Origin: Methanolobus chelungpuianus
GTDB taxonomy: Archaea; Halobacteriota; Methanosarcinia; Methanosarcinales; Methanosarcinaceae
DNA length: 64,000 bases
NCBI RefSeq assembly: GCF_024500045.1
Contig: NZ_JTEO01000004.1
Span: 124,001 to 188,000, forward strand
Reading direction: 5' to 3'
In this document: in pieces, positions 1-64,000 of the stretch
Layout: each line of letters opens with the position of its first letter
How positions within the stretch are numbered: the first letter of the stretch is position 1
Position numbers and translations under genes: made by a program
The notes under the pieces: model-generated
Told to the model about the DNA's origin: nothing
Databases searched by the model: none
The model's input: only the letters and a program-made list of their open reading frames with translations

Positions 1-1410
1 ATCGAGCACCCGGCAGCCAAGATGGTGGTCGAGGTCTCGAAGACGCAGGATGATGAGGTCGGCGACGGTACTACCACGGCAGCTGTACTCACCGGAGAGC
101 TTCTCGCAAAGGCAGAAGAGCTCCTGGAGAAAGGTGTCCACCCCACGATCATAGCTTCAGGATACAGGCACGCCGCAAAAAAATGTGCTGAGATCCTCGA
201 CACAATTACAATTGACGTTTCTAAGGATGACAGGGAAACTCTGAAGAAACTTGCCAGGACCGCCCTTACAGGGAAAGGCGCAGGCGAGTACAAGGAGTTC
301 CTTGCAGATATCGTGCTCGATGCCGTTCTTTCCGTAGCGGAGGAGACCGATGATGGCATAAAGGTGGATGTGGGTGACATCACCATTGAAAAGAAAGAAG
401 GCGGAAGCATTCTTGATACTGAGATGATCCCCGGCCTTGTTATTGACAAAGAGCGCGTCAGGCCCAACATGCCAAAGAAGATCCAGAACGCTAAGATCCT
501 GCTGGCAAGCTTCGGCATAGAGTTCCATAAGATCGAGAAGGATGCTGAGATCAAGATCACCTCACCTGACCAGATGCAGCTTTTCGTTGAGCAGGAAGAA
601 AGGATGGTCAAGGAAATGGTGGACAGGATCATCGCAAGTGGAGCCAATGTAGTGTTCTCCCAGAAGGCGATTGACGATCTTGCACAGTACTACCTGGAGA
701 AGGCAGGCATATACGCATGCAGGAGAATCAAGAAGAGCGACCTCCAGAAGCTGGCAAAGGCAACCGGAGCAACCCTGTTCCAGGATGTCACCGATATCAG
801 GCCAGGCGACCTCGGATCTGCCGAAATGGTGGAAGAGAGGGATATCGGCGGTGCCAAGATGACCGTTCTTACCGGATGCAGGGAAGAGAAGACAGTCTCA
901 CTTGTCCTCCACGGCGGTACAACACATATCGTGGATGCACTCAAGCGTGCGCTCAATGACGCACTTTGTGTGGTAGGCGTTGCACTGGAAGACAAGAAGA
1001 TCGTTGCAGGCGGCGGCTCGCCGGAAATAGAGCTTGCACTCAGGCTCAGGGAATATGCTGCAACCCTCAAGGGCAGGGAACAGCTCGCAGTAAGCAAGTT
1101 CGCTGAAGCGTTCGAGATAATCCCGCAGACGCTTGCAGAGAATGCAGGTCTGGATGCCATTGACATGCTTATCGAGCTTCGCTCCCAGCACGAGCAGGGC
1201 AACAAGAACGCAGGTCTTAACGTTTACACCGGTAAGGTCGTGAACATGTACGACATGGACGTCCTTGAGCCTCTCAGGATCAAGACACAGGCTATCAATT
1301 CCGCCACAGAGGCAACCGTAATGATCCTCAGGATCGATGACGTCGTTGCAGCAAGCGGCAAGGGCGGCGCAATGCCCCCGGGAATGCCCCAGCCTGACAT
1401 GGACATGTAA
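1..1410 (+). CDS. thsA: Thermosome subunit (group II chaperonin), 5'-truncated by window edge
   Basis: ATP-driven cytosolic protein-folding chamber subunit. The reading frame is open from base 1 (IEHPAAKMVVEVSKTQDDEVG), so the N-terminal portion lies outside the window. The nucleotide-binding motif GDGTTT is at bases 61-78, and the C-terminal segment carries the GGGSPEIELA motif. The tail is Gly/Met/Pro-rich (GGAMPPGMPQPDMDM), the flexible chamber tail typical of archaeal thermosomes. The stop is followed by a hairpin terminator, so the gene is not co-transcribed with bioY. Which paralogue this is cannot be told from the fragment, so the symbol is generic. The family is certain. Confidence 0.96.
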   Translation: MEHPAAKMVVEVSKTQDDEVGDGTTTAAVLTGELLAKAEELLEKGVHPTIIASGYRHAAKKCAEILDTITIDVSKDDRETLKKLARTALTGKGAGEYKEFLADIVLDAVLSVAEETDDGIKVDVGDITIEKKEGGSILDTEMIPGLVIDKERVRPNMPKKIQNAKILLASFGIEFHKIEKDAEIKITSPDQMQLFVEQEERMVKEMVDRIIASGANVVFSQKAIDDLAQYYLEKAGIYACRRIKKSDLQKLAKATGATLFQDVTDIRPGDLGSAEMVEERDIGGAKMTVLTGCREEKTVSLVLHGGTTHIVDALKRALNDALCVVGVALEDKKIVAGGGSPEIELALRLREYAATLKGREQLAVSKFAEAFEIIPQTLAENAGLDAIDMLIELRSQHEQGNKNAGLNVYTGKVVNMYDMDVLEPLRIKTQAINSATEATVMILRIDDVVAASGKGGAMPPGMPQPDMDM

Positions 1411-1433
1411 AGTTGCTTGGATTTACTTTGTAG

Positions 1434-1450
1434 TGCCGGAGTTCCCGGCA
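1434..1450 (+). terminator. Hairpin terminator after the thermosome gene
   Basis: TGCCGG (1434-1439), a 5-nt loop and CCGGCA (1445-1450) form a perfect 6-bp stem. A pyrimidine-rich tract with T runs follows directly (ttattctcttttctgtctt). It starts 23 nt after the thermosome stop. Confidence 0.65.
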
Positions 1451-1580
1451 TTATTCTCTTTTCTGTCTTATATCCGCTCCTATTGTTTCCTATACCAGCA
1501 TGATGATACTGGCAATAGTGGTGGCTGGAGCAGTTTCCCTGTGATTGTAAACCCTGCAGTCAGTTGTATACGATAAGTCT

Positions 1581-1619
1581 TTTATATCATGTAAACCATC
1601 TACAGAAAAAGGTTGACAT
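1581..1619 (+). promoter_or_regulatory. bioY promoter with BirA-like biotin operator
   Basis: A TATA-like element (TTTATATCA, 1581-1589) is followed by an inverted repeat, ATGTAAACC (1589-1597), 13 nt, GGTTGACAT (1611-1619), with 8 of 9 positions complementary. The arms match the known BirA half-sites of bacterial and some archaeal biotin operons (TTGTAAACC / GGTTTACAA). The site would cover the transcription start expected near 1610. Two further TTGTAAACC half-sites lie at 1545-1553 and 1691-1699 without clear partners. This fits biotin repression of the transporter downstream. The remainder of the 1411-1776 gap holds no convincing gene. Confidence 0.6.
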
Positions 1620-1776
1620 AGCTTGTACAGCCTGGTATTGGTGCTTACATGGTGCAGTATTCTCAGTTTTGCACTCGGGCATTGTTCCAATTGTAAACCT
1701 CAGCCCTTAGCTGGAAATGTATCCTGCAGGACTGAGGTCATCATCGGCTTACAGCTCAGGTAAAGACGGGAGAATC

Positions 1777-2331
1777 ATGAACGAAAATTACCATTACGAG
1801 AACTATTACGAGAGCGATGTCCGAAAAATGGCGATGGCATCCCTTTTTACCGCCCTGATAGCAGTCGGGGCATTTATCCGGATACCGGTCCTCATAAGTC
1901 CTGTTCCCATAACTCTGCAGGTGCTGTTCATATTCCTTGCAGGTGCCATGCTTGGTGCACGCTGGGGATCCATGAGTGTGATGATCTACCTGCTGCTTGG
2001 GATCATAGGACTGCCCGTGTTCTCCGGAGGCTCATCGGGTATTGGCGTGCTGTTTGGACCTACCGGTGGATATCTGGCAGGCTTTGTTTTTGCTGCGTTT
2101 GTCATAGGTACATTTTCCGACAGGTGGGGCACTTCAGGTGTGCTCCGGAATGCATTGTTCATGTCGGCAGGATTACTCGTGATCTATCTGCTGGGTGCTG
2201 CCTATATGGTCTACGTTGCACGCATATCAGTGGAAAGTGCTATCCTTCTGGGTGTTGCTCCGTTCATTCCGGGGGATCTGCTTAAGCTTGTATTCTCTTC
2301 TGTGATCGCCGCAAAGTATTCTCTTGAGTAG
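1777..2331 (+). CDS. bioY: BioY, biotin-binding S component of an ECF transporter
   Basis: Membrane protein of about 184 residues that captures biotin and docks on the ECF module encoded next to it. Several hydrophobic helices are visible, along with the BioY-type stretch VLISPVPITLQVLFIFLAGA and the Gly-rich FGPTGGYLAGFVFA near residue 90. The ATG at 1777 is preferred because GACGGGAG lies just upstream; an in-frame ATG at 1717 would add 20 residues unlike the family. The gene is followed immediately by two ATPases and an EcfT, a complete BioY-EcfA-EcfA-EcfT set. A BirA-like palindrome in the promoter supports biotin as substrate. Confidence 0.92.
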   Translation: MNENYHYENYYESDVRKMAMASLFTALIAVGAFIRIPVLISPVPITLQVLFIFLAGAMLGARWGSMSVMIYLLLGIIGLPVFSGGSSGIGVLFGPTGGYLAGFVFAAFVIGTFSDRWGTSGVLRNALFMSAGLLVIYLLGAAYMVYVARISVESAILLGVAPFIPGDLLKLVFSSVIAAKYSLE

Positions 2332-2359
2332 GTTCCATGAACAACACTGTGCCCGGACG

Positions 2360-3169
2360 ATGAGCATGATAGATATCCGCGAACTGCGTCACACTTATCC
2401 CGACGGGACCCCGGCACTGGACTCAGTGAGCCTGCAGATTGGTAAAGATGAGTTCATTGTAATTGCAGGGAGGAACGGTAGCGGTAAATCCTCCCTCATC
2501 CGGCACATGAACGCTTTGCTCCTTCCCTCGGATGGCTCCGTACATGTGAACGGCCTGTGCACTGCGCAGAAGGAACACCACCCTGCCATCCGCAAGGCCG
2601 TGGGTATGGTCTTTCAGGATCCCGATTCGCAGTTTGTCGGCATGACCGTGGAGGAGGACATCGCTTTTGGCCCGGAGAACCTGGGCCTTCCTTCTTCAAG
2701 GATAAAAGAGCTTGTGGAGCACTCTATGGAAACCATGGGGATCTGCGAACTCAGGTTCCATTCTCCCCGTTCCCTCAGTGGCGGCCAGAAACAGAAGCTT
2801 GCTATTGCAGGGGTACTTGCAATGGAACCCCAGTGTATCGTGTTGGATGAGATCACTTCCATGCTCGATCATCTTTCAAGGCAGGAGGTGCTTGATGCTA
2901 TCAGGCGCATCCGTGAGCAAGGCACTGCTGTTGTTTATGTCACTCACCGGCTCGGGGAGGCTGCGGATGCGGATCGCCTCATCATCATGGATTCAGGAAG
3001 GATTGTGGCTGACGCATCTCCCCGCGATGTTTTCAGAAAGCACGATATCGAAAGATATGGGGTTGAGATGCCGCCTGTGGCAGCGCTCTCAAAAATGCTT
3101 GCCGACGCAGGATTTAATATAGGGCTTGCCCTTACGAAGGATGAGCTGCTGGAGGATCTGTGTCCATAG
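2360..3169 (+). CDS. ecfA1: ECF transporter ATPase 1 (EcfA/BioM/CbiO family)
   Basis: Cytoplasmic ATP-hydrolysing subunit that powers the biotin ECF transporter. It shows Walker [10 protein letters not shown], a Q-loop in FQDPDSQFVG, signature LSGGQKQK, Walker B CIVLDE and the switch His in VYVTHR. The start is uncertain: ATGs at 2360 and 2366 both give a normal N-terminus (MIDIRELRHTYPDG), whereas the longer TTG-initiated frame at 2324 overlaps bioY and lacks homology-like sequence. The end overlaps the next ATPase by 10 nt, suggesting translational coupling. Walker B reads DEIT where most family members read DEPT. Confidence 0.9.
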   Translation: MSMIDIRELRHTYPDGTPALDSVSLQIGKDEFIVIAGRNGSGKSSLIRHMNALLLPSDGSVHVNGLCTAQKEHHPAIRKAVGMVFQDPDSQFVGMTVEEDIAFGPENLGLPSSRIKELVEHSMETMGICELRFHSPRSLSGGQKQKLAIAGVLAMEPQCIVLDEITSMLDHLSRQEVLDAIRRIREQGTAVVYVTHRLGEAADADRLIIMDSGRIVADASPRDVFRKHDIERYGVEMPPVAALSKMLADAGFNIGLALTKDELLEDLCP

Positions 3170-3999
3170 TGGTCCGGGATGTGACTTTCCGTTACAACCC
3201 CGGCACTTCTCTGGAAAGGACCGCCCTTGAGGATGTCAGTCTCTCCATCGGCAGGGACGAGCTCGTGCTCATAGGTGGTGCCATCGGCTCAGGTAAATCC
3301 ACACTCATACGGCATTTCAACGGTCTGCTCAGGCCCTGCTCGGGACAGGTGACCGTAGATGGCATGCAAGCCTCTGAAAAGAAAGTGAGGTCCAGGGTAG
3401 GTATGCTTTTCCAGTTTCCCCGGCAGCAGCTCTTCGGGCGTACCGTTTTTGAGGAGCTGGCCTTCGGTCCGAAAAACTTCGGTCTCCGGGGTCCTGAGAT
3501 TGAGAAGCAGGTGCATTACGCACTGGAACTTCTTGGCCTTGGTCGGGACATATTGTCCACATCGCCCTTAAGACTGAGCGGAGGCCAGAAGAGGCTGGTT
3601 GCCATGGCAGGCATCCTGGCATGCAGGCCGGACTATCTGGTGCTGGATGAACCTCTATCAGGGCTGGATGCAGAGAATAAGGGCTTGCTCATTTCCGCGC
3701 TCAGGCTTCTCAATTCAGATGGCGTGACGATCATTGTGGTATCTCATCGTGTATCGGACATGCTGTCCCTTGCAGACCGTGTATACTGGCTTGATCGGGG
3801 AAGGCTCGTGTTCAGCGGTACTCCTGCAGAGTATGCCGGGCATGAATCTCTTCCTCTTCCTGAGATCACATGCCTCATGAAGGAACTGCGCACCAGGGGA
3901 TTTGATGTAAGGTGCGATATCTTCGACACAGATGAGGCCTTCCGGGAAATATCCCGCGTGCTGGGATCGAAGAGGGTCAAGGGGGCAGCCGAGGAATGA
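3160..3999 (+). CDS. ecfA2: ECF transporter ATPase 2 (EcfA/BioM/CbiO family)
   Basis: Second ATPase of the biotin ECF transporter, about 279 residues, expected to pair with the preceding one. Motifs: Walker A GGAIGSGKST, Q-loop FQFPRQQLFG, signature LSGGQKRL, Walker B YLVLDEPLSGLD, switch His in VVSHR. The GTG start at 3160 is fixed by a GGAGG site at 3151-3155 lying inside the end of the upstream gene. The stop overlaps the start of the EcfT gene by 4 nt (ATGA). The second residue of the canonical Walker A is A rather than N, a common variation. Confidence 0.92.
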   Translation: MSIVVRDVTFRYNPGTSLERTALEDVSLSIGRDELVLIGGAIGSGKSTLIRHFNGLLRPCSGQVTVDGMQASEKKVRSRVGMLFQFPRQQLFGRTVFEELAFGPKNFGLRGPEIEKQVHYALELLGLGRDILSTSPLRLSGGQKRLVAMAGILACRPDYLVLDEPLSGLDAENKGLLISALRLLNSDGVTIIVVSHRVSDMLSLADRVYWLDRGRLVFSGTPAEYAGHESLPLPEITCLMKELRTRGFDVRCDIFDTDEAFREISRVLGSKRVKGAAEE

Positions 4000-4763
4000 G
4001 CGCCCTTCTGTTCAGATATGTTCCGGGCGACTCCTTTCTTCACCTGCTTGACCCGAGGGTGAAGATAACTGCAATGCTGGTGGCAAGCATCAGCATCTTC
4101 ATGTCCTCCACTTTCAGGGAGATGGCCGCCATATCGCTGGTATTCTCTCTAATACTCCTGATCTCCTCCGTTTCTCCCCGGATCGTGCTTGGATCCCTCA
4201 GGCCCATGCTGGTGTTCCTGTTCCTGATATTCATTCTTCAGCTCTTCCTTACCGGAGGTGATTCCCTGTTCTCCCTGATGGGGCTGGACGCCACCTACCA
4301 GGGACTGGTAAAAGGGTCGCTGCTTGTCCTGCGTTTCATTCTACTGCTTATGTTCGCCTCACTTCTCACAGCCACAACAAGTCCTTCCATGATGACGGCG
4401 GGGATAGAACGGATGCTTCGCCCCCTGCCTTCAAGGAAGTTCGGCATCTCTTCCTTTGACCTTGCGACCATGATGTTCCTTTCCCTCCACTTCGTGCCTC
4501 TTCTTCACGAAAATTTTAGCAAGCTCCGTGATTCACAGCTCTCCCGCGGCCTGGATGCAAAGAAGAATCCTGCGCTGGCCCTCTATTCCTTATCTGTTCC
4601 CATGGTCAGGGCCGCCTTTGGCTCTGCAGAGGATGTGGCCGTTGCCATGGAAAGCCGCTGCTATCAGGGTGATCACCGCAGCTCCCTTCATGAACCGCAG
4701 CTCCGGAAAAAGGACCTATTGTCATTGTTATCCTTTGCCGCTGTCATGCTTTTAATGATATGA
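3996..4763 (+). CDS. ecfT: EcfT transmembrane coupling protein (BioN/CbiQ family)
   Basis: Integral membrane T component that couples ATP hydrolysis to movement of BioY. About 255 residues, with the conserved start RYVPGDSFLHLLDPRVKI, several hydrophobic helices, and the cytoplasmic coupling stretch QLSRGLDAKKNP together with AMESRCYQG. The A-R-G-type coupling motifs are present as SRG and SRC. The start overlaps the ATPase stop (ATGA at 3996). It completes the bioY operon; no separate promoter is visible. Confidence 0.92.
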   Translation: MSALLFRYVPGDSFLHLLDPRVKITAMLVASISIFMSSTFREMAAISLVFSLILLISSVSPRIVLGSLRPMLVFLFLIFILQLFLTGGDSLFSLMGLDATYQGLVKGSLLVLRFILLLMFASLLTATTSPSMMTAGIERMLRPLPSRKFGISSFDLATMMFLSLHFVPLLHENFSKLRDSQLSRGLDAKKNPALALYSLSVPMVRAAFGSAEDVAVAMESRCYQGDHRSSLHEPQLRKKDLLSLLSFAAVMLLMI

Positions 4764-4810
4764 GTTAGTAAGATTGATCGGCTGATCTCTCTGGCCTCAT
4801 GCAATATCCA

Positions 4811-4838
4811 TAAATATATGCACATATGTTCATATGTT
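4811..4838 (+). promoter_or_regulatory. Promoter and possible operator of the ArsR-permease operon
   Basis: TATA-like TAAATATA (4811-4818) precedes two direct copies of CATATGTT (4823-4830 and 4831-4838); the first lies in the palindrome ACATATGT. The TATA spacing puts transcription start at or just before the ATG at 4834 or 4840, so the message is probably leaderless. The repeats would then cover the start site, a plausible ArsR autoregulatory position. Confidence 0.45.
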
Positions 4839-5196
4839 TATGACAGACGATCCAGGGCATGTATGTGCCGATCAAGAATCAATATCACTTCTCTCGCAAA
4901 ACATTCCTTCGGAGGATGAGCTTTGCAGGATATGCAATATCTTCGGCGCACTGCAGTCAGAGACCAGGCTGAAGATACTTTTCCTGCTTTCCGGGGGTGG
5001 CCTGTGTGTCAAGGAGCTTGAGGGGGCGCTTGACATTTCCCAGCCTGCCATCTCTCACAGCCTGCGCACCCTGCGCCAGCTTGACCTAGTGCGCGTGAAA
5101 AAGGAAGGCAGGTTCGCAGTCTACCATATTGCCGATGAGCACGTGCATACCTTCATTGATGTGTGCCGGAAACACGTTTCTGAGTGTGAGTGGTGA
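4834..5196 (+). CDS. ArsR/SmtB-family repressor with an alpha-5 metal site
   Basis: Winged-helix metal sensor, 120 residues. The DNA-binding part runs from about residue 35 to 95 (ELEGALDISQPAISHSLRTL as recognition HTH). The C-terminal helix holds D101, H103, H114 and E117, an exact D-x-H-x10-H-x2-E pattern, which in SmtB-type proteins forms the alpha-5 Zn(II)/Co(II)/Ni(II) site. The gene therefore probably senses a divalent transition metal rather than arsenite. It overlaps or abuts a COG0701 permease gene, its likely target. ATG 4834 and ATG 4840 are both possible starts near a probable leaderless transcription start. Confidence 0.88.
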   Translation: MFMTDDPGHVCADQESISLLSQNIPSEDELCRICNIFGALQSETRLKILFLLSGGGLCVKELEGALDISQPAISHSLRTLRQLDLVRVKKEGRFAVYHIADEHVHTFIDVCRKHVSECEW

Positions 5197-5198
5197 AA

Positions 5199-6320
5199 AT
5201 GGATACGCTGTTTTCGATACTGGCGGGAATCGCCATGGAATCCTGGCGTCTCTTTGTAGAGATGGCTCCTTACCTCTTCCTGGGATTTGTGATAGCTGGC
5301 CTTCTGCACGTGTACATCCCGGAGAAACAGATCATGAAGTATCTGGGCAGTTCGGCAGGAAAGATCAGGTCGGCACTGCATGCATCCTTGCTTGGCATTC
5401 CAATCCCTCTCTGCTCCTGTGGTGTGGTGCCCACTGCCCTGTCACTCCAGAAAAGAGGTGCTACAAAGGGTGCCACATTGTCATTCCTGATATCGACCCC
5501 TGAAACAGGCGTGGACTCAGTAGCGATAACCTATGCCCTGCTTGACCCCATAATGACCGTGTTCCGCCCGCTGGCAGCTTTCGTAACAGCTCTTTCCGCA
5601 GGGATAGCGGAGAATTTCCTCAATCCTGAAAAGCTTCCGGCAGCCGGGAACAAGGCCGCTGAGAACACGGCTTCCGGAAAAAAGAACGTACTTATGCTCC
5701 AGCCGATGACTGCATGCAGCGATTCTTCCTGTTCATGCCAGGCTCCTGCTGCCAGGGATACTGGCTCCCCGGGAGCGGGCCGGCTCAGGGAGGGCGTAAG
5801 ATATGCCTTTGTCGAGCTCCTTGGAGACATTTCCAGGTGGCTTGTGTTGGGCATAGTCCTTGCCGGCGTGATCTCCTATGCAGTCCCGTATGAGCTTGTG
5901 AGCTCTTACCTGGGGGGCGGCGTCACTTCCATGCTTTTCATGCTTGTGGTGGGTATTCCCCTCTATATCTGTGCAACTGCGTCCACACCGCTGGCAGCAG
6001 CCCTCATAGCAAAGGGAATGAGTCCGGGAACAGCATTCGTCTTCCTTCTTGCCGGGCCTGCAACAAATGCCGCCACGCTTACCATGGTGACAAGGTTCCT
6101 CGGTAAAAGAAGCGCTGCTCTCTATCTCGGAATGATAGCCTTCTGTTCGCTGGGCTTTGGCCTGCTGCTGGACATGATCTATTTCAGGCTCGGGATAGAG
6201 GCGAGTTCAGTTGTTGGCAGTGCAAGTGAGATACTACCTGAGCCATTGAAGCTGGTGTTTGCACTGGCGCTGATCCCGTTCATTGCTCGCGGTATCTCCA
6301 AAAAACAGTGCAAGCAGTAA
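5199..6320 (+). CDS. COG0701 (DUF318) metal-efflux permease, SO_0444-like
   Basis: Polytopic inner-membrane permease of about 373 residues, probably exporting a metal such as Zn or Cu. It carries the family motif PLCSCGVVPTALSL near residue 70 and a second similar half (GIPLYICATASTPLAAALIAKG), indicating internal duplication. Between the halves is a cytoplasmic loop with a Cys cluster, ACSDSSCSCQ, a candidate metal-handover site. ATG 5199 is used; GTG codons at 5190 and 5193 are alternatives. The gene is 2 nt downstream of the alpha-5-type ArsR, so it is presumably derepressed by the metal that ArsR senses. Substrate is inferred, not seen. Confidence 0.85.
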   Translation: MDTLFSILAGIAMESWRLFVEMAPYLFLGFVIAGLLHVYIPEKQIMKYLGSSAGKIRSALHASLLGIPIPLCSCGVVPTALSLQKRGATKGATLSFLISTPETGVDSVAITYALLDPIMTVFRPLAAFVTALSAGIAENFLNPEKLPAAGNKAAENTASGKKNVLMLQPMTACSDSSCSCQAPAARDTGSPGAGRLREGVRYAFVELLGDISRWLVLGIVLAGVISYAVPYELVSSYLGGGVTSMLFMLVVGIPLYICATASTPLAAALIAKGMSPGTAFVFLLAGPATNAATLTMVTRFLGKRSAALYLGMIAFCSLGFGLLLDMIYFRLGIEASSVVGSASEILPEPLKLVFALALIPFIARGISKKQCKQ

Positions 6321-6332
6321 TTTACACTATTA

Positions 6333-6872
6333 CTACCTTGCCTTTTTACCCAGGAGAACCTCGGTGGACTTGACTATCGCGAAGACCTCGTCCCCTGGCC
6401 TGATATCAAGCCTTTCCACGGCCTCGCTGGTGATAATGGACGTCAGGAGCGAGGGCTCTATTTCAAGGGTTATCTTTGAGATAAGGCCTTCACTTTCCAC
6501 CATGGTCACTTTGCCCGGTATCCTGTTCCGTGCGGATATCTTCAGTCCTATGTTCTCCCATGAGCCCTCGTCCTTCATGGTATCCTCGATGAAGTCCCTG
6601 TTGTGCTCGTATTCGCGGATAAGCTGACGGCCTTCTTCTGTGAGAAAGGTTCCCTGGTCCTTTCCTCCCCTCACGGTCGTCACCACATCTTTCCCCAGCC
6701 TCTCGCTCATGGTGTTAAGCACGTTCCACGCATGTTTGTAGGAAATATCCAGCCTCTCGCAGGCTTTCCTGAGGGAGCGCTCCTCATCGATTGCCTTCAG
6801 GAGGGCCACTTTTCCTGCTCCGATGACCGGTTTCCCTTCCGAGGCCAGCCAGACCTTTGTTTTAGTCTCCAT
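6333..6872 (-). CDS. ModE-like regulator with HTH and TOBE domains
   Basis: 179-residue DNA-binding protein. Residues 1-105 form a ModE-type LysR-like HTH (GAGKVALLKAIDEERSLRKACERLDISYKHAW), and residues about 115-179 form a single TOBE/Mop oxyanion-binding domain (SARNRIPGKV, ending VFAIVKSTEVLLGKK). The family senses molybdate or tungstate and controls uptake and cofactor genes. No Mo/W transporter lies in the window, so its targets are elsewhere. It is convergent with the COG0701 permease, with only 12 nt between stops. Confidence 0.85.
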   Translation of the reverse strand: METKTKVWLASEGKPVIGAGKVALLKAIDEERSLRKACERLDISYKHAWNVLNTMSERLGKDVVTTVRGGKDQGTFLTEEGRQLIREYEHNRDFIEDTMKDEGSWENIGLKISARNRIPGKVTMVESEGLISKITLEIEPSLLTSIITSEAVERLDIRPGDEVFAIVKSTEVLLGKKAR

Positions 6873-6896
6873 GTGTTCCTGTCCTGTACTGCTTTC

Positions 6897-7103
6897 TTAT
6901 GCGAGGTCTTCTTCCTCGAATATAAATAACTCGTCTATGCTGGTCTGCAGGCACCTTGCAACCTTGTATGCGAGTTTAAGCGAGGGGTTGTACTTACCTT
7001 TTTCCAGGAATCCAATGGTCTCCCTCCTGACTCCCACGCGGCTGGCAAGGTCTTCCTGGGTCATGTCGTACCTTGCCCTGAGTTCCTTGATCCTGGTCTT
7101 CAT
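6897..7103 (-). CDS. XRE-family HTH regulator (short)
   Basis: A 68-residue Cro/CI-type regulator, almost only a helix-turn-helix ([29 protein letters not shown]). It lies 11 nt downstream of a DUF2178 membrane protein in the same direction. XRE plus small membrane-protein pairs of this kind recur in archaea and Firmicutes; the physiological signal is unknown. The acidic C-terminus (IFEEEDLA) is normal for this subfamily. Confidence 0.88.
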
Positions 7104-7114
7104 AACGACCTCAC

Positions 7115-7510
7115 TTACTCCACATCACCCTTCCTGAACAGGTACCACTGGAAACCCTTTGCAGTGACTGCCATTACAAGGATCAGTAATCCAAGCACCT
7201 GGTCCACTGTCAGCTGCAGGATACCAAAGTAGTTTACCCAGAACAGTACGGCAACCACGACAAGTGTGACGAACCATGAGTAGGAGAGTCCGTAAGAGCC
7301 GATCCTGACAGTTCTTTCATCCTTCAGCGGTCCGCTCCTGTAGCGCCTGGCTCTGATAAAGGTCACGAATATTATCACTGAGCCTGCATTTATCAGGCCG
7401 ATGGACATTTCCTGATAGTTCTCCAGGAAAGCCATCAGTGCCACTCCTGCCATGATCAGGACGGCAGCTACGGAGTACATAGTTTTTGTGTATTTTTCCA
7501 GCTTGCCCAT
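7115..7510 (-). CDS. DUF2178-family membrane protein
   Basis: 131-residue protein with four predicted membrane helices: about residues 10-28, 35-50, 75-92 and 98-115. A conserved polar loop ([22 protein letters not shown]) separates the two hairpins, matching DUF2178 proteins. Function unknown. It is the first gene of a two-gene operon with an XRE regulator; a TATA-like TATATAAAG on the minus strand near 7571-7580 would drive both. Confidence 0.8.
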
Positions 7511-7818
7511 TTTATCTTTTCCGATATTATTCTAGCATTATAAGGTAAATGTACATCTTAATATTAGCTTTATATATCTTAAAGTTAACTAAATCTAACA
7601 TATGGTCCCTTTTTATTTGTACTTGTGCCCGCTAAAGGGGAGATGTTATCAAGACACCTGAAAGCAGGCATACCGTGACCCATAGCTGCAGGAATGCGCC
7701 GTCATCCATAACTTCAAACATCGTTGAAGTTTAAGCAAAGTATATACGGACCTGCCTCATACACCTTAATCAACGAAATTTTAATAACTGTTATTACAGG
7801 CACAGGTAGTGGTGAAAA
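7511..7818. promoter_or_regulatory. Divergent promoter region between DUF2178 and macroglobulin genes
   Basis: This 308-nt gap contains no convincing gene. Leftward it holds the TATATAAAG element for the DUF2178 operon. Rightward it holds two TATA-like elements for the macroglobulin gene, AAGTATATACGG (about 7737-7748) and TTTTAATAA (7779-7787), and the palindrome at 7710-7731 described separately. GGTGA just before the ATG at 7819 is the ribosome site. Confidence 0.6.
7710..7731. promoter_or_regulatory. Palindrome AACTTCAA-N6-TTGAAGTT upstream of the macroglobulin gene
   Basis: Perfect 8-bp inverted repeat (7710-7717 and 7724-7731) with a 6-nt spacer, ending 6 nt before a TATA-like element. 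The core TTCAA-N6-TTGAA is identical in sequence and spacing to the two palindromes at 14521-14538 and 14559-14578. It is a probable binding site for the same dimeric regulator. Confidence 0.6.
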
Positions 7819-10800
7819 ATGAAACTTGCATCAGTCAAAGCAGGGTCATGCATCATATGCATGCTTATCCTCTTTTCCCTTCTCTCAGGGTGCATCGGTA
7901 ACAAAACTGAACTCTCTTCCAACCTTGCCGGTCCGTGTACCGGCCAGCTTGCAGGCGCAGGTGATGAGTTTCTCATACTTGCTCCCAAGGTGCTTTTCTC
8001 GGGAGGCGAGAGTTCTGTAACGATGGCGGCCTTTGATAAGGGAGAGCCGGTGAGTCGTTGTATAGAGTATACTCTTGTGGATGAGAATAACACTGAGATT
8101 CCGCTTATAAGCGCATCCACCACAGGTGCAGGCAACTCCGTAGCTTCCTTTGAAGTGCCTGATGTGAAGGAAGGGCGCTATGTGCTCACCGCAAGGCCGG
8201 CAGGCTATGAGCGCAATTTCACGGCCACCGTGGAAGTGGTAAGGAACAACCCTCTTTTTATCGAAACTGATAAGCCCATCTACAAACCCGGCCAGACCAT
8301 CCATGGCAGGATACTTTCCCTCAACAACAACCTGGTGCCCGTGGAACAGGACATGCTTGTGGAGATAACGGATTCAAAAGGCATCAAGGTGTTCAAGGAA
8401 GAGATGAACTCCAACGAATACGGCGTTGCCTCCTTCGACCTGCCCCTGGCCTCGGAGCTTAACTTGGGCACATGGAAGATAAAGGCAACAGCCGGGGATT
8501 CAGTTTCCAATGTGGACGTCCAGGTGGCTAAGTATGTGCTTCCCAAATTCGATGTAACCTTAAGCACGCCGCAGGACTGGTTCCTTGTGTCGGACAAGAT
8601 AACAGGCACAGTTTCATCTTCGTATTTCTTCGGCAAGGATGTGGACGGGGAGGTGCTCGTGGAAGCCTCCCGCTATGTAGGCGAATGGGAGCAGTATGCC
8701 ACCTACAATGCAAAGCTCAGGAACGGCTCCGCTGATTTCGAGCTTCCTGCCGTGGGATATGCTGCAGGCACCTACGGTGCGGGTGGACAGGCAAGCCTTA
8801 TGCTCAATGTCACAGTAACGGATACGGGCAACCACAGCGAGACCAGTAACAAGCTGCTGACAATTGCCGAGTCGCCTCTGTTACTCCAGATTATTCCCGA
8901 ATCCAGTTATATCAAGCCCGGAATGCCGCTCCAGGTGCTTGTGGTGGCCAAGGACCCCGGAGGAAAGCCTGTGGACACTCAGGTAACTGTTGATACGGCA
9001 TTCACGGACGAATCATATCAGGATAACAGGGACCAGCAAACCGTGTCCACAAAGAACGGTGTTGCTCTCATTACATATGATGTGCCTGAGTCAGCCATGC
9101 AGTGCTCCATCACGGCAAGCGCCGATAGTGCATATGCATACAAGGGGCTGAATGCTGTATATTCACCAAGCGCAAGTTTCATCCATATAACCCAGCTCAC
9201 AGAAGGAATTCCGGAGGTGGGAGACACCGTATCCTTCAGAGTATATTCCACCAATCGGGGAACAGTATTCTACGATGTGTTTGCCAATGGCAGAACCGTG
9301 TATTCGGGTACAAGCAAGACACAGGATATCAACATCCCCGTCACAATGCAAATGAGCCCGCAGGCAAAGGTCGTGGCATACATGATCAATCCCAACAGCG
9401 AGGTTTCAGTGGACGTGCTGCCCTTTGACGTGCAGTTCTCCTCGCAGGTGGAGCTTTCCAGTTCCTTTGACAGTGAGTCCGTGGGACCGGGAGATAATGT
9501 GACAGTTGACTTCGATGCAGGCAGCAGGTCCATGATAGGCTTCTCCATCGTTGACGAGTCCGTGTACTCCCTGAGCGAGGGCCGGCTGAACCTGAAACAG
9601 GTGTTCGACGAACTTGAGAAACGCTTCATGGAGCCCCAGGCAGAATCGCATCCCTCATGGTACCGCGAGGGTGCCTATGAGATGCTGGAAAGCACCGGCG
9701 TGACCGTAATGGCCTCCCCAGGCATCAATGTCCCGAGATCGCAGGCCCGGGGCTGGGAGGCTGACGGTTTTGCAGGCGGTTTTGATGACATGGTAAAAGG
9801 CGTTGAGAATGAGATACCGGTAGATGCCCCTGCCATGGAAGCGCCTATGGAAACCGTCACAGACTCTCATGAAGCGGGCTCAGGCGCTTCCCTTGCCGAG
9901 GTGCAGAAGGTGCGCCAGTTCTTCCCCGAGAAGTGGATATGGATGCCTGATATGCTCACAGATGGGCAGGGGCGTGCCAGCCTTGAACTGGCGGCGCCTG
10001 ACAGTATCACTACCTGGAGGCTGCATGCCGTGTCCTCGGGTCCTGAAGGTATCGGCATCTCCGAGGCCCGGCTGAGGGTGTTCCAGGACTTCTTCATCGA
10101 CCCGGACCTGCCGTACTCTGTCATCAGGGGTGAGGAATTCCCTGTGCAGGTACAGGTATACAATTACCTTGACCGTGAGCAGAATGTGATGCTTACTCTG
10201 TCGGACGCCGACTGGTTCGATATCGTAGGCCGGGATGTGGAGGAAGTCATAGTGGATGTCAACAGCGTCGGCTATGCAAGTTTCACCATCCGGCCCACAT
10301 CTGTAGGCAGGAAGGTCATAGAGATAAAGGGCCAGACCACAGAGAAGGCCGATGCTGTCAGGAAAGAGCTGATCGTTGAACCCGAAGGTGTCACCAGGGA
10401 GCTTGTGGACAATGGCGTCCTGAAGAACGGGTCCGTGATAATGGACGCCACACTTCCTCAAGGAATCGTTTCTGATTCCGGGAAAGTGCTTGTGAGCTTC
10501 AGCCCGAGCATAGTGGCCCAGACCATCAACGGTGTCGATGACCTGCTGGGGATGCCCTATGGATGCGGCGAGCAGAACATGATGCTTTTCTCAACTGATG
10601 TGGAGGTGCTGCGCTATCTTGAGGCTTCGGGACAGGATAACCCGCAGGTCAAGGCCAAGGCGGAAACGTACATAGTCACCGGTTACCAGCGCCAGCTCAC
10701 ATATCGGCACAGTGACGGCTCCTTCTCGGCTTTCGGTGAGAGCGACCCGGAGGGCAGCCTGTGGCTGACGGCATTCGTGCTTTCACAGTTCAGCGGTGCA

Positions 10801-12027
10801 AGGGACCTTACAACCATAGATGAGGGTATCCTTGCAGACTCTGCTTCCTGGATAGAGTCCCGTCAGCAGGCTGATGGCTCCTGGGAGCCCGTGGGCTTTG
10901 TGATACACCAGGATATGATGGGCGGTGTCAGCGGCACCTATGCCCTGACTGCCTATGTGACCCTGGCCCTTGACGAATACGGCTCCGCCAATCCGGTAGT
11001 GATGGCCGGTGCCCGCAAGTACCTTGAGGACAACCTTGCATCCCAGAAGGACCCCTATGCCCTTGCCATCGGCACTCTGGCCCTCCAGAAACTTGAGAGC
11101 CCGTTTGCCGATAAAGCCCTGAATGACCTGCTCGCACTTGCAAAGCAGGATGACAGCGGCACATACTGGGGCTATGGGGAGGGCAACGTGCCCATGCCGT
11201 ACGAACACCGCGGCTACGATTTCATGGTGCCGTCAAGCAAGAATGTCGAAACCACTGCATATGCAACCCTCGCGCTTATCGAAGCAAAGAACCCTGCAGC
11301 CAGCTCTTCATTGAAATGGATAGCGGCGCAGCGCAATTCTAACGGAGGCTTCTCCAGCACTCAGGATACTGTCATGGCCTTCAGGGCGCTTATGAGCGCA
11401 GCTGCCTCAGCCGGCAGGGATGTGGATGCAACCGTGACGGTATATGCAGACAACCTGACAGTCAGGTCCATAGAAGTGAATTCCCGCAATTTCGATGTGG
11501 TGCAGATAGTGGAGATTCCGCAGAACGCAGCGCAGGCCAGGCTCGAGCTTGAGGGTGCAGGCGAGGTAAGTTACCAGCTCGTAAGGCGTTTCAATGTGAT
11601 AGTGCCTGAGCTCACCCCGCAGCAGGAGATAGAGCTTGAAGTGGATTATGATTCCACCAATGTAGCGGTGAACGATATTGTGAATGTGCAGACCCGCGTG
11701 AAGTACAACGGCCTGCGAGGCATCGGCGGCAGGGTTACATCCAGCGGAATGATGATAGTGGATATTGCAGTGCCCACGGGCTTCACTCCTGTCACATCAA
11801 GCCTCACGGCCCTGAAGGACGAAGGCGTGATAACCCGCTATGAGGTCGCAGGCCGCAAGGTGATACTCTACATCGACGACATGCAGCCGGGAGAGGAAAT
11901 AAATTTCAGCATTCAGATGAAGGCGCTGTTCCCGGTGAAGGCCATCGGGCAGGAGAGCAGGGCGTATTCGTACTATAACCCACAGGTGAGTGCCGAGGCA
12001 AATGGTACGGATGTGACCGTGGAATAA
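7819..12027 (+). CDS. Alpha-2-macroglobulin-family thioester lipoprotein
   Basis: Secreted, lipid-anchored protein of 1402 residues. A signal peptide with lipobox LLSGC places the anchor at Cys25. The MG2-like motif TDKPIYKPGQ is at about 150-160. Acidic, low-complexity sequence at about 595-695 sits where the protease bait region lies, followed by FFPEKWIW (about 702) and the C-terminal macroglobulin domains. GCGEQNM contains the thioester pair Cys916-Gln919, followed by an alpha-alpha toroid thioester domain and a receptor-binding-like domain (about 1290-1402). In known members, protease cleavage of the bait exposes the thioester, which then captures the attacker. The domain order resembles animal A2M/TEP proteins; no penicillin-binding-protein gene, the usual bacterial partner, is adjacent. 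Start: ATG with GGTGA. Confidence 0.93.
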   Translation: MKLASVKAGSCIICMLILFSLLSGCIGNKTELSSNLAGPCTGQLAGAGDEFLILAPKVLFSGGESSVTMAAFDKGEPVSRCIEYTLVDENNTEIPLISASTTGAGNSVASFEVPDVKEGRYVLTARPAGYERNFTATVEVVRNNPLFIETDKPIYKPGQTIHGRILSLNNNLVPVEQDMLVEITDSKGIKVFKEEMNSNEYGVASFDLPLASELNLGTWKIKATAGDSVSNVDVQVAKYVLPKFDVTLSTPQDWFLVSDKITGTVSSSYFFGKDVDGEVLVEASRYVGEWEQYATYNAKLRNGSADFELPAVGYAAGTYGAGGQASLMLNVTVTDTGNHSETSNKLLTIAESPLLLQIIPESSYIKPGMPLQVLVVAKDPGGKPVDTQVTVDTAFTDESYQDNRDQQTVSTKNGVALITYDVPESAMQCSITASADSAYAYKGLNAVYSPSASFIHITQLTEGIPEVGDTVSFRVYSTNRGTVFYDVFANGRTVYSGTSKTQDINIPVTMQMSPQAKVVAYMINPNSEVSVDVLPFDVQFSSQVELSSSFDSESVGPGDNVTVDFDAGSRSMIGFSIVDESVYSLSEGRLNLKQVFDELEKRFMEPQAESHPSWYREGAYEMLESTGVTVMASPGINVPRSQARGWEADGFAGGFDDMVKGVENEIPVDAPAMEAPMETVTDSHEAGSGASLAEVQKVRQFFPEKWIWMPDMLTDGQGRASLELAAPDSITTWRLHAVSSGPEGIGISEARLRVFQDFFIDPDLPYSVIRGEEFPVQVQVYNYLDREQNVMLTLSDADWFDIVGRDVEEVIVDVNSVGYASFTIRPTSVGRKVIEIKGQTTEKADAVRKELIVEPEGVTRELVDNGVLKNGSVIMDATLPQGIVSDSGKVLVSFSPSIVAQTINGVDDLLGMPYGCGEQNMMLFSTDVEVLRYLEASGQDNPQVKAKAETYIVTGYQRQLTYRHSDGSFSAFGESDPEGSLWLTAFVLSQFSGARDLTTIDEGILADSASWIESRQQADGSWEPVGFVIHQDMMGGVSGTYALTAYVTLALDEYGSANPVVMAGARKYLEDNLASQKDPYALAIGTLALQKLESPFADKALNDLLALAKQDDSGTYWGYGEGNVPMPYEHRGYDFMVPSSKNVETTAYATLALIEAKNPAASSSLKWIAAQRNSNGGFSSTQDTVMAFRALMSAAASAGRDVDATVTVYADNLTVRSIEVNSRNFDVVQIVEIPQNAAQARLELEGAGEVSYQLVRRFNVIVPELTPQQEIELEVDYDSTNVAVNDIVNVQTRVKYNGLRGIGGRVTSSGMMIVDIAVPTGFTPVTSSLTALKDEGVITRYEVAGRKVILYIDDMQPGEEINFSIQMKALFPVKAIGQESRAYSYYNPQVSAEANGTDVTVE

Positions 12028-12038
12028 AATAGCGATAA

Positions 12039-12076
12039 GAAAGTGAATGAAGGGGATATCCTCTTCATGTACTTTC
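12039..12076. terminator. Bidirectional hairpin between the macroglobulin and DGC genes
   Basis: Long interrupted inverted repeat between convergent genes: GAAAGT/ACTTTC (12039-12044, 12071-12076), ATGAAG/CTTCAT (12047-12052, 12063-12068) and GGAT/ATCC at the centre. It reaches the stop codon of the leftward gene. Confidence 0.6.
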
Positions 12077-12473
12077 AGTTTCCCAGAGCACTTCCCACTC
12101 TGGCCATCACAGCGCTTACTTCATTTTCCTGAAGGTCCAGATCCTTGTTCTTCTGCATGCCAAGTTCTGTCAGGACTACATGCTTGTTGACTGTGAATCC
12201 TGCAAGTTCCAGTGACTTTCTTGCACATGTCAGGGCGCAGCCGTCGATAGCTATTATCTCGTCGGTTCCTTCGGTGCTTTTCATGATGCCCGGAATCCTG
12301 GCTCCAATTCCCGCCGTGCACATCATCCTGCCTTTGCCCTGTTTTGTAAGCTCGACAGCTATTTTATTTGCCATCTGTCCTACATTGCAGGCCCCGGCAC
12401 ATGCATACAGGCCGGTGACTGTCGCTTCGCATGCACATTTTGCGGCTGTTGCCATCTTTAGTTCATCTGCCAT
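12075..12473 (-). CDS. DGC-domain putative zinc-binding protein
   Basis: 132 residues with the defining motif IDGCALTCAR at about 75-84 and further Cys in CACEAT, YACAGAC and MCTAGIG. The DGC family (COG4273) is thought to bind zinc; its role is unknown but it recurs beside metal and metalloid resistance genes. It is the last gene of the leftward permease-phosphoesterase-thioredoxin operon, 15 nt after the thioredoxin-like gene. A thiol/metal-binding accessory role is inferred. Confidence 0.85.
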   Translation of the reverse strand: MADELKMATAAKCACEATVTGLYACAGACNVGQMANKIAVELTKQGKGRMMCTAGIGARIPGIMKSTEGTDEIIAIDGCALTCARKSLELAGFTVNKHVVLTELGMQKNKDLDLQENEVSAVMARVGSALGN

Positions 12474-12488
12474 TTTATCTTCTCTGTT

Positions 12489-12722
12489 CTACTCTGTAAT
12501 CCATTCCTTAACTTTCTCGGCCGTTGGAACTTTTCCTGCGATCTTCACATCACCATCAACAACAACGGCCGGCGTGATCATCACTCCATAGGAAAGGATC
12601 CTGTCCATATCCTCTACTTTGACCACCTGCGCAGCGACACCAAGCTCGGCAACTGCCTGCTCGACTATTTCCTTTGTCTTCTTGCACTTTGCACAGCCTG
12701 TACCAAGAATTTCTATTTTCAT
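12489..12722 (-). CDS. Small thioredoxin-like protein (TM0996/MTH895 family)
   Basis: 77-residue thioredoxin-fold protein with redox motif Cys10-x2-Cys13 (GTGCAKCKKT) and the cis-Pro loop MITPAVVVDG. These mini-thioredoxins are commonly encoded next to COG0701/ArsP-type permeases, as here, and probably keep a metalloid or a Cys-based transporter reduced. It lies between the metallophosphoesterase and DGC genes. Confidence 0.9.
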   Translation of the reverse strand: MKIEILGTGCAKCKKTKEIVEQAVAELGVAAQVVKVEDMDRILSYGVMITPAVVVDGDVKIAGKVPTAEKVKEWITE

Positions 12723-12759
12723 TTTATCACCTTTTGATTCCTTGAATTACAATACGAAC

Positions 12760-13449
12760 TCAATTTCCTCTTTCCAGTATCGAGATCAATTCATCTGCAT
12801 GGGGCATGTTCTTCCTGATCCTGTCCCGGGCAGTCTCCATATCGTACCCCACCCGGATAATCTCCGCCTGCATGGTTTCTGTATCAAATACAGCGCAACT
12901 TGCTCGGGTATCTCCGTCCCTGGGCTGACCCACAGACCCGGGATTAACCAGGGTCACATCCCCTACCTTCCTCACAAAGGGCGTATGTGAGTGGCCGACA
13001 AAAATGAAGTCGGCGTCCAATCCTTTTATGTATCCTCTGATAAGTTCTTCAGGGGTATCCGGTCTTATGTAATCATAGAAGGACAGGGGGCTGCCGTGGG
13101 TAAAATACAGTTTAACTCCTTTTTCCATCCGTGTCAGGCTGAAGGGGAGCTTTCTGAGGAACTCCAGCTGCCTGTCGCTCAGGACTTTCCATGTGTATTC
13201 CCTTGTCGATTGGGAAAGGTGCTTGTACCGGTAGCCACAGCCGCAGTCCATCCTGAACGCAACGGCATTGTCGTGGTTACCCATGACCATTGGTATGCCC
13301 TGCCTTTCCAGCAGGTCGATACATTCCCCGGGTGAGGCTCCGTAGTCCACGATATCCCCGAGACAGATCACTTCGTCGTGCCGTACCTCCATTACAGCAT
13401 TAAGAGCTTCCATGTTCCCGTGGATGTCTGAGATCACCAGTAACTTCAT
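12760..13449 (-). CDS. Calcineurin-like metallophosphoesterase (YfcE/MJ0936 type)
   Basis: 229-residue cytosolic di-metal phosphoesterase. The five family motifs are in order: DIHGN, GDIVDYG, GNHDN, a middle helix and GHSHTPF, followed by NPGSVGQPRDGD. An insert with CGCGYRY near residue 70 is unusual. The substrate cannot be deduced. It sits inside the permease operon (27 nt after the permease, 37 nt before the thioredoxin-like gene), but a mechanistic link to metalloid export is not established. Confidence 0.88.
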   Translation of the reverse strand: MKLLVISDIHGNMEALNAVMEVRHDEVICLGDIVDYGASPGECIDLLERQGIPMVMGNHDNAVAFRMDCGCGYRYKHLSQSTREYTWKVLSDRQLEFLRKLPFSLTRMEKGVKLYFTHGSPLSFYDYIRPDTPEELIRGYIKGLDADFIFVGHSHTPFVRKVGDVTLVNPGSVGQPRDGDTRASCAVFDTETMQAEIIRVGYDMETARDRIRKNMPHADELISILERGN

Positions 13450-13476
13450 TCCTTCACCATTCCTCTATCTTTCCCG

Positions 13477-14517
13477 TTACAATATATAATAGCCGAACAG
13501 AATTCCGGATATCATCGCAGCTAGGACCACGAGGGCAATATAGGAGAGTCCTTTCCTCACTCCCATAATGTGGCTGATGACTATCATATTAGGCAGGCTC
13601 AGTGCCGGGCCGGCTAGCAACATTGCGAGCGCGGGCCCTCTTCCCATGCCAAGCACTGTAAGCGCATTAATGATGGGAACTTCCGTCAGTGTGGAGAAAT
13701 ACATCAGCGCCGCAGCAACGGAAGCTATGAAGTAGGACATAAGACCATCACCGCCCACGTACCTGACCACAATGTTTGCAGGGAGCAGTTCCACAATAAT
13801 GCCTGCAAAGAAAACGCCCACCAGCAGAAGGGGAGTTATCATCTTGACAAGGAACCAGGTCTCTTCCATCCAGCTCTTTCTCTCCTCTGCAGAGTACCAC
13901 TTGAAAGAGAAGTATACTGTCAACGCTATCAGGGGTATTTCCACCAGGGCCAGATAGGTCCACGACCTTATTATTTCAGGAACCACAAGTATGGCCAGCA
14001 GCAGCAGGAAGAGATAGACCGTATGGGAGTGCTTGTCACCGCCGAATGTCTTGATCCCTTTATGCACCTCACTCTTCCTTTCATATATCAGGGCCATTAT
14101 CAATCCTATAATTATAGACAGCAGTATGGCGGCCACAGCCCTGGCTGCACCGAGGTCGTAGCCCAGGATCTTTGCAGTGTAGACTATTGCCAGGATATTG
14201 ATGGCCGGCGCGGAGAACAGAAAGGTGGTGGCTGGGCCGATACCTGCTCCTCTTTTGAAGATGCCTGCGAACAGAGGAAGTACTGTGCAGCTGCATACTG
14301 CAAGAAGACAGCCGGACACGGCTGCAACTGTGTATGATATGTACTTGGGTGTATTCGCTCCGAAGTACTTGAGCACTGATTCCTTTGAGAAAAGGGATGC
14401 AATGGCTCCGGCAAGGAAGAATGCGGGAATCAGGCAGAGCAGTACGTGCAGGGCCAGGTATTCCTGGACGGACTGCAGGCCTGCATTAAACAGATGCATC
14501 AGGTAGTCTTGGGTCAT
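13477..14517 (-). CDS. COG0701 (ArsP-like) permease
   Basis: Polytopic membrane permease of about 346 residues from the same superfamily as the protein at 5199-6320 and as ArsP organoarsenical exporters. It shows the hallmark AVCSCTVLPLFAGIFKRGAG near residue 70 and a second half (STLTEVPIINALTVLGMGRG). It leads the leftward operon with thioredoxin-like and DGC genes, opposite usp-acr3, which suggests metalloid or thiophilic metal export. ATG 14517 is chosen because the minus-strand TATA-like TTAAATAG (near 14543-14550) predicts transcription start at about 14520; longer starts at 14541 or 14601 would precede the promoter. Confidence 0.87.
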   Translation of the reverse strand: MTQDYLMHLFNAGLQSVQEYLALHVLLCLIPAFFLAGAIASLFSKESVLKYFGANTPKYISYTVAAVSGCLLAVCSCTVLPLFAGIFKRGAGIGPATTFLFSAPAINILAIVYTAKILGYDLGAARAVAAILLSIIIGLIMALIYERKSEVHKGIKTFGGDKHSHTVYLFLLLLAILVVPEIIRSWTYLALVEIPLIALTVYFSFKWYSAEERKSWMEETWFLVKMITPLLLVGVFFAGIIVELLPANIVVRYVGGDGLMSYFIASVAAALMYFSTLTEVPIINALTVLGMGRGPALAMLLAGPALSLPNMIVISHIMGVRKGLSYIALVVLAAMISGILFGYYIL

Positions 14518-14520
14518 GTA

Positions 14521-14538
14521 TTTCAAATATATTTGAAA
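14521..14538. promoter_or_regulatory. Operator 1: TTTCAA-ATATAT-TTGAAA
   Basis: Perfect 18-bp palindrome lying between the leftward TATA-like element and the permease ATG, so it would cover the transcription start. Its arms and 6-nt spacer match the second palindrome 39 bp away (centre to centre) and the site at 7710-7731. It is probably bound by an ArsR-type repressor. Confidence 0.7.
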
Positions 14539-14558
14539 CATACTATTTAAGGATTTCC

Positions 14559-14578
14559 ATTTCAAATTTAGTTGAAAT
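14559..14578. promoter_or_regulatory. Operator 2: ATTTCAA-N6-TTGAAAT
   Basis: Inverted repeat with 7-bp arms (14559-14565 and 14572-14578). It lies upstream of the leftward TATA and directly abuts the rightward TATA-like TTTATATATG (14581-14590). One bound dimer could therefore control both the permease operon and usp-acr3. Confidence 0.68.
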
Positions 14579-14691
14579 CGTTTATATATGATAAGATCCA
14601 ACCTATATTATGGGGTTTCAGGGATTCCAGGCCTTAAGACCTCAGAAACGTGTTCAAATGGAGTGGCATATCGGAACTGACGGAGGCCCAG

Positions 14692-15546
14692 ATGATAGAA
14701 ACTGTACTTGTGCCAGTCGATTTTACGATCGAGAGTGAAGAGCTTCTTGCCTGTGTAGGGGAATTCAAAAATGCCGGGCTTAAGAAGGTGATATTACTGC
14801 ATGTGGTGGACATCTATCAGGCCCAGGGACTGGCCCCGATGTTCGAGGAGAATGCAAGAAAGAGGATCGCTGAGTACAGCCAACTGCTTGATGAGATTGG
14901 TGTGGATGCAAGCACGCTCGTTATCCACGGCGATGTTAAGAAGACCATCGTACGGGTCGCAGATGAGGAGAATGTGGACTGTATAGTTATGGGTGCGACC
15001 ACTTCAGGCCCGGTAAGAGGTCGTCTCATAGGAAGGACGACAGAATACATATCCCGTGGATCGGGAAAGATAGTGCTTATTGAGAAGTATGATACTCTCA
15101 TGGGGGGCGGGACAGAGACCTATGTGAAAGCCTGCTCCACTAAGTTCTCGAAGGTTCTGCTTCCGGTCGATCTTTCAGGGCATTCGGAGAAGATACTGCG
15201 GGAGATCGGATGCCTGAAGGATATTATTGGTGAGCTGGTATTCTTACATGTGATCGAAGACGGGAACGAGGCAGCCGGACTTGAAAGTGAGAGGCAGCGC
15301 ATCCTGGGCCGGCTCGCAGGAATGGGACGCAGGTTTGAAAGTGAGATCAAGGTCAGTCATTATGTGAGCAGCGGAAGGCCTGCCGAGGAGATAGGCACTC
15401 TTGCAGAACAGCTGGGCATCACTCTTATTGCAATCACAACTCATGGAATGGGGTCATTAAAGGACATACTGCTGGGAAGTACTGCGGAAAGCCTGCTGCG
15501 CAGGACGAGGAAGCCAATACTGCTGGTTCCGGCAGGGAAGGAGTGA
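14692..15546 (+). CDS. Tandem universal stress protein (two Usp domains)
   Basis: 284-residue cytosolic protein with two UspA domains: residues 1 to about 135 (ETVLVPVDFT ... VMGATTSG-PVRGRLIGRTTEYI) and about 150-284 (KVLLPVDLSG ... ITTHGMGSLKDILLGSTAESLL). Both end in the nucleotide-binding pattern G-2x-G-9x-G-(S/T). ATG 14692 has GGAGG at the correct distance; the upstream in-frame GTG does not. It is the first gene of an operon with acr3 (5 nt apart), so it probably serves under metalloid stress. Confidence 0.9.
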   Translation: MIETVLVPVDFTIESEELLACVGEFKNAGLKKVILLHVVDIYQAQGLAPMFEENARKRIAEYSQLLDEIGVDASTLVIHGDVKKTIVRVADEENVDCIVMGATTSGPVRGRLIGRTTEYISRGSGKIVLIEKYDTLMGGGTETYVKACSTKFSKVLLPVDLSGHSEKILREIGCLKDIIGELVFLHVIEDGNEAAGLESERQRILGRLAGMGRRFESEIKVSHYVSSGRPAEEIGTLAEQLGITLIAITTHGMGSLKDILLGSTAESLLRRTRKPILLVPAGKE

Positions 15547-15551
15547 TAGGT

Positions 15552-16679
15552 ATGGAAGAAGGACGGAAAAAAACAAAGGAAAAGGAAGCAAGTAGAGAAA
15601 TAAAAAACGAAATCGAAAATGGAAGGGAAGAAGAAAGGGAGCTTGACTTTTTCAGTAAGTACCTGTCCATATGGGTTGCAGTCTGTATAGTACTGGGCAC
15701 TGCAATAGGGTACCTGTTCCCGGGATTTGCGCAGTCCCTGAGCAGAATAGAAGTGGCTAATGTCTCCATTCCGGTGGCGCTCGTGCTGCTGGTGATGATG
15801 TATCCGATCATGCTGAAGATCAATTTTGAAGAGGTACTGAATGTCAAGAGGAATTCCAGGCCCCTTACACTTACGGTCATTGTTAACTGGGTCATCAAGC
15901 CCTTTACAATGGCCTTCATTGCCTGGCTGTTCATGAGCGTTATCTTCGCAGACCTCATACCGCCGATGCTCCAGGAAGAGTACATTGCAGGCATGATCCT
16001 GCTCGGTCTTGCCCCGTGTACTGCCATGGTGCTTGTGTGGACCTACCTTGCCAGGGGCAACATCAATTATGCGCTGGTGCAGGTTTCTGTGAACGATCTC
16101 ATCATCCTCGTGCTGTTCGCCCCCCTGGGAGCACTGCTTGTGGGAGTGACCACGGACTTCCCGGTGCCTGTAATGACAGTCTTCTTCTCGGTGCTGTTCT
16201 ATGTGGCAATACCCCTGTCCCTTGCGGTCATCACACGGCATGCGGCCATAAGAAGTAAAGGCGTTTCCTGGCTTGAGAACAGCCTCATCAGGAAGATAGA
16301 ATGGGTGACCCCGGCGGGCCTGCTCGTAACGCTTGTCCTGATCTTCATCTTCCAGGGTGATAAGATAATCAATTACCCGCTGCACATCCTGCTCATAGCC
16401 ATACCCCTGGTGCTGCAGACCTATTTCATATTCTTTATCGGGTACATGGGAGCCAGGAAACTCCGGATTCCCTATCAGGAAGCTGCCCCTTCCACATTCA
16501 TCGGTGCCAGCAACTTCTTTGAGCTTGCTGTGGCAGTCGCCCTTATATTGTTCGGTATCGATTCGGGAGCCACGCTGGCAACCGTGGTAGGCGTGCTGGT
16601 GGAAGTGCCGGTGATGCTGCATCTGGTGAGCATCATGAAGAAAAACAGGGCCAAGTTCCGGTTTGGAACAATGGCATGA
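15552..16679 (+). CDS. acr3: Acr3-type arsenite efflux permease
   Basis: 375-residue membrane carrier that exports arsenite using the membrane potential. About ten hydrophobic helices follow a 35-residue, very Lys/Glu-rich cytoplasmic N-terminus, which is longer than usual. GLAPCTAMVLVW holds the essential Cys of the family, and LARGNINYALVQVSVND is the conserved following loop. ATG 15552 is preceded by AAGGAG 9 nt upstream. It is downstream of usp and probably controlled by the palindromes at 14521-14578. Confidence 0.92.
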   Translation: MEEGRKKTKEKEASREIKNEIENGREEERELDFFSKYLSIWVAVCIVLGTAIGYLFPGFAQSLSRIEVANVSIPVALVLLVMMYPIMLKINFEEVLNVKRNSRPLTLTVIVNWVIKPFTMAFIAWLFMSVIFADLIPPMLQEEYIAGMILLGLAPCTAMVLVWTYLARGNINYALVQVSVNDLIILVLFAPLGALLVGVTTDFPVPVMTVFFSVLFYVAIPLSLAVITRHAAIRSKGVSWLENSLIRKIEWVTPAGLLVTLVLIFIFQGDKIINYPLHILLIAIPLVLQTYFIFFIGYMGARKLRIPYQEAAPSTFIGASNFFELAVAVALILFGIDSGATLATVVGVLVEVPVMLHLVSIMKKNRAKFRFGTMA

Positions 16680-16789
16680 CATTTTTCATGCAGTTCAAAG
16701 TATCCAAAGTATCGCACCTGCTTCCAATGAAAACACAAAAATACTAACAGCCAGATAATTTGGGAAACAAAGCATTTCCACAGATTATC

Positions 16790-19447
16790 ATGAATCAGAT
16801 GACACCTGCCATGCAGCAGTATTATTCGGCCAAGGAGGAGTATGCAGATGCTCTCATATTTTTCAGGATGGGGGATTTCTACGAATCCTTTGGCGAAGAC
16901 GCAAAGACCATTGCCAGGGAACTGGAGATCACATTAACCACAAGGGGAAGGGGTAAGGACGGAAAGGAAATGCCGCTTGCGGGCATTCCTTACCATGCAA
17001 TTGACAACTACCTGCCCCGGCTCATTAAGAAGGGTTATAAGGTCGCCATATGCGAACAGCTCGAGGACCCTAAAACAGCCAAAGGGGTCGTGAAAAGGGG
17101 TGTCGTGCGTGTTGTCACGCCGGGTACTGCCATGGACCCATCCATGTTCCCGGATGCTTCGAACAACTATCTCATGGCGCTCTATGGGGAGGGGAAGGAT
17201 TTCGGGCTCGCGTTTCTGGATATCTCCACGGGCGAGTTCCTGACAACGCAGCTTGCGGACAGTTCTCCATACGACAGGATAGCAAGCGAGGCTGCGCGTA
17301 TGGGCCCCTCCGAGTGTATCATGCCACCTTCCATGCTTGCAGATGAGAAGCTGGTGGAACGGATAAGGGAACTGAAGATCATTATCCATGAATACGGGGA
17401 GGATGCCTTCGGGCAGGAATGCGCGGATAAGCTGCTGAAGGAACATTTCCATGTGTCCACACTTGAGGGCATGGGATGCAGCGGGCTACCCTTTGCAGTA
17501 TGTGCCGCAGGTGCAGCCCTGCAGTATGCTGTTGACACGCAGATGCGGGAGCTATCGCAGGTGCAGCAGCTCAAGACTTATTTTGACTCGGAGTTCATGG
17601 TGCTGGATGCCATCACCCTGCGCAACCTGGAGATAGTGAAGAACGTTAGGGGTGAGGGTAATGATTCCACCCTGCTGGGCGTGCTGGATGACACCAAGAC
17701 ACCCATGGGCGGAAGGCTTTTGCAGAAGTGGCTGCTCAAGCCTCTCGTATCTGTTGATGATATCAACCAGCGGCTGGATGCGGTCTCACAGCTCCTGGGC
17801 AGCACTCTTGTGAGGTTCGATCTCAGGTCCCACCTGTCCTATGTGAAGGACATGGAGAGACTGGTGGGAAGGGTCCTGTATGGCAATTCCAATGCAAGGG
17901 ACCTGGTGGCACTCAGAAGGTCGCTGGAGGCCGTGCCACAGGTAACCGAGTCCATGGAAGGATACGGGAAGTCCGGGCTGCTGGCGGATATCGTCTCACA
18001 GCTCTTTTCTTTCAGGGAGCTGGAGGAGCTCACGGGCCTGATAGGCAGGGCGATAGTGGATGAACCTCCTGTAAGTGTCAGGGATGGCGGGATGATAAAG
18101 TCCGGCTATAATGATAGGCTGGACGAGCTAAGAGGCATGTCAAAGAGCGGCAAGCACTGGATAGCCGAGTTCCAGCAGAAGGAACGCGACAGGACCGGCA
18201 TCAGGTCGCTGAAGGTGGGCTACAATAAGGTGTTCGGCTATTACCTGGAGGTCACCAAGGCCAATATATCCCAGGTACCGGACGATTACATCCGCAAGCA
18301 GACCATGACCAATGCGGAAAGGTTCTACACTCCGCAGCTCAAGGAGCGCGAGAGCGATATCCTCTCCGCTGACGAGAAGATGGTGGCCCTGGAGTATGAG
18401 ATATTGTGCGAGATCAATACGGTTGTGGCCTCCCATGCAAAACAGCTGCAGGATATTGCTGCAACCCTTGGAATGCTGGATGTGCTTGCCAACTTCGCCG
18501 AAGTGGCGGCTAATAACAATTACATAAGGCCCGGGATCACCAGCGATTGCAAGCTGCTTATCAGGGACGGGAGGCATCCGGTGGTCGAGAGCGCGGTCCC
18601 GGGTGGTTTCGTACCCAATGATGCGGACATGGACTGCCAGAACAATCAGTTCATGCTTATAACAGGACCCAACATGGCAGGTAAGTCCACATACATGCGC
18701 CAGATCGCGATGATAGTCATCATGGCGCAGGCAGGGTCCTTTGTGCCTGCCTCACATGCGTCCATCGGCATAGTGGACAGGGTGTTCACCAGGGTCGGGG
18801 CTTTTGATGACCTTGCCAGCGGGCAGAGCACATTCATGGTGGAGATGGTGGAGCTTGCCAACATCCTGAACAATGCAACCCCAAGAAGCCTTGTACTGCT
18901 GGATGAGATTGGAAGGGGCACCAGCACCTATGATGGATATAGCATAGCAAAGGCAGTGGTGGAGTATATCCACAACAAGGGACGCGTTGGCGTGAGATCG
19001 CTCTTCGCTACCCACTACCACCAGCTCACCGAGCTTGCAGGCGGCCTGAAACGGGTGAAGAACTTTCACATCGCAGTAAAAGAAGAAGGTGACGATCTGG
19101 TCTTCCTGAGGAAGATCGTGCCCGGTGCCACGGACAAAAGCTATGGCATCCATGTGGCAAGGATAGCAGGAGTACCCTTGAGCGTTACCAAGAGAGCTCG
19201 TGAGATCCTTGAAGATATAGAGAACGAGAGCGCCATCAGTATGAACGATACCAGGGCCGGCAGGAAGCACCGCAATAATGCCAAGTACACCCAGCTCATA
19301 CTCTTCGACCAGGCTGCCTCAGCAGAGGAAAGCAAACCGCATCCAGTTCTGGAGCAACTAAGGGAACTGGATGTCAACTCATTGACACCCCTTGAGGCGC
19401 TCAACAAGCTCAGCCAGATGAAGAGCAGGCTGGAACAAAAAGGATGA
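16790..19447 (+). CDS. mutS: DNA mismatch repair protein MutS
   Basis: About 885 residues. The N-terminal mismatch-recognition motif GDFYESF (about 27-33) contains the Phe-x-Glu wedge. The C-terminal ABC-type ATPase has Walker A GPNMAGKST (about 626), LLDEIGRGTSTYDG as Walker B/D-loop and ATHYHQL as switch. The C-terminal beta-clamp/tetramerisation region is partly present. A TTG at 16760 would add ten residues; ATG 16790 gives the standard MTPAMQQYYSAKEEYAD start a few residues in. The gene is bacterial in type, as known for Methanosarcinales. mutL is nearby but separated by an MFS gene. Confidence 0.96.
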   Translation: MNQMTPAMQQYYSAKEEYADALIFFRMGDFYESFGEDAKTIARELEITLTTRGRGKDGKEMPLAGIPYHAIDNYLPRLIKKGYKVAICEQLEDPKTAKGVVKRGVVRVVTPGTAMDPSMFPDASNNYLMALYGEGKDFGLAFLDISTGEFLTTQLADSSPYDRIASEAARMGPSECIMPPSMLADEKLVERIRELKIIIHEYGEDAFGQECADKLLKEHFHVSTLEGMGCSGLPFAVCAAGAALQYAVDTQMRELSQVQQLKTYFDSEFMVLDAITLRNLEIVKNVRGEGNDSTLLGVLDDTKTPMGGRLLQKWLLKPLVSVDDINQRLDAVSQLLGSTLVRFDLRSHLSYVKDMERLVGRVLYGNSNARDLVALRRSLEAVPQVTESMEGYGKSGLLADIVSQLFSFRELEELTGLIGRAIVDEPPVSVRDGGMIKSGYNDRLDELRGMSKSGKHWIAEFQQKERDRTGIRSLKVGYNKVFGYYLEVTKANISQVPDDYIRKQTMTNAERFYTPQLKERESDILSADEKMVALEYEILCEINTVVASHAKQLQDIAATLGMLDVLANFAEVAANNNYIRPGITSDCKLLIRDGRHPVVESAVPGGFVPNDADMDCQNNQFMLITGPNMAGKSTYMRQIAMIVIMAQAGSFVPASHASIGIVDRVFTRVGAFDDLASGQSTFMVEMVELANILNNATPRSLVLLDEIGRGTSTYDGYSIAKAVVEYIHNKGRVGVRSLFATHYHQLTELAGGLKRVKNFHIAVKEEGDDLVFLRKIVPGATDKSYGIHVARIAGVPLSVTKRAREILEDIENESAISMNDTRAGRKHRNNAKYTQLILFDQAASAEESKPHPVLEQLRELDVNSLTPLEALNKLSQMKSRLEQKG

Positions 19448-19468
19448 GTGGCGGAGTGCCGCCCTCAT
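19444..19468. terminator. Terminator hairpin after mutS
   Basis: ATGAG-t-GGCGG (19444-19454), loop AGTG, CCGCC-CTCAT (19459-19468) form a ten-bp stem with one bulge, followed by a T-rich stretch. It overlaps the mutS stop and separates it from the convergent MFS gene. Confidence 0.6.
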
Positions 19469-19487
19469 TTGTACTCTCTTGCTGCTT

Positions 19488-20672
19488 TTATGAGCGGATG
19501 TGGACAATATTCTTTCTTTGCAGTATCATCCACGCAACCAGCACAAGGGCGCCGCAGCTCAGGGCGATAGCGCCCAATATCCGTATCCGGTCCGTCCAGT
19601 CCTGGGACACCAGCCACATGCCCACTGCCCCCAGTGTGAAATAGGTGAATATCAGTAAAGATGATGCTGAGCCTGCGTCCTTGCGCACCTGCTCAAGAAC
19701 GAGGTGATTGCTGGGCGGGCGGCTGATGCCGATGGAATAGGTTATTATCGCCATGGGGATGGCAAAGCTCCATGGGCCGCGCTGGCCGATCGTAAGGATC
19801 AGTGCTGCTCCCAGCACAATCCCTGCAAATCCGGCTGTTATCATGTATCGTGAGTCTGTCCTTCCTGTGAGTTTCAGGCATGACATCGACCCTGCCATGA
19901 GTGCCAGGGCGTTGAAGGCGAAGAAGTAACTGAAGTTCTGCTCGCTCAGGCCAAATCCGTTGATGTACAGGGCAGAGGAACCGGCAATGAAGCTGTATAG
20001 CGGCAGGAGGCTCACGGACATCACCAGGACCATGATGACGTAGTTCCTGTTAAGCAGGAGCTTTCCGTATGAATGCATTACCCTTGAGAGAGGTGTTTCG
20101 GATGCTTCCTTCAGGGTCTCCGGTGTCCTCAGGACACCCATAAGGCCTATCACTCCCATCATTCCCTGGGCAAAGAATATCCAGTGCCATGAGAGGTATG
20201 CAAGTATCCAGCCTCCCAGGATTGGGGCAAACATGGGGGCCAGCGCCATGATTATGGCTATATAGGCAAGTATCCTCTCCCTTTCCTTGCCCGAGAAGAT
20301 GTCCTTGGTCATTGCCATTGACAAGGATGCACTGGCTGCAGCTCCTGCTGCCTGAAGTATACGGAATGCAATGAGCGTTGCCGCGCTGTTTGCCACTGCA
20401 CAGAGCATGCTGGCCAGGATGTATAGCGAGATGCCGGCTATCAGGGGCCTGCGTCGCCCGTACCTGTCCGATATGGGGCCGTAGAACAGCAGGAAAAAAG
20501 CATAGGTTACGAAAAAGGCAATGAGGATGAGATTGACCACTGAGAGGGACTTGTCCCATATCACTGCAAGGGAAGGGATGGCTGGCAGGATCATGTCCGT
20601 GGAAAAGGCAGGGAAGGCTGTCAAAAGTGCCAGCAGCGGTACTATGTTCTTTAGTTCGGCGGGTTTGTGCAT
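19488..20672 (-). CDS. Bcr/CflA-type drug-resistance MFS transporter
   Basis: 394 residues with 12 predicted membrane helices. The N-terminus (FSTDMILPAIPSLAVIWD) is typical of the DHA1 Bcr/CflA family. The loop 2-3 MFS motif is YGPISDRYGRRRPLIAGI, and the loop 4-5 arginine-containing helix is IAFRILQAAGAAA. It is a proton-driven exporter of unknown substrate. Its position between mutS and mutL is probably incidental. Confidence 0.9.
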   Translation of the reverse strand: MHKPAELKNIVPLLALLTAFPAFSTDMILPAIPSLAVIWDKSLSVVNLILIAFFVTYAFFLLFYGPISDRYGRRRPLIAGISLYILASMLCAVANSAATLIAFRILQAAGAAASASLSMAMTKDIFSGKERERILAYIAIIMALAPMFAPILGGWILAYLSWHWIFFAQGMMGVIGLMGVLRTPETLKEASETPLSRVMHSYGKLLLNRNYVIMVLVMSVSLLPLYSFIAGSSALYINGFGLSEQNFSYFFAFNALALMAGSMSCLKLTGRTDSRYMITAGFAGIVLGAALILTIGQRGPWSFAIPMAIITYSIGISRPPSNHLVLEQVRKDAGSASSLLIFTYFTLGAVGMWLVSQDWTDRIRILGAIALSCGALVLVAWMILQRKNIVHIRS

Positions 20673-20815
20673 CCTTAAGCCTTCTGATTTGATGTTGCTT
20701 CTAAAAACATGAACAGATATAACGTTTGTGTATAGTGGGCAATTGCATGACCTGCCGGCAAGGAAAAGTATGTGTATTCCCTGATACTTCTTAGGAATAG
20801 GTCAGGAAGAGGTAC

Positions 20816-22750
20816 ATGACTGAGCAAATTACAGGACCGGAACACGTGAGAAAGGAGGGAAAGATTACGGCCGACAAGGATTATGATCTGCAGGGTTCCA
20901 GGATACATGTACTGGACGAGTCCACGATAAACAAGATAGCTGCAGGAGAAGTCATCGAGCGTCCGGCATCCGTGGTCAAGGAGCTCATCGATAATTCCAT
21001 TGACGCTAACGCCACCGATATTCGAGTGGAAATAAAGGGGTCTGGCACGAAAAGCATACTTGTTGTTGACAACGGTTCCGGGATGAGCCACCAGGATGCT
21101 TCGCTGGCCTTCACGAAACATGCAACAAGCAAGATAAGCAGCATAGAGGACCTTGACCGTGTGCTCACCCTGGGTTTCAGGGGTGAGGCGCTTGCATCCA
21201 TAGCCTCGGTCTGCAGGGTCGAGCTTACGACCAGACAGGAAAACGATATTTCCGGAACCCGGGTGGTCGTAGATAGCAGCGGCATCAAGAGCATATCTCC
21301 GGCAGGCTCGGCTGTGGGAACCTCCATAGTCGTGAACGACCTCTTTTACAGTACTCCGGCACGGAAAAAGTACCTTAAGAGCCTGCGCACCGAACTTGCC
21401 AATATCACTGATGTGGTCACCAGGCACGCAGTAGCCCATCCCGGGATATCCTTCACCCTGGTGAGCGACGGCAAGGTCATCATTAGATCCCCAAGCTCAG
21501 GCGAGCTCTTTGACAGCATAGTTCACCTGTATGGCGCAGACGTTGCCCGTTCACTGGTACCTGTGGAATTCAGGTCCGAGTTTGTGTCCATATCCGGTTA
21601 CATATCCAAGCCTGAGCTGACCAGGAGCGGAACTGACCTCCAGGCTTTCTTTATCAATGGCAGGAGCATCTATTCCAGGGTGATAGCCAATGCTGTGAGA
21701 CTGGGATACTACACTCTCCTTCCTAAGGGGCGCTACCCCGCAGCCTTCCTGAAACTCGAAATCGATCCCTTCCATGTTGATGTGAATGTACATCCGACAA
21801 AAAGGGAAGTACGCCTGAGCCATGAGAAGGAAATAGAATCCGCCATTACCACCGCAGTGGAACAGGCACTCAGTACTGCTGATCTCATTCCTGAGCTCAG
21901 GATCACAAAGGAGAGCACTGTCCAGTCAAGGATACATGAGCCTGAGGCCCGCCCTCCTGAAAACGATGGAAGCGGAACTGCTCCCGCGGATCCTCTTTTC
22001 CGTGAGGGCAGGCAGGACTATCAGGAGAAGTACCGGCAGGAGTCTCTCCCTCAGCAGCCTTCGGTGGTCAGAGAGGAAAGCCAGTCTTATCGCTACCCTA
22101 TGAAAGATACCGAGAAACGGCTCATGAGAAGTGAGAGGCTCCAGGTAAAGCACGCGCCTCCTGTAAAGAAAAACGAGGCTTTTCCGGATGTGAAGGTGCT
22201 GGGCCAGTTCGCGGACCTGTACATACTCACTGAAAGCGAGGGGAAGCTTGTGCTGGTGGACCAGCATGCTGCCCATGAGCGTATCATGTACGAGCAGGTG
22301 CTTAAGATGCGGGACATGGGCTGGCAGGAACTTATCACGCCAGTGACCCTTGAGCTCAGTACAAAAGAAATGGCCATTATAGAGGACTACGTACCCTTCC
22401 TGGAACAGATAGGCTTCTCCATATCGGAATTCGGTCCGGGTGCTTATGTTGTCACCACGGTGCCAAGTATCTTTGGCAGGCTGGAGGAGCCGGGAATCGT
22501 TCACGATATTATTTCCGACCTGGTATCAGGAGGAAGGATCAGGGAGGATACCGAGGTGTATGACCGCCTGTGCAGCACCATGGCCTGCCGTGCGGCGATA
22601 AAGGCGGGTGCGGTATGCACTCCGGAGCAGATGCAGGGACTGCTGAGACAGTTGATGCTATGTGAGAACCCCTACACATGTCCTCATGGACGGCCTACCA
22701 TGGTCTCCTTCACAAAGGAGGAGCTGGGTAAGATGTTTGGCAGGACATGA
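20816..22750 (+). CDS. mutL: DNA mismatch repair endonuclease MutL
   Basis: 644 residues. GHKL ATPase N-domain: NKIAAGEVIERPASVVKEL with the catalytic Glu, DNGSGM, and GFRGEALASI. A variable Glu/Pro/Ser-rich linker spans about 365-455. The C-terminal domain carries the metal-binding nuclease motif DQHAAHERIMYE (about 482-493), which matches DQHAx2Ex4E, plus ACRAAIKAG and CPHGRP. It is therefore an endonuclease-type MutL that nicks the strand to be repaired, consistent with absence of MutH. ATG 20816 follows AGGAAGAGGT. Confidence 0.96.
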   Translation: MTEQITGPEHVRKEGKITADKDYDLQGSRIHVLDESTINKIAAGEVIERPASVVKELIDNSIDANATDIRVEIKGSGTKSILVVDNGSGMSHQDASLAFTKHATSKISSIEDLDRVLTLGFRGEALASIASVCRVELTTRQENDISGTRVVVDSSGIKSISPAGSAVGTSIVVNDLFYSTPARKKYLKSLRTELANITDVVTRHAVAHPGISFTLVSDGKVIIRSPSSGELFDSIVHLYGADVARSLVPVEFRSEFVSISGYISKPELTRSGTDLQAFFINGRSIYSRVIANAVRLGYYTLLPKGRYPAAFLKLEIDPFHVDVNVHPTKREVRLSHEKEIESAITTAVEQALSTADLIPELRITKESTVQSRIHEPEARPPENDGSGTAPADPLFREGRQDYQEKYRQESLPQQPSVVREESQSYRYPMKDTEKRLMRSERLQVKHAPPVKKNEAFPDVKVLGQFADLYILTESEGKLVLVDQHAAHERIMYEQVLKMRDMGWQELITPVTLELSTKEMAIIEDYVPFLEQIGFSISEFGPGAYVVTTVPSIFGRLEEPGIVHDIISDLVSGGRIREDTEVYDRLCSTMACRAAIKAGAVCTPEQMQGLLRQLMLCENPYTCPHGRPTMVSFTKEELGKMFGRT

Positions 22751-22793
22751 TTTGTCGGTAAATTTTAAAAGTATGAACTACAATTGACCTGAG

Positions 22794-23810
22794 ATGATCG
22801 ACCCGGTAAACAAATCCAAAATACCAGATGAATGGCTTGAACGCTCGCAGATGCCCCGCAAGGAGCTTGAAGAAGGCATACGGAGCGGAATGCTGGTTGT
22901 ACTTAGCAATGGCTCGGTGTTGAGGAGAGGTTTCACTACCGGGACAACGGCTGCACTTGCCGCAAAGGCTGCGGTGCTCTCTCTCGGAGGAGATGTGACC
23001 CGTGTATCGGTTCCCACACCGGTGGGACTGCGCGCCGAGCTTGATGTGAAGGCGGGCAAAGGGCATGCTGTTGCAGTCAAGATAAATAACGATCATGAGT
23101 CCGACATCACCCGGGGACTTGAGTTCGCTGCCGATGCCAGGGAGGCTGACGGCATTATAGTGAATGCGGGTCAGGGTGTCGGTATTGTCACCCGCAGCGG
23201 TCTTGAATCAAAAAAAGGACAGCCTGCCATCAATCCGCGCCCCATGGAGCAGATAAGGGCGGCTATCGAGGAAGCTGTGGAAGAGCTGAATCTGAGGGGC
23301 GCTGAAGTCACCATATATCTGCCCCGGGGGAAGGAGATCTCGAAGGAGACCCTCAACAGCCGTATAGGGATCATTGACGGCATATCTATTCTCGGCACCA
23401 CGGGTTTCGTTGAGCCCTGGAACGACCATCTTGGAGAGATGAAGGGAGACCTGATAAGGGAATCCGACAAGGTGGTGCTCACCACAGGCAGGATCGGTAT
23501 CAGGTACTCCACTATGCTCTTCCCCGAGCACACAGTGGTGCTTGCCGGAAGCCGTATCGATGAGGCTCTTGAGGCAGCGCACGGGGATATTGTGATATGC
23601 GGCCTGCCGGGCCTTGTCCTGAAATGGGGTGACCCGGACATGCTCAAGGACAGCGGGTTTGCCACCGTGGTGGAGATGCTTGAACTTGACCCCGGCAACG
23701 AGCGGCTTAAAAAGGCCTTTGAGGGAGCGATCGAAAAAGGCAAGGGTGCGCGCATTGTCGTTGTCGACCGTGACGGCACCGTGCTCATGGACAGTGGGGA
23801 CGGTATATGA
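22794..23810 (+). CDS. cbiD: Cobalt-precorrin-5B (C1)-methyltransferase CbiD
   Basis: 338 residues; acts in the anaerobic (early cobalt insertion) branch of cobamide biosynthesis, methylating C1. Recognised by [17 protein letters not shown] near residue 44, the repeat-rich middle, and GTTGFVEPW near 200. B12-type cofactors are essential to methanogens for methyl transfer. The end overlaps cbiE by 4 nt (ATGA). A TATA-like element (AATTTTAAAAG, about 22761) suggests a short-leader promoter of its own. Confidence 0.95.
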
Positions 23811-24388
23811 TCATAGTAGGCGTGGGCGTCGGCCCGAAAATGCTGACCCGGGAGGCCATTGAGGCTATCAGTGCAGCTCCGGTGATCTACGGCTCGGAGC
23901 GGGCCATAGAGCTTGCCAGGGACCACATTAAGTGCGAGGCCCACCCGATCAAGAGTTTCAAGAACCTGCATCTGCTGCCCGCGGATGCTGTTGTGCTGTC
24001 CACAGGGGACCCTATGTTCTCAGGTCTCGGGAAGTTTGCAGGCGAGCATGACAGGGTTATCACGGGCGTTTCTTCCATACAGGCAGCATGTGCACGCTTC
24101 CATGTGGAAATGTCAAACCTGGCTATGATAACGGCCCACGGCAGGGACCCCGCCCCGGCAAGAGAGGCTCTTATACGCGAGCTCTCCATGGGGAAGAACA
24201 TCTTCCTTCTCCCCGCCGACAATTTCGGGCCGGCCGAGGTCGCGGGCATCCTGAAGGAAATGGGCATTGATGCCAGGATATGCATCTACGAGAATATCGG
24301 TTATTCTGATGAGAGGGCTGCGACGGGCACTCTAAGCGAACCTCCTCTGAACGAGTCTGATGTGTACTGTCTGATGGTCGTCAGATAA
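23807..24388 (+). CDS. cbiE: Cobalt-precorrin-7 (C5)-methyltransferase CbiE
   Basis: 193-residue SAM-dependent tetrapyrrole methyltransferase. Begins [21 protein letters not shown], followed by the family motif [14 protein letters not shown] and the SAM-pocket segment [19 protein letters not shown]. The usual partner CbiT is not adjacent. Translationally coupled to cbiD; next downstream is the cobalt transporter cbiM, separated by a 273-nt regulatory gap. Confidence 0.93.
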
Positions 24389-24532
24389 TATCAAGTAAAC
24401 TTTCTTATCTTAAGTGCACTTTTATAAAAAGGCTTTAGCAGTTGACCGGGGTATTTCTCTGGCGATACAGATTTCAGTGTTTCATTAAAACATTTTAACA
24501 GATATGAATGATTATCGTTCAAACACTTATTA

Positions 24533-24590
24533 TCTATTTAAGTAACATGTGTCTACGGTAAAGTGAATCGTTATGTTTATTTACCATAAC
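24533..24590 (+). promoter_or_regulatory. cbiM promoter with nested inverted repeats (possible metal operator)
   Basis: TATA-like CTATTTAAG (about 24533-24541) lies about 120 nt before cbiM. Around the predicted start are GTTATG-N9-CATAAC (24570-24590) and the overlapping GGTAAA (24557-24562)/TTTACC (24580-24585). Because nikR lies elsewhere in the window, a Ni/Co-responsive operator is plausible. GGTAAAGTG here also occurs, on the opposite strand, upstream of the NicO gene (28272-28282 region). The rest of the 24389-24661 gap shows no gene and no cobalamin riboswitch that I can recognise. Confidence 0.4.
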
Positions 24591-24661
24591 ATGGTACCTC
24601 TATTAGCTCTAATCAATTCTACTTGATTTCGCAATGTTGGTAAAAAGGAAGGTGATCTCAG

Positions 24662-25360
24662 TTGCATATATTCGAAGGGTTCCTACCCTCTCCCTGGTGG
24701 CAGATCTGGTTTGCTGTCTCCATTCCCGTTATAATATATGGTATGTATCAGATGAACAAACTTGTGAGCGAGAGGCGCGAAGTGGTGCCTCTGCTTGCTG
24801 TTGCGGGCGCTTTCATATTCGTGCTGTCTTCCCTCAAGCTTCCTTCTGCGGTCACCATGAGCTCTTCTCACCCAACCGGTACAGGAATGGCTGCAATACT
24901 CTTTGGTCCAGCCATCACTTCTGTCCTGGGAGTCATCGTACTGCTCTACCAGTCACTCTTCCTCGCACACGGCGGTCTGACGACCCTTGGAGCAAACACC
25001 GCATCCATGGCAATAATCGGTCCCGTAGTAGCTTATGTGTTCTACAGGTCAGCTTCCAAAGCCGGAATGAACTTTTACCTGAATATCTTCCTTGCGACAG
25101 CTCTTGCCGATCTTGCAACTTATGTGATCACATCAGTTCAACTTGCCCTGGCCTTCCCTTCGGAGGTGGGCGGTGTCTATGCATCGTTCACAAAATTCGC
25201 CCTGATCTTTGCTGTAACCCAAATACCTCTCGCAGCTGTTGAAGGAGCTCTGACCGCACTTATCATGAAATATGTGGTGCAGATCAAGAGCGAGGTGCTT
25301 GTGGACCTGAATGTTCTCAGCTCTGCAGCTGTTACAAAGATCAAGGAGGCAATGGAATGA
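24662..25360 (+). CDS. cbiM: CbiM, substrate-binding component of cobalt ECF transporter
   Basis: 232-residue membrane protein that binds Co(II). The start is TTG at 24662, supported by GGTGATC at 24651-24657 and by the invariant N-terminus Met-His-Ile-x-Glu-Gly-Phe, whose amino terminus and His2 co-ordinate the metal in known CbiM/NikM structures. It also contains SSLKLPSAVTMSSSHPTGTGM with the conserved His. It overlaps cbiN by 4 nt. Ni versus Co specificity cannot be read from sequence; the adjacent cbiD and cbiE favour cobalt. Confidence 0.95.
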   Translation: MHIFEGFLPSPWWQIWFAVSIPVIIYGMYQMNKLVSERREVVPLLAVAGAFIFVLSSLKLPSAVTMSSSHPTGTGMAAILFGPAITSVLGVIVLLYQSLFLAHGGLTTLGANTASMAIIGPVVAYVFYRSASKAGMNFYLNIFLATALADLATYVITSVQLALAFPSEVGGVYASFTKFALIFAVTQIPLAAVEGALTALIMKYVVQIKSEVLVDLNVLSSAAVTKIKEAME

Positions 25361-25641
25361 AGCTTGAGTACATTGTGGGTATTGTACTTGTCCTCTTTGT
25401 AGCCCAGTTCCTCTATGGACTTGTGATGAACCCTGATTCCGAGTTCAGTGGTGCGGACAGTGCAGCCGAGGACGTGATAGCTGAGATCAATCCTGATTAT
25501 GAGCCCTGGTTCGGTGGGATCGGCTTCGAGCCTCCGGGCGGAGAGACCGAAAGCCTTCTATTTGCACTTCAGGCTGCTATCGGGTCTTTGATAATAGGAT
25601 ATACTCTGGGCTATTACAGGGGAAAGAACAAAGTCAACTAG
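25357..25641 (+). CDS. cbiN: CbiN, accessory cobalt transport protein
   Basis: 94-residue protein with one helix at each end and an extracytoplasmic loop (FSGADSAAEDVIAEINPDYEPWFGG), the standard CbiN topology. In known systems CbiN threads the CbiM loop to allow metal loading. Coupled to cbiM through an ATGA overlap. Confidence 0.95.
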   Translation: MKLEYIVGIVLVLFVAQFLYGLVMNPDSEFSGADSAAEDVIAEINPDYEPWFGGIGFEPPGGETESLLFALQAAIGSLIIGYTLGYYRGKNKVN

Positions 25642-25904
25642 CTGATGTAACTGTATTGGCGCTCACCCTTTTACGCTTTTTATGAGCACTCCGTCTCTGG
25701 TTTTTGCTATTGGTGTAGAATTCGTATGGTGGTTGGTACGCCGGATTGATGTTCTATTATTTTGTTATTCCTATTGCTATTGATTTCTTGATGTTGGGTT
25801 GACGAAAAACTTATCTATGAAGCAACCTCTGTTATTCTGGCTTATCTGGGGCCGATTATAATTTATCTATACAAAAACTGCTCCCGGATAAAACGTGGTA
25901 ATAT

Positions 25905-26687
25905 ATGGTAAACATTCTTGATGATTATGCGCTGATGAGCCCTTTAAGGTACAGGAATAACTGGCTCAAGCTATCCATAGTTACCTTCGGTATTCTCACA
26001 GGTGTATCTTCCACATCTCCTTTCACCCCTTTGATCATTGCCTGGTGCATGGGCTTTGCCACTGTGTATTTTGGCAGGACACCCCTTAAGTTCTATCTGA
26101 AGCTGCTCGCCCTGCCGGCAGGTTTTGTGTTAACGAGCGCCGTTATAATAGCTTTCTTCTTCGGTACAGGGGATACCCTGTTCTCGTTCGATATTGCGGG
26201 ATACACCCTTGCAGTAAAGAGCGGTGGCCTGAATATGGCACTTCTTGTACTCTCAAGGACCATCGGCGGCATGTCTTGCCTGTTCTTCCTCTCCCTCACG
26301 ACCCCCATGGTGGAACTGTTTGCAGTGCTGAAGGCAACCCGCTTCCCAGACTCTTTCGTGGAGATAGCCATGATGATGTATCGCTATATCTTTGTCTTCC
26401 TTGAGGTTGCAATGGGAATCAGGTATGCACAGACGGTGCGTCTTGGTTACCGGGATCTCAGGACGTCCTTCAGGTCGCTGGTCATGCTTGGCACCAACCT
26501 CTTCATACGCTCCTGGGAGCAGGGCGAGAAGCTGTACCTTTCCATGAATTCCAGATGTTACGACGGCAAGATGATACTGCTGGAGGAGAAAAGGCCGGTG
26601 AGGATGCCGGAAGTCCTGCTTACATGCGGCTATTTTGTGCTGGTGCTGGTTGTCTTCTATCTTACAAGAGGTATAACCCTTATATGA
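25905..26687 (+). CDS. cbiQ: CbiQ, transmembrane coupling component of cobalt transporter
   Basis: 260-residue EcfT/CbiQ-type membrane protein. Has hydrophobic helices, SPFTPLIIAW and the coupling-helix motif YLSMNSRCYDG near 215. A separate TATA-like TATAATTTATC near 25857-25868 in the 263-nt gap after cbiN suggests that cbiQO has its own promoter, although it belongs functionally with cbiMN. The gap holds no gene. Confidence 0.93.
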   Translation: MVNILDDYALMSPLRYRNNWLKLSIVTFGILTGVSSTSPFTPLIIAWCMGFATVYFGRTPLKFYLKLLALPAGFVLTSAVIIAFFFGTGDTLFSFDIAGYTLAVKSGGLNMALLVLSRTIGGMSCLFFLSLTTPMVELFAVLKATRFPDSFVEIAMMMYRYIFVFLEVAMGIRYAQTVRLGYRDLRTSFRSLVMLGTNLFIRSWEQGEKLYLSMNSRCYDGKMILLEEKRPVRMPEVLLTCGYFVLVLVVFYLTRGITLI

Positions 26688-26696
26688 GGTGAAAAA

Positions 26697-28013
26697 ATGG
26701 TCGTTCTGGAAACAAAGGATCTCAGTTACTCTTATCCTGACGGTACCCTTGCCCTTGAGGATATCAACATAAAGATCGAGAAGGGAAAGAAGATCGCATT
26801 TGTAGGGCGCAACGGCTCCGGTAAATCAACCCTGTTCATGGCACTGAACGGGACCCACCGTCCGCAGAAAGGCCAGGTGCTCTATCACGGCGAGCCTCTC
26901 AGGTATGATTCAAAATCCCTGCGCGAGGTGCGGAAGAATGTGGGCATAGTTTTCCAGAACTCCGATGACCAGATATTCGCACCGACCATCTACCAGGATG
27001 TGGCCTTCGGACCTATCAATCTTGGATATCCGAAAGAGAAGGTTGAAAAGATAGTTACTGACACCCTGGAATATGTGGGCCTGACCCATCTGAAGAACAA
27101 GCCTCCTCACCATCTCAGCGGAGGACAGAAAAAGAGGGTTGCCATCGCAGGCATAGTCGCCATGGACCCCGAGATCATCATTCTCGACGAGCCTCTCTCC
27201 AATCTTGACCCGGTGGGTGCTGACGAGGTCATGGACCTGCTCAACGAACTGAACTACTTTGGCAAGACCATTATCATCTCCACTCATGACGTGGATCTGG
27301 CATACAGCTGGGCGGACTATGTTTTTCTAATGAACAACCGCAGGGTTATCAGTGAAGGTGTTCCGGAAGACATATTCAGGCAGACGGAAAACCTCAAGGC
27401 TGCTTACCTGAGGAAACCTGTCACTCTTGAGATATATGAGGAGATCAAAAAGAGGGGCCTTGCGAAGATCAAGAGCTGTCCCCGCGACATCCCGGACCTT
27501 GTGCAGACTCTGCGTTCCCAGCACCTGATGTGGGTGGACGTCCCTCCCGAGGTTGAAGTGGGCGACACCATAAACCTGGGGATACTCTATGGCGAATATG
27601 CCATGGATTCCATGTACGAGGCCATCAACTGCCGCGTGCTGCATATCCATGAGGAAGGCCTTGCCATAGTGGAAATGGACCGAAAGGCCCTCAGGGCAGG
27701 TTCTATCGGCATCTATGACACCTCCAGGTACTCTCACGATGAACTGATGCGTATCATCAAAAGAGATGGCATAGAATGCGTGGGGGCCATGGGTAAGAAA
27801 AGCAAGCTGATCGCTGAAGAGAATGACATCTATATTCATGTCACTTCAGGTGTTATCGACCGCTCTATCCTCAATGCTCTATCCGGGCAGAGGTGCCTCA
27901 TTCTTACTCACGACGGCATGGTGGAGCATGCGCTGGACCGTATCAGGGGCTATATGGAAAAGAGCGGTATAAATATTCCTGTAAGCGTTGCTAACCCCCG
28001 GGCGGAAAAGTAA
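26697..28013 (+). CDS. cbiO: CbiO cobalt-transport ATPase with a long C-terminal extension
   Basis: 438 residues. Residues 1 to about 230 form the ATPase: Walker [12 protein letters not shown]-loop FQNSDDQIF, signature LSGGQKKR, Walker [13 protein letters not shown], switch STHDVD. Ordinary CbiO/EcfA proteins stop near 275-285. Here about 160 further residues follow, comprising a beta-rich stretch ([16 protein letters not shown], 280-340) and an alpha/beta segment ([17 protein letters not shown] to the end). I do not recognise that extension; a metal-sensing or regulatory role is only a guess. GAGGTGA precedes the ATG, 9 nt after cbiQ. Confidence 0.92.
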
Positions 28014-28402
28014 GTGCATGAAGTCTCATAAGACGCTAATGCCTGTGCAAATGGCGAAGTGATTCAATGCCGGCATGCACGTCTCCCGGCTGGCATTTAT
28101 TCATCCGCGTGTTTAACATTTTCATCAGGTCTTCTGCTCAGTGAATGCTACGGTCCGGTTGAGAGCTTGCATAGGTGTTTTTCTTTTTATCTATGATGTC
28201 TTCTCACGGTTTCATAGAATAGTCCTCTTGTCTGTTTTTATTTAGTTCATGATCGACTGCAATCAATAGAGTAACACTTTACCAGGGCACAATAACATAC
28301 TTATTAATAAGCCTTATATAAATGAAAAGCAATTAAGTATTACTAGGTAACACTCAAACCTACGGAGTTTAAATACTCCTGCATGAAAGGTGATCATAAA
28401 TC
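28014..28402. promoter_or_regulatory. Gap between cbiO and NicO gene: terminator-like hairpin and NicO promoter
   Basis: No gene is seen in these 389 nt. A repeat AATGCC (28066-28071)/GGCATT (28092-28097) with internal GCCGG/CCGGC may end cbiO. CTTATATAAATG (about 28312-28323) is a strong TATA-like element for the NicO gene, predicting transcription start near 28342. GGAGT-TTAAAT-ACTCC (28364-28379) is a small hairpin in the leader. Confidence 0.5.
28336..28354. promoter_or_regulatory. Near-palindrome AGTATTAC-TAG-GTAACACT at the NicO transcription start
   Basis: Seven of nine base pairs are complementary. It lies where transcription of the NicO-type gene should begin. The arm GTAACAC occurs again at 28271-28277, and GTAACAC/GTGTTAC half-sites are known for some bacterial NikR proteins, though with much wider spacing. 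It is a candidate NikR or other Ni/Co regulator site. Confidence 0.4.
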
Positions 28403-29089
28403 ATGGAATTATTATCATTTGGAACGAATATAATCTCGCCTGATCTTAACTTTCTGATGCTTATCTCTGCATTCCTTCTCGGTGCATTACATGCGCTTGA
28501 ACCAGGCCATGGAAAATCGATCATGGCAGTCTTTGTCATGGGTACGGATGCAGATGTAAAAGATGCCCTTCTCCTTGGGCTGACTATCGTTTTCTCTCAC
28601 GTTATAGTTGTGATGGCTTTAGGTGTTGCATCTATCTATCTCGTGGAAACCCTGAATGTCGATCTGACTCACGATATCATGAGCCTTATGGGCGGAGCCA
28701 TACTGATAGCTGTGGGGTTATGGATATTAAGAAAATTCTATCACCCTCATGAGCATGTCATCGATACAAAGAAAGGTATTATCGCAATAGGGCTTTCCAC
28801 TGGCCTGATACCATGCCCCGCAGCGCTCGCCATCTTGCTCCTCAGCCTTTCAAATGACCAGGTGTATAATGGTCTTTTCTATGTGCTCGTATTCAGCATA
28901 GGTCTGGCAATAGCTATAACGTCCCTGTCCATCATCTTCGTTAAAGGGAAAGGTTTCCTTGAGGGCTATGTCAGCAGTAGGAGCATCAGCAGGCTTCCCC
29001 TTGTGAGCGGGTCGCTTATAGTCCTGATAGGTGTACTCACGCTGATCCACCCGGTAATGGAACACCTGGCACCGGGCATTCATATTTAA
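28403..29089 (+). CDS. NicO/RcnA-family nickel/cobalt transporter
   Basis: 228-residue polytopic membrane protein. ALHALEPGHGKSIMAVFVMG is the family signature (metal-binding His in the first helices), and STGLIPCPAALAILLL is the second signature near 135. The internal HPHEH may bind metal. Family members include both efflux (RcnA) and uptake-type (NicO) carriers. Position after the cobalt importer genes and a promoter palindrome suggest Ni/Co homeostasis, but direction of transport is unresolved. GGTGATC lies 8 nt before ATG 28403. Confidence 0.88.
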   Translation: MELLSFGTNIISPDLNFLMLISAFLLGALHALEPGHGKSIMAVFVMGTDADVKDALLLGLTIVFSHVIVVMALGVASIYLVETLNVDLTHDIMSLMGGAILIAVGLWILRKFYHPHEHVIDTKKGIIAIGLSTGLIPCPAALAILLLSLSNDQVYNGLFYVLVFSIGLAIAITSLSIIFVKGKGFLEGYVSSRSISRLPLVSGSLIVLIGVLTLIHPVMEHLAPGIHI

Positions 29090-29110
29090 GAATGATGATG
29101 CCAGGGAATT

Positions 29111-29956
29111 TCAAACACTGGCGTATGTTCTTTGCAGGAGGAGGGCATCACCTTCATTATCGGGGCTCTCGCATATCAGAAGGCCCCTTGCCCTGAATTC
29201 CTTCAAGGCCTTCATCAGTTCTGCGTACGCAAGGTCTGATTCCCTGAGATTGAGATGATTCCTCTCTCCTTTCTCCCCGTACTCAATTCCTGATACATGC
29301 ATGTGCATGTCACACAGCCCCTCCCTGCCCAGTGTTTCCTCCACCGTGGCAAGTATATCGGAAAATTCCTCGTAGGAGTTCTCATTTCCGTTGCTTCTGG
29401 CATGCAGATGTGCAAAATCGATGCAGGGGAGCACTCCTTCTATCTCGCTGCTCAGGCGCAGTGTCTCACTGAGGGATCCGAACTGCGTTGGCTTGCCTGT
29501 GGTCTCGGGCCTCAGGACAACAGGTATGCTCTTGTCCTCAAGCCGCGATGTGAGTGCTTTGAGAAGGACAGAAACCCTGTCATGCACCTTCCCGGGCGTA
29601 TCCTCATGATAGTAGGCAGGATGGAAAACAATATTCCTTGCCCCGCACAGGCTTCCTGTCCTTGCGGCTGCGTATATCCTCTCTATACTTGCATCTACCT
29701 TTTCGGGTTCTGCGGAGTTGAGATTGATATAGTAGGGTGCATGCACGCTCAGGGCAACATTCGTTTTATCCGCTTTCTCAAGAACGCTTTTTGCGCTCTT
29801 CTCTCCCATCTTTACTCCCCGGACGAACTCCAGCTCCATGCAGCCGAGTCCCACATCCCGGATCCTTTCTATTCCGCTGATGCTGGTACCTTTAAGGGAG
29901 CCCCCTGGTGTGCCTGCAGTTCCAAATAACAGGGCAGCAGGCTTCTTACTGCTCAT
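29111..29956 (-). CDS. Endonuclease IV-like TIM-barrel protein (AP endonuclease family 2)
   Basis: 281 residues. The sequence follows the xylose-isomerase-like TIM barrel of endonuclease IV: LSVHAPYYINL near 71, NIVFHPAYYHED near 110, ETTGKPTQFGS with the catalytic-type Glu, CIDFAHLHAR, and MHMHVSGIEYGEKGERNH near 220. These provide His, Asp and Glu ligands for metals. Function at abasic sites is inferred from the family; some archaeal relatives are uncharacterised. The start overlaps the upstream small gene by 4 nt. Confidence 0.85.
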   Translation of the reverse strand: MSSKKPAALLFGTAGTPGGSLKGTSISGIERIRDVGLGCMELEFVRGVKMGEKSAKSVLEKADKTNVALSVHAPYYINLNSAEPEKVDASIERIYAAARTGSLCGARNIVFHPAYYHEDTPGKVHDRVSVLLKALTSRLEDKSIPVVLRPETTGKPTQFGSLSETLRLSSEIEGVLPCIDFAHLHARSNGNENSYEEFSDILATVEETLGREGLCDMHMHVSGIEYGEKGERNHLNLRESDLAYAELMKALKEFRARGLLICESPDNEGDALLLQRTYASV

Positions 29957-30285
29957 ACCAACCCGAGTTTTGCCTTAAGTTCCTTTTCCCTTTCAGGTGA
30001 TATTCTCTCTCTGACAAATTCCATGAAGGACTCGACATCCTCATCTTCAAGGGAGCGGATGTCCTCCTTATCCTCCATGGCAAGGCCCACTAGATAATCA
30101 AGCTCCGTAGCATCAAGCCTCTCCAGCCGGTTTCTGAAGTCTTCTGCAGACTGTGCTATCCTGTGGGATATAGGTCTGAGTATGAAGGGGTAGTTGTGCC
30201 CCATGCCGGACATCGTGCTGCCGCCGGCTTCGGGTGCAAGCTTGTCGAATATCTGTTTGTCCATCTGTGAGAATTCTCTGCTCAT
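29953..30285 (-). CDS. Conserved hypothetical protein (small, acidic)
   Basis: 110 residues with no recognised domain. The N-terminus has GGSTMSGMGHNYPFILRPISHR; the rest is charged and helical (NRLERLDATELDYLVGLAMEDKED ..., ending ELKAKLGLV). It overlaps the endonuclease IV-like gene by 4 nt, so the two are translated together. A role with that nuclease is the only clue. No Shine-Dalgarno is visible before ATG 30285, so it may be leaderless. Confidence 0.78.
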   Translation of the reverse strand: MSREFSQMDKQIFDKLAPEAGGSTMSGMGHNYPFILRPISHRIAQSAEDFRNRLERLDATELDYLVGLAMEDKEDIRSLEDEDVESFMEFVRERISPEREKELKAKLGLV

Positions 30286-30332
30286 GAAGTTTAGTTGGAA
30301 AAGAAGGTTAATAAAATTATGTACATTTGATA

Positions 30333-30809
30333 TCAGTGAATAATATGCCCGTGAATGTCTATTTCTCCCCGGACTATCCTGGTGGAGGAAATACGTTCAC
30401 TGTCCTCTGCCAGTACAAAACCTATTTTAACTATCTCAATTGGTCTCATTCCCTTTCCTTCCCGGATACTATTGATCCTGAGCGCCACGGGATAGGTCTC
30501 AGGGGAGACAACAATATGATCGTAGTCCTCGTCAAGGGTCCTGCCATAGGGATCGTTAAGTTCGATGATCCTGTATTGTGTGTTCCCCGGAATTCCCTTC
30601 AGGTGTTCAAGCAGTTGGGATTTCCGTTGGGAGTAGTCCGGTATAGCGCGGTTTCGGCGGCTTGCCATTTCATTGGAGGTAAGCCCGATGTCGACCTGTC
30701 CGCCATCTGCAAGCTCGAATGCCCTTCTTAGCAGTTCCCTGTGCCCGTCGTGAAGGCATTCGAAAGTGCCCCCTATCGCTACTTTTGCCATCGGGATGTA
30801 AATTCTCAT
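30333..30809 (-). CDS. coaD: Phosphopantetheine adenylyltransferase, archaeal type
   Basis: 158-residue nucleotidyltransferase; makes dephospho-CoA from phosphopantetheine and ATP. AIGGTFECLHDGHRELLRRA holds the (T/H)xGH-type motif (HDGH), and the second motif is ISSTRIVRG. Length and sequence match the archaeal PPAT family rather than bacterial CoaD. ATG 30809 fits a leaderless message (minus-strand TATA-like ATATAAC near 30835); ATG 30791 (MAKVAIGG) is the alternative. Confidence 0.9.
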   Translation of the reverse strand: MRIYIPMAKVAIGGTFECLHDGHRELLRRAFELADGGQVDIGLTSNEMASRRNRAIPDYSQRKSQLLEHLKGIPGNTQYRIIELNDPYGRTLDEDYDHIVVSPETYPVALRINSIREGKGMRPIEIVKIGFVLAEDSERISSTRIVRGEIDIHGHIIH

Positions 30810-30877
30810 TTAATATGATAAGGCTTTGTGTTATATCATCAAAAGCGTACCGAATACTTTCACCACGCTTGGTCTAT

Positions 30878-30958
30878 GTATATATACTCTCATCACCATA
30901 GAATAGCACAATTGTGCACCTCATGGATAGCAATGTGCACCTATGGAGTAATGAATAA
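30878..30958 (+). promoter_or_regulatory. radA promoter and leader with repeats and a possible leader peptide
   Basis: TATATATA (about 30878-30886) predicts transcription start near 30910. The region then contains the palindrome GCACAATTGTGC (30906-30917) and a 21-nt-spaced direct repeat, GTGCACCTCATGGA (30914-30927) and GTGCACCTATGGA (30935-30947). An 11-codon reading frame ([11 protein letters not shown]) begins at ATG 30923 and its TAA overlaps the radA ATG by one base. GGAG at 30945-30948 precedes ATG 30958. No regulator is known for this. Confidence 0.4.
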
Positions 30959-31935
30959 TGGCTGAAGTGTTATTAGAAGAACTGGACCATGTGGGTCCGG
31001 CAACTGCACAGAAACTGATGGATGCAGGTTTTACAACGGTGGAGGCAATAGCTGTCTCATCACCTGCAGAGCTTGCAACTGCTGCGGATATCGGCGAGTC
31101 GACCGCTGCGAAGATCATCCTGGCTGCCAGGCAATCTGCGGATATCGGGGGTTTCGAGACCGGAGATGTCGTGATGGAGCGCAGGAAACTTGTGGGAAAG
31201 CTTTCAACAGGCTGCGTTGAGTTCAATGAGATGATGGGAGGCGGGATCGATACCCAGGCAATTACCGAGATGTATGGCGAGTTCGGTTCCGGGAAGACCC
31301 AGGTAGCCCACCAGCTTGCTGTCAATGTACAGCTTCCCAAGGAGCAGGGCGGTCTTGATGGCTCTGTAATAATCATTGATACTGAGAACACTTTCAGGCC
31401 GGAAAGGATCAAGCAGATGGTTGAAGGACTCTCGGAGAAATATGGCCAGGAGTACGATTACGAGGAGTTCCTGAAGCATATACACGTTGCCCGTGCCTTC
31501 AATTCCAATCACCAGATACTGCTCGTGGATTCTGCGATGGAGCTTGCCAACGAGCTGAAGAACTCCGACAAGCCCGTAAGGCTCATAATTGTGGATTCGC
31601 TGACGGCTCACTTCAGGGCCGAGTACATAGGCAGGGGGACCCTTGCAGACAGGCAGCAGAAACTGAACAAGCACCTGCACGGGCTGCAGCGGTTCGGGGA
31701 CCTTTTCAATGCATGTGTCGTTGTGACCAACCAGGTAATGGCAAAACCTGATGCATTCTTCGGTGATCCCACAAAGCCAATAGGCGGCCACATTGTAGGG
31801 CATACCGCGACTTTCAGGCTTTACCTGCGCAAGTCCAAAGGGGATAAGAGGATAGTCAGGCTTGTGGACTCTCCCAACCTTCCGGACGCGGAGGCTATCA
31901 TATCCGTGACCACCGCAGGGTTGCGCGATCCGTGA
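30958..31935 (+). CDS. radA: DNA repair and recombination protein RadA
   Basis: 325-residue archaeal Rad51/RecA homologue that forms filaments on single-stranded DNA and catalyses strand exchange. The N-terminal helix-hairpin-helix domain (residues 1-65) contains [19 protein letters not shown]. The ATPase core has Walker [10 protein letters not shown] (about 107-115), [10 protein letters not shown], and Walker [19 protein letters not shown]-binding loop L2 region is [14 protein letters not shown]. Normal family length. Monocistronic by spacing. Confidence 0.98.
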
Positions 31936-31938
31936 TCA

Positions 31939-31961
31939 GGGAAACTTTTTAATCGTTTCCC
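31939..31961. terminator. Small hairpin between radA and the phosphatase gene
   Basis: GGGAAAC (31939-31945), 9 nt, GTTTCCC (31955-31961), directly after the radA stop and followed by TTTATCC. The T-rich loop (TTTTTAATC) could also serve as the TATA element of the next gene, whose ATG is about 28 nt downstream. Confidence 0.45.
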
Positions 31962-31977
31962 TTTATCCTACATTTTT

Positions 31978-32658
31978 ATGAAATTCAAGGCCCTTGCCAT
32001 CGACATAGACGGCACCATAACGGATATGGACCGCCGGCTCAACCTGAGAGCGGCTGAAAAACTGCGCGCACTTGATGTACCTGTTGTCCTTGCCACAGGC
32101 AATGTACTGTGCTATGCCCGGGCAGCTTCCAAGCTTATTGGGGTCTGCTGTCGCATAATTGCCGAGAATGGCGGCGTTGTCACGGACGGTTTTGACAGGG
32201 AGCCCATAGTTTCGGATCACATCCACGAATGTGAGGAGGCCTTCAGTTTCCTCTCTCAGGTGTTGCACATGGAAAAGCTTGACTCTTCACTCAGGAAGAC
32301 GGAGATCGTGCTCAGAAGGGACTTTGATATCGACGCTGCAAGAGCTTTGCTGGAAACCACAGGGTTGGACGTTGAGATAATCGACACCCACTTCGCAATT
32401 CACATCAAGAGCAGGAAGATCAACAAGGGCACCGGTATTGCAAAGATGGCGGAGCTTATGGGCCTGGAAGTCTCCGATTTTGTTGCCATCGGTGATTCGG
32501 TGAACGATATCGAAATGCTTGATGCTGCAGGCTTCGCCATTGCCGTGGGAAATGCAGACAATGTGGCAAAAGGTATTGCTGACTATGTAACAAGTACCAC
32601 TTATGGGGATGGTACAGCAGAAGCTATTGATTATCTCCTGTCAGAGGGCATGCTGTGA
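31978..32658 (+). CDS. Phosphoglycolate phosphatase, archaeal HAD type
   Basis: 226-residue HAD-superfamily hydrolase with a Cof-type cap. Motif I DIDGTITDMD, motif II LATGN, Lys in KINKGTGI, motif III/IV GDSVNDIEML. Archaeal proteins of this length and pattern dephosphorylate 2-phosphoglycolate; a related sugar phosphatase activity is not excluded. Probably leaderless: the TATA-like TTTTTAAT lies about 28 nt before ATG 31978. Confidence 0.85.
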   Translation: MKFKALAIDIDGTITDMDRRLNLRAAEKLRALDVPVVLATGNVLCYARAASKLIGVCCRIIAENGGVVTDGFDREPIVSDHIHECEEAFSFLSQVLHMEKLDSSLRKTEIVLRRDFDIDAARALLETTGLDVEIIDTHFAIHIKSRKINKGTGIAKMAELMGLEVSDFVAIGDSVNDIEMLDAAGFAIAVGNADNVAKGIADYVTSTTYGDGTAEAIDYLLSEGML

Positions 32659-32726
32659 CCCTCCAGAGTATACAGGTATAAAACGGAAAAGCTGCAAAGC
32701 CCGGGGTGAACCTTGCATCTGTGGCT

Positions 32727-32999
32727 TTACAAAACCGTTTTGTCTTTCAGGCCTCTGGCAAGGTTCTTGTCCACAACGATATAGTCCTTGATAGCTCTCA
32801 CCGACTCGAAGGGCAGCAGTATATACTGGTCATCGGTCTGGTATTTGGATGTATCAAGGCTCATATCAGGTTTAACTATCAGGTTTATCAGATCGCCTGT
32901 CTTGACGTCCATCACTATGTTGAAAAGCACGCCTATCTCTGTGCCGTCGGTTGCCATTACCTGTTTGCTCGAAAGGTTTTTTGCAAAGACATTTGCCAT
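32727..32999 (-). CDS. PRC-barrel domain protein
   Basis: 90-residue small beta-barrel protein (MANVFAKNLSSKQVMATDG, then LFNIVMDVKTGDLINLIVKP). PRC-barrels occur in RimM and as stand-alone archaeal proteins of unknown role. ATG 32999 is chosen because GGTGA stands 8 nt upstream; the longer frame to 33032 has no ribosome site. It follows cdc48 by 50 nt in the same direction. Confidence 0.87.
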   Translation of the reverse strand: MANVFAKNLSSKQVMATDGTEIGVLFNIVMDVKTGDLINLIVKPDMSLDTSKYQTDDQYILLPFESVRAIKDYIVVDKNLARGLKDKTVL

Positions 33000-33049
33000 A
33001 ATTTCATTCACCCCTGAATATAAAAGTGACACTTAAATTTTTCATATAT

Positions 33050-35287
33050 TTATCTGTATCCTATATAAGAACTTGCTTCCTCTTTCTTTACGCCGCCCTT
33101 GAATTGCGCCTGTATCCTCTCGTAATACTCCATCATGTTCTCTGATAGCGTGGGTCTCACCTTGGCCAGGGCCTCCCTGAAATATTTCATGCCGACCTTG
33201 TCGTTCTCGAAGTTGTCACGCAGGGCCAGCATCACGGCTTCCCTGCAGACAGCCTCGATGTCCGAGCCGACAAAGCCTTCTGTCAGGGTTGCGAGATCAT
33301 CGATACTGACATCTTCTCCAAGAGGGATGTTCTTGGTGTGTATCCTGAATATGTCCTTCCTGCCTGCAAGCGTGGACTGCCCGACAAGCACCAGCCTGTC
33401 AAAGCGCCCGGATCTCAGCAGGGCGGGATCCAGCATATCAGGACGATTGGTGGCGGCTATCACGACTATCTCTTTAAGTGGCTCGAGCCCGTCAAGTTCT
33501 GTAAGCAGCTGGTTGACGATCCTTTCCGAGACCTTGCCGTCCTCGGTCATGGCACTCCTCATGGGTGCTATAGAGTCGATCTCATCGAAGAACACAATGC
33601 TCGGAGCTACCTGCCTTGCCTTCTTGAAGGTCTCACGGATGGCCTTCTCTGATTCCCCTACCCATTTTGAGAGCATCTGCGGCCCCTTCACGCTGATGAA
33701 GTTGGCATTGGACTCATTGGCAACAGCCTGCGCAATAAGGGTCTTTCCCGTTCCGGGAGGACCGAACAGCAATACTCCCTTGGGAGGCCTGATACCCATC
33801 TGGACGAACTTCTCCGGCTTTGTCAGAGGCCATTCCACTGCCTCTACGATCTCCTGCTTGGCCTTGTCAAGACCACCCACATCGCTCCATTTCACTGCAG
33901 GTACTTCCACAAGCACTTCCCTCATGGCCGAAGGCTCGATCTCCCGAAGAGCGCTCTCAAAGTCTTCTCTGCATACATTTATCGTGTCAAGGATCTCCTG
34001 CGGTATCTCCTCGTCCTCCAGGTTGATGTCTGGAAGTGCGCGCCTTAGCGACTTCATGGCGGCTTCCTGGACCAGTGCAAGCAGGTCTGCACCTACAAAT
34101 GCCTGGGTATGCTTTGCAAGGTACTCAAGGAACTCGGGTGTGACATCCTCACGGAGAGGCACTCCCCTTGTGTGAATCTGAAGGATCTCAAGGCGGTCGT
34201 CGGTATCCGGGACTCCTATCTCTATCTCCCTGTCGAACCTTCCGGGCCTGCGCAGGGCCGGGTCTATGGCATCCACGCGGTTGGTTGCACCAATGACCAC
34301 TACCTGTCCACGTTCCTCAAGGCCGTCCATCATGGTGAGGAGCTGGGCGACGACCCTCCTTTCCACTTCTCCTGTAACGTTCTGCCTCTTGGGTGCGATG
34401 GAATCTATCTCATCTATGAATATGATCGAAGGGGCCTCTTCCTCTGCCTCCTCGAAGATCTTGCGTATACGCTCCTCGCTTTCACCATAGTACTTGCCCA
34501 TGATCTCGGGGCCTGCAATGTACAGGAAGTTGGCACGGGACTCGTTTGCCACGGCTTTTGCAATAAGTGTCTTGCCGGTTCCTGGCGGCCCGAAAAGTAT
34601 GATCCCTTTGGGTGGCTCGATGTTCAGCCTCTGGAACAGCTCCGGGTGCTTGAGAGGCAGCTCTATCATCTCTCTTACACGCTGTATCTCGGTGCCAAGT
34701 CCGCCTATGTCCTCATAGGTGATCCCTCTTGCTGCACCGTCATATCCTCTCACCGGCTTCTGCCTCAGTTCTATCTCGGTGAACTCCCCTATAATGACGA
34801 TCGCATCAGCAGGCTCGACTTCCACGGCTATCAGCGGTATGGCCTGCCCTCCGCCCACCTGGCTGGACATTGGCTGTGTCATCGAACTGATAATCGGTAT
34901 GACATCCCCTTCAACAAGAGGCCTTTTCATAATGTTCCTCTTGATGATCTCGCTGATATGGTCCCCGAATTCCATGGTCACGCCTTCGGGAGGAGCAAGG
35001 ATCACCTTGGTGGCGGTCTCAACGTCAGCTTTCCGGATGGTGATTCTCTCCCCGATGCCCACGCCTGCGTTCTGCCTTATGAATCCGTCGATACGGACTA
35101 TGCCCTGTCCCCAGTCCTGTCTCTCGGCTCTCCACACCTTGGCTGCAGTCTTTCTTTTCCCCTCTATCTCCACGATGTCCCCCGGAGACAGCTGCAGGCT
35201 CAGGAGTGTAGTGGGGTCCAGCCTGACAATGCCCCTTCCGAAGTCGTTCGGATGTGCTTTTTCTACTTTGATCTGTACTTCGTCCAT
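33050..35287 (-). CDS. cdc48: Cdc48/p97/VAT-type AAA+ ATPase
   Basis: About 745 residues. N-domain (1-185) with the double-psi barrel ([11 protein letters not shown] and [10 protein letters not shown] repeats). D1 ATPase: [33 protein letters not shown]2 ATPase: [32 protein letters not shown], with SRH arginines in GRFDR. It unfolds substrate proteins and can feed the 20S proteasome. The C-terminus SYIGYR has the penultimate Tyr of an HbYX-like tail but not a clear hydrophobic residue before it. ATG 35287 follows AGGATGA; ATG 35296 is possible. Confidence 0.96.
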
Positions 35288-35550
35288 TGAGTTCATCCTG
35301 AATATTATTCCAAATCTATAATTTGATTGTGATTTCTAGGTACATATTTTATTTTAATGCTTAAAATAGATGTGGTCTAAGCTGTAACCGGCAAGCCCTT
35401 CTGTCACTAAAAAGATTTAAATATTGATTTGTATGTATTATGCCTGAGATTCGATACTATTCTGCAAATTCTCTGTAAATTCCTATTTATGGCGTCTTTT
35501 TGGCAGCATGGTTGAAAGTCTTATTTTTGAAATAAAGGACGTGCATTGTT

Positions 35551-35760
35551 TTGTTCAACAATAATCAAGAGTCAACAGCTCCTGTAGCTGCTGGAGAAAC
35601 ATACGAAGTAACGATTCAGGATATCGCAAAAGAGGGAGACGGCATTGCCAGGATAGAAGGCTTTGTTATCTTCGTTCCCCAGACCGAGGTCGGCGAGACC
35701 GTAAACATCAAGATTACCAAAGTACTGCGCAAATTTGCGTTTGCAGAAAAGGAAGAGTAA
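35551..35760 (+). CDS. TRAM-domain RNA-binding protein
   Basis: 69 residues, essentially one TRAM beta-barrel ([21 protein letters not shown], then [18 protein letters not shown]). Small TRAM proteins are abundant RNA chaperones in methanogens, notably in the cold. The start is TTG 35551: the family begins Met-Phe-Asn and no ATG is available. The 254 nt upstream contain AT-rich promoter-like sequence but no gene. Confidence 0.9.
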
Positions 35761-35768
35761 TTTCCCAT

Positions 35769-35786
35769 GATGGACCCCGGTCCATC
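35769..35786. terminator. Hairpin terminator after TRAM gene
   Basis: GATGGACC (35769-35776) and GGTCCATC (35779-35786) form a perfect 8-bp stem 8 nt after the stop, followed by AT-rich sequence. The following 240 nt up to the DUF378 gene hold no gene that I can support. Confidence 0.6.
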
Positions 35787-36026
35787 CCACTTATATTTTA
35801 CATCCATTCTACAATTCCTATTTCTATCCGGTATCCTATCCATTGCTCTTGTATCTTGTCCGGTTCCGGATTCTAAGTATCAGCAGCATTGCATAGTGGA
35901 TATTCCCTCTATGTCTGTCTCCTTAATGTGTCCTGTTGAATCCTAAAAGTTGTTACTCCCTTCTTTATGAATCATTACCCACATAAAGAAAATTAATATT
36001 TAGGGGGTTTACAGGGAGGTGATGAA

Positions 36027-36269
36027 TTGGCAACAAGAATGAATGCTCTTGACTGGTTATCTCTTGCACTCGTGATAATTGGAGGCCTCAACTGGGGTCT
36101 GGTTGGTGCACTCAGGTTCGACCTTGTAGCAGCGATCTTTGGTGAGATGACAACGATCTCAAGGATAATCTATGTCCTTGTGGGTCTGGCAGCGCTCTAT
36201 ATGCTATACTTTGCCACAAGGGTAGGCAGCGACACAAGAGCGGATGAGACCACAACAACACGCAGATAA
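36027..36269 (+). CDS. DUF378 small membrane protein
   Basis: 80 residues with two membrane helices (about 8-27 and 45-62) separated by a short acidic loop, and a Thr/Arg tail (TTTTRR). The NALDWLSLALVIIGGLNWGLVG start is typical of DUF378 (YuzA-like). Function unknown. TTG 36027 is supported by a near-perfect GGAGGTGAT site (36015-36023); ATG 36039 would lie too far from it. Confidence 0.88.
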   Translation: MATRMNALDWLSLALVIIGGLNWGLVGALRFDLVAAIFGEMTTISRIIYVLVGLAALYMLYFATRVGSDTRADETTTTRR

Positions 36270-36290
36270 GTTGTACTTATGTGCTAAGGT

Positions 36291-36315
36291 TGATGATGGA
36301 TTCACTCCATCATCA
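36291..36315. terminator. Bidirectional terminator between DUF378 and purL
   Basis: TGATGATGGA (36291-36300), loop TTCAC, TCCATCATCA (36306-36315): a perfect 10-bp stem between convergent genes, overlapping the last codons and stop of purL. Confidence 0.65.
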
Positions 36316-38449
36316 GTTTTGTGAGGCTTTCTCTTGCCTCTTTTATTTCTCCAGGCCGCAGAGAGAGGCTGAAACTTTCTCCTGCTACCTTCAGTTCACT
36401 GCCTCCTGTGGTGCCAATAACAGCGTGAGGGACATCCCCGAGCAGTTTCTTCACAGCTTCAGGCTCTGAAGTTGCAATTATAGCTCTTGCATGTGATTCA
36501 GAGAACAGCACCTCGTCAGCCCTCATCCCCTGTCCGACGGATGTAAGGTCAACATCAGCACCCATATTTATGCTCATCTCGCAAAGCGCTACAGCAAGAC
36601 CTCCAAGAGATATGTCATGTGAGGTTGTTATCTTCCGGCTCTCCACCACACTGATAAGCGCGTCGACAATAATTGAGGCATTCTCTGGGACATGGGGCAC
36701 TTTCCCGTTCTTTTTCTTCCCGGCAAGGGCATAGTACTCGGACCCACCCATCTCGTCCCTGGTCGTCCCTACAAGTATGATGGTCTCTCCCTCTTTAGAG
36801 AATACATCAGAAGGAGCTATTGTCACATCACTGATGTAACCGATGACACCAATGGAAGGCGTGGGCGGGATGGCAGTCCTGAATTCCTCACTTTCGTTAT
36901 ACAGGGAAACATTGCCACCCACTACCGGGATCTTGAGCTCCCTGCAGCCGTCCCCCAGTCCGAGAATGGCGTGCTTGAACTGCCAGTATATGTCCGGCTT
37001 TTCAGGATTGCCGAAATTGAGACAGTCCACCACGGCAATACCTCGGGAGCCTTTGACAGCAAGGTTCATGGCGTTCTCGATCAAGGTGCCCTTCCCTCCC
37101 TGGTAGGGGTCAAGCAGGGTCTGCCTGGGGTTGCAGCCGCAGGACATTGCAATGCCCTCGCTGCCGTCTATCCTAAGGATGCCTGCATCATTTCCCGGTT
37201 TCATGACTGTCCTGAGCTGCACTTCATGGTCATACTGCCTGTAGATCCATTTCTTTGAGGCTACGTTATGGGATGAGAGCACTTTCAGAACTGCCTGCTT
37301 AAGATCCTCAGGAAGCTGGGGCTTATCCCCTTCATCGCGAGTTGCCGGAGCCCTGGAAGGGCGCTCGAAGGTGGGTGCACCTTCAGTGAGCAGCTTGATG
37401 GGTATGTCTGCAACTATATCTCCCCTGAACTCGACGGTATATCTCAGCTCCTGCTTGAGTTCACCGATCATGCTTGCATTAAGGTCGTACTTCTTTGCGA
37501 TATCAAGGACTGCCTGTACGTCCTGCGGTTCCACCTCGAAGAGCATGCGCTCCTGTGATTCCGCTATAAGTATCTCGTATGGGACCATGCCCTCTTCACG
37601 AAGTATCACGTTGTCAGCTATTATGTGCATTCCCAGGTTGCCCTTGGAAGCCATTTCGGAACTGGCACCTGCAAGCCCGGCAGCTCCCAGGTCTCTGCAG
37701 GCTTTGACATATCCTTTCCTGATCACTTCAAGGGTTGCCTCGATCAGCAATTTCTCTGTAAATGGGTCGCCTATCTGGATGCTTGGTCTGTCCTCCGCTT
37801 CAGACTCTTCCGAGAGGTCCCTGGAAGCAAAAGAAGCACCGCCAAGCCCGTCCCTGCCTGTGGTCGAGCCCATAAGGACAAGCTTGTTTCCTGCCTTTTG
37901 TGCACATGCAGTCACGATATCCTCTTCCCTGGCAAGACCGACTGCCACCACATTCACAAGAGGGTTGCCGCTGTATGCTTCGTCAAAGAACGCCTCTCCG
38001 CGAACAACGGGCACTCCGATGCAGTTTCCATATCCTGCAATACCCTTGATGATGTGCTCGAAGAGATACAGGTTCTTGGGACTGTTAAGTGGCCCGAAGT
38101 AGAGTGGGTCCATAAGTGCGATGGGACGTGCGCCCATGGATATAATGTCACGTACGATGCCTCCTACTCCGGTGGCTGCCCCGTTGTAAGGGTCTACGTA
38201 TGAGGGGTGGTTATGACTTTCCATTCCTATGGCAAGCACCCAGCCGTTCCCGAAGTTGACTACGGCGGCATCATCACCGGGCCCGATGATCACTCGCTCG
38301 CCGGTTGTTGTAAAGGTCCTGAGCAATGGCGCACTTGAGCGGTATGAGCAGTGTTCGCTCCAGAGGTTAAGGAAGCATCCCTGTTCCACAAGATTTGGTT
38401 CCCTTCCCATCTTTTCAGTAACGATCTTAAAATCATTTTCAGATAACAT
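36302..38449 (-). CDS. purL: Phosphoribosylformylglycinamidine synthase subunit PurL
   Basis: 715 residues, the small PurL form that works with separate PurQ and PurS. It converts FGAR to FGAM in purine synthesis. Key features: GPGDDAAVV near the N-terminus, [38 protein letters not shown], and [18 protein letters not shown] with the repeat of the AIRS-like fold. GAGGCACATGA before ATG 38449 is the ribosome site. purC lies 8 kb away, not in an operon. Confidence 0.97.
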
Positions 38450-38534
38450 TCATGTGCCTCGGTATTTAAACTCTCGATTAACTAGGCTTTTAAAGCATCC
38501 GGAAACTAATAAACGTTTCTTTGAGGAATATGTC

Positions 38535-38891
38535 TTAACATTCATTCCTGAAAGTGAGGGTGTCGCCTACCTTCAGGCCTGCTTTTTTTGCTGTCCCTTT
38601 GGCAGTCTCGATTATATATTTTACCTTTGTCCCGGACGAGCATAAGCCTGTCCATGGCCTGAGCCCGGATATCTTTACTATTCTCTTGTCCTCATCCAGG
38701 AAAATGGCATCAATGGGAAAAATGACAAAAAGCATGTGTAAGGATACTTTCCTGCTCCTGTCCATAACAAATATCAGGGCATGATCTTCGGGGATATTCT
38801 TCCTGAACATCAGGCCGAGGGCCTGCTTGAATACACTACATGCAAATTCGGTACTTGTAGCGACATATTCACCACTAGGTTTTAATATCAT
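38535..38891 (-). CDS. DUF192 family protein
   Basis: 118 residues with the DUF192 pattern: ALGLMFRKNIPEDHALIFVM (usually GLMFR), LHMLFVIFPIDAIFLDED, and the C-terminal ETAKGTAKKAGLKVGD. Unlike many members it has no signal peptide, so it is cytosolic. Function unknown. It is divergent from aIF1 with about 83 nt between starts; TATA-like elements are present in both directions. Confidence 0.87.
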   Translation of the reverse strand: MILKPSGEYVATSTEFACSVFKQALGLMFRKNIPEDHALIFVMDRSRKVSLHMLFVIFPIDAIFLDEDKRIVKISGLRPWTGLCSSGTKVKYIIETAKGTAKKAGLKVGDTLTFRNEC

Positions 38892-38974
38892 TGTTGTTTA
38901 CTTTAATCATCTATTTTAATTTAAGTCTATGTAATGTTTAAAATAGGTAATAATCCCGGAGGATAAATCAAAAG

Positions 38975-39283
38975 ATGAGTTCTGAAATGTGTTCGGTATG
39001 TGGCCTGCCAAAGGAACTTTGCATATGCGAAGAAGTGGCAAAAGAGCAGCAGAGAATAACGGTAAAGGTTAATAGAAGACGCTATGGGAAGGAAGTCACT
39101 GTTGTCGAAGGCTTTGATGCCCATGAGATCGATCTTCATGAGCTCTCTACGTATCTGAAGTCCAAATTCGCATGCGGAGGGACTGTAAAGGGCAATGGTG
39201 TAGAACTGCAGGGTAATCACATAGGACGCATGAAGGATGTTCTTGTTGAGAGGGGATTCTCTCCGGAACAGATAAAGGATTGA
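38975..39283 (+). CDS. Translation initiation factor aIF1 (SUI1)
   Basis: 102 residues. The SUI1 fold starts near residue 27 ([22 protein letters not shown]) and includes [22 protein letters not shown], the conserved 40S/30S-binding loop region. An N-terminal [13 protein letters not shown] gives a four-Cys potential zinc site, usual in euryarchaeal aIF1. It ensures start codon selection fidelity, which is relevant to the odd start codons seen elsewhere here. GGAGG precedes the ATG by about 12 nt. Confidence 0.95.
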
Positions 39284-39411
39284 ACGGCCTGTCCGTTTGT
39301 TCTAGTTCATTCTTCTTACTTGCTTCAGCAGGGACGGGATCCTGTCCCCTGCATTGACATTTTTCAGGCGGGTGCAGGGTATTTATTTATTAAGAGCATC
39401 CTCTATTTGTG

Positions 39412-40581
39412 ATGGATAGTATGAAGCGGATATATATGGACCATAGTGCGACCACAGCTGTGGACCCACTGGTTATGGATGCTATGCTCCCTTATTTTAC
39501 AGAACGGTTTGGCAACGCCTCCAGCCTGCATTCTTTCGGGCAGGAAGCGGCAGAGGCACTTTCTGATTCACGCTCCATGGTGGCTGAATCCATCGGTGCC
39601 AGGGAAGAAGAGATCATATTCACATCGGGAGGCACTGAGTCCGATAACATCGCCCTTCAGGGTGTCCTCTCCCGTGAGGCAGGAAAAAGGCAGCACATCA
39701 TTACATCTGTCATCGAGCACCCGGCGGTGCTCAACACCTGCAGCTTCCTGGAGAGCGCGGGCCATGAGGTCACATACGTGCCTGTTAACAGTGAGGGTAT
39801 TGTGGATCTGGGGGAAGTGGAGAGGGCTGTCAGGGACAATACCGTGCTTATAAGCATCATGCATGCCAACAATGAGATCGGTACCATACAGCCTGTAAAG
39901 GAGATCGCAGGGATAGCAAAGGAAAATGATCTCTACCTGCATACCGATGCCGTGCAGTCGGTGGGGAAGATCCCGGTGGACGTGAACGGGCTGGGTGTCG
40001 ATATGCTCTCCATATCCTCTCATAAGATACACGGACCCAAGGGAATAGGTGCCCTGTACGTGCGTGAAGGCATAACTCTTGATCCTGTCATCTTTGGCGG
40101 AGGCCATGAGCGTGGTCTGCGTCCGGGTACAGAGAACATACCGGGTATAGTGGGTCTTGCAAAAGCAGTTTCCCTTGCCCGTGAGCGCCTCGGGGCGGAC
40201 TCAGCGCATATGGGAAAGCTGCGGGATTCGCTTATCTCGAATGTCTTCGGTACAATAAGCGATGTCCGGCTCAACGGCCATCCCAAGCAGAGACTCCCGA
40301 ACAATGCCAATTTCAGTTTCAAGCATGTTGAGGGTGAGTCCCTGCTCATGATGCTTGACATGGCCGGGATTGCCGTGTCTACCGGCTCGGCCTGCTCCTC
40401 CAGATCCCTTCACTCCTCCCATGTGCTGACCTCTATCGGTCTTGAGCCCGATTACATCCATGGCTCTGTCAGGGTCAGCCTGGGAAGGGAGAACACAATG
40501 GATGAGGTAGATCATCTTACAGGAGTGCTGCAGGAAACCGTGGCAAAACTGCGGCAGATATCCTCCCCGGGACAATGCTGA
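39412..40581 (+). CDS. nifS: Cysteine desulfurase, NifS/IscS type
   Basis: About 389 residues, PLP-dependent enzyme taking sulfur from cysteine. MDHSATTAVDPLVMDAM start, PLP Lys in SSHKIHGPKG (about 205), and the catalytic Cys in STGSACSSRS (about 327), on a class I loop. The C-terminus (GSVRVSLGRENTMDEVDHL) is normal. TATA-like TTTATTTA (39382-39389) predicts a leaderless ATG at 39412; ATG 39421 is an alternative. It is followed at 17 nt by an IscU-like scaffold and then an HTH gene, forming an Fe-S assembly operon. Confidence 0.95.
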   Translation: MDSMKRIYMDHSATTAVDPLVMDAMLPYFTERFGNASSLHSFGQEAAEALSDSRSMVAESIGAREEEIIFTSGGTESDNIALQGVLSREAGKRQHIITSVIEHPAVLNTCSFLESAGHEVTYVPVNSEGIVDLGEVERAVRDNTVLISIMHANNEIGTIQPVKEIAGIAKENDLYLHTDAVQSVGKIPVDVNGLGVDMLSISSHKIHGPKGIGALYVREGITLDPVIFGGGHERGLRPGTENIPGIVGLAKAVSLARERLGADSAHMGKLRDSLISNVFGTISDVRLNGHPKQRLPNNANFSFKHVEGESLLMMLDMAGIAVSTGSACSSRSLHSSHVLTSIGLEPDYIHGSVRVSLGRENTMDEVDHLTGVLQETVAKLRQISSPGQC

Positions 40582-40598
40582 ACACCCAGGAGAAAGAC

Positions 40599-40967
40599 AT
40601 GTACTCAAGGAAGACAATAGAAGAATTCACAAATCCCAAGAACGTCGGGGTGATTGAGGACGCTGATGGCGTCGGTGAGGTCGGCAGTACTGTTGATGGT
40701 GATGTTATCACCATGTATGTCAAGGTAAACGACAATGTGCTCACTGATGTCAAATTCAAGACTTTCGGGTGCGTAGTGGCAATCTCCACGTCCACCATGG
40801 TGACCCAGCTTGCAAAGGGAAAGACGATAGACCAAGCCCTTGCGATTTCAAATGAGGATGTTCAGGAAGCATTGGGAGGTCTTCCTGAGGGTAAGGGCAA
40901 GTGCTCCGGTTTTGCCTTGGATGCGCTTCGTAAGGCCATTGAGGATTTCCGTAATAAACAACACTAA
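40599..40967 (+). CDS. IscU/NifU-type Fe-S scaffold, variant lacking the first cluster Cys
   Basis: 122 residues, clear IscU fold (YSRKTIEEFTNPKNVGVIED; VKFKTFGC; GGLPEGKGKCSG). Standard scaffolds carry Cys at three places: P-x-C-G-D, F-G-C-G and the later C-S. Here the first is Asp33 (TVDGD), while Cys58 and Cys102 remain; the FGCG motif also reads FGCV. Three ligands may be D33 or D35 with C58 and C102. It could be a specialised scaffold, a sulfur carrier or a regulator partner. ATG 40599 has GGAGA 5 nt upstream. Confidence 0.9.
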   Translation: MYSRKTIEEFTNPKNVGVIEDADGVGEVGSTVDGDVITMYVKVNDNVLTDVKFKTFGCVVAISTSTMVTQLAKGKTIDQALAISNEDVQEALGGLPEGKGKCSGFALDALRKAIEDFRNKQH

Positions 40968-40994
40968 GCACCTCAAAAAACAGGAGAGATTCCA

Positions 40995-41357
40995 GTGAAA
41001 ACTACATGCGAGATCATGGTACAGAAGGTACTGCCCGCCATACGCGCTGAGATAGCCCGTACGATTATATCAGAGCATGGTCGTACCCAGCAGGAAGCGG
41101 CTGAAGTTCTGGGCCTCTCACGGGCAGCCGTGTCCCAGTACCTGAGTGAGAAGAGGGGAGCAGAGGTCTATCTGTCAGAAGATGCACAGCGGGAGATACG
41201 CAAATTCGCATCCCAGCTCCTGGAGGGCCTGGACCTTAAGGAACAGATTATAGGCATGTGCAATATCTGTAAGTATATCCAGATTTCCGGCTGGCTGAAC
41301 AAGAATGAGCCTGACGCAGGCTACTGCGTCCTTTGCGGAGACCAGGTAAAGCAGTGA
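40995..41357 (+). CDS. HTH regulator with C-terminal Cys pairs
   Basis: 120 residues. The N-terminal half is an HTH (RTQQEAAEVLGLSRAAVSQYLSEKRG). The C-terminal half has MCNICKY and YCVLCGDQ, two C-x2-C pairs about 20 residues apart, able to bind zinc or an Fe-S cluster. It resembles predicted archaeal regulators (COG2522). Downstream of nifS and an IscU-like gene, it may sense cluster status and control this operon; that is an inference. GTG 40995 is preceded by AGGAGA. The stop overlaps the next gene's GTG. Confidence 0.83.
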   Translation: MKTTCEIMVQKVLPAIRAEIARTIISEHGRTQQEAAEVLGLSRAAVSQYLSEKRGAEVYLSEDAQREIRKFASQLLEGLDLKEQIIGMCNICKYIQISGWLNKNEPDAGYCVLCGDQVKQ

Positions 41358-42577
41358 GCAGCAGCCTGTGTGTTCGATGTAAGGGTAAAGGTCTTTGTGG
41401 CCGTCCATTCTGCCCTATCCTGGAAAAGTTCCGGTCAGTAGAATCCACTTTCTCCGGCATTACCGGTGAGACCTCTATCTTTGGTGCTTCCCCTCCTTCT
41501 GTGTTCGTGGGCAGGCACAACTACCCCGAGGTAAGGGCAGGTCCCATGATCCCTCCTCAGCTTGGGGGCGATGAGGCCAGCCTTCTCGAGGACCCTAAGG
41601 CCCTGCTGAAAATGGGCATCCAGGACATAATCTCATCCCGTTCGAGACTTGTGAGGGCGAACACAGGTGTCAATGTAAAGAATGCCCGCAATCCCGATAA
41701 TCCTCTTATCGAGAAGTCCCAGGAGCTGGCCCTGTCAAAAAAGCCGGTGGATACCGAGGCATGGTTCAGCAAGCCTATCCGGAACGAACTGAAATTTGAC
41801 AATGTACTGACACCCATGGGTCCTTCAGGCGAACTGAAGGACTTTGATATAGCTGAGAATCCCAGGGTCCCCAAAAAGGTGGACTCTCTTGTCTACGATA
41901 CCGATGCCCTTGCAAAGGATGCAGTTTCCGAGCTGTGGGGCGGCAATATCCCAGTGGAACATATCACGCGCCTGCTTTCCATCGGCCTGCTGGGACAGGA
42001 GAGGAAACTGGTGCCTACCAGGTGGTCTATCACGGCTGTGGATGACCTGGTAGGTAAGGAAATGCTTTCCCGGGTGCGGGATTACCAGCAGCTGAGCAAT
42101 ATCCGCGTATTCAGCGGGGGAGCTTTTGGTAATCATTTTGAGATAATGTTCCTGCCAAGGAGTTTCACTTTCGAGCTGATAGAGGTGTGGATGCCGCAGG
42201 CTGTCTGGACCGGGCAGAGCACATGGATCGAATCGGACAGCGAGGATCATGGTGGCAAGAAAGGATACTCCAATCTTGCAGGCGGTTACTATGCAGCGCG
42301 GCTGTCTGCTCTGGAATACCTGAGTTCCATACGCAGGCAGGCATCGGTGTTCATGGTACGCGAGATAAGGCCTGAATACTGGGCTCCGCTTGGCGTCTGG
42401 GTCGTACGCGAGGCATCACGCTCGGCGCTTGGGTCACAGCCAGGGATATTTGAGTCTGTTGAGGAAGCACTCAGGGACATGTCAACCCGGCTGCGTACCC
42501 CCAAGACGAAGTGGATGGAAAAAGCAAAGATGCTTTCCAATATAAGAGCTCAGCGAACCCTTGACTCTTTCTTCTGA
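41354..42577 (+). CDS. nreA: NreA-like archaeal DNA repair protein with PCNA-binding tail
   Basis: About 407 residues. The N-terminus holds a Cys cluster, CVRCKGKGLCGRPFCP, and the body (PSVFVGRHNYPEVRAGPMIPP; GGYYAARLSALEYL) matches the archaeal Nre (DUF650/DUF651) family. The last eight residues are QRTLDSFF, a perfect PIP box for PCNA binding. Nre proteins are linked to repair of alkylation or crosslink damage in haloarchaea. GTG 41354 overlaps the HTH stop (GTGA), so it is co-translated with the Fe-S operon; the Cys cluster could be a client Fe-S or zinc site. Confidence 0.9.
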   Translation: MSSSLCVRCKGKGLCGRPFCPILEKFRSVESTFSGITGETSIFGASPPSVFVGRHNYPEVRAGPMIPPQLGGDEASLLEDPKALLKMGIQDIISSRSRLVRANTGVNVKNARNPDNPLIEKSQELALSKKPVDTEAWFSKPIRNELKFDNVLTPMGPSGELKDFDIAENPRVPKKVDSLVYDTDALAKDAVSELWGGNIPVEHITRLLSIGLLGQERKLVPTRWSITAVDDLVGKEMLSRVRDYQQLSNIRVFSGGAFGNHFEIMFLPRSFTFELIEVWMPQAVWTGQSTWIESDSEDHGGKKGYSNLAGGYYAARLSALEYLSSIRRQASVFMVREIRPEYWAPLGVWVVREASRSALGSQPGIFESVEEALRDMSTRLRTPKTKWMEKAKMLSNIRAQRTLDSFF

Positions 42578-42616
42578 AAACCTGTCTTCGTTTTCTGTCC
42601 GGGACTATGGAGGCCT

Positions 42617-42646
42617 ATATAGGAATATATAGGAATATTTAGATTA
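42617..42646 (+). promoter_or_regulatory. Tandem 10-bp repeats upstream of the phosphate transporter
   Basis: ATATAGGAAT is repeated exactly at 42617-42626 and 42627-42636, followed by a degenerate ATTTAGATTA. The 10-bp period places each copy on the same DNA face. The TATA-like TATCTATATATG lies at about 42661-42672, so the repeats sit where an activator or repressor would bind. The phosphate link is inferred from the gene that follows. Confidence 0.45.
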
Positions 42647-42712
42647 AATAAGACAGGTTTATCTATATATGATCCTTAGCCGTACTAAAAATACATCGAG
42701 GAATCCGACAAA

Positions 42713-43750
42713 ATGGACTTATTCAATCCACTTGTAATTTCGCTTATCATAGCAGGTCTATATATGGCATGGAATATCGGTGCCAATGACCTTGCCAATG
42801 CCATGGGAACTTCTGTAGGCAGTGGTGCGCTCTCTATTAAACAGGTCATCATCGTTGCTGCATTCTTTGAGTTTGCGGGTGCTGTCTTTTTCGGGAAGAG
42901 GGTTACCTCTACGATTGCCAAGGGAATAGTGCCCATTGATTCGATATCTGCCATTGACAGCCACCTTGTTGCAATAGGAATGCTTGCAGCCATCCTTGCA
43001 GCAGGTTTCTGGATCACCCTTGCGACCTTCTACAATCTTCCAGTTTCTACAACACATTCAATTGTTGGCGCTGTCCTGGGTTTTGGTCTCGTAGCCGCAT
43101 TTAACGGAATCATCGGCCTTCATGAGATAAACTGGGCCGTGCTTGTCAAGATCGTTAGCAGCTGGCTTATCTCTCCTGTGCTGGGTGCCATCCTTGCTTA
43201 TATCATATTCTCCCTGATAAGGTACTTCATATTGCAGAAGACAGAAGATCCTTACAAGATCGAGAACAAGTTCGTCTTCCTGCAGATAGCCACGGCATGT
43301 TATATCGCATTCGCGCACGGCTCGAATGATGTGGCGAATGCCGTGGGTCCCCTTTACGCCGCTCTTCACGTGCTTGATCTGGCAGGCATATCTGTCCCTA
43401 TATGGGTAATGGTCATGGGAGGTCTTGGAATGGTCTTCGGTCTCGCCACATGGGGTTATCGCGTAATAGAGACTATAGGTACAAAGATCACGGAGCTTAC
43501 TCCCACTCGAGGTTTTTCTGCTGAGTTCGCGACCGCATCGGTTGTGGTAATGCACAGCTATATCTCCCTTCCCATCTCGACCACACATACCCTCGTGGGT
43601 TCGGTCATAGGGGTGGGCCTGGCAGGAGGACTTGCAGCGGTTGATTTAAGTGTTATCGGGAAGATAGCTCTCTCCTGGATAGTCACGGTGCCCGTAGCAG
43701 CACTGACGTCCGCCCTGATATTTGTAGGACTGATGGGAGTAGGAATATGA
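42713..43750 (+). CDS. pit: PiT-family inorganic phosphate transporter
   Basis: 345 residues, about ten membrane helices, with the two family signatures [17 protein letters not shown] (near 22) and [15 protein letters not shown] (near 205), plus the paired [12 protein letters not shown] and [12 protein letters not shown] segments. It imports phosphate with a cation. Coupled to a DUF47 gene by an ATGA overlap, the standard Pit-DUF47 pair. GAGGAAT precedes the ATG. Confidence 0.95.
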
Positions 43751-44436
43751 AGAAGGAATACATCCGCTCGGTATTGAACATATTTGCAAGTTCCCCGTTC
43801 AAACCCCTGTGCATGCATGCGAACAAGGGAGGAGACTGCGTTAGAAAACTAAGTGAATCCGTACATGCCTTCTGCGAAGGCGATATGGAAAAGGTTGAGA
43901 AGCTCAACCGGGAGATCGATGTGATCGAGCATGAGGCGGATGTCATCAAGCAGACCATAAGGGGCGAGCTGTCATCTTCCATCATGCTTCCTGTGCATGC
44001 CACGGACTTGCTGAACTTCCTCAAACCGCAGGATTCCATATCCGACGAAGCCCAGGAAGTCTCCTACTGGCTCACCCTGCGCAGCTTCGATGCCCCGCCG
44101 GAGATACGTGCAGGTTTCATGGAACTGATGGAAAGGACACTTGCCACTGTTGAACATTACGAGAAGCTCGTTGACACGCTTAGTGAGCTGCTGGAGTCCT
44201 CTTTTAGCAAAAAGGATGTCGATGAGACCCTTGAACTGGTTGTGCAGGTCGAGGAAATGGAGCATCAGGTCGATGTCATTGAGAAGGAACTGATGCGCAA
44301 GGTGTTCCGCAACGAGGATGTGCTTGGAGGCGTGGGCGTTTTCCACCTGTCACGCCTAGTAATGGGTATCGGCAAGATAGCAGACAATGCAGAGCATGCT
44401 GCTGACAGGCTGAGGACTATGATCCTGAGGAGATGA
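43747..44436 (+). CDS. DUF47 PhoU-like regulator of PiT transporter
   Basis: 229-residue all-helical protein with the DUF47 patterns ([31 protein letters not shown] and the mirror segment [19 protein letters not shown]). The E-x2-E/D-x-D/H clusters bind metal in PhoU-like folds. It regulates PiT activity by direct interaction, as its coupling to that gene suggests. Confidence 0.92.
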
Positions 44437-44443
44437 TCCTCAG
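44425..44443. terminator. Terminator between DUF47 and FAD-enzyme genes
   Basis: CTGAGGA (44425-44431), loop GATGA, TCCTCAG (44437-44443), then ATGCCATC and a strong T-rich tract (TTTTTCTTCTTTTG). The stem overlaps the DUF47 stop codon. Confidence 0.65.
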
Positions 44444-44475
44444 ATGCCATCTTTTTCTTCTTTTGCCTTTCCCGT

Positions 44476-45924
44476 CTATTTGTGAAGGTTACCGTCCTCG
44501 TTCATACGCTGAAGCAGTTCTATTACCGAGTAGGCTGCGCGGGTGATCCCCATGCTGCGTCGGTCGGTATCGGTGCCTGCCACATACAGGTTGTTGATAG
44601 GTGTCCTGATGTCAGCAAAATATCCGTTGATGGTCACTGCAGCCTTTTCGGGAACAGTGATCTGCTCGTGCCTCATCTGGATATGGTCCTCGATACCGGG
44701 AATAGCATGATAGATCGTTTCATATGCCTTCTTTATCTCAGAACCCTCGTCACTATCGAGACCGATGATGAATGAAAAGCCTACCAGTTGCCTGCCCTTG
44801 GGTGCAAGGGAAGAGTCGTAGTTGCTGATGGGCATGGCCCAGTAAGGATGGTTCTTGAACCATATCTCCGATCCGATGTAATTGAACTCCTCCATGACGG
44901 AGTCCAGCCCGAGCCATACTGTCAGGCTCCTGGCATGATCCACGTTCCTTAGTTCCTCCATATATGAGTTTGGCAGGGTCTCTACCAGCCGGGGCAGGTC
45001 GGTAACAAAGCCGGTATACACCACAGTACCTGCATAGTATGTCTCATCTGCTTCAACCCCGACAACTTTGCCGCTATTAGTGAGTATGTTCTTTACTTCA
45101 CAATCTGTCTTTATCTCCACGCTGCGTGGCAGGGAGAAAAGCAGTGCATTAAGAAGTGATTTCAGTCCCTTTCTCGGGTACCCTTGGGAATAGCTTACCC
45201 TGTTGGTAGCGAGTCTCCCAAGTGTCGTAAGCGGCTTGGATGCCTTGTTCATCCTCGTCTGCAGGGATGTATGCAGGTTGGAGGGCAATATGGATTTGAG
45301 GACAGGCTCGGTCTGTGGCTTTTCATGGGCCTTCATAATGCTTTCCATCTGCTCCTGGGGAACACTGTCCCTTACAAAACTGCTGCCTGAAAGGATCCTT
45401 TGTGCAGATGTCTCTTTCATGTCCCTTCCCGAGAGGAAGTAAGATATCGTATCCACGAAATCATAGGTGTCCTTTGAAAGGTTATCCGGGATGAACTCCT
45501 GCACGGACTGTTTTGAAAGGTCGATGCCAAAGGTGGAGAGTGTCAGCGCTTTGGTTATAGCCTGCGAGACGATCAGCCTGTCCTTCTTCGGAAGCACGTC
45601 GAACGTAACGAAATCCCTTATGTTCGAGGGAACTTTCAGGAACTGGTCCTCTGTCCTTACATAATAGTGCCCGTAGTCCTCAAAGACAGGCATGTAATCA
45701 AAATAGTTGTCCATCAGCCTTCTCAGCGGTCCCACTTCCAGATGCGTGATGGCGTGTGCACCGGTGTCAACCTGGAAGCCGTCTACCATATAACTGTTAC
45801 AATTGCCGCCGACAAAACTGTTTTTTTCAAGAACCAGGACTCTGTTGCCGTGTTTTGATAGCGTGAGTGCCGCCAGCAGGCCGCTTATGCCTGCACCCAC
45901 AACTATGACATCGTATTTTTCCAT
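44476..45924 (-). CDS. Phytoene-desaturase-like FAD oxidoreductase (CrtI family)
   Basis: 482 residues. N-terminal FAD-binding Rossmann motif VVGAGISGLLAALTLSKHG, with VLEKNSFVGGNCNSY and TGAHAI following. The C-terminal motif NNLYVAGTDTDRRSMGITRAAYSV closes the FAD site. CrtI relatives desaturate, saturate or isomerise isoprenoid chains; in a methanogen the substrate may be a polyprenyl lipid, but nothing adjacent confirms it. GAGGGGA precedes ATG 45924. Confidence 0.87.
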   Translation of the reverse strand: MEKYDVIVVGAGISGLLAALTLSKHGNRVLVLEKNSFVGGNCNSYMVDGFQVDTGAHAITHLEVGPLRRLMDNYFDYMPVFEDYGHYYVRTEDQFLKVPSNIRDFVTFDVLPKKDRLIVSQAITKALTLSTFGIDLSKQSVQEFIPDNLSKDTYDFVDTISYFLSGRDMKETSAQRILSGSSFVRDSVPQEQMESIMKAHEKPQTEPVLKSILPSNLHTSLQTRMNKASKPLTTLGRLATNRVSYSQGYPRKGLKSLLNALLFSLPRSVEIKTDCEVKNILTNSGKVVGVEADETYYAGTVVYTGFVTDLPRLVETLPNSYMEELRNVDHARSLTVWLGLDSVMEEFNYIGSEIWFKNHPYWAMPISNYDSSLAPKGRQLVGFSFIIGLDSDEGSEIKKAYETIYHAIPGIEDHIQMRHEQITVPEKAAVTINGYFADIRTPINNLYVAGTDTDRRSMGITRAAYSVIELLQRMNEDGNLHK

Positions 45925-45976
45925 CTTTCCCCTCGGAATAATTGTAAGTGTAAGTGTAAAAATAATGGCAGAGATA

Positions 45977-46690
45977 TTATTTAAATATCTCCGGTACTAT
46001 GCGCCTTGCGACTTCTTCATAGGCCTTGGAAAGGTCACCCTTGTCAAAGCGGAATATATCCTTGTCCATGGACTGTCCCGTGCTCTTGTCCCAGAGCCTG
46101 CAGGTGTCACAGGAGATCTCGTCGGCCAGGACTATCTCCCCGTCCTTCCTTCCGAACTCCAGCTTGAAGTCGGGGAGCAGGAAGCCTTTGGAATCAAGGT
46201 ATTTCACGAGTATGTCATTTATCTTGAGTGCCATGGAACGTATCTGGGCTATTTCCTCGTATGTGGCTACCCCCATTGCAACGGCAATATCCTCGTTGAG
46301 CATCGGGTCGCTGTATTCATCGCTCTTGTAGTCCAGGACGACAACAGGCTTCTTGAATACGGTACCCTCCTTTATCGGGTATTTGCGGGTTATTGAGCCT
46401 GCCGCAATGTTGCGCGGTATGACTTCGATGAGAACGATCTCAACTGCGTCAACAAGCATCTCAGTATCTGAAACCATGTCTATGTAGTGGGTCTTGATAC
46501 CTTCTTTCTCAAGCATCTCGAAGATCTTCCTTGAGATCTGGGCGTTATAGTACCCCTTTCTCGCAGCTTCGCTCTTCTTCTTGCCGTCGAATGCCGTGAG
46601 GCTATCCCTGAATTCAACAACCAGTTTCTTCGGATCGTCGGTCTTGTATATTGTCTTTGCTTTCCCTGAGTATAACTGTTCTTTTTTCAT
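45977..46690 (-). CDS. purC: SAICAR synthetase PurC
   Basis: 237 residues. Purine pathway enzyme joining CAIR and aspartate. Motifs: [41 protein letters not shown], and the aspartate/SAICAR site [23 protein letters not shown] before ATG 46690 is a strong ribosome site. Single gene by spacing; divergent from nikR. Confidence 0.97.
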
Positions 46691-46853
46691 AACATCACCC
46701 CTCTAAGGTATTCTGTGCTTTAATCTTTTATGCTTGATATCGTATAACTATTTATGTCTGAATTTATGTATTATAAGTGACACTAAATGTTATTACAATT
46801 TACATGTTGTTATTATTTCAAACTAATAATGCTTATTCAAGGTGAATTTAACA

Positions 46854-47276
46854 ATGGACCAGGAACTTATGCGCATAGGTGTATCGCTTCCGGAAAACCT
46901 TCTGACGAAATTTGATACCATTATTGAAAAAAGGGGATACTCCTCCAGGTCTGAAGGCATCAGGGACTCCATCAGGAACTATATTACCCATTATGAGTGG
47001 ATGAGCGACGTAAAAGGCAGGCGCGTGGGCACTATCACACTCATATATGACCACACGAAGCGCGGCCTGTCCAGCGCCCTCACGGATATCCAGCATGATT
47101 ACTCCCACCTCATAAAATCTGCTATTCACATCCATCTCGACCATGACAATTGCCTCGAGGTGATCATCCTTGACGGGGAGGGTGAGGAAGTCAAGACCGT
47201 TGCCGAGAAGATCATGGCCCTCAAGGGAGTGACCTACGTAAAGCTTAACACGGCCCTGCCTGCAGAAAGCCTATAA
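46854..47276 (+). CDS. nikR: Nickel-responsive regulator NikR
   Basis: 140-residue ribbon-helix-helix repressor with an ACT-like metal domain. The DNA-binding part is [16 protein letters not shown] ... [12 protein letters not shown]. His81, His92, His94 and Cys100 align exactly with the E. coli high-affinity Ni ligands (H76, H87, H89, C95). It should therefore be a functional nickel sensor, with likely targets among the Ni/Co transporters at 24-29 kb. GGTGA sits 9 nt before ATG 46854. The 163-nt upstream gap is shared with purC and contains AT-rich promoter elements. Confidence 0.95.
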
Positions 47277-47645
47277 TTCCTTCTGGAATCTGTCGCTGAT
47301 GGAACGTTCAATGGTGTGTAAAAGGGATCTTCCGAAATCAGTGAGATAATAGGTCTGGAAATTCCTTTCTCTTTTTGATTCCACCATATTTGCATCCTTG
47401 AGCAGCTTAAGATGATATGAGAGAGCGGAGTGTTTATAATCCGTGATCTCAGCCAGTACGCAGACGCAGAGCTCGCTCACTTCAAGTGCCCTGAGGATAT
47501 GTATTCTGACAGGATCGGAAAGGACCTTAAAAAGAGATACCAGGGGACCGACATCCTCCTGCATTGTCTCATGGACCAGCATGGCTACTTTATCAGGAAG
47601 GATGTAAGGTTCCGGACACTCTGCATTTGGCTCGATTTTCATCAT
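47271..47645 (-). CDS. ArsR-family repressor with CxC metalloid-binding motif
   Basis: 124-residue winged-helix regulator. [10 protein letters not shown] in the recognition-helix region holds Cys60-x-Cys62, as in arsenite/antimonite-sensing ArsR (ELCVCDLC), but the third Cys is missing; Cys10 near the N-terminus might substitute. The HTH continues [16 protein letters not shown]. The start is placed at ATG 47645 because the minus-strand TATA-like TAATATATGG (about 47696-47705) would lie inside a longer frame beginning at 47699. No arsenic gene is adjacent; the operators at 14521-14578 are candidate targets. Confidence 0.87.
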
Positions 47646-47705
47646 GTGACTATTGTTCTTGTGAGATAATAAGTTTTGTAATACTCCGCGACAGTCCATA
47701 TATTA

Positions 47706-47728
47706 TTAGTTCAGGCCCTTTGAACTAA
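47706..47728. promoter_or_regulatory. Palindrome at the CxC ArsR promoter
   Basis: TTAGTTCA (47706-47713), 7 nt, TGAACTAA (47721-47728): a perfect 8-bp inverted repeat directly upstream of the TATA-like element of the ArsR gene. It is probably an autoregulatory operator. The core TTCA...TGAA resembles the 14.5-kb palindromes, though the spacing differs by one base. Confidence 0.5.
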
Positions 47729-47777
47729 ATAACGGAGCGTACTTCCTGCCGCTGGGCCCTGTGTCATTCTGGCTACA

Positions 47778-50486
47778 TCATTTCATACCCCGTACTCCGT
47801 ATTTGATACCTTCCGCAAAGAGGAGCGTTATGAATGCAACTCCAAGCGGCAGTACCCAGTCGGAGGGTGAAAGAGGCACAAGCTCAAATATATCGTTCAG
47901 GAACGGGATGTACATTACCGAGAGTGTGAGCAGGACAGTGCTGAGCACACCTACTATCATCAGCCGGTTGCTCAGGATGCCTATCTTTGTGACAGGTTCT
48001 TCAAGGGATCTGAAAGCGAACGGTATGAAAAGGATCATGCTTACAATGGTGGCAAACGTAAGCGTCCTTGCCATTGTGGTATTGCCTGCGGGGTCATTGA
48101 GCAGGAACACCAGAAAGGCCGACGACGCCATGGCGGCAGCCATGCTGACCATGATGATCACATTCCTCTTCTTAAGCAGGCTCTCCTCCGGGTCCCTCGG
48201 TGGCTTATTCATGATCTTTTCCTGCACAGGATCAAGACCTAGGGCTATTGCAGGCATTATCTCGTCGAACATGTTGATGAACAGGATCTGCAGGGCAAGC
48301 AGGGGAATAAGGTCAAAACCCAGCAGTAGAAGTCCCAGCATGATAAGCGTGACCTCTGTGAAGTTCCTGGAGATAAGATACGTTGTGAACTTCTCTATGT
48401 TCTCGTAGATCGACCTGCCTCTCTTGACAGCCTCTACGATGGTTGCGAAGTTGTCATCCTGCAGCACCATCAAGCTGGACTGCTGCGCCACGTCAGTTCC
48501 TTTAAGTCCCATTGCCACGCCTATGTCAGCTTTCCTCAGGGCGGGCGCGTCATTGACGCCGTCCCCGGTCATGGCGACGATCTCCCCATTCTTCTGCAGC
48601 GCTTTAACTATCCTCAGTTTCTGCTCGGGCATTGTCCTTGCGTAGACGCTGATCCTGGAAGCTACCTTCTCGAACTCCTCTTCGCTCAGCTCGTCAAGCT
48701 CGGAGCCTGTCACGGCACAGTCTGCCATGATGTGCCGTATCTTTCTGTCACTCTCGCCAAGAGGGCCGGTGTCGGTATGGCAGGCATCCGCATCATCCAG
48801 AAGTCCGACGTGCCTGGCTATGGCCTTGGCTGTATCCGGATTATCTCCGGTTATCATAATTATCTTGATACCCGCATCGTGTGCTATCCTCACGGCCTCT
48901 CTGACCTCATCCCTCGGAGGGTCTATCATGGCCACGAGCCCTAGGAAAGTCATATCCCTCTCAAGGTCTTCTGCGGAGGGGTCCCCGGGGTTCTCGTTAC
49001 AGGCAACTCCGAGCACACGGTATGCAGATGAAGCCATTTCATGGTTCATATCCAGTATGATTCTGCGCTCGTCATCTTTCAGGTCGAGGGCATTGCCTTC
49101 CTTCTCTATTCGGGAGCAGCGCTCAAGGACATACTCGGGAGCTCCCTTTGTGAAAGAGATTCTCCTGTCCTCCTGCCTGTGGACGGTTGTCATGAGCTTT
49201 CTCTCGGAAGTAAAGGCGATCTCGTCGATCATGGGATATTCCTTATCAAGTTCATTCTTCCACAGCCCGGCCTTTGCGGCAACAACCACAAGGGCTATCT
49301 CCGTTGGGTCTCCCACGGTGTCCCAGTCTCCTTCTCTTTTCTCAAGGGACGACGTGTTACACAATGCAACAGCCTTGAGTAACTTCTTTGTAGTATCGTG
49401 ATGGGAGATATCAATCTTCTCTTCTTTTCTCAGGAACTCTCCTTCGGGAGTATATCCTGAACCGGTTACCTCGATAACCTGCCCGCTGGCAAAGACCCTT
49501 TCCACAGTCATCTCGTTCCTGGTAAGCGTCCCTGTCTTGTCGGTGCAGATGATCGTAGTTGAGCCCAGGGTCTCGACAGCCAGCATTTTCCTCACGATGG
49601 CATTATGCTGGGCCATTCTTCTCATCCCGAAGGCAAGTGTGATCGTCATAATAAGAGGTAATCCCTGGGGTACTGCAGCCACGGCCAGTGCAAGCGCCAC
49701 CAGCAGGATCTCGGTGAGAGGAGCCCCTGTGAGCAATCCCAGGATGAATGTAGTGAGTGAGGCAAGCAGAGCTATCGCTGCAAGCTTCTTTGATAGGTTT
49801 GTAACTTTTTTCTGCAGGGGTGTGGGCTCGTCATCAGCCTGGATGAGGCCTGCTATCTCCCCGATCTTTGTGCCCATTCCTGTGGATATGACCACAGCCC
49901 TGCATTTACCGTGAACTATCTGCGTGCCTGCGAATATTGCCTCTCCCACGTCTTTCCATACAGGCTCGCTTTCACCTGTAAGGGCTGCCTCCTCGACCCT
50001 GAGGCCGTCCGATCTGAATACAACCGCATCTGCAGGGATATTGTCTCCCATCTCAAGGACCAGCACATCGCCGGGTACGACATTCTTTGTCTGCACGTTC
50101 CTGAGCTTATCGCCCCTGATAATCGTAGTCTCGGGCCTGACAATGTCCTTCAGGGATTCAATAGCCTTCTCTGCCCTGTATTCCTGGATGAATCCCAGTA
50201 TAATCACAAGGGCTATTATGAACAGTATCACCCAGAAATTTATAACCTCGTCAGCCAGAAGAGAAATGATAGCTGCTGCTATGAGCACCCATACAATAAA
50301 ATCGGCAAACTGCCTTTTGAATATCCGCCAGGCTGTCGTCTTTTTTCTTTCTGTCAGCTCGTTGTAGCCATACTTCTCAAGTTGCCGGGACGCCTGCTCT
50401 TCTGTAAGTCCTTTTTCGGAAGTCCCTGCTTTGGCAAATATCTCTTCAACAGACGGAAGCTCATCTTCCACCGGACCTTCCACCAA
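47778..50486 (-). CDS. P2-type cation-transporting ATPase, ion-site variant
   Basis: 902 residues. N-terminal cation-ATPase domain, TGES phosphatase loop in LTGESEPVW, phosphorylation motif ICTDKTGTLTRNE, KGAPE nucleotide-binding motif, and TGDGVNDAPALRKADIGVAMG hinge. Overall like Ca2+ pumps, but membrane helix 4 reads VPQGLP (Gln274) where Ca2+ and Na+/K+ pumps have PEGL, and helix 6 reads NMFDE (738-742) instead of NLVTD. The transported ion is therefore uncertain. The start is TTG 50486 after GGGAG, with GTG 50483 as alternative. Confidence 0.92.
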   Translation of the reverse strand: MVEGPVEDELPSVEEIFAKAGTSEKGLTEEQASRQLEKYGYNELTERKKTTAWRIFKRQFADFIVWVLIAAAIISLLADEVINFWVILFIIALVIILGFIQEYRAEKAIESLKDIVRPETTIIRGDKLRNVQTKNVVPGDVLVLEMGDNIPADAVVFRSDGLRVEEAALTGESEPVWKDVGEAIFAGTQIVHGKCRAVVISTGMGTKIGEIAGLIQADDEPTPLQKKVTNLSKKLAAIALLASLTTFILGLLTGAPLTEILLVALALAVAAVPQGLPLIMTITLAFGMRRMAQHNAIVRKMLAVETLGSTTIICTDKTGTLTRNEMTVERVFASGQVIEVTGSGYTPEGEFLRKEEKIDISHHDTTKKLLKAVALCNTSSLEKREGDWDTVGDPTEIALVVVAAKAGLWKNELDKEYPMIDEIAFTSERKLMTTVHRQEDRRISFTKGAPEYVLERCSRIEKEGNALDLKDDERRIILDMNHEMASSAYRVLGVACNENPGDPSAEDLERDMTFLGLVAMIDPPRDEVREAVRIAHDAGIKIIMITGDNPDTAKAIARHVGLLDDADACHTDTGPLGESDRKIRHIMADCAVTGSELDELSEEEFEKVASRISVYARTMPEQKLRIVKALQKNGEIVAMTGDGVNDAPALRKADIGVAMGLKGTDVAQQSSLMVLQDDNFATIVEAVKRGRSIYENIEKFTTYLISRNFTEVTLIMLGLLLLGFDLIPLLALQILFINMFDEIMPAIALGLDPVQEKIMNKPPRDPEESLLKKRNVIIMVSMAAAMASSAFLVFLLNDPAGNTTMARTLTFATIVSMILFIPFAFRSLEEPVTKIGILSNRLMIVGVLSTVLLTLSVMYIPFLNDIFELVPLSPSDWVLPLGVAFITLLFAEGIKYGVRGMK

Positions 50487-50543
50487 TTCACTCTCCCATA
50501 CATTGATTGAAGGATTAACATTTATAGATATTTGTACCGCCTT

Positions 50544-51467
50544 TCAGGATACAAGTCTGAGGGCATACTCCCTGGAGATGTAATTCTCAGTGCTCATGCA
50601 GACCTCGGTGGCAAAACCAATGCCATTCCCGATAATGTGGTCCCATGCATCCGCGGGAATGTTCCCGGGCTGCTTCCTCCCAATGCCTTCCCTGCACAAA
50701 GTGTACACGATCCCTGCATTGAAGCTGTCTCCTGCACCCACGGTGCTGACAGTCTCTATATCCGGTGTGCTGTAGTATTCTGACAGCGAAGGGGTTCGCA
50801 GATACACTCCTCTGCCTGAGGTGGTGTACACAAGGCAGTCGCCTCCTGCACCAAGTACGTAGTCATAGGCTTCATCAGCATTCCTGCACCCGCCAAGAGA
50901 CATCATATCCTCATCCGAAGCCCTGATAATATCGGCCTTCCGGATGTTACTGTCGATAAGGTGTCCGATGCTGTCAATATCAGGCGTGAAATCCTTCCTG
51001 ATGTTAGGGTCATACAACACAGTCGCGCCTGTCCTGGCTGCTTTCCCAAGTATCCGGTTCAGCCCTTCACTGAGAGGTTCCAGGCACGCAAGGATGGAGC
51101 CGAACATGAGGATATCATCTCCCTTAAGATCCATGTTAGACTTCAGTTCCCTCTCCGACGGGAAGTCCTCATAAAAACTGTAACGGGCATTGTTGGCACT
51201 ATCCAGTAGCGCCAGGGCCAGAGGGGATTTCCTGTTATCATATCGGGTCACATACTGGCCTGACACCTTGTTCTCTTTCAGGAACCCGCATATGGTGTCT
51301 CCAAGGGCATCTCTTCCGAATTCGCTTACCAGTTCGACAGGAATGCCTGCCCTGCCAAGTGAGACCGCGCTGTTGAGCATCGCTCCTCCGGGGCAGGCGG
51401 CTACAGGCTTACCCTGTCTGAAAAGTATATCATAGAACGTTTCGCTGATTGCAAACACGCAGGAAAT
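50544..51467 (-). CDS. PfkB-family sugar kinase, apparently with an ATT start
   Basis: About 307 residues. PfkB motifs: PGGAMLNSAVSLGRAGIPVELVSEFGRDALG (motif 1) and the catalytic TVSTVGAGDSFNAGIVY (anion hole GAGD). It is probably a fructokinase or ribokinase-like enzyme; substrate unknown. The first in-frame GTG (51458) cuts into the first beta-strand. The frame is open further upstream (ISCVFAISETFYD), with GGGGTG (51473-51478) 5 nt before an in-frame ATT at 51465-51467, so initiation at ATT is proposed. If wrong, start at GTG 51458 or partial decay. Confidence 0.82.
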   Translation of the reverse strand: MSCVFAISETFYDILFRQGKPVAACPGGAMLNSAVSLGRAGIPVELVSEFGRDALGDTICGFLKENKVSGQYVTRYDNRKSPLALALLDSANNARYSFYEDFPSERELKSNMDLKGDDILMFGSILACLEPLSEGLNRILGKAARTGATVLYDPNIRKDFTPDIDSIGHLIDSNIRKADIIRASDEDMMSLGGCRNADEAYDYVLGAGGDCLVYTTSGRGVYLRTPSLSEYYSTPDIETVSTVGAGDSFNAGIVYTLCREGIGRKQPGNIPADAWDHIIGNGIGFATEVCMSTENYISREYALRLVS

Positions 51468-51497
51468 GATAACACCCCGGTATGCAGTGAATGTGCT

Positions 51498-51956
51498 TCA
51501 GTCCAGCAGTGTTATCACTGTCGTGAAGTAGGCAGGCTCTCCGCTATCATCTCTCTGGATGAAGGTATGGTCCTCTGCAGGCATTAGTTCGCCACTCTTT
51601 GTCTTTACCCTGTATCTCAGGGTGAGCCTGTAAGCTCCCTCCCTTGCGTTCTCAAGCAGTTCGAGCATTACACCGGGCAGCTCCTGCGGATCGACGATAT
51701 CCTCATATGTGAGTTCTCCGGAGCTGAAGTCCTCAGGTCTGTACCCCAGGACGGATATCTTTGCTGAGATAATCTTTACAGGTCCATTCTTTACTGCGGG
51801 GCGCACGAGGACTATCACCGGCAGCTGCCTGATAAGATCCTCCAGGGCCCTTGTATATGTGCCATATGCGGGCTGGCTTGCAACAGACGTCTTTTCCTGC
51901 TCCTCTGCCTGAAGGAATGCCCCTTCTTCCAGATCATTGGCTTCGATGTCCGATAT
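51498..51956 (-). CDS. PAS-domain protein with no canonical start codon
   Basis: The frame is open from a TAA just above 51980 to the stop at 51498. It encodes a PAS fold: helical lead YGTYTRALEDLIRQLPVIVLV, then KIISAKISVLGYRPEDFSSGEL, YEDIVDPQELP, and RYRVKTKSGELM ending in TTVITLLD. The first canonical start, GTG 51818, would remove the N-terminal helix and has no ribosome site. GGGGGAG lies just before an in-frame ATA at 51954-51956, used here provisionally. It may be a stand-alone sensor, or the remnant of a larger one. It lies upstream of the PfkB gene in the same direction. Confidence 0.55.
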   Translation of the reverse strand: MSDIEANDLEEGAFLQAEEQEKTSVASQPAYGTYTRALEDLIRQLPVIVLVRPAVKNGPVKIISAKISVLGYRPEDFSSGELTYEDIVDPQELPGVMLELLENAREGAYRLTLRYRVKTKSGELMPAEDHTFIQRDDSGEPAYFTTVITLLD

Positions 51957-51974
51957 TACTCCCCCTATACCTGT

Positions 51975-51998
51975 GGCATCTTATTTCCTAAAGATGCC
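51975..51998. terminator. Perfect hairpin upstream of the PAS gene
   Basis: GGCATCTT (51975-51982), 8-nt loop, AAGATGCC (51991-51998). It precedes the PAS reading frame on the minus strand and could be an attenuator, a regulatory hairpin or a terminator of upstream transcription. A second palindrome, AAGTATC-G-GATACTT, lies at 52054-52068. Confidence 0.45.
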
Positions 51999-52101
51999 GA
52001 ATGATCAGTAATCTATCATCCTCTGATTTAAGCCTGTCTTCAGAGAACGTGTTTAAGTATCGGATACTTCCCATCGGTCAAAAAAGCAATGAACTGTTGA
52101 A

Positions 52102-52125
52102 GGAAGGGGGAAAGTTTCCCCTTCC
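52102..52125. terminator. Terminator after the FTR-like gene
   Basis: GGAAGGGG (52102-52109) and CCCCTTCC (52118-52125) form a strong stem. On the minus strand it follows the FTR-like stop by 24 nt, and a run of six T follows about 20 nt later. Confidence 0.6.
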
Positions 52126-52149
52126 TGTGCAGGAATCGCACCTTAGTCC

Positions 52150-52425
52150 TTATTTTATGAAAAGACCGCACTTGCAGGAGCCACGCGTCTCAAGGTCCTT
52201 TGCCCTTGCGGCACACGGGCAGATGATCTTTTTATCCTTCTCCTTGTCCCCGGTCCTCGGCTGGCAGAAGCAGTACCATTCTCCAAATTGTCTCTTGTTA
52301 TTGCAGATACCTTTTACCGCAGTGGTGATGACATCCCAGTCACTGTTCAGCTTGTATCCGCCGTTCTCTGCATTCTTCTTCGAGCGTTCATAGAATTCAG
52401 CTTCAAGTTCTCCGTCAAATCTCAT
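52150..52425 (-). CDS. Ferredoxin:thioredoxin reductase catalytic-chain homologue
   Basis: 91-residue Fe-S disulfide reductase. The Cys pattern is KGICNNKRQFGEWYCFCQPR, then IICPCAARA, then GSCKCGLF, corresponding to the CPC-x16-CPC-x8-CHC array that holds one 4Fe-4S cluster beside a redox-active disulfide. In methanogens these enzymes reduce thioredoxins with ferredoxin. ATG 52425 is preferred (MRFDGELEAEFYERS); a GTG at 52434 is possible. It lies 84 nt downstream of fprA and shares its direction. Confidence 0.9.
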   Translation of the reverse strand: MRFDGELEAEFYERSKKNAENGGYKLNSDWDVITTAVKGICNNKRQFGEWYCFCQPRTGDKEKDKKIICPCAARAKDLETRGSCKCGLFIK

Positions 52426-52509
52426 TTTTACCACGCTGTTTTATTGTTTTTGTTTTACCGTTGTCCTATACTTTTACCATTATTCTATAATAATGCTGCC
52501 ATATCTAAA

Positions 52510-53721
52510 TCAGGATCTTGTCATTTCCTTTGCAATCTCTGCAAGACGGCCACCGATATCCCTGCATGCTTTCAGGTCTTCTTTGAAAGGCCTGAACTTG
52601 ACCTGCAGGCTTTCCATGGCAAGTTCGTATCTTGCTGCTTCCATCTCCTTCTCCATACCTTTGGTCGCACCGCCGCCCCAGCCATAGGACCCGAAAAGGA
52701 AATATTTCTTATTCTTCGGATGAAGCCCTGTCATGTATGTCAGGAATCCGGCAACTGTGTAGAACATCTTATTGTTCATCGTAGGGGAGCCAATAGCAAT
52801 GACCGGCGAGTCCATGATCTCCTTCATGGTCATGCTCCAGTCATTCTTTCTCAGGTGACGTATCCTTACTTCCACACCTGCCTCCCTGACACCCTCGGCA
52901 ATCTCCATCGCCAGTTTCTCGGTGCTGCTCCACATGGTGTCATATATCACAAGCACCTTCTCTGACACCTCCCCCCGTGCCCACCTTCCATAGGCTTCGA
53001 TTATCCCTGCCGGGTCTTTCCTCCATATTATCCCGTGGGCTGGAGCTATCATCTCTATGCCTATTCCAAGCTCGTTCAGCTTATCGATGTATTTGAGTAC
53101 CTGCGCACTGAAAGGCAACAGGATGTTAGCATAATAGACAGCTGCATCTTCCATTACATCATCCACTTCGTCATCAAAGCGCTTGGAAGTTGCCACATGC
53201 TGGCCGAACGCATCATTGGAGAATAGTATCCTGTCTTCCTTGAGATATGTCTGCATGCTGTCAGGCCAGTGCAGCATGGTCGCCTCTATGAACATCAGCG
53301 TCTTCTTCCCCAGTTTTATCTCATCCCCGGTCTTTACCACCCGGAAGTTCCAGTCATCACATCCCATCTCCTTATAATGCTCACATAGTCCTGATTTCCC
53401 CTTCGGGCTTGCAATGAGGGTGGCATTCGTGGCAATGTCCATGATAGCAGGCAGTGATCCCGAGTGATCCATCTCCACGTGGTTGGAGATGACATAATCG
53501 ATCTTTGCAGGGTCAACGAGCTGTCTTATCCTCCTGAGCATCTCGTCCGAGAAACTTGCCTTCACCGTATCGATAAGTGCTATCTTCTCATCGATGATCA
53601 GGTATGCATTGTAGCTTCCTCCTTTAGGGGTCTCGTATCCGTGGAAGTCCCGAAGGTTCCAGTCAACAACGCCTACCCAGTAGATCCCTTTCGCTATCTC
53701 CAATGGCTGTAGCTCATCCAT
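52510..53721 (-). CDS. fprA: F420H2 oxidase FprA (A-type flavodiiron protein)
   Basis: 403 residues. The metallo-beta-lactamase-like domain carries the di-iron ligands HVEMDHSG (H81, E83, D85, H86), then LHWPDSM and PAHGIIWR. The C-terminal flavodoxin domain begins EKVLVIYDTMWSSTEKLAMEI and binds FMN. In methanogens this enzyme reduces O2 to water with F420H2. ATG 53721 follows GGAGACGGG; the longer frame is untranslated leader. It follows a ferritin-like gene by 19 nt. Confidence 0.95.
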   Translation of the reverse strand: MDELQPLEIAKGIYWVGVVDWNLRDFHGYETPKGGSYNAYLIIDEKIALIDTVKASFSDEMLRRIRQLVDPAKIDYVISNHVEMDHSGSLPAIMDIATNATLIASPKGKSGLCEHYKEMGCDDWNFRVVKTGDEIKLGKKTLMFIEATMLHWPDSMQTYLKEDRILFSNDAFGQHVATSKRFDDEVDDVMEDAAVYYANILLPFSAQVLKYIDKLNELGIGIEMIAPAHGIIWRKDPAGIIEAYGRWARGEVSEKVLVIYDTMWSSTEKLAMEIAEGVREAGVEVRIRHLRKNDWSMTMKEIMDSPVIAIGSPTMNNKMFYTVAGFLTYMTGLHPKNKKYFLFGSYGWGGGATKGMEKEMEAARYELAMESLQVKFRPFKEDLKACRDIGGRLAEIAKEMTRS

Positions 53722-53740
53722 AATCCCGTCTCCTGTATAT

Positions 53741-54229
53741 TCACGTCTGCATCCTGAACTCGGTGGCTGCTTCAAGAAGCTCGTCTATTATCCTGTAGTG
53801 GCCTCTTTCGGCAGCGGCAACATTCTCAAAGAAGGCTTTCTGCTCCTCGTCATCTGTTCTTCTTGCCAGCTCTGTGTAGAAATACTCGCTCTTGTGCTCA
53901 AACCTGAGGGCTGCCAGGAGAATACTTATTTCTCCCAGTTCCTTGCCGGAGAACTCCTTTGTGAAGGAAGCCTTGAAATCAGGGTAACTGAATTCCACAA
54001 CCGGAGCTTTTTTTTGTTCCCTGTACTGACGAAGATATTCTGCATGTTTCTTTTCCTCATCTGCAAGGAAGATATAAAGACCCATGACAGTTTCACTGCT
54101 CATACCGGACGCTTTTTCCATATAATACTCCCGTCCTTCGTTTTCAAGTTCAATGGCCATTGCAATTGCTTCGTCAACGGATCCAAGCTTGTCAAGCTTG
54201 TCAGATATTTCTTTTAACACATCTTTCAT
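53741..54229 (-). CDS. Ferritin-like / rubrerythrin-type di-iron protein
   Basis: About 162 residues, four-helix bundle with the ligand series E in AIELENEGREYY, E-x2-H in DEEKKHAEYL, E in LRFEHKSEYFY and E-x2-H in AAERGHYRII. There is no rubredoxin domain, so it resembles a truncated rubrerythrin (peroxide reduction or iron handling). It is the first gene of a leftward operon with fprA and the FTR-like gene, an oxygen/peroxide defence set. GGAG lies 8 nt before ATG 54229. Confidence 0.9.
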   Translation of the reverse strand: MKDVLKEISDKLDKLGSVDEAIAMAIELENEGREYYMEKASGMSSETVMGLYIFLADEEKKHAEYLRQYREQKKAPVVEFSYPDFKASFTKEFSGKELGEISILLAALRFEHKSEYFYTELARRTDDEEQKAFFENVAAAERGHYRIIDELLEAATEFRMQT

Positions 54230-54528
54230 GCTCATATCTCCGACAGAATGAAAGTCAAGTATAGTCAGTCAAATGCGATCCTGTTTTTGTTTGCCTGCCT
54301 ATGAACAAATCCCACTGCTTCACGTTATCAAAGTCGGGCTTAATATAACTTTCGAAGGTTGGCTCCGTTTAAAGCAGGTATGAACTGGGCATTGTTGATC
54401 CTTTTTAGAAAAAAAAGGCTGGCTAAACCTTTATTTAGAAACCTTTTTATTCACTATCATCCTTTACAAAGGTTATATTTAGTTTGATTCCAGTATTTTA
54501 AAAGTATTATTTTGATAGAGGTAATGTG

Positions 54529-55632
54529 ATGGATAAAATCAAGATCGCAATTGCGGGTATTGGCAATTGTGCAAGCTCTCTGATCCAGGGTATCGAGTAC
54601 TATAGGGACAAAAGTGAAAACGACTCCATAGGATTGATGCACTGGGATATCGGTGGTTACAGGCCTTCCGATATTGAGGTGGTTGCAGCCTTCGATATCG
54701 ACATGAGGAAAGTGGGAAAGGATGTTTCGGAGGCTATCTTTGCGCCGCCTAACTGCACTGCTGTGTTCTGCAGTGACATTCCCAAAACCGGCGTACTTGT
54801 AAAAATGGGCTGCACACTCGACGGCTTCTCAGACCACATGAAGGATTTCGATGAGAAGAGGACCTTTGTACCTTCAGGACAGCCTGAAGCCACTAAGGAG
54901 GGTATCGTCAAAGAGCTGAAAGACTCAGGTGCAGAGATATTACTCAACTATCTTCCGGTAGGCTCTGAACAGGCAACCCGGTTTTATATGGACTGCGCCC
55001 TTGATGCCGGTGTTGCATGTATCAACAACATGCCTGTCTTTATAGCAAGTGACCCGGAGTGGGCTGTCAGGTTTGAAAAGAAGGGTATCCCAATAATTGG
55101 GGACGACATCAAGGCACAGCTGGGTGCCACCATCACCCACAGAACGCTGGCGGACCTTTTCAACAAGCGCGGTGTGAAACTGGAGCGAACCTACCAGCTT
55201 AATACCGGCGGTAATACTGATTTCCTGAACATGCTCAACCGCAGCAGGCTTGCCTCTAAGAAAACGTCCAAGACAGAAGCTGTACAATCCGTAGTCGCAC
55301 AGCGTCTGGACGATGACAATATCCACGTCGGACCAAGCGATTACGTTCCCTGGCAGAACGATAATAAAGTTTGCTTCCTGAGAATGGAAGGCAAGCTCTT
55401 CGGGGACGTGCCCATGAACCTGGAGCTGCGTCTCTCAGTGGAGGATTCTCCAAATTCCGCGGGTGTAGTGATAGATGCCATCAGGTGCTGCAAGCTTGCC
55501 CTTGACAGAGGGACTGGCGGCGTGCTTTATTCACCGTCTGCCTATTTCATGAAGCATCCTCCCAGGCAGTTCACCGACGATCAGGCTCACAAGATGACCA
55601 GTGAGTTCATCCGCGGCGAGCGTGCAAACTGA
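54529..55632 (+). CDS. ino1: Inositol-1-phosphate synthase
   Basis: About 367 residues, NAD-dependent. AIAGIGNCASSLIQGIEYY is the NAD-binding Gly-rich loop, and LNYLPVGSEQATRFY, GDDIKAQLGATITHRTL and YQLNTGGNTDFLNM are the conserved catalytic segments. It converts glucose-6-phosphate to inositol phosphate, the precursor of archaetidylinositol. ATG 54529 follows AGAGGTAAT. The upstream 293-nt gap has TTATATTTAG (54474-54483) and TTTTAAAAG as TATA candidates and repeated AACCTTT / AAAGGTT motifs, but no gene. Confidence 0.95.
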   Translation: MDKIKIAIAGIGNCASSLIQGIEYYRDKSENDSIGLMHWDIGGYRPSDIEVVAAFDIDMRKVGKDVSEAIFAPPNCTAVFCSDIPKTGVLVKMGCTLDGFSDHMKDFDEKRTFVPSGQPEATKEGIVKELKDSGAEILLNYLPVGSEQATRFYMDCALDAGVACINNMPVFIASDPEWAVRFEKKGIPIIGDDIKAQLGATITHRTLADLFNKRGVKLERTYQLNTGGNTDFLNMLNRSRLASKKTSKTEAVQSVVAQRLDDDNIHVGPSDYVPWQNDNKVCFLRMEGKLFGDVPMNLELRLSVEDSPNSAGVVIDAIRCCKLALDRGTGGVLYSPSAYFMKHPPRQFTDDQAHKMTSEFIRGERAN

Positions 55633-55652
55633 AAGCCGAAACAGGCTGCAGC

Positions 55653-56486
55653 ATGATATATACTGAAGGACAGCGCCGGATATATGGTGTTGACTTCAGT
55701 GGCTCAAAGACAGCATGCAATAAGATATGGATAAGTGAAGGTATTGTCAATGAAGGTATCCTTGACATCTCTGCCTGTTACCCTATATCGAAGGTAGTTG
55801 CAGGCGGGGCAAAGGACCTTGATTCATGCCTGCTTGCAATGCGGTCCCTGATAAAGGGAAGTGGCAAAGGGATATTCGGTATGGATTTCCCTTTCAGCCT
55901 GCCTCATCCGCTGCTTTTTTCCGGGAATAATGATTCTGACTGGAGATCTTTCATAACTGCTTTTTCCGGCAGGTATTCCTCAGCCGAGCAATTCCGTGAG
56001 GATATGAGATCACTTGCCCCCGGCAGTGAGCTTAAGCGCCTGACTGACACAGAGGTCAAAGCTCCGTTCTGTGTGTACAACCTCCGGCTCTACAGGCAGA
56101 CCTATTTCGGTATCCGTGAAGTGCTGAGCCCTCTTGTGACCGAGGATTCGGCACGCGTCCTGCCCATGCAGGAACCTGCCAGTGACAAGCCCTGGCTTAT
56201 AGAGGTATGTCCCGCCTCTACGTTGAAAAAAGAAGGCCTCTATATCCCTTACAAAGGCAGGTCTTTCCGGGACTCAGAAGCAAGAGAGTACATCCTTGAG
56301 GAAATGCTGGACCGGGGAATAACTCTCTCCCCGCTCATAAGGGAGGCCGCCCATAAGAATGCAGACGGGGATGCCCTTGACAGTATAATCGCAGCCTTTG
56401 CAGTCTCCAGGGCCGTGAAGCAGCTGGACCTTTTACGGGAATCGCTCCCGCAGATATATCTTACTGAAGGTTACACATTTTTCTGA
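55653..56486 (+). CDS. DUF429 family protein (RNase H-like fold predicted)
   Basis: 277 residues. YGVDFSGSKTACNKIW near the start, GIFGMDFPFSLPH near 72, and NADGDALDSIIAAFAVSRAV near 235 supply acidic residues in an actin/RNase H-like arrangement. This family (COG2410-like) is of unknown function and may act on nucleic acid. It is 20 nt after ino1, probably co-transcribed; no functional link is evident. Confidence 0.8.
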   Translation: MIYTEGQRRIYGVDFSGSKTACNKIWISEGIVNEGILDISACYPISKVVAGGAKDLDSCLLAMRSLIKGSGKGIFGMDFPFSLPHPLLFSGNNDSDWRSFITAFSGRYSSAEQFREDMRSLAPGSELKRLTDTEVKAPFCVYNLRLYRQTYFGIREVLSPLVTEDSARVLPMQEPASDKPWLIEVCPASTLKKEGLYIPYKGRSFRDSEAREYILEEMLDRGITLSPLIREAAHKNADGDALDSIIAAFAVSRAVKQLDLLRESLPQIYLTEGYTFF

Positions 56487-56507
56487 GGGACGAGCATCTC
56501 TGCAGCA

Positions 56508-57062
56508 TCAGGTCCTGTCAGGCCTGCTCACGCCGATTATATCGTACAGGTCTGAAGGCTTCTGGATCACGGTGATATTCTCCATCCCTGCAAGTTTCTC
56601 TGTATTGGAAACGTCGATCTCCCTCATCTTCAGGTTGATGGTCTTTCCCTGGGGTGATATGGTCTGCACACTCCCTCTCTTCTGGTCCACTGCCATTATG
56701 TAGATCGGGGTTTCGCCCTTTGCTGTCTGGGCAACTGCGTTTGTGAGCAGGGTGTCTGCTATCCCATAGACGATCTTCGCAACGGTGTTGGCAGTGGCAG
56801 GAGCAATGACAAGTGCATCATAGTGGCCCACCTGCAGGGGTCCCACAATGAAAGGTGAGTTAGGTCCTCCTTCCTTCTTGAAATCTGGGAAGTCTTTCTG
56901 CAGGTCGCCCCACATATGGTACCACTTGAGAACAGTTTCCCCTTCCTTTGAAAGGAAGACTGTTATCTCGACATCACTTCTTTTGCTGATATCCACCATT
57001 ACGTCGTACGTTTCCTTTATCAGGTCCCCTGAGCCTGTTATCCCCCATACTATCCTCTTCAT
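56508..57062 (-). CDS. AfpA-like archaeal flavoprotein
   Basis: 184-residue flavoprotein of the HFCD/dihydromethanopterin reductase superfamily: MKRIVWGITGSGDLIKETYDV, FMN-binding ALVIAPATANTVAKIVYGIADTLLTNAV. It lacks the extra ferredoxin domain of DmrX. The closest known relative by sequence feel is AfpA of Archaeoglobus, which accepts electrons from ferredoxin and occurs with Isf genes. It is the last gene of the redox operon (43 nt after the FNR-like gene). GGAGAG precedes the ATG. Confidence 0.82.
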   Translation of the reverse strand: MKRIVWGITGSGDLIKETYDVMVDISKRSDVEITVFLSKEGETVLKWYHMWGDLQKDFPDFKKEGGPNSPFIVGPLQVGHYDALVIAPATANTVAKIVYGIADTLLTNAVAQTAKGETPIYIMAVDQKRGSVQTISPQGKTINLKMREIDVSNTEKLAGMENITVIQKPSDLYDIIGVSRPDRT

Positions 57063-57105
57063 TTTGTAGTCTCTCCTGGTATTATTGTGTATATTGCCGC
57101 CTGTG

Positions 57106-57804
57106 TCAGTATCCTATCAGCGATTCTTTCTTTATCCTCATGTCCGGTATGCTTAGGGAGCGCAGTATTTCCACCATCGAGTCTACCATGGGAGGCGGCC
57201 CGCAAATGTAAAACTCCCTTATTGCATAGTCAGGCAATTCCCTTCTCACAAGGGTCTCGCTGATGCGGTCCCTGGACCCCGTCCAGCCCTCCGAGGCCCT
57301 TGTCAGGGTCTGGAACACCTTCAGGTGAGGGTTCAGGCTAAGCATTTCCGATAGCTCCTTCCAGAATATCATGTCCTCTTCGCTTCTGTCACTGCAGATC
57401 AGCACAATGTCCGTATCCAGTGACATATCAGTGCAGTATCTGCAGATGCTCCTCATGGGGGTGATACCTATCCCTCCGCTGAGCAGGGCAATCTTCTCGT
57501 ATTCTCCCTCATAGGTCATCTTGCCGTAGGGACCGCTGATGTTGAAGGTATCTCCTTTTACCATGGAATCCAGTGCATCCGAATATTCATGGCCGGTGAG
57601 TTTCTTTGTGAACTCCAGGTGCTCTTTTTCCGTAGGGCTGCTTGAAAGGCTGAACGGTTTGCTTATGCTTTTGCCGTTAACATCAAGCGTTACCACAATG
57701 TACTGCCCTGCTTTATAATCAAAATCCTCAGGCCTTCTGAACCTGAAGCTTTTGATATGTTCGCTGCGCCTTATTATCTCACTCACATGTGCCTGGAATT
57801 TCAA
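57106..57804 (-). CDS. Ferredoxin-NAD(P)+ reductase-like FAD enzyme
   Basis: 232 residues. The FAD domain has KPFSLSSSP (R-x-Y-S in most members, here K-P-F-S), and the NAD(P)H domain has LLSGGIGITPMRSICRY and FYICGPPPMVDSM. It transfers electrons between a pyridine nucleotide (or other donor) and an Fe-S or flavin protein; the encoded partners are the neighbouring ferredoxin and flavoproteins. TTG 57804 is the start, with GGAG upstream. It is 5 nt after the Isf gene. Confidence 0.9.
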   Translation of the reverse strand: MKFQAHVSEIIRRSEHIKSFRFRRPEDFDYKAGQYIVVTLDVNGKSISKPFSLSSSPTEKEHLEFTKKLTGHEYSDALDSMVKGDTFNISGPYGKMTYEGEYEKIALLSGGIGITPMRSICRYCTDMSLDTDIVLICSDRSEEDMIFWKELSEMLSLNPHLKVFQTLTRASEGWTGSRDRISETLVRRELPDYAIREFYICGPPPMVDSMVEILRSLSIPDMRIKKESLIGY

Positions 57805-57809
57805 TCTAT

Positions 57810-58436
57810 TTACTCCTGCTCTGCCTTCTTTATTAATAATGTGGTTTCCATCAGTTTTTTCATTGTCCTGCGGAGGCTCCTCAGCCCGTCGGGGTCCTCG
57901 GCTACTCCTTCGGCTCCCTTGTCCTTTGACCAGAAGGTTCCTCCCAGGTTGGACCCAAAAGATCCCCCTCCGACAGGTATCATTTCGCTGATAACGTAAA
58001 AGTCATGTATGGCCCTGATGGCAGGCTCCTGTCCTCCTATTCGGTCTCCTCCCACGGCTGCTGCAGCACCTACTTTATTCATGAACGCTTTCGGGTCACG
58101 GGCGACCACGGCCCTGCACCTGTCCAGTATTGTCTTTGTCTGGGCGCTGAGTGTGCCCTGGTAGACCGGAGTGCCTATTATCCAGGCATCGGCCCGGATC
58201 ATTTTCTCGTACAGCTCCACAAGATCGTCCTTATGGATGCATCCCTGTTTGGTACGCACGCAGTAGTCACAGTGGATACAGAACTTCATGTCCTTTCCGC
58301 TTGCAGAGAAGTATTCGGTTTCTGCACCGTATTTCTCCCGTGCATAACGCAGGGCTTCGTTCACAATATAATCTGTGGCTTTCTTCCTAGGGCTGCCTGA
58401 TATACCAAGCAGCCGGATAGCTGAACCTTCGGACAT
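57810..58436 (-). CDS. Iron-sulfur flavoprotein (Isf family)
   Basis: 208 residues. Flavodoxin-like fold (LLGISGSPRKKATDYIV; GTPVYQGTLSAQTK) with the compact 4Fe-4S motif Cys53-x2-Cys56-x2-Cys59-x6-Cys66. In Methanosarcina, Isf homologues take electrons from ferredoxin and reduce O2 or H2O2. Here it is co-encoded with a ferredoxin 21 nt upstream and an FNR-like gene. GGAG precedes ATG 58436. Confidence 0.92.
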   Translation of the reverse strand: MSEGSAIRLLGISGSPRKKATDYIVNEALRYAREKYGAETEYFSASGKDMKFCIHCDYCVRTKQGCIHKDDLVELYEKMIRADAWIIGTPVYQGTLSAQTKTILDRCRAVVARDPKAFMNKVGAAAAVGGDRIGGQEPAIRAIHDFYVISEMIPVGGGSFGSNLGGTFWSKDKGAEGVAEDPDGLRSLRRTMKKLMETTLLIKKAEQE

Positions 58437-58457
58437 ATGGCACTCCTGTCTCCTTGA

Positions 58458-58649
58458 TCACTCGATGCTTATTGATTCCGTGGGGCAGGCGTCAATGCAT
58501 ATCCCGCACTCAACGCAATCTTCTGGCCGGGCGACAACGGACCTGAGTTCTCCGCTTCCGTCCTCCTGAAGCTCTATCGCGTTTGTCGGGCAGGCCTGGA
58601 CGCATGCTCCGATGCCTTCACATTTGCTTTTATCTACTTTTACAGGCAC
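58458..58649 (-). CDS. Ferredoxin with one complete and one incomplete cluster motif
   Basis: 63 residues. The second motif is canonical (C45-x2-C48-x2-C51-x3-C55-P). The first is C10-EGI-G-A-C16-x3-C20-P, where Ile13 replaces the second Cys, so the first cluster is probably 3Fe-4S or has a non-Cys ligand. GTG 58649 is supported by AGGAGGAT. It sits between the pentaheme cytochrome and Isf genes, suggesting it shuttles electrons within this operon's proteins on the cytoplasmic side. Confidence 0.92.
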   Translation of the reverse strand: MPVKVDKSKCEGIGACVQACPTNAIELQEDGSGELRSVVARPEDCVECGICIDACPTESISIE

Positions 58650-58665
58650 TACTATATCCTCCTTT

Positions 58666-60069
58666 TCATTGTTTTTTCTCCGGGTTGAGAAGCGTCAATA
58701 ACAAAGTCAGCGCTATCAGCGCGACAGCTGCCATGGGAGCCGTGAAACCGGGTGTTTCTGCCTGGGCCTCCACAGGCCTGTCAGGGTCATATATGCTGCC
58801 TGATGCCTGGACCATGCTTATCACAGGCACTTCATGCACCCCTTCTCCGAACAGGTGGTCCACCAGTCCCTGGGGCGCTGACATATATTTTAAGGTTGCA
58901 AGCACAGTTACCGGGTATGCCGTATTTTCCGGCAGGGTGAAAGTGTGCTCCTCGATAACGGTCTCCCTGGGAGCTATCCTGTTATCTGCAATGACCCTGT
59001 CCGCAAGCCAGAAGCTCAGGGTCTCGTTCCCTGCACCGTCCCCAAGCACGGTATTATACATCATGCCCGGTTCCATGCCCGGGGAGCTGCCCACTTTTGC
59101 TGTGCTGTAGATATTCTGTCCCTTGCTGTCGGTAACTTCCACCTGCAGCCACAACTGGCGGATCTCGGAGACTCCTGTGGGCAGCATGTGGCCTGCACCT
59201 GAGTTGGTGATAGCTACCTCGATAGTGACATTGTTTCCTTTGTTTGCAGTAAGGGGTGCATCAAGGCTGAGAGTTGCGGCTTTTTGCAGTCTCTCAATGG
59301 CGAGCTTCCTTTGTTTCTCAGCTCCCAGCATCCCAGTTACGAATGCATTTCCTCCTACGGTGCCGTGCAGTGATATGTGCTCCCTCTTTACTGAACTTGA
59401 TGCGGACCTGCCGGGATTAGCCTTGAATTCGGTAATTCCCGGGCTCATGTGGCAGTCCTGACAGGTCACACCGTTCTGTCCGTAGTAGCTCTCTTTCCAT
59501 GTGCTGTAGGTATCATCGATCACAAGGCCATTGACAGGATGACTGACCTGGTGGCACATGCCACAGAATTCAGACTGCGTGTGAAGCTCCAGATATTCTG
59601 AGGCGTGGTAAGCTGACTTCGAATCATTGAATGGCCCCCATTTCATATTACCCGGACTGGCGATGAAAGGCGCATTGCCGGTGCCGTTACTGCCAGAGAC
59701 CGTATGGCAGAAGTCACATTGAACTCCTTCATGTGCGATCTCACTGAGCTGTGATCCGTCTGCAGGGGGTATCTCGCCGGCAAGTACGCCTATGGGAGTG
59801 TGACAGCGGGAGCAGAACTCATCGACCAGCCCTTCAGTATCCTTGCCGGCTGCATGGAACTCCCGCTGGTATAAGGGGTCAGCATATGCATTTGCATGCA
59901 TCGTTCCTTCCCATTGGTAATGGATGATTGCATGGCACTGCTGGCATTTGCTGGCAGCTGTGAATTCCGATGAGGAATATTCTCCTGCAGGTGTGGGCTC
60001 TGCTGCACTCGTACAGCCTGCAAGTAATGAGAACGCCATGATCGCGGTCAATAGGATGGTGGCTCTGAT
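58666..60069 (-). CDS. Pentaheme c-type cytochrome, lipobox and PGF-like C-terminus
   Basis: About 467 residues. A hydrophobic leader ends in LLAGC. Five CxxCH heme sites follow: CQQCH, CSRCH, CDFCH, CGMCH and CQDCH, all in the first half. The second half is a beta-rich domain (SLDAPLTANKGNNVTIEVAITNSG onward). The tail TPGFTAPMAAVALIALTLLL plus KK resembles a PGF-CTERM membrane anchor. It is therefore an extracytoplasmic electron-transfer protein. The first standard start is TTG 60051, but GGAGGA (60076-60081) points to an in-frame ATC at 60067-60069, which also completes the signal peptide (RATILLTAIMAFSLLAGC). Confidence 0.9.
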   Translation of the reverse strand: MRATILLTAIMAFSLLAGCTSAAEPTPAGEYSSSEFTAASKCQQCHAIIHYQWEGTMHANAYADPLYQREFHAAGKDTEGLVDEFCSRCHTPIGVLAGEIPPADGSQLSEIAHEGVQCDFCHTVSGSNGTGNAPFIASPGNMKWGPFNDSKSAYHASEYLELHTQSEFCGMCHQVSHPVNGLVIDDTYSTWKESYYGQNGVTCQDCHMSPGITEFKANPGRSASSSVKREHISLHGTVGGNAFVTGMLGAEKQRKLAIERLQKAATLSLDAPLTANKGNNVTIEVAITNSGAGHMLPTGVSEIRQLWLQVEVTDSKGQNIYSTAKVGSSPGMEPGMMYNTVLGDGAGNETLSFWLADRVIADNRIAPRETVIEEHTFTLPENTAYPVTVLATLKYMSAPQGLVDHLFGEGVHEVPVISMVQASGSIYDPDRPVEAQAETPGFTAPMAAVALIALTLLLTLLNPEKKQ

Positions 60070-60182
60070 AGTGTTTCCTCCGTTTTGGTATGGTGTGCCA
60101 TGCAGCAGGCGCAGCTCGTAAGGTCAGTGCCCGATGCAATGGACAATTAAGATCAAAAGAGGACCAGGGGTCCTCCTGATCC

Positions 60183-60596
60183 TTATTTAAGCATTCTCAG
60201 TGCATGCCTGCAGGCTGCAACAGCAGGTGCTCCGGAGGTGATGAAGATCACATCCATCACTTCCATGATCTCCTCTTTTGTCGCTCCGTGATTGAGGGCG
60301 CTCTTCATCTGAGCAACAACGCAGGTCTCACATTGCTTTGAGGCTACTACGGCCAGTGCCATCAGGATCTTTGTCTTTGCAGGAAGCACACCGTCCTTGA
60401 GAAGCTTGCTGTTGCACATATTGTACTTGTGGAGGAACTCCGGTTCCAGCTCGTCAAGGGTCTCCAGTATATATGGTGTGAACCCAAGTTTCTCGGACAT
60501 GTCTCCGAGCAGTCCTTCGTGCCTTGTTTTCTCCCCGTTTATTATTCTGTCCTTATTCCCTTTCTCATCTTCGTATCTCTTTGCGTTTCCACACAT
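60183..60596 (-). CDS. Carboxymuconolactone decarboxylase/AhpD-like protein
   Basis: 137 residues. All-helical CMD fold with [20 protein letters not shown]: Cys89-x2-Cys92 and His103, the AhpD-type peroxidase/disulfide site. It is probably a thiol redox protein rather than a true decarboxylase. ATG 60596 is preferred since AAGGAG lies 9 nt upstream; the TTG at 60605 touches it. It lies between the DUF2180 genes and the cytochrome in the same operon. Confidence 0.9.
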
Positions 60597-60627
60597 ATCT
60601 TCCAACTCCTTGTTTGAGAATGAACGT

Positions 60628-60846
60628 TCAGTCGAATCCGTCCTCGATGGTATGATCCAGGCAGTAGCTGCACATTAACCGGGGCAGTCCCTTTGGAAGC
60701 CTTTCCACATGAGGCGGCTTTCCCACTGACACCGGCAGCTCAAATTCCCTGGCATGGTCCATACATAGTCCTTTGCCGCATACGATACACACACATGCAG
60801 ATTCAGTGTCCTTTCCTGTTTCCATGCAATCATAGCATTTCATCAT
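60628..60846 (-). CDS. DUF2180 small zinc-ribbon protein A
   Basis: 72 residues with [25 protein letters not shown]-type spacing: C-x2-C, CVCIVC-x4-C, H in MDHAREFEL, and a final CSYC-x2-H. Such Cys/His pairs would bind one or two zinc ions. The family is specific to methanogens and relatives and has no known function. It is a paralogue of the next gene upstream (9 nt apart). GGTG is 5 nt before ATG 60846. Confidence 0.83.
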
Positions 60847-60854
60847 GATATCAC

Positions 60855-61094
60855 CTAGTAGTTTTCCTTCAGGGCCTCATGGCAGGGTATGCACAGTATT
60901 TTCTTTATATGCTGCACATCCTCGTATTTGCATTCGACTCCCATGCCGCATTTTAACCTGATGCTGTATTCCCCTTCCCATACGGGAGTGTCTTCCCTTA
61001 CCAGGTGTTGTTTACATACTCCTCTTCCGCAGACTATACAGATAGCTACAGTATCAGTGTTTTTGTCATTTTTTGAGCATTCATAACATTTCAT
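60855..61094 (-). CDS. DUF2180 small zinc-ribbon protein B
   Basis: 79 residues, related to protein A: MKCYECSKNDKNTDTVAIC, CIVCGRGVCKQH, and a C-terminal CIPCHEAL. It is the first gene of the redox operon. ATG 61094 is chosen (GTGATC upstream); a GTG at 61103 is an alternative. The N-terminal half matches protein A closely, with the spacing of Cys residues conserved, which indicates a tandem duplication. Confidence 0.83.
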   Translation of the reverse strand: MKCYECSKNDKNTDTVAICIVCGRGVCKQHLVREDTPVWEGEYSIRLKCGMGVECKYEDVQHIKKILCIPCHEALKENY

Positions 61095-62499
<1,405 letters not shown>

Positions 62500-62526
62500 A
62501 CAAATAAAACACGTCGGAGGCAATTA

Positions 62527-63555
62527 ATGGCCCATCCCAAGATATTAGAGGTCATTGAACACGACGTCTGCACAGCTTGCGGGGCATGTGTTTCAACATG
62601 CCCTGCCGGCGCTATTGTCATGAACAAGCGTGCAGAGATCCGTGACCCTGATAATTTAGAGTTGTACGTCAAAGGAGCAGCACCCAATGTATGTGAGGGA
62701 TGTCTTACATGCGCAAGGCTCTGCCCTGTAATTGACGGATATGTGGAAGACGAATTTGCAAATGTGAAAGAGTTCTTTGCAGCAAAGAGTGCTATCAAAG
62801 GCCAGGACGGTGGTGTCACTTCAATACTGGCAAAGACTTTGCTCGAGACCGGCACTGTGGATTGTATTGTAGGTATCGCCAGGGATGATCAATGGGGTAC
62901 TGAACTTATACTTATGACCAAGCCTGAGGATGTTGACCAGACCACAGGTACCAAGTATACTTATGATTCAGTTCTTTCAGCTCTCAGGGAGCCCTTTGAG
63001 AAGTATGACAAGATCGGTGTGATCGGCGTCCCCTGCCAGGCACATGGAGCGCGTCTTATCTTTGAGAACGCAAGCGACAAGATCGTTGTTATTATAGGCC
63101 TGCTGTGCATGGAAAGCTTCCACCATGATGTGATGACCGAGAAGATAATCCCTGAAGTAATGGGGCTTAAGCTCGAAGATGTGGTCAAGATGAACTTCAA
63201 TAAGGGGAAGTTCTGGAACTACACGAAGGACGGTCAGGAGCACAGTGTGAAGATCGCGGATGTTGCCCATTATGCAAGGAACCCCTGTCACCACTGCTGT
63301 GACTATACCTCAGTGTTTGCCGATATCTCGCTGGGTTCTGTTGGAGCTCCTGAAGGATGGAACAGTGTGTTCATACGCACGGAGGAAGGAAGGAAGATCT
63401 TCGACCTCGTGAAGGATAAAGTTGAGATCATGGAAGACCCGAAGCCGGGACTGGACATGGTCAAGAAACTTGCCCAGATGAAGCACGACAACAACAAGAA
63501 ACACTACCTTGAAGTATGTGAAGAGTTCACATTCGATGAGTGTGGCTTTCACTGA
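62527..63555 (+). CDS. fpoF: F420H2 dehydrogenase subunit FpoF (FrhB family)
   Basis: 342 residues, cytosolic FAD/Fe-S protein that oxidises F420H2. Two 4Fe-4S motifs: CTACGACVSTCPAGA (near 15) and CEGCLTCARLCP (near 56). The FrhB-type body follows (GGVTSILAKTLL, IGVIGVPCQAHGARL, GLLCMESFHHDVM, ending FDECGFH). It may feed the membrane Fpo complex or act as a soluble F420H2:ferredoxin oxidoreductase. Its place right after mer, outside the fpo operon, is as known in Methanosarcina. GGAGG precedes the ATG. Confidence 0.96.
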   Translation: MAHPKILEVIEHDVCTACGACVSTCPAGAIVMNKRAEIRDPDNLELYVKGAAPNVCEGCLTCARLCPVIDGYVEDEFANVKEFFAAKSAIKGQDGGVTSILAKTLLETGTVDCIVGIARDDQWGTELILMTKPEDVDQTTGTKYTYDSVLSALREPFEKYDKIGVIGVPCQAHGARLIFENASDKIVVIIGLLCMESFHHDVMTEKIIPEVMGLKLEDVVKMNFNKGKFWNYTKDGQEHSVKIADVAHYARNPCHHCCDYTSVFADISLGSVGAPEGWNSVFIRTEEGRKIFDLVKDKVEIMEDPKPGLDMVKKLAQMKHDNNKKHYLEVCEEFTFDECGFH

Positions 63556-63565
63556 TGGTTGTTAA

Positions 63566-64000
<435 letters not shown>

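Follow-up and report, generated by a model that had tools for sequence, protein, structure and literature searches.

The 64,000-nucleotide stretch of Methanolobus chelungpuianus DNA that we analysed (the window) contains an operon in which a gene for a pentaheme c-type cytochrome stands among genes for flavoproteins and other redox proteins. The usual interpretation of multiheme cytochromes from methanogens and ANME is as wires to partners or minerals. The sequence-only reading of this locus had offered two functions: a conduit linking ferredoxin, NAD(P)H or F420 pools to an outside acceptor, or a defence against O2 and peroxide.

The operon consists of eight ORFs (56508-61103), all on the minus strand and divergent from mer-fpoF, with intergenic gaps of approximately 5-114 nt (Table 1). 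This layout is as first described, and profile matches and motifs bore out the family names originally given to all eight genes. Both the FMN_red fold and the compact CX2CX2CX4-7C motif are present in Isf, and the MdrA-like protein has Cys39, Cys67-x2-Cys70 and Cys107 at the same spacing as the M. acetivorans copy (L139), residues whose roles were reportedly described by Lessner and Ferry (2007). We considered AfpA as a DmrX dihydromethanopterin reductase and rejected this assignment (TIGR02700, 151 vs 251 bits; no fused ferredoxin domain).

Table 1. Genes of the operon, its extended locus and its divergent neighbours, in window positions.
Feature	Position	Strand	Evidence
F420H2 oxidase (FprA)-type flavodiiron protein, extended locus	52510..53724	-	PF19583 + Flavodoxin_1; contiguous with operon in Methanosarcina
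Rubrerythrin-like protein, extended locus	53741..54235	-	In Methanosarcina, homolog immediately follows AfpA
AfpA, FMN archaeoflavoprotein, last of eight	56508..57062	-	TIGR02699 254.9 bits vs cut-off 192.45; PDB relative 3wis/4mwg
FNR-type FAD/NAD(P)H reductase lacking a 2Fe-2S domain, 232 aa	57106..57804	-	PF00970, PF00175; PDB cytochrome b5 reductases
Iron-sulfur flavoprotein (Isf)-like	57810..58436	-	PF03358 + C53-x2-C56-x2-C59-x6-C66 motif
2[4Fe-4S] ferredoxin, 63 aa	58458..58649	-	PF12838, PF00037
Pentaheme c-type cytochrome, presumed MA3739 ortholog	58666..60069	-	5 CxxCH; PF13435; AlphaFold pLDDT 89; Foldseek match 5ze8
AhpD/CMD-fold protein, MA3736 (MdrA) ortholog	60183..60605 (possible ATG start 60596)	-	PF02627; 4 cysteines align with M. 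acetivorans copy
DUF2180 A, cysteine-rich	60628..60846	-	PF09947 73.5 bits
DUF2180 B, cysteine-rich, first gene, MA4664 position	60855..61103 (start ATG 61094 or GTG 61103)	-	PF09947 81.9 bits
mer, context only	61513..62499	+	Neighbour conserved in relatives
fpoF, context only	62527..63555	+	Neighbour conserved in relatives

The sequence-only reading knew of no described system with this gene set, but MA4664/MA3734-3743 of M. acetivorans has already been named a putative oxidative-stress operon (PMC3729527, citing Lessner and Ferry 2007). In our comparison, which rests on a Methanosarcina genome taken as M. acetivorans C2A, the two loci share DUF2180 B, DUF2180 A, MdrA, the cytochrome, Isf and AfpA in order, and both are divergent from mer and fpoF. 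They differ in that the M. acetivorans-type cluster has a superoxide reductase (SOR) gene between MdrA and the cytochrome, where the window has none, while the Methanolobus operon has a ferredoxin and an FNR-type reductase in addition. Moreover, rubrerythrin-FprA is contiguous downstream on the same strand in the M. acetivorans-type cluster, whereas in Methanolobus this pair lies 2.3 kb off, in the same order and on the same strand, behind two opposite-strand genes; the pair at 52510-54235 probably belongs to the extended locus. The Methanolobus locus is a counterpart of this predicted methanosarcinal oxidative-stress operon.

Conservation of the gene set elsewhere, the check proposed at the outset, was found: gene order is kept in all 26 other examined genomes of the genus and in most other Methanosarcinaceae. 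The eight-gene set, with an order that recurs across genus and family, is far more than chance. Individual components do vary. The ferredoxin gene is missing in several relatives (L025, L027, L028 and L030), the FNR-type reductase gene is absent from the Methanosarcina clusters, two Methanolobus relatives have lost the heme domain and kept the rest, and cytochrome-free Methanosarcina retain the flavoprotein genes. The cytochrome and SOR genes co-occur in the same 9 of 27 Methanosarcina genomes, which favours a role in defence. This co-occurrence is partly linkage of adjacent genes, which counts against a defence role, as do the many Methanosarcina without the cytochrome and the position of the SOR match in the window's own genome, which sits elsewhere (C4:530445). 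We expect the operon to be cotranscribed and induced by O2. There are no MsvR-type sites (TTCGN7-9CGAA) near it (3 in the whole window vs 1.56 expected), and MsvR did not bind regions upstream of the M. acetivorans cluster (PMC3729527), a result that also counts against defence.

The cytochrome comprises a signal peptide, a five-heme domain with exactly five CxxCH motifs, an Ig-like domain and a PGF-CTERM-like tail. It probably starts at a non-AUG codon, the ATC at 60067..60069, rather than at the TTG at 60051: GGAGG lies seven bases upstream of the ATC (60069), and the aligned start position is ATC, ATT or ATA in several relatives. The C terminus (TPGF, a hydrophobic stretch and KKQ) looks like an archaeosortase signal, although it scores 19.2 bits against the PGF-CTERM profile TIGR04126 (cut-off 24.5); one ANME-1 homolog scores above this cut-off, and archaeosortase A (ArtA) is encoded in the window's genome. 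Four distal histidines are essentially invariant among homologs (H58, 98%; H155, H235 and H294, 100%). Since the candidates for the fifth ligand, H231 and H177, are conserved at only 87-91%, one heme may be labile. Foldseek gives a whole-length match to Thermochromatium tepidum penta-heme cytochrome c552 (PDB 5ze8; E 6e-20, TM 0.73 relative to target length) that takes in both the heme domain and the C-terminal beta domain, but with 20% identity and in a different organism and context. Like the window cytochrome, 5ze8 combines five-heme and Ig-like domains.

Further evidence on function comes from the neighbourhoods of the cytochrome outside the family. A homologous full-length cytochrome with approximately 45% identity lies in an ANME-1 peroxide/superoxide island that contains a Fur regulator, a NapC-like cytochrome, ferritins, SOR, catalase, peroxiredoxin and FprA; unlike in the Methanolobus operon, Isf-AfpA is there only sometimes. 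SOR directly follows the cytochrome in 12 of 13 ANME-1 loci, and the NapC-like cytochrome is found in 5 of these. In Methanoperedens, FprA is beside the cytochrome (L117-L119). A further locus, L091, reads cytochrome-FprA-bacterioferritin. Since the Methanosarcinaceae stand apart from the ANME-1/Methanoperedens clade in the cytochrome tree, the linkage to O2/ROS genes persists despite different gene orders. Linkage of this cytochrome to genes detoxifying O2 and peroxide is well supported in three archaeal groups. In contrast, 17 bacterial homolog loci have almost no ROS-gene neighbours, which counts against defence, the exceptions being a rubrerythrin-like gene in one (L116) and Fur-like genes in two (L132, L134).

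We therefore consider it likely that the operon provides O2/ROS defence with separate cytoplasmic and surface arms. The cytochrome is more likely a defence protein than an electron conduit, because it lies beside O2- and peroxide-detoxifying genes in three archaeal groups; of the two functions first proposed, O2/peroxide defence gained support, from neighbourhoods in several lineages and from the published M. acetivorans prediction, and the conduit did not. In the cytoplasm, ferredoxin or NAD(P)H would supply reducing power that Isf, AfpA, the operon's ferredoxin and the FNR-type reductase hand on to O2 and peroxide; disulfide repair would fall to MdrA, and the removal of peroxide and O2 to the rubrerythrin and F420H2 oxidase encoded nearby. 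Isf reacts with O2/H2O2 according to the literature. Archaeoglobus AfpA reportedly takes electrons from ferredoxin (Ding and Ferry 2004). The cytochrome would form a separate extracytoplasmic arm, tethered to the outer face of the membrane. Its electron source would probably be the methanophenazine pool, or in ANME-1 the quinone pool of the membrane via the NapC-like cytochrome, and it would reduce O2 or reactive oxygen species ahead of their entry into the cell; the electron donor and substrate are the parts of this chemistry that we infer. More tentatively, it is possible that the cytochrome is a lipid-anchored surface enzyme of methanogens and methanotrophic archaea that detoxifies O2/peroxide or superoxide, fed from the membrane carrier pool with a NapC-like partner in ANME-1. 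We know of no extracytoplasmic heme-based ROS defence described in these organisms.

We think it unlikely that the operon instead shuttles electrons between ferredoxin/flavins in the cytoplasm and an outside acceptor by way of its pentaheme cytochrome. In favour of this are the multiheme surface character of the protein and a weak similarity to Geobacter ExtKL (profile NF040886, 60 bits, under the cut-off of 250). However, no trans-membrane redox carrier is encoded among the eight genes, the single C-terminal helix of the cytochrome is without a heme ligand, and the flavoprotein genes persist without the cytochrome or its heme domain. The window cytochrome is the presumed ortholog of MA3739, which has the same locus position, five hemes and approximately 45% identity. 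The literature treats MA3739 as a candidate extracellular electron transfer protein and lists no transmembrane helix for it; it has so far been tested only for electron transfer to or from outside partners. Its transcripts are up 4.1-fold with AQDS and are also elevated in DIET and, by 80%, in an mmcA mutant, all of which count against defence and also fit electron transfer, but its deletion in M. acetivorans changed neither DIET nor the use of Fe(0) nor the reduction of AQDS. We know of no O2 phenotype of MA3739, another point against defence. MmcA (MA0658), also a surface multiheme cytochrome of Methanosarcinaceae, differs in having seven hemes, in lying next to Rnf and in being needed for AQDS reduction; a separate MmcA-like multiheme cytochrome gene is present in the window's genome, which likewise speaks against the conduit.

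It is quite unlikely, in our view, that the locus houses two independent functions side by side: O2 defence by a core in the cytoplasm (Isf-AfpA-Rbr-FprA), and action of the cytochrome on some other extracytoplasmic substrate, such as a nitrogen or sulfur oxyanion. The loss of the cytochrome while the core stays and the unrelated neighbourhoods of the bacterial homologs fit this arrangement, as do weak hits to nitrite reductase cytochromes at the sequence level and the nearest solved structure, 5ze8, which to our knowledge has no assigned function; the three archaeal clades in which the cytochrome is linked to SOR, FprA and catalase argue otherwise, and NrfA-like catalysis was rejected for want of an NrfA-type CxxCK heme motif. 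It is very improbable that the cytochrome acts as a superoxide oxidase or as an electron sink, taking electrons from outside superoxide and returning O2 instead of reducing O2 or peroxide. SOR is the neighbour found most consistently beside it in ANME-1 and Methanosarcina, and cytochromes c in general react with superoxide, but the SOR sequences examined carry no obvious export signal, such that SOR and cytochrome would face different compartments.

While the gene cluster was already known as a predicted oxidative-stress operon, the link of the cytochrome to O2/ROS-defence genes is new. The words superoxide and oxygen do not occur in the ANME comparison (PMC9012536), and the M. mahii genome paper lists FprA, SOR, Rbr, Dps and KatG as O2 defences, with neither 'cytochrome c' nor 'flavoprotein' mentioned in that list. 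The defence claim is directly testable, since MA3739 deletion strains already exist (PMC6703419). If true, a defence role would make clear why MA3739 deletion has no extracellular electron transfer phenotype, and cytochrome counts used to infer electron exchange would need correcting if this widespread family serves in O2 defence. Strict anaerobes would then gain an O2 barrier outside the membrane.

We found the eight ORFs in the order that the sequence-only reading had claimed, encoding DUF2180 B, DUF2180 A, an AhpD-like protein, the cytochrome, a ferredoxin, an Isf-like protein, an FNR-like protein and AfpA, with gaps of about 5-114 nt and with mer and fpoF in the opposite direction; with exactly five CxxCH motifs, the cytochrome is pentaheme, as claimed. 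This gene order is kept in 26/26 other genomes of the genus examined (named loci, Methanolobus), although a contig end cuts one copy, one lacks the ferredoxin and two hold a cytochrome remnant. Conservation extends to five further genera by label (Methanomethylovorans, Methanococcoides, Methanohalophilus, Methanohalobium and Methanosarcina). In the DmrX-type model TIGR02700, the N half is matched by AfpA and the C half by the small ferredoxin, as if these halves were kept apart in the operon. The inositol-phosphate synthase-like and DUF429-like pair between the operon and Rbr-FprA occupies that place in much of the family; Methanosarcina has no pair there.

Coordinates of the operon, the cytochrome and related features
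Feature	Source	Position	Strand
Eight-gene operon	window	56508-61103	-
AfpA	window	56508-57062	-
Small ferredoxin	window	58458-58649	-
Pentaheme cytochrome	window	58666-60069	-
Aligned cytochrome start (ATC)	window	60067-60069	-
Inositol-phosphate synthase-like and DUF429-like genes	window	54526-56486	+
Rbr-FprA (rubrerythrin, F420H2 oxidase)	window	52510-54235	
MmcA-like multiheme cytochrome	L155 (window's own genome)	1168-2664	
Heme-domain deletion	L037	5016-5432	
Heme-domain deletion	L038	5036-5356	
ANME-1 peroxide/superoxide island	L101	2809-12198	
ANME-1 peroxide/superoxide island	L104	2592-11746	
ANME-1 peroxide/superoxide island	L107		
ANME-1 peroxide/superoxide island	L111		

In the genome taken as M. 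acetivorans C2A, the cluster divergent from mer and fpoF encodes DUF2180 B, DUF2180 A, the AhpD-like protein, superoxide reductase (SOR; identity confirmed by PF01880), cytochrome, Isf, AfpA, rubrerythrin and FprA. The four cysteines of the window's AhpD-like protein are spaced as in the M. acetivorans copy, which is reported to be MdrA, an Fe-S regulated protein disulfide reductase (Lessner and Ferry 2007). The sequence-only reading did not know of the gene set as a described system, but the cluster has been published as a putative operon of oxidative-stress proteins, MA4664/MA3734-3743, to which MsvR does not bind and in which MA3743 is the F420H2 oxidase homologue (Isom et al. 2013, PMC3729527). 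Reactivity towards O2 and H2O2 is known for Isf (Cruz and Ferry 2006, as cited in PMC4338226). The operon is a family-wide variant of this predicted oxidative-stress operon.

New here is the recurrent linkage of the pentaheme cytochrome to O2/ROS genes, seen in three archaeal contexts. Among 27 Methanosarcina genomes (those in the class search, completeness 80% or better), 9 have both cytochrome and SOR and 18 have neither; the Fisher p of ~2e-7, by 1/C(27,9), ignores shared ancestry and gene adjacency, so that we treat it as supporting evidence only. In other genera SOR also occurs without the cytochrome, and in one family (f5) the cytochrome occurs without SOR. SOR directly follows the cytochrome in 12 of 13 ANME-1 loci (Methanophagales/Methanolliviera, some from the same MAG), and the surrounding islands encode Fur, ferritin-like proteins, catalase, peroxiredoxin, flavodoxins and FprA; five loci also have a NapC-like cytochrome. 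In three Methanoperedens loci (L117-L119), FprA adjoins the cytochrome on the opposite strand (complete FprA ORFs in L117 and in L119, the former assigned by Pfam), while L091 has consecutive cytochrome, FprA and bacterioferritin genes. No comparable ROS linkage was seen in 17 bacterial loci except a rubrerythrin-like neighbor (L116) and Fur-like genes (L132, L134), a count in which archaeal queries may overlook distant bacterial genes and some contigs are short. In an IQ-TREE analysis of 55 cytochromes, Methanosarcinaceae (96/96) formed a clade separate from ANME-1 plus Methanoperedens (98/98), with most bacteria apart. Thus, the ROS linkage persists across different gene orders, in clades of the cytochrome family that have diverged from each other. 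The ANME-1 peroxide/superoxide island of L101, L104, L107 and L111 comprises Fur, a NapC-like cytochrome, a ferritin-like protein, the pentaheme cytochrome, SOR, catalase, Prx, a ferritin, flavodoxins and FprA.

The AlphaFold model of the cytochrome (pLDDT 89.3, pTM 0.83) had one full-length PDB match, penta-heme cytochrome c552 of Thermochromatium tepidum (5ze8; E 6e-20, TM 0.73 by target length, 20% identity), which has an Ig-like domain alongside its heme domain. Conservation of the distal histidines, with four essentially invariant and candidates for the fifth at 87-91%, suggests that most hemes are six-coordinate, although one may be labile. The Ig-like domain has a conserved GAGHxxPTG motif (GAGHMLPTG in the window), which aligns beside U325, the selenocysteine of MccSep (PDB 9wt8), a multiheme selenoprotein; the window cytochrome has Val at the aligned residue. 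The PGF-CTERM-like tail (TPGF, a hydrophobic stretch, KKQ) scores below the PGF-CTERM cut-off and one ANME-1 tail passes; the window's genome encodes archaeosortase A, and the cytochrome is likely lipid-anchored at the outer face. Alignment with relatives places its probable start at ATC, seven bases after GGAGG. ATC, ATT or ATA also stands at this position, after strong Shine-Dalgarno sequences, in several relatives (L028, L041, L044), with an in-frame stop shortly upstream in L028 and L044. The gene appears to begin with these codons in several genomes, and a rare start codon that recurs in this way could hold translation down.

The sequence-only reading had proposed a conduit between ferredoxin, NAD(P)H or F420 pools and an outside acceptor, or else O2/peroxide defence. 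We infer MA3739, the five-heme cytochrome of M. acetivorans, to be the ortholog, on the basis of its locus tag order, position and heme count. Its transcripts rise 4.1-fold with AQDS (PMC6703419), and are likewise higher during DIET and in an mmcA mutant; its deletion left AQDS reduction (PMC6703419), Fe(0) use (PMC10989991) and, by earlier work as cited in PMC10989991, DIET unaffected. None of the eight operon genes encodes a membrane redox carrier, and an MmcA-like cytochrome lies elsewhere in the genome. The cytochrome is missing in many Methanosarcina, which retain Isf-AfpA-Rbr with or without FprA, and in two Methanolobus relatives (G015, G026) an in-frame deletion removed the entire heme domain, fusing the signal region with the C-terminal end and leaving the remaining operon genes intact; thus, the cytoplasmic gene set persists without the cytochrome. 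The cytochrome as a wire is not proven, and the substrate that it would reduce or oxidise is one that we infer. Because it travels with O2/ROS genes, defence against O2 or ROS is a better first hypothesis for this cytochrome than extracellular electron transfer.
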